The notes under the pieces: model-generated
What the model was told of the DNA's origin: nothing
The model's database searches: none
Seen by the model: only the letters and a program-made list of their open reading frames with translations
Shown here: positions 1-36,379 of the stretch, one piece after another
How the letters are laid out: each line of letters opens with the position of its first letter
Numbering within the stretch: position 1 is the stretch's first letter
Position numbers and translations under genes: made by a program
Origin: an uncultured Prochlorococcus sp.
GTDB taxonomy: Bacteria; Cyanobacteriota; Cyanobacteriia; PCC-6307; Cyanobiaceae
Direction: 5' to 3'
Assembly (NCBI GenBank): GCA_902622705.1
Contig: CACNQT010000011.1
Coordinates: forward strand, 1 to 36,379
DNA: 36,379 bases

Positions 1-61
1 TTTTCATTTGATTTATTTCACTCACAACTAATTTAGCTATTAATTCTTAATCCCGATCTAT

Positions 62-1117
62 CTATTTTAATAATTCTACTGCTACAACAAGATTTCCTAA
101 AAGTCCGTTCAAAATATTTAGTTGTTCTTTACTACCAAATGCTATTAACACCTGACCCGGTTGAAGTATGAAATCACCTCCAGGATTAGTAAACAACTTT
201 TCATTTTCTTTAATAGCTAATATTTTAGCCCCACTTTTTTTCCCTATGCCTAGTTCAGAAAGTGATCTTTTCTCTGCAGTTTCAAAAAGACTAATATCAT
301 TACTTAATTCAAACTCTTCAATTTCGCATTCACTTCCAGCGAGAAGATCTAGAAAGTCAATAGCAATCGGTCTTAAGGCCATTGATGCCATTGCTCTTCC
401 AGCAGCTATATAAGGACTAACAACAATACTTGCTCCAGCTAATCTCAATTTGCTTGCAGCTTCTTCAGTGCCTGCTCTTGCTATTACTCTTATAGAACTT
501 CTTATCCCTTTAGCACTTAAAACCACATATAAATTTGCAGCATCATTGGGCAAAGTAACAACCAAACTTTTGCATTTTTCTAATCCTGCCAGTTTTAACG
601 TCTCATCAAGAGTTGCATCAGCACAAAGAACTTCTAAACCATTTTCTTCAGCAATCTTTTTTCTATCTTCATCACTCTCAACTACAATAATTGGAATGTT
701 TTGCGTTTTTATCTGATTAGATATTTCCTGACCTACCCTCCCATATCCGCACAAAATTACATGATTTTCCATTTTTCTAAGAAGTCTTTTAAAACGTAAT
801 TCGTTTACTCTTTGAAAATAGCCGGATTCGAATAATCTTACAGCTTTTTGAAAGGTAAATTGAATAAATATCAATCCGCCAACGATTACTAAAATAGTTA
901 CGATTCTGCCTTCAGGACTTAAAGGTTGAACTTCTCCAAAACCAATAGTGGTTATTGTGATCAGAACCATCCATAAGCAATCACTCCATTCCCATCCCTC
1001 TGTTATTCGATAACCAATTGCACCTAAAAAAAACAGAAAGAATAAAGAATAAATAAGACCAAACCAAGGCCTTAAATAGTCTTTAATGAAATAGAACTCA
1101 AATAATCTAAGCTTCAT
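62..1117 (-). CDS. Potassium channel, two-helix pore with RCK/TrkA-N domain
   Basis: The 351-residue protein is a bacterial two-transmembrane K+ channel subunit with a cytoplasmic RCK regulatory module, expected to move K+ across the inner membrane as a tetramer. Helix 1 covers about residues 15-36 and helix 2 about 72-90, with the selectivity filter TIGFG at 57-61 between them. A Rossmann nucleotide-binding motif, CGYGRVGQ, starts the RCK domain at about residue 123, and the last 80 residues look like a TrkA-C domain. Length and layout match the MthK/Kch class. The gene stands alone on the minus strand, and its ATG is at 1117. The sequence does not show the regulating ligand (Ca2+, NAD(H) or other). 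Confidence 0.9.
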   Translation of the reverse strand: MKLRLFEFYFIKDYLRPWFGLIYSLFFLFFLGAIGYRITEGWEWSDCLWMVLITITTIGFGEVQPLSPEGRIVTILVIVGGLIFIQFTFQKAVRLFESGYFQRVNELRFKRLLRKMENHVILCGYGRVGQEISNQIKTQNIPIIVVESDEDRKKIAEENGLEVLCADATLDETLKLAGLEKCKSLVVTLPNDAANLYVVLSAKGIRSSIRVIARAGTEEAASKLRLAGASIVVSPYIAAGRAMASMALRPIAIDFLDLLAGSECEIEEFELSNDISLFETAEKRSLSELGIGKKSGAKILAIKENEKLFTNPGGDFILQPGQVLIAFGSKEQLNILNGLLGNLVVAVELLK

Positions 1118-1300
1118 ATCCTTTATTATCGTTAACTATTCAAAAATTTCAAAAAAATTTTCTATTATGTTCTTAAAACTGTTTATTTTTTTAAGTGATA
1201 TATATATTAAGCAGGATAATAATATTTATTTTCGTAGCTGTATGCATTAAACAAATGGTAACTGTCTCAGCTCTTATTTAATGCTTCATTAAAAATTAAA

Positions 1301-1432
1301 CTAAGGTTTTACTTGTACCGATTCAATTAGAAAATCAGAAGCTGCTTTTAACCAATCAGCGACTGTAAGACGAAGGTCAGGTTGAGAATATACAAGCGCG
1401 ACAATAATTCCAACTAAGATTATCTTTACCAT
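1301..1432 (-). CDS. Small single-helix membrane protein, 43 aa
   Basis: This short open frame, ATG at 1432 and TAG at 1301-1303, encodes 43 residues. It begins MVKIILVGIIVALVYSQPD, a hydrophobic helix of about 15 residues, followed by an amphipathic stretch containing VADWLKAASDFL. I do not recognise it. It lies in a gap between larger minus-strand genes, as is common for small membrane proteins in picocyanobacteria. No clear ribosome binding site is visible. The protein-like pattern (hydrophobic helix, then charged tail) and lack of an overlapping gene support it, but nothing shows that it is expressed. Confidence 0.45.
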   Translation of the reverse strand: MVKIILVGIIVALVYSQPDLRLTVADWLKAASDFLIESVQVKP

Positions 1433-1509
1433 GGCATTTCAAATATTCTTATGAATTAAAGCACAACTATTTAGTAAAAAGAACCTTTAATTTATAAAAA
1501 ATAGATTAA

Positions 1510-1908
1510 TTAAAATTTCTCTAATTGATTAAATAAGTATTCTACTCTTCTAAGATTTACACCTAAATCAGATTGACCTAATCTTGCTGCAGATCTTATC
1601 TGAATAATGCCTTTTGACCTATCTACATAACTTCTTAAATCAAGCTTTAAAATTTCGAGGTCATCTGGAAATCTAAAAATTAAGCTTCTACAAACACCTC
1701 TCCAATAATTTCTACCACTTTCAATAACTTCTGTACGAGGTAAACCTTCTGCTAGAGAAACAAGTTGAATAAACTTTTGATCAACATTTATAAGTTTCTT
1801 TTCTACTAAGACACTATTTAATGGATTAGTTATTGGAGCAAGACCTTGGATGGAAGAAACCATATTTTTTAAGAACGATGTAGATGTTCTAACCGATTTC
1901 ATACACAA
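1510..1908 (-). CDS. Conserved-looking hypothetical protein, 132 aa
   Basis: The protein is soluble, with no membrane segment, and rich in Arg, Leu and Ser. Residues about 50-125 contain EGLPRTEVIESGRNYWRGV, then IRSAARLGQSDLGVNLRRVE, which look helical and could bind nucleic acid or protein. I cannot assign a family. Its ATG at 1908 is followed by a second ATG two codons later (MCMKS), so the exact start is open. It is the last gene of a minus-strand run with the small genes at 1985-2603, with a gap of 76 bases. Confidence 0.65.
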   Translation of the reverse strand: MCMKSVRTSTSFLKNMVSSIQGLAPITNPLNSVLVEKKLINVDQKFIQLVSLAEGLPRTEVIESGRNYWRGVCRSLIFRFPDDLEILKLDLRSYVDRSKGIIQIRSAARLGQSDLGVNLRRVEYLFNQLEKF

Positions 1909-1984
1909 AGTGAGAGGAAAAATTAAAGAATTTACCCATAAATTTGATCTCTTTATAAAGATTCCTTATTTTGTGTTCAAAATT

Positions 1985-2122
1985 CTAAAACTTGAGATTT
2001 TTTATTGTTTTTTTTGATAAAGATGGTTGCCTACTTTGCTTACTATTTATTTTCTTAACCCAATAAAAAACTCCCGCAAACAAAAATATTTCAACAATAA
2101 TTCCAACCTTTATTAAACTCAT
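1985..2122 (-). CDS. Small membrane protein, 45 aa
   Basis: The frame runs from ATG at 2122 to TAG at 1985-1987. An N-terminal hydrophobic helix (IKVGIIVEIFLFAGVFYWV, residues 4-22) is followed by a strongly basic tail rich in Lys, Ser and Gln, so the positive-inside rule puts the C terminus in the cytoplasm. A GAGGA sequence about eight bases before the ATG is a good ribosome binding site and decides the start. I do not recognise a family. It follows the 28-codon frame at 2126-2212 by three bases, suggesting co-transcription with the genes upstream. Confidence 0.55.
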   Translation of the reverse strand: MSLIKVGIIVEIFLFAGVFYWVKKINSKQSRQPSLSKKTIKNLKF

Positions 2123-2125
2123 TTT

Positions 2126-2212
2126 TTATCCTCTTTTTTCTTGTTGGTGCCTTCTATAATATGGTCCTAGGATATTTAATAACCATTTCTTAAATGATTT
2201 TAACGGTTTCAT
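2126..2212 (-). CDS. Possible 28-residue basic peptide
   Basis: This very short frame lies between the stop of the 127-residue gene (2220) and the start of the 45-residue gene (2122). It encodes a basic amphipathic peptide beginning MKPLKSFKKWLLNILGPYY. Its stop codon overlaps the ribosome binding site of the next gene, an arrangement typical of coupled genes. Tight packing and codon sense are the only support. It could be chance. Confidence 0.3.
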   Translation of the reverse strand: MKPLKSFKKWLLNILGPYYRRHQQEKRG

Positions 2213-2219
2213 AGTCTAT

Positions 2220-2603
2220 TTACTTGCCTTTTCTCCACATACTCCTCCCTTTAATGAGATCCTCTATATTTGGCCAAGCTGCTATTAATTCTTTAAGTGC
2301 CTTTCTATTAGGAGTATAGAAAATACATGACGATGCACTTATTAAATAAAGTATGAACCACAACTTACTTTCTGAATAAGCTAAAAACAAAGAGAAAAGA
2401 AAACTGCCTATAAAGAAAAAGAAAAATGTCCTATTTACTATTTCTAATGGACTTCTTTTAAGTCTGTAAAATTTAGCCTTTTTTTTGTCTGATTCATTAT
2501 CTTTCAGAAATTTACTTTCGTAGGAATTAATTATTTCTTCTTCTAGAACTTTTTCGTACTCTAAATTATCAATTGGATCACTTTTGTCCTTTTTATTTTT
2601 CAT
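2220..2603 (-). CDS. Hypothetical membrane protein, 127 aa
   Basis: An N-terminal third of about 50 charged residues (Lys, Asp, Glu) is followed by two adjacent hydrophobic helices at about 57-75 (a Phe-rich segment after NRTFFFFFIGSF) and 80-96, then a cytoplasmic-type tail with ALKELIAAWPNIEDLIKG. The two helices form a hairpin in the membrane with both ends on the same side. I do not recognise a family. It leads a small minus-strand cluster with the frames at 2126-2212 and 1985-2122. Start is the ATG at 2603. Confidence 0.6.
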   Translation of the reverse strand: MKNKKDKSDPIDNLEYEKVLEEEIINSYESKFLKDNESDKKKAKFYRLKRSPLEIVNRTFFFFFIGSFLFSLFLAYSESKLWFILYLISASSCIFYTPNRKALKELIAAWPNIEDLIKGRSMWRKGK

Positions 2604-2886
2604 TGAAATTTCTTCAGTAAAAATATGGTAACTAATTTAAGGTATTTTAAAAAGTATCAAATTTTATCTGTTAACTTGAGCTATACGAACAGATCATGGT
2701 TTTGAAAATACTTCAAAATTGTCTTATTTATAAAAGATAAATTAGTCAAAATATTCTTTTTAATTTTCCCAAATCTTTCGGTCATTTAAAACAATCACTT
2801 CTATATACTTCATAGCATTAATTAAATTGGGAGGCAATATCTAAATATAGAGTTAAGATAGTTAAGAGGTTTTAAAAATAATCGAT

Positions 2887-3198
2887 ATGCAAAGGTATTT
2901 GATTTCCTACGAATTTACAGATGGCGAGGATCAAGAAGAAGGGGCCGAAATGTTAATTAATTGGTACGAATCAGGTGGTCCCCAAAACCGACCTGAAAAC
3001 TATGAGGTTCATTCTTGGATTTTTATGGTTCAAAATGGGATTGGACATTCTGTAGTAAGTGCAGATTCTCTTGAGACAATTTGGAAGCAATGGCATCCTT
3101 GGAGAAGGTTAATGGATATAAGTATTCAGCCTTGTATGGATCTTGATGAGACAGTCGGATTATTCAAAAAACAAAAAATGAATACACGGATAGTCTAA
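2887..3198 (+). CDS. DUF3303-like small protein
   Basis: This 103-residue soluble protein begins MQRYLISYEFTDGEDQEEGA and resembles the DUF3303 family of marine picocyanobacteria: a ferredoxin-like small fold opening with a beta strand, a central WIFMVQNGIGHSVV segment, and a W-rich stretch IWKQWHPWRRLMDISIQP near residue 75. The biochemical function of the family is not known to me. It is a lone plus-strand gene with a long upstream gap. A purine-rich sequence, TTAAGAGGTTT, lies about 20 bases before the ATG, too far to be a clear ribosome binding site. Confidence 0.7.
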   Translation: MQRYLISYEFTDGEDQEEGAEMLINWYESGGPQNRPENYEVHSWIFMVQNGIGHSVVSADSLETIWKQWHPWRRLMDISIQPCMDLDETVGLFKKQKMNTRIV

Positions 3199-3293
3199 AA
3201 ATATTCCTAACTCCTAAATATAAATTTCTTTTTAGTAGCACCTAATACTACATACATATTTCACCGCGTTAAAAAGGATAAGATTTATTTTCC

Positions 3294-3488
3294 ATGATGA
3301 ATGATTCTTATCACATTTACTTCAAAGGAGAGATTCTTTTCAAGAATTTAAGTAAAGATGAATTCGAATTTGTTTGGGGAAAACTTTATACTTCTTATAT
3401 AAATGCCTTAAATAAAGATCTGACTTATGAATTAATTAGCGAAAGCAATATTAACGAGCCGGCATTTAACCTTGATCCATCTTTCTAA
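3294..3488 (+). CDS. Small soluble hypothetical protein, 64 aa
   Basis: The product is acidic and soluble, with a strand-helix pattern: YHIYFKGEILFKNL, then EFEFVWGKLYTSYINAL, then a C terminus ending NLDPSF. Two consecutive ATG codons (3294 and 3297) are possible starts; the second is equally plausible. I have seen this pattern in small picocyanobacterial proteins but cannot name a family. It converges with the gene at 3509-3751, with 20 bases between the stops. Confidence 0.5.
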   Translation: MMNDSYHIYFKGEILFKNLSKDEFEFVWGKLYTSYINALNKDLTYELISESNINEPAFNLDPSF

Positions 3489-3508
3489 ATAAAGAATTTA
3501 ATCCAAGA

Positions 3509-3751
3509 TCATGAATAGAACAAGAAAAGTCGTTTCTCTTTTATTTTAAGAAACTCTTTTTCTTCTTTAGTAATATCCAGACCTATTTTATTAGCCTCAT
3601 TCTCTACGTTTGAACTACAAGTTTCATAGTTCTTCTCTCTTTTAATAAGGGCAACAATACCAATATATGTTATGAACCAAATAAAGTGATCAGTTTCTCC
3701 AATTGGCTCATCTTTTAAAGAATCATTGATCAAATCATATGTTGAATCCAT
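3509..3751 (-). CDS. Small hypothetical protein, 80 aa
   Basis: This acidic protein has a short hydrophobic stretch in the first half (HFIWFITYIGIVALI, residues about 22-36), possibly a membrane-associated helix, then a charged helical C-terminal half ending KRLFLFYS. No family is recognised. Its start (3751) lies 23 bases after the stop of the gene at 3775-4011, so the two probably share a transcript. Confidence 0.5.
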   Translation of the reverse strand: MDSTYDLINDSLKDEPIGETDHFIWFITYIGIVALIKREKNYETCSSNVENEANKIGLDITKEEKEFLKIKEKRLFLFYS

Positions 3752-3774
3752 TTAATTTATTTATAAGATATTTT

Positions 3775-4011
3775 TTAAATGCCCCCATTGCAATACCTTA
3801 TTGACTCAGAAATGGTCCCACCATCTTCAATAATTTCGGCAACACATTTATTGAAAAGTTTAGACTCTTTTTTTACTGAACAGAATCCAAAAGCAATTGC
3901 AGCTAAAGCTACTGCAGATATGAAACTAGAACCTAGTTGTATAAAACCATAGGCGTACATAATTTTTTTGTTTCTAGAACTTTTTTTTGAATCTTTTTTT
4001 TCTTCTGTCAT
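3775..4011 (-). CDS. Small membrane protein with conserved-looking Cys pair, 78 aa
   Basis: A very basic N terminus (residues 1-17) precedes a hydrophobic helix at about 18-44. The outer part then contains KKESKLFNKCVAEI and ends YCNGGI, so two cysteines lie on the same side after the helix. The protein at 11411-11668 has the same layout (one helix, a KEAKYKNQC segment, then a second Cys near the end), so both may belong to one loose family. Function is unknown; the cysteines could form a disulfide outside the cytoplasm. Start is the ATG at 4011. Confidence 0.5.
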   Translation of the reverse strand: MTEEKKDSKKSSRNKKIMYAYGFIQLGSSFISAVALAAIAFGFCSVKKESKLFNKCVAEIIEDGGTISESIRYCNGGI

Positions 4012-4543
4012 TAGTAATTTTTAAGTTGCTTTAATCTATCTGAATAATTTTAGGTTTGAGAAATATTTGCATAGAGAAAACCGAATTAAACAATTTTTTG
4101 ATCATCTAAGACAAAATTTAAAAATTTCAAGTTTAGATTGATTTTTCTTCACCTTAATTTTTAAATTGATACATCACGAAGAAAAAACTCTTTAAATTTT
4201 TTATCAACATGAGCTTCCTGAAAAGATATTTTATCTTTTTTAAAAAGTAATGATCCCACAGTTATAACAAGAGATTATGTGATTTTTAAACTATATTTTA
4301 TTTTTTTTGATGAAGTATTAATACTTAAAAATTTTTCTAGAAAAGCTTGTTTTGATAATGCTCCCGGAGAGTTATCCACTTTTTGAGCGTTTTTCAACAG
4401 GGTTTTCCACAATGTGTTGATTAAATTTGAATTTCTATGTGCAAAATAAAATATTATCTTCTTTTAAGAAAAACTATCCACAAATTTTTTTGGGGATCAC
4501 TATGATTTTAATCGTCTTTTAATAATTTAAAATTTCAAATTTT
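4012..4543. other. Gene-free AT-rich stretch of 532 bases
   Basis: I see no convincing open frame on either strand between the divergent genes at 3775-4011 and 4544-4669. The left half is plain AT-rich sequence. The right part (4372-4482) holds a cluster of DnaA-box-like nonamers, listed separately. A long gene-free stretch is unusual for this compact genome, so it probably has a DNA-level role. Confidence 0.6.
4372..4482 (+). promoter_or_regulatory. Cluster of four DnaA-box-like nonamers
   Basis: Within 111 bases four sequences close to the DnaA consensus TTATCCACA lie in the same orientation: TTATCCACT at 4372-4380, TTTTCAACA at 4391-4399, TTTTCCACA at 4403-4411 and CTATCCACA at 4474-4482. 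TTTTCCACA is a box form I associate with cyanobacteria. The surrounding DNA is AT-rich and gene-free. The cluster could bind DnaA for titration or regulation, or be part of an origin. No dnaA or dnaN gene lies in the window. Binding is inferred from sequence only. Confidence 0.5.
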
Positions 4544-4669
4544 ATGAATCTAAATAAGACACAAAAAATTTTAACTCCTGAAGTTAAAAGAGAATTGGAA
4601 AGATCTAAGCTCGAAGTACTTACTAACGAAAATGATTTTTTAGTAAAAAACCTTAAAAAAGCTGGTTGA
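4544..4669 (+). CDS. 41-residue helical protein, paralogue of the gene at 8470
   Basis: The frame runs from ATG at 4544 to TGA at 4667-4669. The product is highly charged and predicted fully helical, ending TNENDFLVKNLKKAG. The 57-residue protein at 8470-8643 carries TENERLVKSLKKSG at the equivalent place, so the two share a C-terminal signature of about 14 residues with a coiled-coil-like spacing of Leu and Val. That similarity between independent loci is the main support for both. Function is unknown. Confidence 0.55.
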   Translation: MNLNKTQKILTPEVKRELERSKLEVLTNENDFLVKNLKKAG

Positions 4670-4825
4670 TTTACTAAAAAGTAAAATTATTTTTTAAATA
4701 AATTTTCTAAACTTCCACTCAAGACAAAATAATGTTTTCCTAAATTAATAATTTTAAGCTATCAAATATAAAATTTCTATTAAATAAACAAATTTACACT
4801 CTTTACACTAAACATTTAAGATAAG

Positions 4826-4869
4826 TTCTAGTTATATTAATCCAATCTCAGTTAGAGATCAGACTAGAA
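4826..4869. other. Nested inverted repeats in intergenic DNA
   Basis: TTCTAGT at 4826-4832 is exactly complementary to ACTAGAA at 4863-4869. Between them a second hairpin, ATCTC (4845-4849) and GAGAT (4855-4859) with a five-base loop, can form. No run of T follows, so it is not an ordinary terminator. It lies about 80 bases before the zinc-finger gene at 4951 and could be a leader structure, a small RNA or a binding site. Confidence 0.35.
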
Positions 4870-4950
4870 ATATAAACGGAAAACTCTAAATTTTATTTAA
4901 ATTATTTAACAACAGTTTTCCCTGTATCCACTCTATAGCCTCTGCAAAAG

Positions 4951-5202
4951 ATGAATAATCAAGAACTAAAGGTCAATTATAAAAAGCTTTTAAATAAAGC
5001 TGCTCAAGCAAACGGTCGTAAAGAAACTGTTTTTTACTTAAATCGTGCTGCTAAAATCAAGTCAAAGCTATATTCAACCACTAAAGTGAACTGCTTTAGA
5101 TGTAATGGAGTAGGTTTTTTAAGGGTTTCAATAGTTGAAACTAAAACCTGTTTATCTTGTTATGGGAAGGGTTTCTTAAATAAAGAAAATCTAAAGCTTT
5201 AA
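4951..5202 (+). CDS. DnaJ-type zinc-finger small protein, 83 aa
   Basis: The C-terminal half carries two CxxCxGxG-type repeats, CFRCNGVGFL at about residues 48-57 and CLSCYGKGFL at about 67-76. This is the zinc-binding unit of the DnaJ cysteine-rich region, with one Zn2+ held by four cysteines. There is no J domain and no client-binding domain. The first 45 residues are basic and helical (KKLLNKAAQANGRKETVFYL). It may be a small zinc-ribbon protein acting on proteins or RNA; similar motifs occur in photosystem-assembly factors of the BSD2/PSA2 type, but that link is only an analogy. Confidence 0.65.
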   Translation: MNNQELKVNYKKLLNKAAQANGRKETVFYLNRAAKIKSKLYSTTKVNCFRCNGVGFLRVSIVETKTCLSCYGKGFLNKENLKL

Positions 5203-5220
5203 AACAATCTTGATTTATTA

Positions 5221-5376
5221 ATGAAAGATCTCATTCAAACTCATAAAAAATTAATTAAAACAGTCAAACAGCAAATGGGTTTTTCGGATTATGGTATGTA
5301 CTGGCTTGCATTCCTAGAAGGGGGTTTAACTGTTTGGTTTCTTGATAAAATATTTTTTCACTGGTTAAAATTTTAA
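5221..5376 (+). CDS. Small membrane-associated protein, 51 aa
   Basis: ATG at 5221 and TAA at 5374-5376 enclose 51 codons. A basic amphipathic N terminus (MKDLIQTHKKLIKTVKQQMG) is followed by an aromatic, hydrophobic segment, YWLAFLEGGLTVWFLDKIFF, that may sit in the membrane. It starts 18 bases after the zinc-finger gene and is probably co-transcribed with it. I do not recognise a family. Confidence 0.5.
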   Translation: MKDLIQTHKKLIKTVKQQMGFSDYGMYWLAFLEGGLTVWFLDKIFFHWLKF

Positions 5377-5466
5377 TTCTGATTCAACGTTAGAAATTTC
5401 TATAGGTATTAAATTAATTAATCTATCGAAATCGTTTAAAAAGTTGTAACATGTTAGAAAACTTTT

Positions 5467-5694
5467 ATGCAATTATTGGGATTAATCCTTCTTCTAGCTA
5501 GTAGCTGGTATTTATGGAAATTAACATCAAACTTTCTTGATGAACCAACAAAAAAAGAGTTGGCTAAAAGTTTTAATAACCTCAAAGATAAATTCTCTGA
5601 AGGAAAAAAGAATTTCTCTAAAACAAAAATAAGTGAAGCTTGGGAAAAATACAAAGATGAAGGTGGAGCTTTATCTAATAAAGAAAAAAGCTAG
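5467..5694 (+). CDS. Single-helix membrane protein with basic tail, 75 aa
   Basis: An N-terminal hydrophobic helix (LLGLILLLASSWYLWKL, residues 3-19) acts as an anchor or uncleaved signal. The rest is a charged helical domain with KKELAKSFNNLKDKF and SEAWEKYKDEGG, facing one side of the membrane. Start is the ATG at 5467. The stop codon TAG overlaps the GTG start of the next gene by one base, so translation of the two is likely coupled. No family is recognised. Confidence 0.6.
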   Translation: MQLLGLILLLASSWYLWKLTSNFLDEPTKKELAKSFNNLKDKFSEGKKNFSKTKISEAWEKYKDEGGALSNKEKS

Positions 5695-5948
5695 TGTACT
5701 TTTTTATTATTACAAGTTTCACTAAAGATATTTCTAGAATTGATCTAATTGGTATTTTGATTGGTCATATAATTTTTGGTGTTGCACTGACACAGCTTTT
5801 AGATTGGAGGTGGTTGAAGAACCTCATGAGTGAAGAAGATAAAACAAGGATGCTTAAAAGTTATACATGGAAAGACTTATTAGTTGATGGAGCAATTGTA
5901 ACGGTAGTTCTAGGTATAATCTTTTTAATAATTAGCATTTTTCTATAA
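5694..5948 (+). CDS. Two-helix small membrane protein, 84 aa
   Basis: The product has two hydrophobic helices at about residues 18-36 (LIGILIGHIIFGVALTQLL) and 63-84, separated by an acidic-basic loop with LMSEEDKTRMLKSYTWKDLL. Both termini should be on the same side. The start is taken as GTG at 5694-5696, overlapping the upstream stop by one base; no better start lies near. It is followed without a gap by the 35-residue gene at 5949. Function is unknown. Confidence 0.55.
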   Translation: MYFFIITSFTKDISRIDLIGILIGHIIFGVALTQLLDWRWLKNLMSEEDKTRMLKSYTWKDLLVDGAIVTVVLGIIFLIISIFL

Positions 5949-6056
5949 ATGAACGTAACTTTCATACTTTTAATTTTTTTAATGGGTTCAATCGTGTTTT
6001 TTACTCAAATAATAAATTCCATAGAAAAAACCAGAATAAATGACAGAAGTAACTAG
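5949..6056 (+). CDS. 35-residue membrane peptide
   Basis: The ATG follows the previous stop directly (TAA at 5946-5948). The first 20 residues (MNVTFILLIFLMGSIVFFTQ) are one hydrophobic helix, followed by a short charged tail. It overlaps the start of the next small gene by 17 bases. It belongs to a plus-strand run of small membrane genes from 5467 to 6141. Nothing identifies a function. Confidence 0.45.
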   Translation: MNVTFILLIFLMGSIVFFTQIINSIEKTRINDRSN

Positions 6057-6141
6057 CAACTCCTCAACTGGGTGGTATTTAATCGCTTTGGTAAGCACTT
6101 TATCTTTTTTAGCATTAATTTATTTCGGCCAAAAAAGATAG
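6040..6141 (+). CDS. 33-residue single-helix membrane peptide
   Basis: The frame from ATG 6040 to TAG 6139-6141 gives a short polar N terminus (MTEVTSNSSTGW) and a hydrophobic helix (YLIALVSTLSFLALIYFG) ending in a basic QKR tail. The shape resembles small thylakoid or plasma-membrane subunits of cyanobacteria, but I cannot match it to a known photosystem or cytochrome subunit. The transcript probably ends at the hairpin at 6178-6210. Confidence 0.5.
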   Translation: MTEVTSNSSTGWYLIALVSTLSFLALIYFGQKR

Positions 6142-6177
6142 ATTAAATTTTCAAAGACTATTTAAATTCATAAAAAA

Positions 6178-6210
6178 AGCCCTGCAAATATTTAAGATGC
6201 AGAGCTTTTG
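6178..6210. terminator. Bidirectional hairpin terminator
   Basis: AGCCCTGCA (6178-6186) pairs with TGCAGAGCT (6198-6206), leaving one internal mismatch and an 11-base loop. A run of A precedes it and four T follow it. It can end the small-gene transcript coming from 5467-6141 and also transcripts from the opposite strand. Confidence 0.65.
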
Positions 6211-6243
6211 ATTATTAAGTGATTGATTTATATAAATCTATTG

Positions 6244-6381
6244 ATGGTAAAACCTTTTTTCTTAATTAAAGAAAAAGAGACCGATGAATATGATGAAGAT
6301 ACTGAATTCACGGTCTCTTTGATAACCGCATTTTTCGGTAGATACGACAATGAATCACCTCCTTTACTAATGTTTTTTTAA
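6244..6381 (+). CDS. Possible 45-residue acidic protein
   Basis: This open frame begins MVKPFFLIKEKETDEYDEDT, has a central hydrophobic segment (FTVSLITAFFG) and ends PPLLMFF. Codon sense looks protein-like, but there is no ribosome binding site. The first half overlaps a strong hairpin that reads as a minus-strand terminator (6274-6320). It may be real, or the frame may be a by-product of the hairpin. Confidence 0.3.
   Translation: MVKPFFLIKEKETDEYDEDTEFTVSLITAFFGRYDNESPPLLMFF
6274..6320 (-). terminator. Strong hairpin, terminator-like on the minus strand
   Basis: AAAGAGACCG (6274-6283) is exactly complementary to CGGTCTCTTT (6311-6320); TGAAT (6285-6289) and ATTCA (6306-6310) extend the stem past a single unpaired base. 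Read on the minus strand the stem is followed by TTTTTCTTT, a good intrinsic terminator for the oxidoreductase gene transcribed from 7148. A smaller hairpin, ACCG with CGGT, lies just beside it at about 6325-6339. A stable small RNA is an alternative. Confidence 0.55.
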
Positions 6382-6482
6382 ACATAACTAAAAGAATTGA
6401 ACAAGGAAAGAAATTCGTTAAAAATTTAAAAGTTTTTTAACAAATTAACGATATAAATCTCTTCAACACAAAGGTTAAAGTA

Positions 6483-7148
6483 TTACCAGGGCAGAACTTC
6501 TCCGTTGGCATGCCAAAACGAACCCGAGTTATTTTTATTTAAAGAATCAATACGTTTTAAAAGGCCATTAGCTGATTCTTCAGGACTAATTCCATTTCTT
6601 GTAAAGCTAGTCATTCTTGTACTCACTAACCCAGGATGCAAAATAGCTACATAAATATCTTGTCTTGATAAATCTATGGAAAGTGATTTGGCTGCCATCG
6701 ATAGGGCGACTTTAGACATCCTGTAACCGTAAGAACTTCCTGATGTATTATCTTCAATAGATCCCATTCTACTTGTTATAAAAGCAACTTTAGAGGATCT
6801 TTTTAAAAGATGTTTAAGTGTTTGAGTCATACATATTGGGCTCAATGCATTGACTTCAAATTGACGCAAAATACTTTTTTTATCTAAGTTTTCGAAAGAA
6901 TTAAATTCATAAATTCCTGCATTATGAATTAAGCAATCTAAATTAACTCCAGATAATTTTTTACACAAATTTGTTATCGACTCATTTGAAGAAATTTCTA
7001 TATTCTCTTCAATTCTCACTCCTAAATCTCTAAGTTCTTTTGAAGCTTTCCTACACGTTGCAATTACATTATCTCCCCTCTTATGAATTTGCCTACATAA
7101 TTCTAATCCAATGCCCCTATTTGATCCTGTAATAAGATAATTCGGCAT
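6483..7148 (-). CDS. SDR-family NAD(P)-dependent oxidoreductase
   Basis: This 221-residue short-chain dehydrogenase/reductase has the dinucleotide-binding motif TGSNRGIG at residues 7-14, the structural motif NAG at about 95-97 (CLIHNAGIYEF), a serine at the catalytic position (SSYGYRMSKVALS) and the YxxxK pair in YRMSK at about 144. It is shorter than the usual 250 residues but complete, in the range of the C-factor/sniffer-like SDRs. The substrate cannot be read from the sequence. It stands alone on the minus strand and probably ends transcription at the hairpin at 6274-6320. Start is the ATG at 7148. Confidence 0.9.
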   Translation of the reverse strand: MPNYLITGSNRGIGLELCRQIHKRGDNVIATCRKASKELRDLGVRIEENIEISSNESITNLCKKLSGVNLDCLIHNAGIYEFNSFENLDKKSILRQFEVNALSPICMTQTLKHLLKRSSKVAFITSRMGSIEDNTSGSSYGYRMSKVALSMAAKSLSIDLSRQDIYVAILHPGLVSTRMTSFTRNGISPEESANGLLKRIDSLNKNNSGSFWHANGEVLPW

Positions 7149-7318
7149 CTTTAAACTCTAAAATTAAAAAATTAATTTTAAACCCAAATATAAATAAAGA
7201 TAACTAGAAAAAGAAAAAATTTATAAAATTCCTTATAAGATTTTTTAAGGTTATAATAATTTGTGATATTTCAAAGATTTAAAAAAAGAAAGCGAAGATA
7301 TTTTTATCATCATAATTT

Positions 7319-7525
7319 ATGGAAATTTTCAATCAAGAATTTATAGAAGAGATTATTAGGTTAACGTGGAGAAATCCTGCTTTCATGGCTATAGCTATTG
7401 CATTAGTTTGGCTTATCCCACAATTATTTATCAGAAAAATAATGGCAAAAAAATATGAACAAAGAAAAATAGAAATTCAGAAAAATAAAATTCAGAAGCT
7501 TTACCCAACCAATCCTCCTAAATAA
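7319..7525 (+). CDS. Single-helix membrane protein, 68 aa
   Basis: An acidic amphipathic N terminus (residues 1-17) is followed by one hydrophobic helix, AFMAIAIALVWLIPQLFI (residues about 21-38), and a strongly basic coiled tail (KKYEQRKIEIQKNKIQK). The positive tail should lie in the cytoplasm. No family is recognised. It opens a plus-strand run of small genes at 7319-8815. Confidence 0.55.
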   Translation: MEIFNQEFIEEIIRLTWRNPAFMAIAIALVWLIPQLFIRKIMAKKYEQRKIEIQKNKIQKLYPTNPPK

Positions 7526-7587
7526 GATTTTTATTTATAAGATGATCCAATGAACCAAAAAAAATACTTTTTGAATCTAACTTAAAT

Positions 7588-7758
7588 ATGACCTACAAAA
7601 TAATTAGAATTGATGGGAAAGATGACGAATTAACCGTTCAAAGTTTTGATAAATATTCAGATGCATACGATTTGTTAGAAGAAATATATGGAGATTTTTG
7701 TTGTTCAGATGCTGATTATGGAGACATAACCTATTACGATATTGTGGAAAAAAATTAA
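7588..7758 (+). CDS. 56-residue acidic protein
   Basis: ATG at 7588 and TAA at 7756-7758 frame an acidic soluble protein that begins with a beta strand (MTYKIIRIDGKDDELTV) and carries a distinctive GDFCCSDADYGDITYYDIVE segment, with adjacent cysteines in an acidic context that could bind metal. I believe similar small proteins occur in other Prochlorococcus but cannot name a family. It precedes the gene at 7767 by eight bases. Confidence 0.55.
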   Translation: MTYKIIRIDGKDDELTVQSFDKYSDAYDLLEEIYGDFCCSDADYGDITYYDIVEKN

Positions 7759-7766
7759 AAATATCA

Positions 7767-7976
7767 ATGGAGAAAAAAAGATGGGCTCCCTCCCAAGAAG
7801 AAAATTTAGGGGTAATAACGAGTGTGTATGAATTCATTAAAGAAGAACTTTCAGAACTTCAAAAAGAAACTGGATGTCCCGATTCATTTATTTATGATTT
7901 TATTGGCAAGATTCAGAATGAATGGCATCCTGAATCTTGCCATTCAGTAGTTAGAAATAAAAAAAGGAAAAATTAG
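7767..7976 (+). CDS. Small soluble hypothetical protein, 69 aa
   Basis: The product is largely helical and charged (VYEFIKEELSELQKET), with a central CPDSFIYDFIGKIQNEWHPE and a basic tail. No membrane segment and no recognised family. It begins eight bases after the gene at 7588-7758. The 3' part of its coding sequence contains two overlapping inverted repeats (7905-7945). Start is the ATG at 7767. Confidence 0.55.
   Translation: MEKKRWAPSQEENLGVITSVYEFIKEELSELQKETGCPDSFIYDFIGKIQNEWHPESCHSVVRNKKRKN
7905..7945. repeat. Two mutually exclusive inverted repeats inside a coding region
   Basis: GGCAAGATTCAG (7905-7916) is exactly complementary to CTGAATCTTGCC (7930-7941). A second perfect pair, GAATGGCA (7920-7927) and TGCCATTC (7938-7945), overlaps it, so only one hairpin can form at a time. 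The elements lie in the 3' end of the 69-residue gene. A 12-base perfect arm is rare by chance. Confidence 0.6.
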
Positions 7977-8046
7977 AAAATATTAAATCTTCAACTCAAA
8001 TTTATAAAACTTCTTTAATATAATTTGAATTTAGAAATATCAAAGC

Positions 8047-8133
8047 ATGATTATTAGAATACTGGGTATTGTACTTATCCTTGGTACGATTGCATATTAT
8101 GGTTTAGTTTTGACAGAGCAAAGCAACCTTTAG
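8047..8133 (+). CDS. 28-residue single-helix membrane peptide
   Basis: ATG at 8047 and TAG at 8131-8133 enclose a peptide that is nearly one hydrophobic helix (MIIRILGIVLILGTIAYYGL) with a short polar tail. It resembles the smallest membrane subunits of photosynthetic complexes in size but matches none I know. It sits between the genes at 7767 and 8158. Hydrophobic pattern and position are the only evidence. Confidence 0.4.
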   Translation: MIIRILGIVLILGTIAYYGLVLTEQSNL

Positions 8134-8157
8134 TTTTTTAACTTTTTAAAATTCCTC

Positions 8158-8370
8158 ATGAAATGGCCTCCTACTCTTTGTTGGACAGCACCAAAGACAA
8201 TTAATGGTAATAGGCATTTTCAAGTTAAAGCTTATGGTGGTAAAAATGAAGATAGATGGGTTGATATTTTTCCTACTAAAAATAAAAAAGATATAAAACG
8301 GATCTCATGGACAAAACTAAAATCAGAATGGACTACAGGATGGTTGAGGCTTCCAAAAGATAAAGATTAA
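8158..8370 (+). CDS. Trp-rich small protein, 70 aa
   Basis: Six tryptophans in 70 residues, with basic and aromatic motifs such as KWPPTLCWTAPK at the start and EWTTGWLRLPKD at the end. The pattern (an N-terminal W, a central beta segment RHFQVKAYGG, a C-terminal WTKLKSEWTTGW) recalls the small Trp-rich cyanobacterial proteins of the TIGR02450 type, but the match is by eye and uncertain. The function of such proteins is not known to me. Start is the ATG at 8158. Confidence 0.6.
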   Translation: MKWPPTLCWTAPKTINGNRHFQVKAYGGKNEDRWVDIFPTKNKKDIKRISWTKLKSEWTTGWLRLPKDKD

Positions 8371-8469
8371 ATTTGTTTATGTAAACAAATATTATTAACC
8401 AGAAAACTGTAAAAAATAATACCTAATACGAAAAAAATAACTTCTAATATTTTTAAAAAGCTGTTAAAA

Positions 8470-8643
8470 ATGAAGCAGGAACCAAAGAAAAAATTACCTA
8501 ATAAAAAAGTTATAAGTTCAGCAAAATTTGAGGCTAAAGAACAATTCACAAAATCAGCATTAGAAAATTTAAAAACAGAAAATGAAAGACTTGTTAAATC
8601 ACTAAAAAAATCTGGTGAAATTAAAGAATCAAAAAGAAAATAG
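8470..8643 (+). CDS. 57-residue basic helical protein, paralogue of the gene at 4544
   Basis: The frame from ATG 8470 to TAG 8641-8643 encodes a lysine-rich, helical protein. Residues about 36-49 read TENERLVKSLKKSG, close to the end of the 41-residue protein at 4544-4669. This copy has an extra basic N terminus and a short basic C-terminal extension. Heptad-like Leu spacing suggests a short coiled coil. The basic charge could favour binding to nucleic acid or ribosomes, but that is a guess. Confidence 0.55.
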   Translation: MKQEPKKKLPNKKVISSAKFEAKEQFTKSALENLKTENERLVKSLKKSGEIKESKRK

Positions 8644-8695
8644 ATTTACCAAAATTAAAATTTTTTTATTATTATATTATTTTATAGATTGAGAA

Positions 8696-8815
8696 ATGGT
8701 TGAAAAAATCTCTCTTGCAAATTCTCATTTACCTCAACTTATTGGTTTTGTACTTATGTCAATTGGCTATACATTAGGCAATAAATTCTACCTTCCAGAA
8801 ACTAAACAAAAGTAA
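8696..8815 (+). CDS. 39-residue membrane peptide
   Basis: ATG at 8696 and TAA at 8813-8815. A polar start (MVEKISLANSHLPQ) leads into one hydrophobic stretch (LIGFVLMSIGYTLGN) and a short basic tail. It follows the gene at 8470-8643 by 52 bases. No family is recognised; support comes from protein-like composition only. Confidence 0.4.
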   Translation: MVEKISLANSHLPQLIGFVLMSIGYTLGNKFYLPETKQK

Positions 8816-9163
8816 TATTTCCTAATTAATAAAACGATTTAAATAAATAATATTGAAAATTTACTTCTATCGCAAACTTTCGATAATTTCTTTTGTGTGG
8901 AGAAATAAGACTTTAAAATAAATTAATTCAATTAGGGCTACTATATAAAAATAAATGACACATAAATGTAACATTAAAGTTCTCTGATATGTGAAATCCA
9001 AAGAAAAAGTAAGAATTCATACTATTTTTTATTTAAATATGTTACATTCTTTAATAATTCAAATAAAGATTTCCTCTGTAAATAAAGCAGAAAAAAGAAA
9101 ATGTTTGATACTAACTTCATTTACTTTTTAGCTTACTAAATTGATCACATATAAAATCTAAAA
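8816..9163. other. Gene-free stretch upstream of the hli gene, with a distant inverted repeat
   Basis: No convincing gene is visible in these 348 bases. AATGTAACAT at 8965-8974 and its exact reverse complement ATGTTACATT at 9039-9048 are 64 bases apart and may be paired binding sites for a regulator of the hli gene that follows. No GTA-N8-TAC NtcA-type site was seen in either arm. Confidence 0.4.
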
Positions 9164-9418
9164 ATGGATGCCCTTACTAGTTTTATAATTGTTATCATCG
9201 CGATAACAATCCAATTCTCTTTATACGCCATCAAAAGGTTACAGGAACCTTTAGAACCAAATTATTTGATAGAAAAAAATTCGAAAAAAGTTAAAAACTA
9301 TATGGGTAAATTTTGGAAAAATGCAGAAATTACAAATGGGAGACTAGCTATGATTGGTTTTTTAGCTTTAGTAATAAACTACGGTTTTTTTGGGTGGATA
9401 ATTCCTGGTTTTATTTAA
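9164..9418 (+). CDS. hli: High-light-inducible (Hli/SCP-type) protein
   Basis: This 84-residue one-helix protein of the light-harvesting-like family binds chlorophyll and carotenoid in the thylakoid membrane and helps protect photosystems and pigment synthesis under stress. The diagnostic motif AEITNGRLAMIGFLALVINY occupies about residues 54-73, with Glu, Asn and Arg ligands and the pairing glycines of the family helix. An additional N-terminal hydrophobic segment (FIIVIIAITIQFSLYAI, residues 7-23) makes it longer than a minimal Hli. In Prochlorococcus extra hli genes are typical of islands and of phage-exchanged DNA, which fits this neighbourhood. Stress or light regulation is expected but no operator is identified. 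Confidence 0.9.
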   Translation: MDALTSFIIVIIAITIQFSLYAIKRLQEPLEPNYLIEKNSKKVKNYMGKFWKNAEITNGRLAMIGFLALVINYGFFGWIIPGFI

Positions 9419-9514
9419 CTATCAAAATACTAAAGTTTTAATAAAATAAAAATCTCTCGTTCAAAACATACTCTCCTTTTAAAAAAAAAATTTTTATCAT
9501 AAGTAAAAAAACAA

Positions 9515-9712
9515 TTGAGTAATTCTGATTTTGATAAAAATGGATTAGACAGCTATGGAATACATTGGCTTCAATATGCTGCTTTTGCTGTCTCTGGTTT
9601 TGCTATATTTACAACCTGGGCATTTTTTTATGACGAAAGGTTCCACAACTTTGTAATGAATATTTTTAGGTTTATTAACTGCAGTGGTTTCAATTGTAAT
9701 GGGGCATTTTAA
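9515..9712 (+). CDS. Small single-helix protein, 65 aa
   Basis: A polar N terminus (MSNSDFDKNGLDSYGIHW) precedes a hydrophobic helix, YAAFAVSGFAIFTTWAFF, at about residues 21-38. The remaining residues are aromatic, with cysteines in INCSGFNCNG. The start must be the TTG at 9515, as no ATG occurs until late in the frame. It follows the hli gene by 96 bases and is followed six bases later by the gene at 9719. Function is unknown. Confidence 0.5.
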   Translation: MSNSDFDKNGLDSYGIHWLQYAAFAVSGFAIFTTWAFFYDERFHNFVMNIFRFINCSGFNCNGAF

Positions 9713-9718
9713 TATTTA

Positions 9719-9901
9719 ATGGCTAATCCAGATCAAAAAACAATATTAATTGATAATGCCTATAAGGAAATCAAAAATATTTGTATAAATCTCCAAAAAG
9801 ATACTAATGCTTCGAATTTAGAAGTTGAAGATTTACTAAAACTAATTATAAATGAGTGGGAAGAAAAGCAAGGACAAAAAACTGGTTTTGGATTCAGGTA
9901 A
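9719..9901 (+). CDS. Small soluble helical protein, 60 aa
   Basis: An acidic helical protein beginning MANPDQKTILIDNAYKEIKN with a C-terminal EEKQGQKTGFGFR tail. No membrane helix and no recognised domain. It starts six bases after the stop of the gene at 9515-9712, so both are probably on one transcript. Confidence 0.5.
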   Translation: MANPDQKTILIDNAYKEIKNICINLQKDTNASNLEVEDLLKLIINEWEEKQGQKTGFGFR

Positions 9902-10060
9902 AGTTAGCTTCTTTCTAGAATTGACTTTGGCATCAGATTATTTCAATAGGATATTTTTTCACTATAAAATTTAATATTCGTAATTTTACATTTTTAAATA
10001 AATAGGAATGAATTTCAAATAGAAGATTCATTCCAAATTTAGCATTAGTTTTATCTAGTT

Positions 10061-10120
10061 TTAAATTTTATAATCTAACTCCTCTGGTGGACTGTCAATC
10101 ATTAGATCCCTCCGATTCAT
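10061..10120 (-). CDS. Possible 19-residue peptide with open frame upstream
   Basis: On the minus strand an ATG at 10120 opens MNRRDLMIDSPPEELDYKI. The frame stays open upstream for seven more sense codons, ending VRRRFKW before the ATG, with no usable start codon. The basic-then-acidic pattern looks like protein, but the length is too small for certainty. It may be the end of a decayed gene. Confidence 0.2.
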   Translation of the reverse strand: MNRRDLMIDSPPEELDYKI

Positions 10121-10154
10121 CCACTTAAACCTACGCCTTACTTATAAAGAAAGT

Positions 10155-10176
10155 AAATCAGTAAAAATGCTGATTT
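10155..10176 (-). terminator. Hairpin after the 33-codon gene
   Basis: AAATCAG (10155-10161) and CTGATTT (10170-10176) form a perfect seven-base stem with an eight-base loop. On the minus strand it lies just after the gene at 10185-10286 and is followed by a T-rich stretch (ACTTTCTTTAT). It is AT-rich, so a weak terminator at best. Confidence 0.4.
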
Positions 10177-10184
10177 ATTATTTT

Positions 10185-10286
10185 CTAAAATGTTTGAATC
10201 AAAGAAGCCAATTCTGGTGCGTCTAATAAAAGTGCAAAAAATGTAAGCACAATTAATAAAAATATGGAAAAATAAAATTGAATCAT
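10185..10286 (-). CDS. 33-residue hydrophobic peptide
   Basis: ATG at 10286 and TAG at 10185-10187. The peptide is one hydrophobic helix (MIQFYFSIFLLIVLTFFALL) with a short acidic end (DAPELASLIQTF). A hairpin follows it closely (10155-10176), consistent with a separate short transcript. It could be a small membrane protein or the hydrophobic toxin-like peptide type; no antisense RNA or antitoxin is evident, so no function is claimed. Confidence 0.4.
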   Translation of the reverse strand: MIQFYFSIFLLIVLTFFALLLDAPELASLIQTF

Positions 10287-10387
10287 AATTTAAAACCTAC
10301 TTAAAAAGAATTTTTTAAGTTGTATAAAATAATGCTTTGTTTACATAATTAAATATCTCTGCCCAGAAAAATTTAATTTGAGGATAA

Positions 10388-10597
10388 TTAATATGCTTCA
10401 GAATAAAAAATTGTACTATTTTTTTGCCCACACTCACAAGCTTTAAGTAAATGATCACCCTGTGATATAAGTTTTTCGTATTTTGGAAAGCTCAAGACAG
10501 TAGCAAAAGTTTCTGTAGTTGTGTAGTGAAAGTGATTGCAAGTAATACAAATCTTTGTTCGTTTTCGTTTTAGGATAGATTCTTTTAGATATTCCCA
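10388..10597 (-). pseudogene. Cys-rich small protein frame without a start codon
   Basis: Read on the minus strand, 69 codons are open from 10597 to a TAA at 10388-10390. They contain CITCNHFHYTTTETFATV followed by HLLKACECGQKN, a CxxC...CxC layout that suggests a zinc ribbon. There is no ATG, GTG or TTG in the frame. An ATG at 10598-10596 lies one base out of frame and continues as a different, unconvincing reading. The gene may be frameshifted near its 5' end, or may use an ATT start. Upstream on this strand lies the DUF1651 gene at 10624. Confidence 0.4.
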
Positions 10598-10623
10598 TTA
10601 TGAAGGATTTACATTAATCATGA

Positions 10624-10914
10624 TTATTGGAATTTATGCGTAACAATTTGCCAACCACTGAAAATTAATTCATTCCATGTTTCACGAGCACATTCAATAG
10701 AATGAAGTCTTGAATTTTTAATTTGTTGTGGTTCACCTAGTTCATTTGCATAGAAAAGATGAGTATATACTTTTAAGTTATTAGATACAGATTTCTTATA
10801 ACTCTCAAAAAAAATTAAGAAACCACTGTTTTTGTTAAACAACCAACCATTTGGGGGGTCAATAACGCTGCCATGATGAAAATAAGTCCGAACATTAGCG
10901 ACTCCTGAAATCAT
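10624..10914 (-). CDS. DUF1651 family protein, copy A
   Basis: This is one of two DUF1651-like paralogues in the window (the other is at 13059). Shared landmarks are GVANV at the start, GWL near residue 23, a hydrophobic LIFF strand, THLFYANELGEPQQIKNS in the middle and W..L...GW at the end. DUF1651 is a small soluble family largely restricted to Prochlorococcus and marine Synechococcus; its function is unknown to me. The frame opens at ATG 10914, which has no ribosome binding site. An ATG at 10895 in another frame has AGGAG six bases before it, so how this protein is initiated is unclear (see findings). The promoter is at 10938-10966. Confidence 0.75.
   Translation of the reverse strand: MISGVANVRTYFHHGSVIDPPNGWLFNKNSGFLIFFESYKKSVSNNLKVYTHLFYANELGEPQQIKNSRLHSIECARETWNELIFSGWQIVTHKFQ
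10815..10895 (-). CDS. Overlapping 26-codon hydrophobic frame in DUF1651 copy A
   Basis: An ATG at 10895, preceded by CAGGAG with six bases between, opens a frame one base out of phase with DUF1651 and closes at TAA 10815-10817. The peptide starts MFGLIFIMAALLTPQ and is hydrophobic. The second DUF1651 gene has a frame of identical length at the aligned place, starting MFGLIFLTVIVMSPQ. It may be a leader peptide, or the real N terminus joined to DUF1651 by a -1 frameshift at the run of six C at about 10851-10858. Confidence 0.45.
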   Translation of the reverse strand: MFGLIFIMAALLTPQMVGCLTKTVVS

Positions 10915-10937
10915 AAAGATAAAACATTTGTACTATT

Positions 10938-10966
10938 AGTATAAATGTACTATATGTCTACGTCAA
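10938..10966 (-). promoter_or_regulatory. Sigma70-type promoter of DUF1651 copy A
   Basis: On the minus strand TTGACG (10966-10961) and TATACT (10943-10938) are separated by exactly 17 bases. The sequence around both hexamers is repeated before the second DUF1651 gene (AATACTTGACG before, TAGTACA after). The expected transcription start is near 10931, about 36 bases before the ATG with the ribosome binding site. Confidence 0.7.
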
Positions 10967-11104
10967 GTATTCATCAAAACATTTATATAAATACTAAAAT
11001 TTTTCCAGAAATAATCAGCCATAAACTTCTTATTTGGTAATAGTGTATACAAGTAACTCATTGAAAAGGAAAATATCATTAAAGAATATATCCAAAAGAA
11101 TGGA

Positions 11105-11341
11105 ATGTATCGAAATCCCTTCTATCTAGGATGGAATAAAGGTTGGTCTTTTTTATTTTTTTTTGAGGGTGGCACTGCAAAAATTGAAGCAAAAGGTTTT
11201 GGTATATCTATTACGACAAAAGTTGAAAAAGGAGAATCCCCCCTAGAATCTGCGGACAGATTAGTCTCGAAAGAGCAAAGGATTAGAAAATCAAGATATT
11301 ATTCTTGGGTTAAATCTATTAATGAAAAAACAATAAATTAA
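11105..11341 (+). CDS. Small soluble hypothetical protein, 78 aa
   Basis: A basic protein beginning MYRNPFYLGWNKGWSFLFFF, rich in aromatic residues, then a beta-like section (GGTAKIEAKGFGISITTKVE) and a helical basic C terminus (SKEQRIRKSRYYSWVKSI). No family is recognised. It lies 70 bases before the run of genes at 11411-12769, so linkage to them is possible. Start is the ATG at 11105. Confidence 0.5.
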   Translation: MYRNPFYLGWNKGWSFLFFFEGGTAKIEAKGFGISITTKVEKGESPLESADRLVSKEQRIRKSRYYSWVKSINEKTIN

Positions 11342-11410
11342 GCAATCCTCAAATTACTAAAGTAATTTGTTGACAATCAATTTAAAATAGAAATTAGATA
11401 TTTATTTTTC

Positions 11411-11668
11411 GTGTCCAATAAATTTTATGAACGGTGGAAAAACTATAGAAAAGTTGTAACCTATGGAGCTTTTATCATTTTGTTTGGTTTTTATTTATCT
11501 CCTGTTATCAAAGAAGCAAAATACAAAAACCAATGTATTAAGTACTCTACTAAAGGAGCTTTAACTAAATTTAATAAGGACGGTATAGGAGAAACTTTAC
11601 TAGAGGAAACAGGTTTGAACATTGATGAGCTAGCAAAGATTGAGGGTTATAAGAATTGCATTAATTAA
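11411..11668 (+). CDS. Single-helix membrane protein with Cys pair, 85 aa
   Basis: A short basic N terminus is followed by a hydrophobic helix, YGAFIILFGFYLSPV (residues about 18-32), then a charged outer domain with KEAKYKNQC and a C-terminal YKNCIN. Layout and cysteines resemble the protein at 3775-4011. The start is a GTG at 11411. It is the first gene of a close plus-strand cluster ending with the DNA ligase-like gene. Function is unknown. Confidence 0.55.
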   Translation: MSNKFYERWKNYRKVVTYGAFIILFGFYLSPVIKEAKYKNQCIKYSTKGALTKFNKDGIGETLLEETGLNIDELAKIEGYKNCIN

Positions 11669-11699
11669 AAAGTTCGCAAAAATTACGCTGAGTTTTTAA

Positions 11700-11906
11700 A
11701 TGATAAAAGGCATGTTTAAACTTCTTATATTAATATTAGTATTTGGATTTATATCAATAAGTCCAAAAACAAGATATTTGGTTGGCATAAAGCTAAAAGA
11801 AATTTCTTCATTTCTTTTATGGACTGTTAAATATGAAGATAGAGAAAAATGGATTATAGATAAACCAAGTTGGATGCCTAGCCAAAAACTTAAGCCATCG
11901 TATTAA
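11700..11906 (+). CDS. Single-helix membrane protein, 68 aa
   Basis: A hydrophobic helix near the N terminus (LLILILVFGFISISP, residues 8-22) is followed by a basic, aromatic domain with EKWIIDKPSWMPSQK at its end. Its TAA stop is directly followed by the ATG of the ligase-like gene at 11907, so the two are almost certainly on one transcript. It could anchor a partner to the membrane. No family is recognised. Confidence 0.55.
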   Translation: MIKGMFKLLILILVFGFISISPKTRYLVGIKLKEISSFLLWTVKYEDREKWIIDKPSWMPSQKLKPSY

Positions 11907-12656
11907 ATGAAGACTTATTTAGAAGAACGAATTGAATGGTATGACGATAATTATAGAAATGGTAATGCTTTAATCTCTGATAAGCAGTTCGACCAACTTG
12001 AGAAGAATTTATTAAGAACAAACCCTAATTGTGATTACTTTAAAAAGAAAAATAAACTAGTTTTACCTTCATTAGAAAAGGATTCAATAGATGAATTTTT
12101 GAAAGGATTATTAGTAGATACCAGATTATTAATTGAACCGAAAATTGATGGTTGTGCTGTTGCTTTGCAATATAGGGATGGAACCTTGGAGAAAGCAATT
12201 TCAAGAAAAGGAACAGACGTTACTAGTAAGCTTATTAACATCCAAGATATTCCTAATAATCTCCCTTTACGAGGCGTTCTTCAAGTTAGAGGTGAATTAT
12301 ATTCACCCAACAAAAGTCCAAAAATCTCCCAAAGAATTGCTTCTGGATTTCTAAGAGCTAAAGAAGGATTTTCTGGAAGTCTTAGCTTCTGCGCATTTCA
12401 AATACTTAATTCAAAACTTAACCAATTTGAGTCCAAAAAGAGTCTTACTAAGCTAGGATTCACTATCCCTCAAGATATTTTATGCAACTTTACTAGCCAA
12501 GTTGAAGTATTTAGAAAACAATGGCTAGAAGGGAAGCTTTTTACTAAATATCCAACAGATGGAATAGTAGTAAAAATAAATTCTAGAAAATTACAATTAA
12601 TTAGAGAAAAATCAAATTTAGATTATCCTTATTGGCAAGTGGCAATAAAACGTTAA
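11907..12656 (+). CDS. Stand-alone NAD+-dependent DNA ligase adenylation domain
   Basis: The 249 residues match the N-terminal nucleotidyltransferase part of LigA. An Ia-like segment (ALISDKQFDQLEKNLL, residues 21-36) should bind the NMN side of NAD+. Then come LPSLEKD at 53-59, the adenylation motif KIDG at 79-82 with Lys79 as the AMP acceptor, VRGELY at 127-132, DGIVVKIN at 218-225 and the motif V lysine at 248 in WQVAIKR. The protein ends there. The OB fold, zinc finger, helix-hairpin-helix and BRCT domains of a 670-residue LigA are absent. Self-adenylation with NAD+ looks possible; nick sealing alone does not. It is tightly linked to small membrane genes on both sides. Confidence 0.85.
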   Translation: MKTYLEERIEWYDDNYRNGNALISDKQFDQLEKNLLRTNPNCDYFKKKNKLVLPSLEKDSIDEFLKGLLVDTRLLIEPKIDGCAVALQYRDGTLEKAISRKGTDVTSKLINIQDIPNNLPLRGVLQVRGELYSPNKSPKISQRIASGFLRAKEGFSGSLSFCAFQILNSKLNQFESKKSLTKLGFTIPQDILCNFTSQVEVFRKQWLEGKLFTKYPTDGIVVKINSRKLQLIREKSNLDYPYWQVAIKR

Positions 12657-12769
12657 TGGAATTAATACACCAGATTTTTCCTACTTGGCATATTTACTTG
12701 GATATGTTTTTGGTTGGCTTTGCAACTTACGGTTTTCTGAGAATTAAGAAAAAAATAAAAACTAAATAA
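12656..12769 (+). CDS. 37-residue membrane peptide overlapping the ligase-like gene
   Basis: The ATG overlaps the ligase stop codon by one base (TAATG), a classic sign of coupled translation. The peptide has an aromatic N terminus (MELIHQIFPTWHIYLD), a short hydrophobic stretch (MFLVGFATYGFL) and a strongly basic tail (RIKKKIKTK). It could sit at the membrane beside the ligase-like protein. No family is recognised. Confidence 0.5.
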   Translation: MELIHQIFPTWHIYLDMFLVGFATYGFLRIKKKIKTK

Positions 12770-12779
12770 AGTTTTTAAA

Positions 12780-12932
12780 TCATCCGTGGTCCTTAAGCAT
12801 GGATTTAAGTTGTTCGGTATCTAATTGTTCAAGATAATTTCTCATTGCCAACCAAGATCTTCTGCTTTCTAACTTTCCACTTTGTTTAAATAAATTTGCG
12901 GAAACTTGATCTATCAATTCTTTATGAGACAT
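12780..12932 (-). CDS. Small helical protein, 50 aa
   Basis: Start is taken at the ATG at 12932 (MSHKELIDQVSANLFKQ), not at upstream codons of the same frame, because that start overlaps the end of the previous gene by only 11 bases. The product is soluble and helical, with LESRRSWLAMRNYLEQL. It is the third gene of a coupled minus-strand operon led by DUF1651 copy B. Function is unknown. Confidence 0.55.
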   Translation of the reverse strand: MSHKELIDQVSANLFKQSGKLESRRSWLAMRNYLEQLDTEQLKSMLKDHG

Positions 12933-13062
12933 ATTTATATTCTTCATCAAGTTCAATGACAACACCATTAAAAAATTCTGCTAATGATTTTGATGGGTCT
13001 TGTATAGATATCTTTCTATCTGCTTTTGATAGTTTCTTTTTGATTGGATTTAAGTTAGTCAT
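12922..13062 (-). CDS. Small basic protein, 46 aa, in the DUF1651 operon
   Basis: ATG at 13062 overlaps the DUF1651 stop codon by four bases (ATGA), and its own end overlaps the next gene by 11 bases. A lysine-rich N terminus (MTNLNPIKKKLSKADRK) leads into an acidic C terminus (VVIELDEEYKYVS). The three overlapping genes are surely translated from one mRNA. I do not recognise a family. Confidence 0.55.
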   Translation of the reverse strand: MTNLNPIKKKLSKADRKISIQDPSKSLAEFFNGVVIELDEEYKYVS

Positions 13063-13373
13063 ACTGATTCAGGTAATTCAAGTTCTTCAAAAGTCCAACC
13101 TTCTAATTGAAGGTCATGCCATTTATCCCAAGCATTATCCAAATACATTTGAGTGGACGATTTAATTGCCATTGGCTCACCAAAATCATTTGCATAATAT
13201 GTATGAGCAAAAATTCTCATACTATTTCTTGGAGATTTTTTATTCTTTGTAAATAAAATTAATCTGCTGCGGTCTGGACTAAGCAACCAACCACTTGGGG
13301 ACTCATTACGATAACCGTAAGAAAAATTAGTCCAAACATTAGCTCCTCCTAAAGTCATTAATTGATAATACAT
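13059..13373 (-). CDS. DUF1651 family protein, copy B
   Basis: This 104-residue paralogue of the protein at 10624 shares GANV, GWL, LILF, AHTYYANDFGEPMAIKSS and the C-terminal W..L...GW. It leads an operon of three overlapping genes. The frame opens at ATG 13373, which lies only about four bases from the predicted transcription start and has no ribosome binding site. In contrast AGGAGG lies just before an out-of-frame ATG at 13339. The N-terminal 20 residues of this frame are poorly conserved between the copies while the rest is well conserved, so the true start may differ from the one given here. Confidence 0.75.
   Translation of the reverse strand: MYYQLMTLGGANVWTNFSYGYRNESPSGWLLSPDRSRLILFTKNKKSPRNSMRIFAHTYYANDFGEPMAIKSSTQMYLDNAWDKWHDLQLEGWTFEELELPESV
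13259..13339 (-). CDS. Overlapping 26-codon hydrophobic frame in DUF1651 copy B
   Basis: ATG at 13339, preceded by TTAGGAGGAGCTA (a near-perfect Shine-Dalgarno sequence at ideal distance), opens a frame that closes at TAA 13259-13261. It starts MFGLIFLTVIVMSPQ. Start position, stop position and length are the same as in copy A, and most differences between the two are synonymous or between similar hydrophobic residues. In the DUF1651 frame the same changes alter amino acids drastically. Confidence 0.5.
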   Translation of the reverse strand: MFGLIFLTVIVMSPQVVGCLVQTAAD

Positions 13374-13383
13374 GTGTACTACT

Positions 13384-13413
13384 AATATAAGTATATTAGA
13401 AATGGATCGTCAA
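13384..13413 (-). promoter_or_regulatory. Sigma70-type promoter of the DUF1651 copy B operon
   Basis: On the minus strand TTGACG (13413-13408) and TATATT (13389-13384) are 18 bases apart. The flanks (AATACTTGACG, then TAGTACA after the second hexamer) repeat those of copy A at 10938-10966. The expected transcription start is near 13377. Confidence 0.65.
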
Positions 13414-13481
13414 GTATTTTGGTAAACAAATTATTTAACTCATCAAATTCAATACATGATTGACAGTCGATCTAAAATTGA

Positions 13482-13502
13482 AGGGATAAAACCCTCTTTT
13501 TT
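13482..13502 (+). other. Short hairpin with T run just before a start codon
   Basis: AGGG (13482-13485) pairs with CCCT (13492-13495), and the run CTTTTTT ends exactly at the ATG at 13503. It has the look of a small terminator or attenuator that also hides the AGGG ribosome binding site. The stem is only four bases, so it may be chance. Confidence 0.3.
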
Positions 13503-13763
13503 ATGAATACCTTAATAGTTTCTACTTTTGATTGTTCTTTTGAAGATTTCGATAAATTTGTAGCTGATTTCCACGAAGAGGAGGGACATAAATATGTCGA
13601 AGAATATGAGCTCATCAAGGTAAATGATCATAAAAGTCACTTAATACTTAAAGTAAAAGACTTAGAAGGATTTGCTGCTGCTACAAGTACTCCAGAGATG
13701 AAAGAGTGGGATAAAGAAAATGGTTATAAAGATATTTGTTATTCACTAACTCCAGTTGAATAA
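13503..13763 (+). CDS. Small alpha-beta protein, DUF3764-like (tentative), 86 aa
   Basis: The protein opens with a beta strand (MNTLIVSTFDCSFEDFDKFV), has a second strand (HKSHLILKVKDLEGFAAATS) and a conserved-looking end, STPEMKEWDKENGYKD. The pattern fits a small ferredoxin-like dimeric fold, and I tentatively place it with the DUF3764-type cyanobacterial proteins; this was not searched. It stands alone on the plus strand, with a short hairpin directly before its start. Confidence 0.6.
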   Translation: MNTLIVSTFDCSFEDFDKFVADFHEEEGHKYVEEYELIKVNDHKSHLILKVKDLEGFAAATSTPEMKEWDKENGYKDICYSLTPVE

Positions 13764-13899
13764 AATGGAACAACCCCCAATTTAAAACTTTTTTAAAAAT
13801 AGCTTTTAAATATACTTGTCTTCCACTAACCCTCTTCCAATAACTGCTTATATTCCTTTCTTGCTTTTTTCTTATTTGTTCGTAAGTATGAGTATATAG

Positions 13900-13961
13900 G
13901 CTCTAATTTGCTCTAAATAGCTCTATTACTGGCTTATTTAGGCTTATTTTCCTCTAAAAAA
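13900..13961 (+). repeat. Helically phased decamer repeat
   Basis: Units beginning GCTCTAAT, GCTCTAAA, GCTCTATT, GCTTATTT, GCTTATTT and CTCTAAAA start at 13900, 13910, 13920, 13932, 13942 and 13952, with spacings of 10, 10, 12, 10 and 10 bases, about one turn of the helix. The array lies 24 bases before the gene at 13985. It resembles an iteron or operator array, or an intrinsically bent promoter region. Confidence 0.5.
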
Positions 13962-13984
13962 CTATCACATAGGGGTTGACGATT

Positions 13985-14266
13985 ATGGAAATTCCAGACG
14001 AAATGTTGAAAGAAATTAGAGAAAGTGGATACGATCAAGAGCTTGTATTTACACAAATAAGAAAGCTATTAGACAGCGATAAACCAATTAAAGAAAACGA
14101 GTACAATCTTGAGCTTATAGACAATTACTTATTAGACAAAGATCCCCAAGAACTATCTAAAAATGCTGCTGAGATAGTGATGGCAGCAGAGCTAATAGAC
14201 AATTATTTATTAGATAAAAGATTTATGAGAGAGCTCGAAGATAGGGAAGAATATGATGCTGCTTAA
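13985..14266 (+). CDS. Acidic protein with a duplicated ELIDNYLLDK segment, 93 aa
   Basis: The ATG at 13985 (MEIPDEMLKEIRESGYD) has AGGGG nine bases upstream and is preferred to a TTG three codons earlier. The product is acidic and helical. The decapeptide ELIDNYLLDK occurs twice, at about residues 43-52 and 69-78, with PQELSKNAAEIVMAA between, so the second half looks like a tandem duplication. No known domain is recognised. A phased decamer repeat lies directly upstream. The gene borders the tRNA-like repeat and the 6S RNA locus. Confidence 0.55.
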   Translation: MEIPDEMLKEIRESGYDQELVFTQIRKLLDSDKPIKENEYNLELIDNYLLDKDPQELSKNAAEIVMAAELIDNYLLDKRFMRELEDREEYDAA

Positions 14267-14309
14267 AAGTAACTACCAAACTACAGGAGTTCTACGCCAA
14301 CCTTGAGCA

Positions 14310-14335
14310 AGTGGTAAGGCATAGTGGTAAGGCAC
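14310..14335 (+). repeat. Tandem 13-bp repeat resembling a tRNA D-arm
   Basis: AGTGGTAAGGCAT (14310-14322) is followed directly by AGTGGTAAGGCAC (14323-14335). The phrase AAGTGGTAAGGCA is typical of the D-arm of bacterial tRNAs such as tRNA-Gln, and TACGCCAA occurs just upstream (14293-14300). No anticodon or T-arm follows, so no tRNA gene is present. It could be a tRNA remnant left by an integrative element. Confidence 0.5.
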
Positions 14336-14345
14336 CCCTTAAGAG

Positions 14346-14396
14346 CAAAAAAAAGACCTCTCAAAAACTGTTGCAATAACAAGCTTTTGAAAGGTT
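14346..14396 (-). terminator. Intrinsic terminator of the 6S RNA / purK locus
   Basis: On the minus strand the sequence at 14395-14380 (ACCTTTCAAAAGC) pairs with GTTTTTGAGAGGT at 14368-14356, with few mismatches or G-U pairs, and is followed by T8 after one C (complement of the A run at 14347-14354). It is a long, strong intrinsic terminator just downstream of the 6S RNA body. Confidence 0.8.
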
Positions 14397-14397
14397 A

Positions 14398-14570
14398 ACC
14401 GGATCCCCGTCAGTTCTCTGCTGCATCGACCTGGAAAAGCCAGAAGAGGATTCAAAGTGGGCTTTCGTTTCCGATTACAAGATCGGTTTACTACCGCATC
14501 ACGACAGTCTCCTCACGTCGAAAGAAAGTCAGATCAGAGCACATAAAGAAGAACTTAACCAAAGATCCAG
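14398..14570 (-). ncRNA. ssaA: 6S RNA (cyanobacterial ssaA type)
   Basis: The region after purK has no open frame and can form the closed rod of 6S RNA, which binds the housekeeping RNA polymerase holoenzyme by imitating an open promoter. On the minus strand GGATCTTTG (14568-14560) pairs with the 3' part CGGGGATCC (14409-14401), and AGTTCT (14555-14550) pairs with AGAACT (14417-14412), separated by a small internal loop. Inside lie hairpins AAAGCC/GGCTTT and CCGAT/ATCGG. Length of about 170 bases, position next to purK (where I recall cyanobacterial 6S RNA lies) and the strong terminator at 14346-14396 all agree. The ends are estimates. Confidence 0.7.
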
Positions 14571-14593
14571 TAACATAACTTTAACTCATTTTT

Positions 14594-15784
14594 TTATCCA
14601 TTTGGAGATGGCCAAATGTCTCTTACCATAGTTAATAAAACTTGAGCTTCATCATATCTTTCTGAATGCGTTTTACCATTTAATAAAAATGTAATGTGAG
14701 CCATTTTTCTTCCCAGAATTTCTCGAGATTTGCCATAACAATGAATATTAGAACCCTCAATTTCAGATAACATTTTAATTCTGGTTTCCAATGAGATTGG
14801 GAAATTCTTTTTTAATCCCAGTAGATTTATCATAATTGCCCCTTCACAGTTCATTTTAATTTCAGGTGGCATTATCCCAGAAGAAATGCAAACATATTGA
14901 TCAAACTGACTTGAAGTACAAGCTTCAATAGAGAAATGAGCTGAGTTATGTGTTCTAGGAGCTATTTCATTAATTAAAAGACCATTATCGCCATAGAAGA
15001 ATTCAATAGCTAAAACTCCAACGTAATTAAGTTCATTGACTATTGAAGAGAAAATATTTATTGCAAATAAGTTCAAATCATATTCATTTGTTCCAGGTGC
15101 AAGAACCCAATCACAAACATGGTTTGATTGGAATGTCTCAACTATTGGAAAGAATCTTATCTTTCCGGTCCTATCTCTCGAACCAACAAGAGCCAGTTCT
15201 TTTTCATACTCTATCCATTCTTCTATTAACCATTCATCAGAATTATTATCTGTTAAAAAAGAATCTAAATCTTCTTTTGTCTTTATTTTTCTGTTCCCTT
15301 TGCCGTCATATCCACCTTTATTTGATTTTGCCATTAGAGGAAAAGTCCAATTATTAATTTCCTCATTCGAGAGATTTTTAAAATCTTCAATACTTATCCA
15401 TTTTGGACAGGGAATATTCATTCTATCTATTAATTTTTTTTGAGAAAACCTATCTACTAATGGCTTAATTGCATTAAGGCTTGGAACAAAAATATCTTTA
15501 TTGCCAATTAAATTTAATTTATCAATTTTTATCCATTCATTTTCAAAAATTATTTTTTCACACTCATTAATTAATGATTTATTACCTCTAATCTTTAAAG
15601 GATCAGCTTCTATGACATGATCTGCTTTTAAACCAGCAGGATCATCACAAGATTTTGTTTGCACACATACTTCTAGATCTCTTTTTTTTGCTGCCTCCGT
15701 TAACATCAAAGCCAATTGACCACCTCCAATTATTCCTAGGGAATAATTTTTCTTAATATCGTTTATATTTTTTTTAAAACTCAT
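14594..15784 (-). CDS. purK: N5-carboxyaminoimidazole ribonucleotide synthase PurK
   Basis: PurK converts AIR, ATP and bicarbonate into N5-CAIR in cytosolic purine synthesis; PurE then rearranges it. The 396 residues show the preATP-grasp start GIIGGGQLALMLTEAAKK (about residues 18-35), the ATP-grasp core with PLMAKSNKGGYDGKGNRKI and EEWIEYEKELALVGSRD, and the family motif EIAPRTHNSAHFSIEAC with metal-binding Glu and Asn. Length is normal. It is the first gene of a minus-strand unit that continues into the 6S RNA region. Start is the ATG at 15784. Confidence 0.96.
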   Translation of the reverse strand: MSFKKNINDIKKNYSLGIIGGGQLALMLTEAAKKRDLEVCVQTKSCDDPAGLKADHVIEADPLKIRGNKSLINECEKIIFENEWIKIDKLNLIGNKDIFVPSLNAIKPLVDRFSQKKLIDRMNIPCPKWISIEDFKNLSNEEINNWTFPLMAKSNKGGYDGKGNRKIKTKEDLDSFLTDNNSDEWLIEEWIEYEKELALVGSRDRTGKIRFFPIVETFQSNHVCDWVLAPGTNEYDLNLFAINIFSSIVNELNYVGVLAIEFFYGDNGLLINEIAPRTHNSAHFSIEACTSSQFDQYVCISSGIMPPEIKMNCEGAIMINLLGLKKNFPISLETRIKMLSEIEGSNIHCYGKSREILGRKMAHITFLLNGKTHSERYDEAQVLLTMVRDIWPSPNG

Positions 15785-15909
15785 AGCATGATTTTATTAC
15801 CATTTCTAATTCTTAACAACTGAATTTTTAAGGATCTAGAGCTTAGATTTTGCTAATATATAAAGTATTTAATACCAAATATTTATAAATTTTAACTAGG
15901 TAATCAATT

Positions 15910-17001
15910 GTGAATAAGAGAAAAATATTAGTCCCATTAGGTGATAAGTCATACGAAGTAACTCTAGAAGCAGGGATACTGAATAATATCAGCGAAGAAC
16001 TTTTAAAAATTGGAATAACAAAAAATAGAAAAATACTTGTGATTTCAAATGAAGAAATATCAAATTTGTATGGAGAAAAATTTTTAAATAATTTAAAGGA
16101 TAATAAATTTCAGGCCAAAATGTTCCTTATCAAGGCTGGAGAATCATATAAAAACTTAAAAACCTTAAGTGAAATATATGATGTAGCATTTGAATTTGGC
16201 TTAGATAGAAATTCAATAATTATTGCCCTTGGAGGAGGAATTGTTGGAGATGTAAGTGGTTTTGCAGCTGCGACTTGGCTGAGAGGTATCGAATATATTC
16301 AGATTCCAACAACATTATTATCAATGGTTGATTCATCTGTGGGAGGAAAAACAGGAGTAAATCATCCAAAAGGTAAGAATTTAATTGGAGCTTTCAATCA
16401 ACCTAAAGCAGTTTTTATTGATCCAGAAACTTTAAAAAGTTTGCCCAAAAGAGAATTTAGTGCAGGCATGGCCGAAGTAATAAAATACGGAGTAATAAGA
16501 GATAAAGAACTTTTCGAATACTTAGAAATTGAAAGAAACAAGAATGAGCTTATAAATCTCAAGAATGAATATCTAATTAAAATAATTGATAGCTCAATAA
16601 AAACAAAGTCACATATTGTTTCGCAAGACGAACATGAAAATGGTGTTAGAGCAATACTGAATTATGGTCATTCTTTTGGTCACGTTATTGAAAATTTATG
16701 TGGATACGGCAAATTTCTACATGGTGAGGCAATATCAATTGGTATGAATATTGCGGGGAAAATAGCAATTGAGAAAGGGTTATGGTCTAAAGAAGAATTA
16801 GAAAGACAGCAAATTCTATTAGAGAGTTACGATCTTCCTACTGAAATCCCCAAAATAAATAAAGAAGAGGTTCTAACAATACTTATGGGCGATAAGAAAG
16901 TTCGTGATGGCAAAATGAGATTCATATTACCGAAAGAAATTGGTGATGTTGATATATATGATGACGTAGAAGATTCATTATTTTTAAAGTTTTTTTCTTA
17001 A
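15910..17001 (+). CDS. aroB: 3-dehydroquinate synthase AroB
   Basis: AroB is the second enzyme of the shikimate pathway, turning DAHP into 3-dehydroquinate with NAD+ and a divalent metal. The 363 residues contain the NAD-binding [19 protein letters not shown], the segment [18 protein letters not shown], and metal ligands in [11 protein letters not shown] (Glu), [11 protein letters not shown] (His) and [11 protein letters not shown] (His). Length is typical. The start is a GTG at 15910. The end overlaps by four bases with the converging methyltransferase gene at 16998. Confidence 0.97.
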
Positions 17002-18188
17002 CGCAAACAGGGTGAATTTATATTCATTTTCTTCTCATTAAACTTTTTTAAAACAAACCACTTAAAATCACCTAAACAAACAGGATCAACGAGTCTAAGT
17101 AATGCCTCTCTTCTTAAAAGGGCATTCGATAAATCCTCCTTAAATTCTTTCTGAATCCCATAAAGTCTCTCTGCCAATCCAAGTGCCAACAAAGCCTCTC
17201 CTTGTTTAGTTATTCCAACAGTATCAAATCCAAGAGTTTCAGCATCATTAATTAAAGTTTCTATGCACACATGAGATGTTAAATCGCAATTTCCAGGAGA
17301 ATCTAGGAAATTATTCGTCATTTTTTGATTTTCATAAGAAACTAAAGTCCCATCAGAATTCTTAGAGGTGTAGTATTTTTTGGCTTCTTTAGCGTAATCA
17401 ATAATCAATAAAATACCATTATTAATTTTTTGATAAATAGCTTTTAACCATTTTGAGTTATCAATATGCCATTCTGTGGTCCATCCTTCAAGAGCATCTT
17501 CAGGCGGAATAGTGATTCCCAACTCACTTTTAGCAAGTTCAATACTTCTTCTTAATTCACTTGTAATTGGCATTTCATCAAAATATAATTTATGAGATTT
17601 TTTATCTATAGAAACTGCTTGTCGAAGTAATTTTCCTTTTGAGAAGGTTATTCTCTCTACTGGCAAAGCATCCAAAACCTCATTTGCAAGCACTATTCCA
17701 TTTATATTGTTTTCCTCTACTTCATCCAAACCTTTCCATAAAATATCAATGCCTAAGTTTAAAAATTCTTCCAATTTATTTTTTTGTTTTTCTACCATCC
17801 CTTCATTAGGTTCAATAATTACAAAAGAAACTCCTTCCAAAAAATTCTTGTTATTTTTTAAAAAATATTTAATTAATCCACTCATAAAGCTTCCATCTCC
17901 TGCTCCAAATTCAATTACAGCTAATTTCTGATTAGAAAAAAAACTATTTTTGAACTGAATCAACCAATCTTCTATTTGTTTACCAACCAAAAAAGCAAAA
18001 TCATCAGATAAAGAGGGTGATGTAACAAAATCTCCTCGAACGCCTAATTCAGCTTTACCGCTGCCGTAATAACCATTAATAGGATCATTTAATGCGAAAT
18101 TCATAAAGTCATAAAAACTTATAATCCCACCCATTTTTATTATTTTTTTTACTATCCAATCTGGATTATTCGCGGGTAAGCTATTCAT
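16998..18188 (-). CDS. MidA/NDUFAF7-family SAM-dependent methyltransferase
   Basis: The 396 residues match the DUF185 (MidA) family, whose mitochondrial member NDUFAF7 methylates an arginine of a complex I subunit. The SAM-binding motif [11 protein letters not shown] is at about residue 91; VIIEPNEGM and [17 protein letters not shown] follow in the order usual for the family. A cyanobacterial target may be the NDH-1 complex, but that is an inference. It converges on aroB with a four-base overlap and diverges from the TPM-domain gene at 18220. Start is the ATG at 18188. Confidence 0.9.
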
Positions 18189-18219
18189 CGGCGAAAATAT
18201 AAAAAGACAGAACTTATTT

Positions 18220-19017
18220 ATGCCTTCAAAGATTAACTATTTATTAGGAATATTTCTATCTATATTAGTTTTAATTTCACATAAACCAGTTTTCGCTATA
18301 AATAATCCAAATCTTTTACCAGAAGAAAAAACACCAGTAATTGATTTAGCTAAAACATTAAGCCCTAATCAGAAAAAATCTTTAGAGGAAAAGCTCAATA
18401 ATCTAGAAATTGAAAGTGGGTGGAAAATTAAATATTTATCTCAGTTTGAAAGTTCACCTGGTAGTGCAATAAAGGACTATTGGGATTTAGATGAGACAAG
18501 TTTGTTGATAGTTGCGGATCCTAGAGGGGGAAATTTGCTGAACTTTAATGTCGGAGAGGCTTATTTTAATTTTATGCCAAGGTTATTTTGGGTTGAACTT
18601 CAAACAAGATTTGGCAACCAATACTATGTTAAAGATCACGGTGAAGATGGTGCAGTATTAGATGCAATTGATTCAGTAAAGATTTGTCTCGAAAGAGGAG
18701 GATGCCAAGTTGTCCCTGGCCTACCCAAAGAGCAATATGTATGGACTTTATGTACATCGATTCTTGGAGGTTTAGTAGCAGGTTTTGCATCTGCCCCAAG
18801 AAAAGAAGGTCAAGTCATTTCAATTGGATTTCTAGCTCTTCTTTCTCCTTTATGGGGAATGTTATTTGGAATTTTTGGTTTGGCACCGATAATATCCAGA
18901 ACAAATGATTTATTACCTTTATTTAAAAATAGTTTAGCTTTTACCGCCGCAGGAATTGCGGGTTATATCTTGTCTCAAACATTATTTTCAAGATATGAAA
19001 AGCCCAATAATACTTAA
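18220..19017 (+). CDS. TPM-domain membrane protein (Psb32/TLP18.3-like)
   Basis: The 265 residues begin with a signal peptide (about 1-26, ending KPVFA), followed by a TPM domain from LLPEEKTPVIDLAKTL to about residue 165, and then hydrophobic helices at about 178-192, 200-222 and 235-253. TPM proteins in phototrophs (Psb32, TLP18.3) sit at the thylakoid lumen and help photosystem II repair. Here the domain should lie in the lumen or periplasm with a C-terminal membrane anchor. The role in PSII repair is inferred from family, not shown. Start is the ATG at 18220. Confidence 0.8.
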   Translation: MPSKINYLLGIFLSILVLISHKPVFAINNPNLLPEEKTPVIDLAKTLSPNQKKSLEEKLNNLEIESGWKIKYLSQFESSPGSAIKDYWDLDETSLLIVADPRGGNLLNFNVGEAYFNFMPRLFWVELQTRFGNQYYVKDHGEDGAVLDAIDSVKICLERGGCQVVPGLPKEQYVWTLCTSILGGLVAGFASAPRKEGQVISIGFLALLSPLWGMLFGIFGLAPIISRTNDLLPLFKNSLAFTAAGIAGYILSQTLFSRYEKPNNT

Positions 19018-19040
19018 AATATGATCAGAGATATTTAATC

Positions 19041-19874
19041 CTAAAAAAATTTATCTTCTTCACGAATTTCACCAGACTCTGAATACCATCGATGAGAAAC
19101 ATGCCTTAATTCCTTATTTTCAAACTCAATCCATGAAAAGTTAATTAGCAATTTCCCATCTTCATCAGTTTTATATCTTGGTACTACAGCAGTGTTGAAA
19201 TAAATTGTTCCTTTGCTATCAATTTTAAACATCTCTCTTAAACCAAGATTTCTTTTAAGCCGGTTGTGCATATGACCAAAAATTACAAGATCAACTTTTC
19301 TTCTCTTTTGTATTTGAGAAATAGCAGCAGACAAATCTATATCTCCCCAATCTAAAGAGGGTAATTTCCAGTCTTTTCCACAAATGCTTTTAGGTTCTGA
19401 ACCTAAACCCGAAGGACCAGCATGAGACATAATTATTAGTGGTATTTCTTCAATAGTCTCTTCTGAACATTTGATAATTTTATTTATTGAATCTTGTTTG
19501 GTTATAGGTCCATAAACGCCTTTAACTTCTTTTGAAAGATAATAGCCGCCGCCAGAACTACATGGTCTAGCAGACAATAAATTTATTTGATTATTAAAAA
19601 CTTTCAAATCCCATGCACAATATTTTTCACCAAGAACACGTATCTGCTTTGAGAGAGTTTCGCCTGTAGAATCTTTCCCTCTATCATGATTTCCTAAAAT
19701 CACAAAAGTAGGAATTTTGATCTCATTGATTTTTTTAATTATTCTGACACTTCCATCAGAAATATCACCAACAAATAAAACAATATTTGGATTAATAATC
19801 GATAAAACTTTCAAGTCTAATTCAGACCATTGACCATGACAGTCACCAACAATAGCAATTTTTAAATTTGTCAG
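19041..19874 (-). CDS. Calcineurin-like metallophosphoesterase (TIGR04168 type), non-ATG start
   Basis: The first metal-binding motif, VGDCHGQW, and the following SELDL lie upstream of the TTG at 19814, where simple calling would start the gene. The frame is open upstream without ATG, GTG or TTG. I therefore start it at CTG 19874 (MTNLKIAIVGDCHG...); ATT at 19877 is the alternative. Other motifs follow in order: LFVGDISDGS, LGNHDRG, an Asn/His segment MSHAGPSGLG and FGHMHNRL, the ligands of the dinuclear metal site. The product has about 277 residues. Substrate unknown. It diverges from nadA with about 50 bases between. Confidence 0.8.
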   Translation of the reverse strand: MTNLKIAIVGDCHGQWSELDLKVLSIINPNIVLFVGDISDGSVRIIKKINEIKIPTFVILGNHDRGKDSTGETLSKQIRVLGEKYCAWDLKVFNNQINLLSARPCSSGGGYYLSKEVKGVYGPITKQDSINKIIKCSEETIEEIPLIIMSHAGPSGLGSEPKSICGKDWKLPSLDWGDIDLSAAISQIQKRRKVDLVIFGHMHNRLKRNLGLREMFKIDSKGTIYFNTAVVPRYKTDEDGKLLINFSWIEFENKELRHVSHRWYSESGEIREEDKFF

Positions 19875-19895
19875 AATTTTTTCTGTTTAAAGGCA

Positions 19896-19901
19896 TATAA
19901 T
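19896..19901 (+). promoter_or_regulatory. Putative -10 box of nadA
   Basis: A perfect TATAAT lies between the divergent metallophosphoesterase and nadA genes. Transcription would start near 19908, giving a leader of about 16 bases to the CTG at 19924, or about 70 to the TTG at 19978. No good -35 box is seen. Confidence 0.45.
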
Positions 19902-19923
19902 CTATTTAGAGATATTCTAAATC

Positions 19924-20892
19924 CTGACCAGTATAACTTCTACTGCAAAACAGAAATCAGTTCAAAACGAAGAGGATTTGATTTCTGAAATAAAGGAGCA
20001 TTGCGGAAAAGCTAATGCAATTATTCTTGCGCACTATTATCAAGCTCCAGAGATTCAGGAAATTGCAGATTTTATTGGCGATTCATTAGATCTATCTAGG
20101 AAAGCTGCAAATAATGACGCAGATATAATAATTTTTTGCGGTGTGCACTTTATGGCCGAAACCGCAAAAATACTTAGCCCTAATAAAACAGTCCTATTAC
20201 CAGATATTGACGCAGGATGCTCATTAGCAGACGATTGTCCTTCAGATAAATTTCAAAAATTCAGGGAAGAAAATCCAGATCACTATGTCGTAAGTTATAT
20301 AAATTGCACTGCAGAAGTAAAAGCTCAAAGTGATCTGATATGTACAAGCAGTAATGCCGTCTCATTAATTAAAAAGGTACCTGAAGATAAAAAGATAATA
20401 TTTGCACCAGATCAGAACCTTGGGAGATGGGTACAGAAAAATTCAGGAAGAGATCTTAAATTATGGCCTGGCAGCTGCATTGTTCATGAATCATTTAGTG
20501 AAGAAGCACTTCTAAAATTAAAATATCAAAATCCAGGATCAAAAGTAATTGCTCATCCTGAATGTAGTCAAAATTTACTAATTCTCTCAGACTTTATTGG
20601 ATCAACAAGTAAGCTGCTTGATTTCGTAAGTAAAGATCCATCTAAAACTTACATGGTACTAACTGAACCTGGAATAATTCATCAAATGAAAAAGAAAGAA
20701 CCTAATAAAATTTTTATTGAAGTTCCCGATGTACAAGGTTGTAAATGTAACGAGTGTCCATATATGAAATTAAATACTTTAGAAAAAATTCTTGATTGTT
20801 TGAAAAATAATTCCCCGTCTATTGAACTAGACCCAGAAATAATAAGAAGAGCCTATGTGCCAATAAAGAGAATGCTGGATATGAGTAATTAA
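19924..20892 (+). CDS. nadA: Quinolinate synthase NadA
   Basis: NadA condenses iminoaspartate (made by NadB) with dihydroxyacetone phosphate to give quinolinate, the precursor of NAD, using a [4Fe-4S] cluster. Motifs AIILAHYYQAPEIQEIADF, FCGVHFMAETAKILSP, DAGCSLADDCPS, TSSNAV, HPECSQN and VQGCKCNECPYMKLNTLEKI include the cluster cysteines and substrate sites. A TTG at 19978 would start a 304-residue protein (MISEIKEHCG), which covers the whole enzyme. The same frame is open back to a CTG at 19924 (MTSITSTAKQ..., 322 residues), and picocyanobacterial NadA proteins commonly have such a short extension. I give the longer form; the choice is uncertain. Confidence 0.9.
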   Translation: MTSITSTAKQKSVQNEEDLISEIKEHCGKANAIILAHYYQAPEIQEIADFIGDSLDLSRKAANNDADIIIFCGVHFMAETAKILSPNKTVLLPDIDAGCSLADDCPSDKFQKFREENPDHYVVSYINCTAEVKAQSDLICTSSNAVSLIKKVPEDKKIIFAPDQNLGRWVQKNSGRDLKLWPGSCIVHESFSEEALLKLKYQNPGSKVIAHPECSQNLLILSDFIGSTSKLLDFVSKDPSKTYMVLTEPGIIHQMKKKEPNKIFIEVPDVQGCKCNECPYMKLNTLEKILDCLKNNSPSIELDPEIIRRAYVPIKRMLDMSN

Positions 20893-22223
20893 TTTAATGA
20901 AAATACTTTATCTTCCTTATTAATTTTTAGGAATGCATTAAGGTTTGTGGTGTCGGGATTAAATTCGCTTATCTGATTCTTTCTGTTAATTATATTTATT
21001 AGCTCTTTTTCACCAGCTCTATATTGTTTATCTTTTCTAGTTCCTATCTCTCTTTGAAGTATAGGGTTTATATTCATTCTTACTTCTATGTCTGGAATAA
21101 TTCCAGATTTGTTTATATCAGTGCCGTTCGGAGTTAAATACTTAGCGACTGTAACAGTTAGACCTGAACCATCAACTAAAGTTCTCATGGATTGAACTAG
21201 ACCTTTACCAAATGTTTTCTTCCCAACTAATTTTCCTCTTTTGTTATCTTTTATTGCACCAGAAACTATTTCACTAGCACTAGCAGAACCCTCATTAACT
21301 AAGACAACTAAGGGCTTTTTTGTTAGAGCTTGACCGTTTCCTTTTTTTGTTTCTTTTAAACCATCTTTACTTACTGTACTTACTATCACTCCTTTGTTAA
21401 TGAAGTGCCTTGAGATATCAATGCTTGATTCTAATAAACCTCCTGGATTACTTCTCAAGTCAAGAACATATCCTGCGACTTTTTTGGTTTCTAAATCCTT
21501 AATAGCATCTCTAGTTTCTTTGGATGCATTTGCATTAAATTGTTTAATTCTTACATAGCCAATTGATAAGCCATTTTTGGTTTGATTGACTTTACTTGAT
21601 ACAGATTTTATTTCAATTTTTTCTCTTGATAAAGTCTTAAAAAAGGATTGAGAACCTCTAAGAATTTCAAGCTTTACTTTAGTACCTCTTTGTCCTCTTA
21701 TTAATTTCACGGCATCCTCAATATTCATACCTTCAGTAGAAATATCATCTATAGATAATATTTTATCTCTAGCTTTAATTCCAGCATCAAATGCAGGGGT
21801 GCCCTCTATGGGAGAAATAATTATTAAATCATCAGATTCTTTATCTTTTACTATTTGGATACCAACTCCAGTTAATTCTCCAGAGGTATCAATTCTCATT
21901 TGATTAAATTCCTTAGGTTCTAAAAATCTTGTATAAGAATCATCTAAATTAGAAAGCATATCTCTAATCGCATCATATGCTTCACTGCTGTCTGAATATC
22001 TTTTTGATAAAACTTCTTTTCTTAGATTAATCCAATTGGACTTTTGAAATTTGCCGTTTGAATCAAGAAAATCTCTATATACAATTTGCCAAACATGATC
22101 AATTACTTCTTTATAACTATTATTTAAAACTGTTGCCTCTGCAAAATTATTTAAAAATAACCCAGAAAAGGATGTCGCAAACAGAAATATATATTTTTTT
22201 TTAAGCAATTTTCTTATCTTCAA
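20889..22223 (-). CDS. S41-family carboxyl-terminal processing protease (CtpA/B type)
   Basis: The 444 residues have an N-terminal signal or anchor (about 11-30), a PDZ domain (about 113-190) and the S41 tail-specific protease domain. The catalytic Ser is in EGSASASEI (Ser315) and the partner Lys in KTFGKGLV (Lys340), spaced 25 residues as in the D1 processing enzyme. In cyanobacteria such proteases act in the thylakoid lumen or periplasm; CtpA trims the D1 C terminus of photosystem II. Which paralogue this is cannot be decided by eye. Its end overlaps the nadA end by four bases (convergent). Start is the ATG at 22223. Confidence 0.92.
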   Translation of the reverse strand: MKIRKLLKKKYIFLFATSFSGLFLNNFAEATVLNNSYKEVIDHVWQIVYRDFLDSNGKFQKSNWINLRKEVLSKRYSDSSEAYDAIRDMLSNLDDSYTRFLEPKEFNQMRIDTSGELTGVGIQIVKDKESDDLIIISPIEGTPAFDAGIKARDKILSIDDISTEGMNIEDAVKLIRGQRGTKVKLEILRGSQSFFKTLSREKIEIKSVSSKVNQTKNGLSIGYVRIKQFNANASKETRDAIKDLETKKVAGYVLDLRSNPGGLLESSIDISRHFINKGVIVSTVSKDGLKETKKGNGQALTKKPLVVLVNEGSASASEIVSGAIKDNKRGKLVGKKTFGKGLVQSMRTLVDGSGLTVTVAKYLTPNGTDINKSGIIPDIEVRMNINPILQREIGTRKDKQYRAGEKELINIINRKNQISEFNPDTTNLNAFLKINKEDKVFSLN

Positions 22224-22284
22224 ATAATTCGATATTTTTTATTATAAAAAGAATTTATTTATAATTCAAAAATTTGACAAATTC

Positions 22285-23502
22285 TTAAGGATCAATCCAC
22301 TTCCCATCATCCTTAATAAGTTGGATCAAAGCATTAACACCCTCATCTTCAGGTACTCTTTTTATCTCTTCTTTTCTTCTATATAAGGCAATAGTTCCTT
22401 TACCTTTTCCAACATAACCATAATCAGCATCTGCCATTTCTCCTGGCCCATTAACAATACATCCCATTATTGCTATATCTAGACCCGTCAAATGTGAGGT
22501 AGCGTTCCTAACTTTATCTACAACTTCTTCTAGATTGAAAAGTGTTCTACCACAACTGGGGCAACTGATGTATTCAACCATTGTTTTTCTTAATCCTAAA
22601 GATTGCAAAATTGAATAGCACACTGGTATTTCCTTTTCTGGAGCTTCTGTTAAGGAAACCCTGATGGTATCACCTAATCCCTCTGCTAAAAGCGTTCCAA
22701 TTCCAGCAGTACTTTTAATCCTTCCATAATCACCATCACCAGCTTCGGTCACTCCTAAATGTAAGGGATAGTTGTATCCTTCTGAGTCAAGCCTATCTGC
22801 AATCATTCTGTAAGCTGCCATCATGACCGGAGCCCTAGAAGCTTTCATAGAAATAATTATGTTATGAAAATCAAGCTCATCACAAATTTTGACGAACTCC
22901 ATCGCAGATTCTGTCATTCCTAATGGCGTATCTCCATAAGTAAAAAGCATCCTCTCAGATAGAGATCCATGATTAACTCCAATCCTTAGAGCTTTGTTTT
23001 CAGCCTTTAAAACTTCAACTAAAGGAGTAAATCTTTTAAGTATTGTTTGCTTAATAGTTTCAAATTCCTCATCTGTATATTCAGTTCTTGTAGGGTCTGA
23101 TTTTTCAAAAACAAACAATCCAGGATTAATTCTTACTTTATCAACATGTTTTGCAACTTCCATTGCAATTTTCATACCATTATGGTGAACATCAGCCACC
23201 AAGGGAGTATTGATATTATTTTCTAGTAATTTTGCCTTTATATCTCCTACTGCTTTGGCATGTGCTAAAGAAGGGACAGTTAACCTTACTATTTCACAAC
23301 CCACATCATGAAGTCTTTTGATAGCTAAGTAAGCATTTTCGACATCCATAGTATCTTCATTTATCATCGATTGAACTCTTACTGGATAATCACTTCCAAT
23401 AGCTATATCACCCACCATTACTGTTCTAGTTATCCTTCTCTCAATATGAGTTGAATATCTTTTGGAGAGACTCTTAACCTCTTTAGATTGAGTTAATGAC
23501 AT
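22285..23502 (-). CDS. ispG: 4-hydroxy-3-methylbut-2-enyl diphosphate synthase IspG (GcpE)
   Basis: IspG converts MEcPP to HMBPP in the MEP isoprenoid pathway, with ferredoxin as the likely electron donor in cyanobacteria. The 405 residues have the TIM-barrel region ([69 protein letters not shown]) and the iron-sulfur domain with [14 protein letters not shown] and [21 protein letters not shown], giving three cysteines and a glutamate for the [4Fe-4S] cluster. Length fits. It precedes the protease gene on the same strand by 61 bases. Start is the ATG at 23502. Confidence 0.97.
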
Positions 23503-23537
23503 TAAAATTCTTGATATTCAAAAAGGATTTCACTAAA

Positions 23538-24041
23538 TTATACGGCATATAGTTTACCACTTACATTCTCTAGGTCTTTCAAAGTTAGATGGTAAGGTTT
23601 ATTGATTTCTTTTGAAGGAAATCTCAACAAATAAGATGGATGAAAAATTACCATAATTTCTCTCCCATCTTTTTTAATCCATTGACCTCTTAAATTACTT
23701 ATAGGATCTTTAAATTCTAAAATAGCTCTCATAGCAGTAGAACCAGTAAGTAATATAAATTTTGGATCGACTAACTTTATTTGCTGTAATAACCAAGGTT
23801 TATGAATATTAATTTCTCCCGCAGTGGGTTTTCTATTATTTGGTGGACGACATTTAATTACATTACAAAAATAAACATCCTTCTCATAATCAATTCCAGC
23901 TTGTACTAATAATTCGTTTAATAACTTACCAGATTTACCTACATAAGGTTTTCCTTCTAAATCTTCCTGGGCTCCAGGTGCCTCACCAATTACTAACAAA
24001 TCTGCAAATACACTTCCTCTCCCAATTACTAACCTTTTCAC
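23538..24041 (-). CDS. Family 4-like uracil-DNA glycosylase lacking most Fe-S ligands
   Basis: The core of a thermophile-type (family 4) uracil-DNA glycosylase is clear: VIGEAPGAQEDLEGKPYVG with the water-positioning Glu region, FCNVIKCRPPNNRKPT, and FHPSYLLRFPS near the C terminus. It removes uracil from DNA at the start of base excision repair. The protein has 167 residues, about 25 fewer than the Thermotoga enzyme, because the N-terminal CxxC segment is absent; the fourth ligand position, about 16 residues after KCRPP, is His. Only one of the usual four cluster cysteines remains. The start is the GTG at 24041; the open frame upstream contains no Cys. Confidence 0.85.
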   Translation of the reverse strand: MKRLVIGRGSVFADLLVIGEAPGAQEDLEGKPYVGKSGKLLNELLVQAGIDYEKDVYFCNVIKCRPPNNRKPTAGEINIHKPWLLQQIKLVDPKFILLTGSTAMRAILEFKDPISNLRGQWIKKDGREIMVIFHPSYLLRFPSKEINKPYHLTLKDLENVSGKLYAV

Positions 24042-24202
24042 CGAAAATAAAACTTTAAATATCTTTATCTTAAGAACTCAAAACATGAAAATAAAATAGA
24101 TTAAGAAAATGAACTAAATTAAACCATAGTGTGATAGTTTTATTTATTCTTAATTTATGCATTTGTCATTATTAAAAGTCATATTTGAAAAGTCATAAGT
24201 CA

Positions 24203-25381
24203 ATGAGTCAAGTTAATTTATCTGATCGGGCACTTTCAATTGAGCCTTCTCTTACATTGCAGATAAGTGCTAAAGCAAATCAATTATCTGCAGAAGGAGT
24301 AGATATTTGCAATTTAAGTGCAGGTGAACCTGATTTTGATGCCCCAAAAGAAGTTATAGAGGCTACAAGTAAAGCTATATTTGATGGATTTACAAAGTAC
24401 GGGCCCGCAGCGGGGAATTTAGATCTCCGAAAAGCAATTGCAAATAAACTTCAAATTCAAAACGATTTAAATTATGAATTTGAAAATGTAATGGTCACAA
24501 ATGGTGCTAAGCAAGCAATATATAATCTTTTCCAAGTATTGTTAAATACTGGAGACGAAGTTATTATTCCTTCTCCATATTGGTTAAGTTATCCCCAGAT
24601 GGTTAGATTGGCGGGTGGGAAGCCAATTTTTACAAATTCTTCTGCAGAAGATGGATTCAAGATAAATATAGAAGATTTGAAGTCTAAAATCTCTTCAAAA
24701 ACTAAATTTATAATTATCAATTCTCCTAATAACCCTACTGGGAGAGTTATGTCAAAGGAAGAATTATTACAAATTGCCGATTTAGCTAGAGAATATCCAA
24801 ATATCAATATTCTTTCTGATGAGATTTACGAACTAATCCTTAAAAAAGAATTTAAACATTACAGTTTATCTTCATTAGCAAATGACTTAAAAGATAGAAT
24901 TTTTATAATAAATGGGTTTGCGAAAGGATGGGCTATGACTGGCTGGAGGATAGGGTATTTAGTAGGTCCCAAAGATGTAATCAAAGCATCCTCAGCATTA
25001 CAAAGTCAAAGTACAAGTAATGTTTGCTCTTTTGTTCAAAAAGGTGCTTTAGAAGCTTTAAAAATTAATAATGAGTTTTTCTCAATGATAAATAGCCATT
25101 ATGATCAAAGAAGAAGACTTCTCTATGAGGGCCTTAATAATATAAATGGGATTTATATTGAAGAACCTAACGGAGCATTTTACGCATTTCCAAAATTACC
25201 CAACTCCTCAATTACTTCTGTTGATTTCTGCAATAAAGCTCTTCAAGATTTCGGATTAGTTATTGTACCTGGAAAAGCTTTTGGAGCTGATCAATGTATA
25301 AGAATATCTTGTGCAGCTTCAGAAATTATAATAAAAGATGGACTACAGAGGATTGAAAAAGCAATCTCTGAATACTATTAA
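24203..25381 (+). CDS. aspC: PLP-dependent aspartate aminotransferase (class I/II)
   Basis: Fold-type I aminotransferase that moves amino groups between aspartate and 2-oxoglutarate in the cytosol; prephenate aminotransferase activity is common in this subgroup. Motifs: LSAGEPDFDAPKEV, YGPAAGNLDLRKAIA, VTNGAKQAIYNLF, SPYWLSYPQM, NSPNNPTGRVMSKEEL, LSDEIYELI, NGFAKGWAMTGWRIGYLVG with the PLP lysine in FAK, and RISCAAS with the arginine for the substrate carboxylate. I start it at ATG 24203 (MSQVNLSDRA) rather than at TTG 24185. Only 12 bases separate it from phnD, so it probably leads that operon. Confidence 0.93.
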   Translation: MSQVNLSDRALSIEPSLTLQISAKANQLSAEGVDICNLSAGEPDFDAPKEVIEATSKAIFDGFTKYGPAAGNLDLRKAIANKLQIQNDLNYEFENVMVTNGAKQAIYNLFQVLLNTGDEVIIPSPYWLSYPQMVRLAGGKPIFTNSSAEDGFKINIEDLKSKISSKTKFIIINSPNNPTGRVMSKEELLQIADLAREYPNINILSDEIYELILKKEFKHYSLSSLANDLKDRIFIINGFAKGWAMTGWRIGYLVGPKDVIKASSALQSQSTSNVCSFVQKGALEALKINNEFFSMINSHYDQRRRLLYEGLNNINGIYIEEPNGAFYAFPKLPNSSITSVDFCNKALQDFGLVIVPGKAFGADQCIRISCAASEIIIKDGLQRIEKAISEYY

Positions 25382-25393
25382 GTTAACGAAGTT

Positions 25394-26287
25394 ATGTTTA
25401 ATTTAAAGAATTTCCTACTAAGTTCATCTCTATTATTTTCTGTTTTTTCATCACCTGTATTTTCAAATCCCAAAGTTTTAAAAGTTGGTGCAATACCTGA
25501 TCAAAACCAAGATGTTTTGGACAAAAGATTTAATTTATTTTCAAAAGAATTAGCCAAACAACTTGATGTAGAAGTTAAATACATTCCTGTTATTAATTAT
25601 GTCGCAGCAGTAACTGGATTTAGAACTAAAGATTTAGATTTAGTTTGGTTTGGCGGTTTATCAGGAGTTCAAGCAAGATTACAAACGCCTAATTCAATTG
25701 TCATAGCTCAAAGAGATATCGATAAGGAATTTAAAAGTGTTTTTATAGTAAACAAAAATTTAGAACTTAACTCAATTTCAAACATTAAAGGACTTAAAAA
25801 ACTAAAGAATTTAAGATTTACTTTTGGCTCTAAAAACTCAACTTCTGGAAGATTAATGCCAGAATATTTTTTAAATCAAGCAGGGGTAGAAATTAAACAT
25901 TTTAAAGGAAAAAAAGCAGGTTTTAGTGGGAGTCATGATGCCACTATAGCTTTAGTTAATAGTGGGGCATTTGATGCTGGAGCTTTAAATAAACAGGTTT
26001 GGGAAAACAATCTTAAAAATAATCCCAAAAGAACAAGTAATTTAGAATTATTCTGGATCACACCAGAATATGTTGACTATCATTGGGTAGCTCAAGGTGA
26101 TCTTGAAAATAGATTCGGGGAAGGGTTTACAAAAGAACTTAAATCAGTAATTCTAAATTTAGATATAAAGCAAAAAGCACATAAACAGATATTAGATATG
26201 TTCAATGCAAAAAGATTTATCAAGGCAGAATCAAAACAATATAAAAATATAGAGGTAATCGGGAGGAAATTAAATAAAATTAGATGA
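25394..26287 (+). CDS. phnD: Phosphonate/phosphite ABC transporter substrate-binding protein PhnD
   Basis: The periplasmic receptor of a phosphonate-type importer. A signal peptide covers about residues 1-24 (LLFSVFSSPVFS then NPKV), followed by the two-lobed binding fold with VGAIPDQNQDVL, LVWFGGLSGVQAR, FTFGSKNSTSGRLMPEYFL and GSHDATIALVNSGAFDAGAL, the residues that line phosphonate and phosphite sites in the PhnD/PtxB family. No lipobox Cys is seen. In Prochlorococcus the widely conserved receptor of this group (PhnD1) has been linked with phosphite and methylphosphonate. Four bases overlap with phnC. Confidence 0.93.
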   Translation: MFNLKNFLLSSSLLFSVFSSPVFSNPKVLKVGAIPDQNQDVLDKRFNLFSKELAKQLDVEVKYIPVINYVAAVTGFRTKDLDLVWFGGLSGVQARLQTPNSIVIAQRDIDKEFKSVFIVNKNLELNSISNIKGLKKLKNLRFTFGSKNSTSGRLMPEYFLNQAGVEIKHFKGKKAGFSGSHDATIALVNSGAFDAGALNKQVWENNLKNNPKRTSNLELFWITPEYVDYHWVAQGDLENRFGEGFTKELKSVILNLDIKQKAHKQILDMFNAKRFIKAESKQYKNIEVIGRKLNKIR

Positions 26288-27024
26288 ATAATACTGTCTT
26301 AGAATTAGAGAATATATCTTATAAATACAAAAATGATTTAATCCTAAATAAAATAAATTTAAAAATAAATTCTGGGGAAAAAATTGCACTTTTAGGTAAA
26401 AGCGGTTCAGGAAAAACTACACTTATATCAGTACTTAATGGCACTATAAAGCCAACTCAAGGTGAGGTTAAATTATTCAATGAAAGTTTCGAGGAATTAG
26501 ATAGAAAGCAGAAAAGTAAAATAACAACTATATGGCAAGATTTAAGATTAATAGAAGATCTCTCTGCAGAACAAAATGTTAATTGTGGACTACTAGCGGA
26601 AAACAATTTTTATTTCGCTTTTAAAAATTTGCTAAATATAAGTTCTTTTAAGAAGGCGCATAAATATATGAAATTATGTAGACTTCACAACTCTATTTAC
26701 GACAAAAAAATCAGAAAACTATCTGGGGGGCAAAAACAAAGGGTGGCTATAGCTAGATCATTAATTCAAGAATCAAATATATTACTTGCAGATGAGCCTT
26801 TTAATAATCTAGATCCCAAATTGATAACAACAATTAAAAACCTTCTGCTAGAAAATGTAGATAAAAATAATACAAAAAAATCCCCAAAGACGGTATTAGT
26901 TGCATTACATAGATTAGATTTGCTGAACGATTTCGATAAAATTATTGGAATAAGGGATGGTAAAATTTTTTTCAATATCAAAAGAAATAACTTAAAGAAG
27001 ATTCATTTAGAGAAAATATATTAA
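26284..27024 (+). CDS. phnC: Phosphonate/phosphite ABC transporter ATPase PhnC
   Basis: The ATP-binding subunit that powers the importer. Walker A is LLGKSGSGKTTLI (about residues 35-47), the Q-loop lies in TIWQDLRLIEDLS, the signature is LSGGQKQRVAIARSL and Walker B is ILLADEPFNNLDP, followed by the switch His in VALHRLDLL. At 246 residues it is typical. Its ATG overlaps the phnD stop (ATGA) and its stop is four bases before phnE, so the three subunits are co-translated. Confidence 0.95.
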   Translation: MNNTVLELENISYKYKNDLILNKINLKINSGEKIALLGKSGSGKTTLISVLNGTIKPTQGEVKLFNESFEELDRKQKSKITTIWQDLRLIEDLSAEQNVNCGLLAENNFYFAFKNLLNISSFKKAHKYMKLCRLHNSIYDKKIRKLSGGQKQRVAIARSLIQESNILLADEPFNNLDPKLITTIKNLLLENVDKNNTKKSPKTVLVALHRLDLLNDFDKIIGIRDGKIFFNIKRNNLKKIHLEKIY

Positions 27025-27028
27025 TTAG

Positions 27029-28531
27029 TTGAACAAATTAAAATTAAACTATACCTCATTATCTTTTCTTCCAATTTTGGTATGCATACCTCTAGGGTAT
27101 CAATTAATAAACAATATTCATTTTGGAGGATTTAAATTATTCCAAGAATTCTTAATTTCTGCATTTAATCCCAAGATCGATAATGAAATTATTATTACCG
27201 TAATTAAGCGATTAAATGAAACTATTTTAATTGGTTTTTTTAGTTGGTTAGTAAGTATTATTTTTGGAGCAATTTTTGGAATATTTTCCTCAAATATTTT
27301 TTATAAAATCTTTAATATTCCAAATTTTTTCTACCACATAATAAGGTTTTTTCTAACAATAATTAGATCTATACACGAAGTGGTTTGGGGAATAATATTA
27401 ATTCAAATATATGGAATAAATTTTTCGATAGGAATAATAGCTATATGTATACCTTATATTGCTGTAAATTCAAAAGTTTTTGCTGAACAACTAGAAACCA
27501 TTGACTACAAAAGTTTTGAATCTATAAATCAAATAAATGCACCTAAATTTTCATCATTATTAACTTTACTATGGAATCCAATAATAAATACATTTAAAAA
27601 CTTTGGTTTATATCGATTAGAGTGTTCAATAAGAAGTACAGTGATTTTAGGACTTTTTGGGATTGGAGGAATAGGTACTAGTATTTTCTTATCTTTCCAA
27701 ACTTTGAATTTTAGAGAGTTATGGACTTATTTATGGTCCTTAGCAATTTTGATAATTCTTTCTGGATTAATATTCAAAAGAACAAAATTTAGGACTACAA
27801 ATAAAGTCCAATCTATTTTTTTTATTGCAATTATTTTCATAACAATTTTATTCTCTTTTTCATATTTTCTTTATTTTATTTTTAATAATAATTTTGAAAA
27901 TTTTAATTCCGTTAGTTCTCTATTTAAATCAAGCTCATATTTAGGATTATTTTATTTCTTAAAACTTATATTAGAAACAATAATTTTAAGTCTTATATCA
28001 ACAGGAATCGCAATTAGTTTACCTCCATTAATAATAGGAATTTTTAACAACAATACTTCTAAAATTTCTATAAAAATTATTGCATTTTTATTACGTTTAA
28101 TACCTACACCTGTAATACTTCTAACTCTATTAACTTTTAATAATCCTTCTTTATCTTTAGCAGCTTTAACATTAGGTCTTCACAACGCTGGCATTACTAG
28201 CAAATTACTTTTTACAAATCTAGATAGTCAAGACAGGAGGAATTACATTGCAATGAAATCTCTAGGAATCTCAAAAAAGACTAGTTGGCTTTTAGGTTTA
28301 TTTTCTCAACAAGCAAAAAGTTACTTATCATATTGCGCTTATAGATCTGACATCATTATTAGAGAAACTGCAATTGTTGGGGTCATTGGAAGTGTTGGTC
28401 TAGGTTGGCAATTGCAAGAATCACTAAGTTCCTTCGCATGGCAAGAAGTTACCATAGTTTTGATAGCTTATAGCTCCATCGCAATAGTTGGCGAATTAAT
28501 AAATGGTAAAATCAAAAATAGTTTAACTTGA
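27029..28531 (+). CDS. phnE: Phosphonate/phosphite ABC transporter permease PhnE, fused double form
   Basis: With 500 residues it is about twice the length of a standard PhnE and holds two permease units in one chain. Each has a membrane core and an EAA-type loop that docks the ATPase: about residues 153-175 (AEQLETIDYKSFESINQINA) and about 397-420 (NLDSQDRRNYIAMKSLGISK). The second unit ends with RETAIVGVIGSVGLGWQL, a typical PhnE sequence. A single chain can replace the homodimer of the usual transporter. The start is TTG at 27029, four bases after phnC. Confidence 0.9.
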   Translation: MNKLKLNYTSLSFLPILVCIPLGYQLINNIHFGGFKLFQEFLISAFNPKIDNEIIITVIKRLNETILIGFFSWLVSIIFGAIFGIFSSNIFYKIFNIPNFFYHIIRFFLTIIRSIHEVVWGIILIQIYGINFSIGIIAICIPYIAVNSKVFAEQLETIDYKSFESINQINAPKFSSLLTLLWNPIINTFKNFGLYRLECSIRSTVILGLFGIGGIGTSIFLSFQTLNFRELWTYLWSLAILIILSGLIFKRTKFRTTNKVQSIFFIAIIFITILFSFSYFLYFIFNNNFENFNSVSSLFKSSSYLGLFYFLKLILETIILSLISTGIAISLPPLIIGIFNNNTSKISIKIIAFLLRLIPTPVILLTLLTFNNPSLSLAALTLGLHNAGITSKLLFTNLDSQDRRNYIAMKSLGISKKTSWLLGLFSQQAKSYLSYCAYRSDIIIRETAIVGVIGSVGLGWQLQESLSSFAWQEVTIVLIAYSSIAIVGELINGKIKNSLT

Positions 28532-28579
28532 TTTGTAAGAATAATTTGTTAAATCAAGTAATTTTTTTTTCCGGTTATA

Positions 28580-29224
28580 GTGATTAGTTTACCAAAACAG
28601 CTAGTTGTAATTGGAGATAGCTCAGTTTATGGATGGGGAGATAATGAAGGTGGTGGATGGTGTGAGAGGCTTAGAAAAGATTGGTGCAATAACCAAAACG
28701 GGCCAGTTATTTATCAACTTGGCATAAGGGGAGATGGGATAGAAAAAGTTTCATCTAGATGGGAAAAAGAATGGTCATCTAGAGGAGAAACGAGAAGAAA
28801 TAAACCTAAAGCAATCCTGCTAAATGTTGGTCTTAATGACACTGCAGCAATTGGTCAGAAAAACGGAAGACATCAATTAGATATAGATGGCTTTGAATAT
28901 GGATTAGAGAGACTAATTAATGAAATGAACTCTCAAACAAATGTCTTTGTTATTGGTCTGACACCAGTTGACGAAAGCAAAATGCCGTTCGCAGGATGTC
29001 TATGGTACTCAAATGATTTTTGTAATTCTTATGAAAGAAGAATGGAGGAAGTATGCCTAAATCAGAATGTCCCATTTCTTCCTACTTTTAGAGAAATGTA
29101 TTCTGATAAAAGGAGTAAAAATTGGATTACGCATGATGGAATTCATCTAAATTCCGAAGGTCATTTCTGGCTTTTCCAAAGACTTAAGAGCTGGGAGATT
29201 CTTACAAAATGGAAAGAATCCTAG
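28580..29224 (+). CDS. SGNH/GDSL-type hydrolase
   Basis: Small esterase or lipase of the SGNH fold. Block I is VVIGDSSVYGWGD (catalytic Ser in GDSS, about residue 14), the Gly block is YQLGIRGDGIEKV, block III is LLNVGLNDTAAIG (Asn), and the Asp/His pair is in WITHDGIHLNSEGHFWL near the C terminus. The 214 residues have no signal peptide, so it should be cytosolic. Its substrate cannot be told. The start is a GTG at 28580, 48 bases after phnE, on the same strand. Confidence 0.9.
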   Translation: MISLPKQLVVIGDSSVYGWGDNEGGGWCERLRKDWCNNQNGPVIYQLGIRGDGIEKVSSRWEKEWSSRGETRRNKPKAILLNVGLNDTAAIGQKNGRHQLDIDGFEYGLERLINEMNSQTNVFVIGLTPVDESKMPFAGCLWYSNDFCNSYERRMEEVCLNQNVPFLPTFREMYSDKRSKNWITHDGIHLNSEGHFWLFQRLKSWEILTKWKES

Positions 29225-29239
29225 GTCTTTCCAAATATT

Positions 29240-29983
29240 TTAATTTAAAAAATATGAATATAAAACAAGAGCAAAGATTCCAAGAAAAGAAGCAATACTT
29301 GTCTGGATAGCATTTACCAATTCATTACTTAATTTATATTTGTTTTGAAATTTAGCTCCAATAATACTTTCAGAAAGTGTTGCCAAAAATCCAGAAACTA
29401 TAACAACTATAAAATGAAATTTTGTAGAAATAATTGATAGACGAAGCATTATAAAAGCCATAAATATTGATCCCAAAAAACTAGCTAATGTTCCTTCTAT
29501 ACTTATTCCTCCTTCAGTTCCTCTCTCAACCTTTTGAAGTGAAGTAATTAAATATGTGTCTTTACCAAATCTTTTTCCAATTTCGCTACCAAAAGTATCC
29601 GCTAACTTTGCAGCAAAACTTGCAGCAAAACCTACTTTAAACATCACAACGTTGGCAGCGTTAAATTTAGTCATAATGGCAAGAAATAATCCTGTAGCTG
29701 CAGAGCCCCATACATTCTCAGGACCTCTTCTACCACCTCTTTTTTCAGCTATTCCTTGTTCTTTTTTAAATTTAAAACCTATTTTGGTAACGAGAGATCC
29801 AAATAATAAATAAATTACCACCGACATCCATCCCTGCCAAGATAAACATCCCCACAAAATTGTCCCTAAAATGCCTGCACTTATCCAACCACTTTTCGTC
29901 ATCAAAGGAATCTTGCAAAATATAAAAATCAAAATAAAATTTATGCAAAAACCTATAAAAAATTGATTTCTAATTAAATCCAT
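29240..29983 (-). CDS. DUF92/TMEM19 membrane protein, phytyl-phosphate kinase-like (VTE6)
   Basis: A polytopic membrane protein of 247 residues with at least six hydrophobic helices and the family segments GKRFGKDTYLITSLQKVERGTEGGIS (two parts: GKRFGKDTYLITS and VERGTEGGIS) and AAKLADTFGSEIG. DUF92 proteins are related to plant VTE6 and its cyanobacterial homologues, which phosphorylate phytyl phosphate to phytyl diphosphate for tocopherol and chlorophyll recycling. Assignment to that activity is by family membership. The gene precedes no others closely but follows rsmE by six bases on the same strand. Confidence 0.85.
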   Translation of the reverse strand: MDLIRNQFFIGFCINFILIFIFCKIPLMTKSGWISAGILGTILWGCLSWQGWMSVVIYLLFGSLVTKIGFKFKKEQGIAEKRGGRRGPENVWGSAATGLFLAIMTKFNAANVVMFKVGFAASFAAKLADTFGSEIGKRFGKDTYLITSLQKVERGTEGGISIEGTLASFLGSIFMAFIMLRLSIISTKFHFIVVIVSGFLATLSESIIGAKFQNKYKLSNELVNAIQTSIASFLGIFALVLYSYFLN

Positions 29984-29989
29984 ATTTAT

Positions 29990-30763
29990 CTAATGCCTTA
30001 ATTTTAAATCAATTCTCCACTGATTAAGAATTGATGATGCGTTAATACTAGCCGTTGAAGTTCTTAAGATAGTGTCGGAAAGTTTAACAAAGGCAATATT
30101 TTTTCTATTAAAAAAATCAATTTCTTTAGAGGACCAACCTCCTTCAGGGCCAATTACATTCCAAAAAATACCTCCTTTTTTATTTACAAATTCTTGTTGT
30201 TTTCTTAACCATTGATTTAAGTCATATAGTGTTTCTTCTCTAGTTATAGAAATTGAAACTCTTTCTTGATTATCTCTACTTTTTAGCCATTCAATAATAT
30301 CCATACCATTTAAAATAGATGGTTTCCATAATCTTTCACTTTGTTCAACTGCTTCTTTGATAATTGAATTCCATCTCAAAAGTTTTCTAGAAAAATTTAA
30401 ATTTTTGTTTACCTGTCTTTCTGAAAATAATGGCTGTATAAAATCAATTCCAATTTCAGTACACATTTTTAAAATATCCTCAAAACCACTTTTTGGTATA
30501 ACAACAGCTATTCCTAATAAGTAAATTTCTTGTTCTTGAAATAAGAAAGGTTTTTTTATTTTAATTATTTCTAAACAATCATTTTTAACTTTTATAGCTT
30601 TCCATAATGAACCCTTTCCGTTAGCTATAAATATTTCTTTACCATTTTTTATCCTCATAACTTTGTTTAAATAATGAGCCTCTTCTTTAGAAAGTTCTAA
30701 ATTATTGTTCTTAATATTTTCAATTCTTTCATGGGAAATAATTAATCTTGTTAAGTCTTCCAT
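29990..30763 (-). CDS. rsmE: 16S rRNA (uracil1498-N3)-methyltransferase RsmE
   Basis: RsmE methylates U1498 of 16S rRNA in the small ribosomal subunit. The 257 residues have the N-terminal PUA-like part (HYLNKVMRIKNGKEIFIANG) and the SPOUT knotted domain with VVIPKSGFEDILKMCTEIGI, the partner binding segment EAVEQSERLWKP, and the SAM-binding loops NVIGPEGGWSSKEIDFF and LSDTILRTSTASINA. Length and order match the family. It is nine bases from the DUF3531 gene upstream and six from the DUF92 gene downstream, forming a three-gene minus-strand operon. Confidence 0.95.
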   Translation of the reverse strand: MEDLTRLIISHERIENIKNNNLELSKEEAHYLNKVMRIKNGKEIFIANGKGSLWKAIKVKNDCLEIIKIKKPFLFQEQEIYLLGIAVVIPKSGFEDILKMCTEIGIDFIQPLFSERQVNKNLNFSRKLLRWNSIIKEAVEQSERLWKPSILNGMDIIEWLKSRDNQERVSISITREETLYDLNQWLRKQQEFVNKKGGIFWNVIGPEGGWSSKEIDFFNRKNIAFVKLSDTILRTSTASINASSILNQWRIDLKLRH

Positions 30764-30772
30764 CTAAAACAC

Positions 30773-31216
30773 TTAATCTTTGAAAACTAAATCTTCATGT
30801 TCTTCAATTGCCCAATCATTATTTTCACCCCCGATAATTAACTCTTCAATTTTTACATAATTATTTGATATCTCATTCAAAGAATTAATTAATATATCTA
30901 TTGAAATGGAGTCTGAAGTTCCAAAATCAACCCAACATCTTCCCCACAGGTTTTGATATTCCATAATTCCTAAATTATGCATTAAGGCTGGCAAAGATGC
31001 GTTTTTTTGGTCATTATCGTAGGACATCCAACTTAGATCGGAACCCTCTTCATGAGTTTGCAAATTTTCTGAATTAAATCCACCTAACCTTCCTAAAACG
31101 TACCAACTATCAAAAACACCATCTAAATAATTTTTTTCATCTTGAGTTGGTGATTCTGAAAACCGGATCCATATCCAACAATTAAAAGGATCAACTTCCC
31201 TAAAAATAATATTCAT
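30773..31216 (-). CDS. DUF3531 family protein
   Basis: This 147-residue acidic protein contains the sequences typical of the cyanobacterial and plastid DUF3531 family: FNCWIWIRFSESPTQDEKNYL, FDSWYVLGRLGGFN, YDNDQKNASLPALMHNLG and NLWGRCWVDFGTSD. It is soluble, and its function is not known to me; the wide conservation in oxygenic phototrophs suggests a plastid or photosynthesis-linked role. It leads the operon with rsmE and the DUF92 gene. Start is the ATG at 31216. Confidence 0.88.
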   Translation of the reverse strand: MNIIFREVDPFNCWIWIRFSESPTQDEKNYLDGVFDSWYVLGRLGGFNSENLQTHEEGSDLSWMSYDNDQKNASLPALMHNLGIMEYQNLWGRCWVDFGTSDSISIDILINSLNEISNNYVKIEELIIGGENNDWAIEEHEDLVFKD

Positions 31217-31299
31217 ATTGACTAATAGCTTTTTAGATCTACAGCTATTATAAGTAAGTTATTACTAGATTAAAATTCATACCTATAACTAAATTAATA

Positions 31300-31926
31300 A
31301 TGCTTGATTTAAAAGAAATATCTTATCAACCTCAAACTGGTGAAAGAAAAATAATAGACAATTTAAATTTAAAAGTTCATGAAAATGAAATCATTTTAAT
31401 TTGCGGCAATAGTGGTTCTGGGAAAACAACACTACTCGAAATAATAAGCGGATTAACAAATCCACAAAAAGGAAAAATTACTTGGAAGAATAAGATTTTA
31501 TCTTCCAGACAAAGAAGATGGTTTTGTGGAGTAGTATTCCAATTTCCTGAAAGATACTTTATAGGTACAACCATTGGGAAAGAATTAAAAATAGGCCATA
31601 AATCTTTAAGAGAAAAAAATATAGAAATAGTTTTAAATAAAGTTGGTTTGAGAAAAATTAATCTGACCCAACCACCAGAACAACTAAGTGGAGGACAACA
31701 AAGGCGATTAGCTGTAGCAGTTCAACTACTTAGAAACCCCTCAATTCTTTTACTTGATGAACCAACTGCTGGATTAGACTATTCAATGAGAAATGATGTG
31801 AAGAATTTAATTCTTGATTTAAAAAATAAAAATACAATTATTATTGTTACTCATGAACCTGCCTTATTTGAGGGAATTCCTTCTAGGATATTATTCTTGG
31901 AAAAAGGGAAAATCAAAAATTTATGA
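31300..31926 (+). CDS. ABC transporter ATPase, CbiO/ECF-like
   Basis: A 208-residue nucleotide-binding protein with Walker A CGNSGSGKTTLLEII at about residue 31, a Q-loop in FQFPERYFIG, the signature LSGGQQRRLAVAVQLL and Walker B ILLLDEPTAGLD, and the switch His in VTHEPALF. The Q-loop sequence FPERYF resembles ECF-type (cobalt, nickel or vitamin) transporter ATPases; plants have related plastid proteins (ABCI10 type). No membrane partner lies nearby. It precedes hslO by nine bases and may be co-transcribed with it. Confidence 0.88.
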   Translation: MLDLKEISYQPQTGERKIIDNLNLKVHENEIILICGNSGSGKTTLLEIISGLTNPQKGKITWKNKILSSRQRRWFCGVVFQFPERYFIGTTIGKELKIGHKSLREKNIEIVLNKVGLRKINLTQPPEQLSGGQQRRLAVAVQLLRNPSILLLDEPTAGLDYSMRNDVKNLILDLKNKNTIIIVTHEPALFEGIPSRILFLEKGKIKNL

Positions 31927-31935
31927 AAGAATATC

Positions 31936-32844
31936 ATGCAGGATAGGATAGTTCGGGCTACTGCAGCAAATGGAGGAATAAGATTAGTTGCGGTCTTAAC
32001 AACAGAATCTTCTTTAGAAGCAAAAAAAAGACATGATCTTACTTATTTAACCACCTGTATCTTAGGAAGAGCATTTAGTGCTTCACTCCTTTTAGCAAGT
32101 TCGATGAAGATAATGCATGGGAGAGTTACTTTAAGAGTTAGATCTGACGGACCTTTAAAAGGATTACTTGTTGATGCAGGTAGAGACGGAAAAGTTAGGG
32201 GTTATGTAGGGAATCCTAATTTAGAATTGGACCTAGTCAAAATAGGTCATAATAAATATTCTTTTGATTTTACAAAAGCATTAGGTACAGGATATTTAAA
32301 TGTAATTAGAGATAGTGGATTTGGAGAACCCTTTACAAGCACTGTTGAATTAGTAAATGGAAATATTGCCGAAGACTTAGCTTCATATTTATATCATTCA
32401 GAGCAAACTCCCTCTGCTGTATTTATTGGAGAAAAAATTCAAAATAAAAGTGTAATTTGTAGTGGTGGCTTATTAGCTCAAGTTCTACCTAAAAAAAATA
32501 CTGACCCTCTACTTGTCTCTCTACTTGAAGAAAGATGTAAAGAAATTAATTCTTTCAGCGAAGACCTATTTAAGTCAAAAGATAATCTTCTTTCGTTAAT
32601 TAGAAATATATTTCCCGATATTGACGATAAATCAATCTCTGAAAAAGCTCGTTCCCAGGAAGTTAGTTTTAAATGTAAGTGTTCCAAACAAAGAAGTTTA
32701 AATGCGATGAAAATGCTTGATAAGAGCGAGTTAGAGGACATCCTCAAGAAAGATGGCAAAGCAGAGTTGGTTTGTGAATTTTGTAAGAATAAATATCTTA
32801 TAAATTTTGAAGAAATTAAATCGATGATAGAAAATCAATCATAA
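31936..32844 (+). CDS. hslO: Redox-regulated chaperone Hsp33 (HslO)
   Basis: Hsp33 is a cytosolic holdase switched on by oxidation. The 302 residues cover the N-terminal substrate-binding fold ([61 protein letters not shown] in part) and the C-terminal zinc switch with CKCSKQR and CEFCKNKY, four cysteines in the CxC...CxxC layout. The chaperone loses its zinc and forms disulfides under oxidative stress, useful in a cell exposed to high light. Start is the ATG at 31936; its end overlaps by six bases with the converging gene at 32839. Confidence 0.95.
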
Positions 32845-33513
32845 AAAAATTACACCTAGCCATAAAATAACCATGGCTGGAATACTTTGAATTTTTTGGA
32901 TTGATAAAGAGTTGTTTGAGACTTCCTGAATGAAAGAATTATTTTCAAGCAATCCACCAAATATTAATCCTATCGAGAGAAAGGTAACACTCCAACCCAG
33001 AGAACCTATAAATCTTTTCCCCGATTTAATCTGAGTATATGTAAGTATTAATGTTGAGATAGAGAGTAAAAGTCTATTATTAGAGTCTGGACTGATAAAT
33101 AACAAAATTAAAAATAATAGACCAATAGATATTTTTATTGAAAGATTATCAAATGAGGGGGTGTTTATTTTTGGCAGACTAGACTGACTTGAATTCTTTG
33201 AGTTATTATTTAAATTTTTTATCTTAGAAAGCAATGGGAAATTATTATTGGCAAATTGATTAATTTGTTTTTCTTTTTTTGAGGCACTCACGGCTTCATA
33301 GCTTACATTTCCTGATTGCCTCGCTTTCAAACTCCCCATGAGTAATTGATCAAAGGAAGATTCTATTTTCGCTTTTAAAATTAAATCTTCACCAGCCTCT
33401 TTAACTTTAATATCTCTAGCCTTCTGAATATCCTCAAAAGCAGCACCTTCTTTTACACCTAAAATTTCATAAGGTGATTTTTCGTTATTGTTTTTACTAC
33501 TGTTTGAATCCAA
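32839..33513 (-). CDS. CPP1-like J-domain-type membrane protein (DUF3353)
   Basis: The 224 residues have an N-terminal J-like domain ([22 protein letters not shown], with GVKEGA and no HPD motif) and about three C-terminal hydrophobic helices (about 128-142, 150-170 and 175-190, with another at 205-224). This matches CPP1, the plastid chaperone-like protein that stabilises protochlorophyllide oxidoreductase. The absence of HPD means it should not activate Hsp70 in the normal way. Start is the ATG at 33513. It converges with hslO. Confidence 0.8.
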
Positions 33514-33564
33514 AATTTTTTACCAATAATAACAGATTAACTAATTTTATAATCCATTAAGACT

Positions 33565-35202
33565 TTATAAAACAATTGGTTCGACTCCACTAACAACAGG
33601 GGCAACTTTGTTTAAATTTAATTGATTATTGTCTTCAACAAATTGATTTAGATTCCACTCATTTTTGAAAAGAATAACTGGCCTATTCCAACAATCTTTA
33701 ACAATTTTACAATTGAATATTCTGCCTAGTTTTTCAATAGCTGGCCATCCATCAGAAATCCATCTAGCCAATTGATATGGCATTGCTTCGAGATTTGCAT
33801 CTACACCATATTCACTTTTTAATCTGTGAGTTACCACCTCCAACTGCAATTGACCAACAGCTGCGAGTATAGGGTCTCTTTTGCTCTCATCAAAGTCATA
33901 AAGAATCTGAACAGCACCTTCTTCTCGAAGTTCATTAACACCCTTTCTAAAGTTTTTAAATGCTGAGGGATTTGGATTTCTTAGCCAGCTGAATATTTCA
34001 GGACTAAAGGATGGTATGCCTTCATATTCCAGATGGGCTCCAGTATAAAGAGTATCTCCAATAGAAAACATACCTGGATTGTTTAAACCAATAACATCTC
34101 CAGGATAGGCATCATCAACTACTTCTCTATCTTGCCCAAATATTTTTTGTGGTCTTGATAATCTGATTGTTTTCCCAGTTCTGGAATGTTTAACTGACAT
34201 ATCCTTTTCAAATTTGCCACTACAAACTCTTATAAAAGCAACTCTATCTCTGTGCTTTGGATCCATATTTGCCTGAAGCTTAAAAACAAACCCACTAAAT
34301 TCATCGCTTGAAGGTTCAATATCCCCTTTATTACTATTTCTTGAAGTTGGTTTCTGTGCCATTTTTAAAAAACTATCTAAAAATGGTCTTACACCAAAAT
34401 TAGTCATGGCAGATCCAAAGAAAACTGGGGTTAAAGAGCCGTTAAAAACTTTTTCTTTTTCAAATTTCGATCCTGCCTCATCAAGAACCTCCAATTCTTC
34501 AAGTGAGTTTTCAAGTAAATCTCTCTCTACATATTTTGATAGCTCTTTATCTTGAAGACTTAATCTTTTCTCATTCGATTGTTTCCCTCTCACGGCCTTA
34601 TCAAATAAAATCACCTCTCTCGAAAATCTATCAATAACCCCTCTAAATTCCTCGCCACTCCCAATTGGCCAGTTAATAGGTAAAGTATTTAATCCAAGTT
34701 CTGATTCAATTTCATCAAGTAAAGAAAATGGCTCTCTTCCTGGTCTATCCATTTTATTTATGAAAGTAAATATTGGTATTTTTCTCATCTTGCAAACTTC
34801 AAACAATTTTCTAGTTTGAGGTTCAAGTCCTTTAGCAGCATCTTCTAACATGACTGCATTATCAGCAGCAGCTAATGTTCTATAAGTATCTTCGGAGAAA
34901 TCTTGGTGTCCTGGTGTATCTAATAAATTAATTACTGATCTTTCATATTCAAATTGCAATACAGTTGATGTAATAGAAATACCTCTCTGTTTCTCAAGTT
35001 CCATCCAGTCTGAGGTAGCTTTTCTCTGATTACCCCTAGCTTTTACTGCTCCTGCCTGTTGAATGGCACCTCCATACAAAAGAAGCTTCTCAGTAAGTGT
35101 CGTTTTCCCAGCATCTGGATGTGAAATAATAGCAAAATTTCTTCTTTTATTTACTGCATCCAGTATTTCTTTATTATTTAGAATTTTAGTACTTAAGCTC
35201 AT
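33565..35202 (-). CDS. prfC: Peptide chain release factor 3 (RF3)
   Basis: RF3 is a translational GTPase that removes RF1 or RF2 from the ribosome after termination. G1 is [18 protein letters not shown] at about residues 27-44, switch II is [20 protein letters not shown]4 is [13 protein letters not shown], and the body includes [19 protein letters not shown] in domain III. The 545 residues are close to the E. coli length of 529. Start is the ATG at 35202; a gap of 31 bases separates it from the methyltransferase gene upstream. Confidence 0.96.
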
Positions 35203-35233
35203 TTATATAATATAAGCGTCTTTCAATTAGTTC

Positions 35234-35929
35234 TTAAACATTACCATAGACTATTAAATAATTATCACCTTCTTCAAACACATCTAAAGAGGATAGATCA
35301 TTCTCTAAAGTGAAATTTTTTAACTCTTTCAAAGTATAAGAAGCTCTTAAAGATGCATAATAATCATTTGTTAAAATCTCATTATATTTTTTTGAACATT
35401 GTGCTTTTAGTTCTAGAGCAGACTTTTCATCTAATGGCCTTTTTAAGTCCTTATGAAAATTTACAGTAATTTTACTAGACAATCTTTTTATGGTGTTGAA
35501 AAAATCTTCAAGATTAATAATGTGATGAATCAAACTGTTGCTTACAAGCAAACTAATTCTTTTTTTAATTAAGAAATTATTTGATTTAATGTCTTTGATG
35601 TCAGAACAAAGGTAGCGTAAATTTTTTAATTTTTTTTTATTAGTAGAAGTATTTTTATTATATTCTGCTCTCAAAATCATCTCTTTAGAACCATCTATTC
35701 CAACCACTTCAGTATCAGGCCATTTTATTGCTAACTTCTCAGAAATATTTCCTGGGCCACATCCTAAATCAACTATTAAATCTTTTTCACCTAAAGAAAT
35801 ATTTTTTCTCAAAAGATAATGATTTATTTGATTAATTAGATTAAATTCGCCTTCTGAGAAATCAGCTTCGTCATAAGAAATGACCTGCTCTTTTTCTTCC
35901 ATTAATTCAGGTTCAGGGATTCTTTCCAT
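35234..35929 (-). CDS. Class I SAM-dependent methyltransferase
   Basis: The 231 residues are soluble with a Rossmann-type SAM fold. Motif I is IVDLGCGPGNISEKLA at about residue 47 and motif II is VVGIDGSKEMILRA; LVSNSLIHHIINLEDFF resembles motif IV of small-molecule methyltransferases. An acidic N terminus (MERIPEPELMEEKEQV) is present. The substrate cannot be told. It lies upstream of prfC on the same strand, and divergent from nrdJ. Start is the ATG at 35929. Confidence 0.85.
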   Translation of the reverse strand: MERIPEPELMEEKEQVISYDEADFSEGEFNLINQINHYLLRKNISLGEKDLIVDLGCGPGNISEKLAIKWPDTEVVGIDGSKEMILRAEYNKNTSTNKKKLKNLRYLCSDIKDIKSNNFLIKKRISLLVSNSLIHHIINLEDFFNTIKRLSSKITVNFHKDLKRPLDEKSALELKAQCSKKYNEILTNDYYASLRASYTLKELKNFTLENDLSSLDVFEEGDNYLIVYGNV

Positions 35930-36062
35930 GTACTTTCTTGAAACAAAGATTTCATATTAAACATAATTCTACACAAACCGTTAAATAGTGGTAAGAATGG
36001 TTGCAGACGCCACAGGTAGAGTTATTCTTCCAGTACGGGTTATTTACATACGTTTTTTTATC

Positions 36063-36379
36063 GTGACTGTTGCACCAAATAAAGCTTCTTCAGAGAGCAA
36101 TTCCAATAATCTTAAAAAAGATGATTTTCCAAAGACTGCGCCAGCTGCTTACCCTGTTTTTTTCAGATCTTACAGTAGGAAAACTAAGTCTGGTAAAAGG
36201 GAAAACTGGAGTGAAGTAGGTGAAAGAAATTTATCGGGCTTAAAAGAATTAGGAAAACTTTCTGATGAAGAATTAATCCTAATGAGAAAGATGCAAAGCA
36301 ACCAAAAAGCCCAACCTTCTGGGAGATGGTTATGGATTGGAGGAACTCCTTGGATTAACAAAAACCAAAATTTCTCTGG
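36063..36379 (+). CDS. nrdJ: Class II (B12-dependent) ribonucleotide reductase NrdJ, 5' end
   Basis: This partial gene runs off the window. From GTG 36063 it reads MTVAPNKASSESNSNN, then KTAPAAYPVFFRSYSRKTKSG, LSGLKELGKLSDEELILMRK and SGRWLWIGGTPWIN, which match the N terminus of the cyanobacterial adenosylcobalamin-dependent ribonucleotide reductase, the enzyme that makes deoxyribonucleotides. An ATG at 35997, 22 codons upstream in the same frame and without a stop between, is an alternative start. No cobalamin riboswitch is seen in the short upstream region. Confidence 0.9.
   Translation, partial: MTVAPNKASSESNSNNLKKDDFPKTAPAAYPVFFRSYSRKTKSGKRENWSEVGERNLSGLKELGKLSDEELILMRKMQSNQKAQPSGRWLWIGGTPWINKNQNFS

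Follow-up and report, generated by a model that had tools for sequence, protein, structure and literature searches.

An apparent overlapping reading frame under selection near the start of Prochlorococcus DUF1651 genes that carry LexA-type boxes

DUF1651 genes of Prochlorococcus that carry LexA-type boxes have, as judged from sequence comparison, a real overlapping open reading frame (ORF). Starting from two gene copies in the window (the whole 36,379-nucleotide stretch of DNA that was analysed, from an uncultured Prochlorococcus sp.), the analysis brought out the anatomy of these loci, their LexA-type boxes and selection in both reading frames, with 293 natural sequences from several paralogues of this abundant marine phototroph providing evidence for both frames at the level of substitutions. 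We consider it likely that each locus is a LexA-type unit in which ribosomes start at two AUGs of a single mRNA that lie 19 nt apart and out of frame with each other; the shared DNA is probably translated in both frames, with no ribosomal slip to join them.

Layout of the two copies and the start of DUF1651

Both copies lie on the minus strand (Table 1). From 5′ to 3′, copy B presents a promoter-like sequence, a LexA-type box, ATG 13358, AGGAGG, ATG 13339, the leader stop and the DUF1651 stop at 13059; copy A (10966-10624) has the same layout plus a second LexA-like box. The promoter-like sequences came from a consensus scan in which the region overall held fewer promoter-like sites than its shuffles. 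The two frame-0 ORFs matched Pfam PF07864 (8.9e-10 and 1.8e-14) with 39.3 and 54.4 bits relative to the Pfam gathering cut-off of 22, which places both in the DUF1651 family. The earlier note had described AGGAGG followed by an out-of-frame ATG at 13339, which opens a 26-codon frame with the same start, stop and length in copy A; both observations were borne out, and the frame is +1 relative to DUF1651.

Table 1. Positions of features at the two DUF1651 loci of the window
Feature	Position	Strand	Description and basis
Promoter-like sequence, copy B	13384..13413	-	TTGACG-N18-TATATT; consensus scan
LexA-type operator, copy B	13366..13381	-	TAGTACACATGTATTA; contains ATG 13373; compared with published MED4 boxes given in PMC3091678
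DUF1651, copy B	13059..13358	-	99 aa; proposed start ATG 13358; Pfam PF07864 (scanned from 13373)
Shine-Dalgarno (SD) AGGAGG, copy B	13345..13350	-	5 nt 5′ of leader ATG, within frame-0 CDS
Leader ORF, copy B	13259..13339	-	26 codons, +1 frame relative to DUF1651; product MFGLIFLTVIVMSPQVVGCLVQTAAD
C run, copy B	13297..13300	-	Four C; slip site proposed in the earlier note; conservation not strict
Promoter-like sequence, copy A	10938..10966	-	TTGACG-N17-TATACT; consensus scan
Second LexA-like box, copy A	10937..10952	-	TAGTACATTTATACTA; over the -10; one mismatch
LexA-type box, copy A	10920..10935	-	TAGTACAAATGTTTTA; one mismatch to search pattern
DUF1651, copy A	10624..10914	-	96 aa; frame-0 ATG 10914; PF07864
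SD AGGAG, copy A leader	10902..10906	-	Sequence
Leader ORF, copy A	10815..10895	-	26 codons, MFGLIFIMAALLTPQMVGCLTKTVVS; start, stop and length as in copy B

Relatives were collected as 293 distinct sequences of 430 nt, assigned to paralogues A (113), B (149), C (22) and D (9); 165 came from contigs of the AGGAGNNGCTAATGTTYGGACT search and 128 from genome loci. An earlier set comprised 246 sequences (129 B, 97 A, 20 C), and the 47 later additions had to carry a box with at most two mismatches. Three chance pattern matches (L153, L154 and L197) were removed before counting. GGAG stood at the place of the leader SD in 126 of 129 B, all 97 A and 19 of 20 C sequences.

ATG 13373 had been taken in the earlier note as the frame-0 start, an assignment that did not hold up, as this ATG sits inside the LexA-type box. 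The frame from 13373 is open in the window itself. An in-frame ATG occupies the corresponding place in 123 of 149 B sequences, 97 of which have an in-frame stop before the codon at −19 from the leader ATG, and in none of the 113 A sequences. The frame-0 codon at −19 itself is ATG in 285 of the 293 sequences; in the earlier set it was ATG in 128 of 129 B sequences (GTG in the other one) and in 94 of 97 A sequences, all three A exceptions being broken genes. Of the eight sequences missing the frame-0 ATG, six had a broken DUF1651, compared with 3 of the 285 that kept it (Fisher 2.8e-9), and the two with an intact gene had GTG and ACG at −19. Because the 13373 frame is mostly interrupted in B and its ATG is absent from A, and because the −19 ATG is conserved, DUF1651 of copy B most likely starts at ATG 13358 (10914 in copy A), 19 nt 5′ of the leader ATG. 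Copy B thus gains a revised proposed start and, from the boxes described below, DUF1651 gains a proposed regulator.

Substitutions in the two reading frames

The presence of the leader ORF (ATG, SD and open frame) is by itself weak evidence. When the frame-0 protein was recoded synonymously, a +1 ATG, an open 25-codon frame and GGAG occurred together in 28.6% (B) and 8.6% (A) of recodings, and in 14-residue windows of 19 ORFs of the window the mean GRAVY was 0.13 in the +1 frame vs −0.20 in frame 0. GRAVY values of 1.9 or more were reached in only 1.9% of +1 windows; the leaders have 2.2-2.4 over 14 residues. As the ORF features commonly arise in recodings and +1 frames are here the more hydrophobic, the case rests on the substitutions, whose evolutionary pattern is not chance. 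A lipobox reading of the ..LAGC/VVGC residues of the leaders was rejected: Cys occupies the position in 106 of the 113 A sequences and 127 of the 149 in B, but C mostly has Tyr (19 of 22) and D mostly Phe (7 of 9).

Changes were placed by parsimony on trees and sorted as silent in frame 0 or silent in the leader frame. For the main analysis the trees were built solely from sequence beyond the overlap, expected counts were set by the neutral frame-0 synonymous rate of the DUF1651 domain, and coverage was 108 of the 113 A sequences, 145 of the 149 in B and 26 of the 31 in C+D (D being analysed only jointly with C), after broken sequences and those with a leader start other than ATG had been left out; the P values use a simple mutation weighting and take changes as independent. 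In an earlier substitution count, 5 of 97 A sequences had been set aside for a frame-0 stop.

Over leader codons 2-7, changes silent in frame 0, which alter the leader, numbered 1 against 22.6 expected in A, 1 against 26.7 in B and 2 against 14.5 in C+D; leader-silent changes numbered 40 against 22.9 in A, 4 against 39.2 in B and 1 against 21.3 in C+D. Both synonymous classes are therefore depleted over these codons in B and C+D, the pattern looked for in overlapping genes with selection on both frames. Over codons 8-13 the frame-0-silent counts (observed/expected) were 18/26.0 in A (P 0.06), 15/35.3 in B and 7/20.7 in C+D, and the leader-silent counts were 36/35.5, 4/36.8 and 20/22.4, respectively. 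Over codons 14-25 they were, in the same order, 22/46.4, 103/82.7 and 49/46.3 for frame-0-silent and 18/49.8, 33/89.1 and 18/42.5 for leader-silent changes. Since the five frame-0 codons preceding the leader ATG were undepleted at frame-0-silent sites (59/21.5 in A, 30/32.9 in B, 18/20.8 in C+D), the freeze sets in close to the leader ATG, and a general 5′-end effect does not account for it; in sliding windows, B and C were depleted from near that ATG to about +38. Internal branches alone gave the same direction with small counts, and the A frame-0-silent value for codons 8-13 was then 3/4.9, which is not significant.

Up to the C run of A, selection is on the leader frame, strong over codons 2-7 and weak over 8-13; past the run, both frames look constrained. 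In B the codons up to 13 are constrained in both frames, the more strongly in frame 0, and the later ones in frame 0 alone. C+D show constraint on both frames over codons 2-7, on the leader frame over 8-13 and on frame 0 alone thereafter. Selection on the leader frame reaches about codon 13 in B and C+D; in A it probably extends as far as the leader stop, a claim for the A tail that is weakened because depletion there continues beyond the leader stop (21/34.8, P 8e-3), so that part of it may reflect a generally slow stretch. With no leader-frame selection beyond codon 13, B and C+D do not conserve a 26-aa product as such. This many-genome alignment, scored by frame, gave leader-frame depletion from its ATG in A, B and C+D. 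The earlier note had compared copies A and B and found changes over the first 13 codons to be synonymous or conservative in the leader frame; that comparison holds, but it hides the frame-0 conservation that precedes the C run within B.

Three B sequences with an intact DUF1651 have no normal leader (two with ACG for ATG, one with a stop at codon 19), and a C-type minus-strand copy of another genome (L007, genome G074) has lost the SD and leader ATG with DUF1651 still open. As these sequences keep DUF1651, the leader is dispensable in some genomes. The former leader frame of the C-type copy has acquired N and D residues.

A leader that is never translated, the conserved stretch being instead a DNA or RNA signal (antisense RNA, RNA structure or protein-binding site) with the ORF incidental to it, seems to us improbable. 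Such a nucleotide-level signal would give the freeze of both frames seen over codons 2-7 in B and C+D, and the joint occurrence of ATG, SD and open frame in 29% of B recodings would agree with it, as would the antisense RNA of the MED4 gene PMM0684, co-induced in infection according to PMC2518516. It would not, however, give the pattern of A, where over the same stretch changes follow the codon degeneracy of the leader, and neither of two single-sequence folds stood out (z −0.55 and 0.59). RNA structure was rejected as an explanation for the freeze: besides the unremarkable folds, the long stem predicted for B joins the leader start to frequently changing positions, and a search of 10400-13700 against Rfam gave no family at E up to 1.

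The earlier note had offered, as one of two readings, a −1 frameshift at CCC in a C run near 13295-13299; the run is at 13300-13297 in copy B and, as six C, at 10858-10853 in copy A. A slip there would fuse the hydrophobic leader to DUF1651 and yield a membrane-anchored protein, which we regard as very improbable. Leader selection does end, and frame-0-only selection begin, at about the C run in B and C+D, as the earlier note had proposed, but in A the leader still looks selected beyond it, though the slow stretch slightly exceeds the leader stop; a peptide whose first 13 residues matter explains the change after the run equally well. Before the run, frame 0 is selected in B and over C+D codons 2-7 and unselected in A and over C+D codons 8-13; a frameshift needs no such selection, yet in B it is evident at leader-silent sites over codons 8-13. 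Nor does a fusion need a frame-0 ATG, yet this ATG is conserved and is mostly lost together with DUF1651. One A copy on a draft contig (L056) has a C-run indel that fuses exactly the leader and DUF1651 frames, but this may be a mutation or a sequencing error.

The slip site itself is variable. The form TCCCCAAG is kept in 117 of 129 B sequences; of the 12 that depart from it, two do so only after the C run (TCCCCAAA) and ten inside it (TCACC, TCTCC, TACCC, ACTCC and TTTCC), and DUF1651 is open in all 129. The A sequences have ACACCCCA, ACGCCCCA and ACATCCCA alongside ACCCCCCA, and TCACCC forms are among the variants found in A and C. In B no other of the first fourteen leader codons changed as often as the C-run codon, which in A and C is among the more changed. 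The run is thus mostly kept but is not the conserved slippery site of programmed −1 frameshifting. The two single-sequence folds mentioned above, which bear also on a stimulatory structure 3′ of the C run, had z −0.55 and 0.59. Frame-0 selection before the run in B, the conserved −19 ATG and this variable site all tell against the frameshift; the other reading in the earlier note, a short ORF overlapping DUF1651, is supported in corrected form, with the +1 frame selected to about codon 13.

LexA-type boxes, gene neighbours and spread

A box with at most one mismatch from RGTACN4GTAYT stood upstream of 245 of 246 members, compared with 0.4% of shuffles; the box counts are given only for this earlier set because the 47 added sequences were chosen by box. 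The loci thus carry, in the promoter, an operator of the AGTACWNWTGTACT type that marks the LexA/SOS regulon, and the boxes fit the operator consensus and the MED4 recA and lexA boxes presented in PMC3091678. A one-mismatch version begins 31 nt 5′ of the lexA ATG in the window's genome, and the lexA product there matches Pfam LexA_DNA_bind (2.6e-23). These features point to LexA as the protein that would bind the boxes.

Two MED4 genes, PMM0684 and PMM0819, are described in PMC5490813 as induced by phage P-SSP7. By inference, the C-type locus at 652.9 kb of genome G033 is MED4 PMM0684, the purK-yfr7-PMM0684 spacing fitting the table in PMC1242208, and gene order only suggests that the B-type locus at 774.7 kb is PMM0819. 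The genes with LexA-type boxes would then include a MED4 gene reported as phage-induced.

A 6S RNA (Rfam RF00013, 90.9 bits) lies at 14392-14576 (-) of the window, between copy B and an ORF at 14594-15784 taken as purK by gene order; in MED4, yfr7 lies between purK and PMM0684 (PMC1242208), and the 6S RNA of the window is placed much alike. The window also holds a Yfr17 sRNA (RF02365, 112 bits) at 4257-4521 (-). Elsewhere in the genus, other LexA-like boxes were found at L257:635-650, L257:3663-3698 and L256:625-640 and near position 1102 of L258; their settings include a place beside a short ORF that ends upstream of L257:635, a tandem pair before MKVISSSPYA... and C3:61624. A perfect LexA-like palindrome is present 2.9 kb upstream of copy B in G001. 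These may extend the SOS regulon; a reversed-pattern control gave several one-mismatch box matches per genome, so some of them are chance.

The pattern AGGAGNNGCTAATGTTYGGACT occurred in at least 118 stretches in genome contigs, and among the matches listed the titles were Prochlorococcus or Synechococcaceae. Among 400 sampled genomes of the family, a looser pattern (at most two mismatches) matched 64 of the 68 that belong to the window's genus; the other 332 included three with a match, one each and at two mismatches, and the two of these inspected were chance. Within the genus a similar pattern was present in 215 of 265 genomes and in 81 of 87 near-complete ones. One exact leader DNA pattern had no match in viral contigs, and tblastn gave no relative of DUF1651 B in phage records at E up to 0.01. 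The window's genome has another paralogue (C3:18050-18316), with DUF1651 and a box and no leader; because its frame-0 N-terminus (..YSFG..) resembles that of copy B (..FSYG..), frame 0 may be the older of the two frames. A distant DUF1651 gene in another genus (L210, genome G341) also has AGTACAAGTGTAC upstream, and on this account LexA control of DUF1651 may predate the leader.

A proposed two-start unit and its known parallels

In the unit that we propose, LexA would act as repressor, a step that the boxes support. The upstream AUG at 13358, at which no SD is seen and which has a predicted 5′ leader of about 18 nt, would start DUF1651, as conservation of the start codon suggests; the downstream AUG at 13339, with a strong SD within the DUF1651 CDS, would start a 26-residue hydrophobic peptide, to which the SD, the ATG and selection at the codon level all point. 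The peptide ORF would be nested, in the +1 frame, in the 5′ end of DUF1651, and because the SD lies between the two starts they should, from their spacing, compete for ribosomes. Selection acts on the hydrophobic first half of the peptide (MFGLIF..., codons 1-13) in A, B and C+D, and the leader peptide, presumably translated, would act in or at the membrane during an SOS or phage response, as its hydrophobicity alone suggests.

An AlphaFold model of DUF1651 B (window 13062-13358, -; 16 sequences) had a mean pLDDT of 73.5, with residues 1-16 below 50 and a beta-sheet-plus-helix domain from about residue 21. The part of DUF1651 that shares DNA with the leader is thus predicted to form a disordered tail ahead of the P.GWL domain, and because the overlap would fall in this tail dual coding could be tolerated. 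Comparison of the fold gave a best Foldseek E of 0.33 and a best VIA Z of 4.9 and was not used. The top VIA rows were PARP2 and PARP1 chains (Z 4.9, 4.8 and 4.5), within the chance range; their aligned ranges would be the WGR domain, which is curious beside a LexA-type box.

In its fullest form, which we advance tentatively and with rather less than even confidence, the proposal is of a dual-coding SOS cassette: DNA damage or phage infection would de-repress one mRNA that yields a membrane peptide and DUF1651, competition between the starts would set their ratio, and several paralogues would have arisen by duplication of the cassette, selection having shifted between the frames to fall mainly on the leader in A and on frame 0 in B. 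The strongest rival of the two-start unit is a purely regulatory upstream ORF: DUF1651 would be tuned by translation of the leader, or by a stall of the nascent chain over the first 13 leader residues, and the peptide itself would be without function. The placing of the leader start where competition with the DUF1651 start is expected, and the selection of only about the first 13 codons in B and C+D, are what such an ORF would show. Amino acids are nevertheless constrained over codons 2-7 of A, as the contrast between leader-changing and leader-silent counts indicates, which goes beyond initiation, and the probable full-length constraint in A asks more than the act of translation, although a stall could explain codons 1-13. 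Broken DUF1651 copies, for their part, have no clear extra protection of the leader, in line with a regulatory role: L051, the most diverged broken copy with a full-length leader, has 6 nucleotide differences in synonymous leader codons and 13 in non-synonymous ones. All nine broken copies have the leader ATG, in a sample biased by collecting patterns that required this stretch; with this bias, and with L051 not clearly protein-like, decayed copies were rejected as proof of an independent leader. Taken together, we judge the regulatory ORF to be unlikely.

No description of an overlapping ORF at DUF1651 genes was found in those parts of the literature returned by searches on the family, on the MED4 genes and on broader terms. 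If translated, the peptide of the proposed cassette would be an unannotated product of the SOS or phage response.

Functional small ORFs in another frame of a larger gene include Bacillus comS inside srfA and phage Rz1 inside Rz; their sequences are unrelated to the present ones, and they are placed internally, whereas the leader lies across the initiation region. E. coli TisB is an SOS-induced small membrane peptide. Like TisB, the leader product would be small and hydrophobic and come from a promoter bearing an SOS-type box; unlike TisB, it would overlap a conserved protein gene. TisB is 29 aa long (PMC2518516). Toxins of the TisB kind are membrane-active and paired with an antisense antitoxin; the observations that bear on this are the hydrophobicity of the leaders (GRAVY 2.2-2.4 over 14 residues) and the antisense RNA reported for PMM0684. 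The ambiguous start sites of E. coli pqiA and tamA resemble the present loci in having short out-of-frame ORFs beside the annotated start, as described in PMC9841429; there the evidence came from reporter assays, whereas here it is selection on the extra frame across many genomes. Another description in that source concerns Thermus rnpA/rpmH, where two nearby out-of-frame starts on one mRNA partition initiation between a gene and one nested in it (PMC9841429). The two AUGs of Thermus share one SD and are one nucleotide apart, whereas those of the DUF1651 loci are 19 nt apart, with an SD at the inner AUG alone. That inner start would here yield a hydrophobic peptide of 26 aa, from a unit with a LexA-type box.
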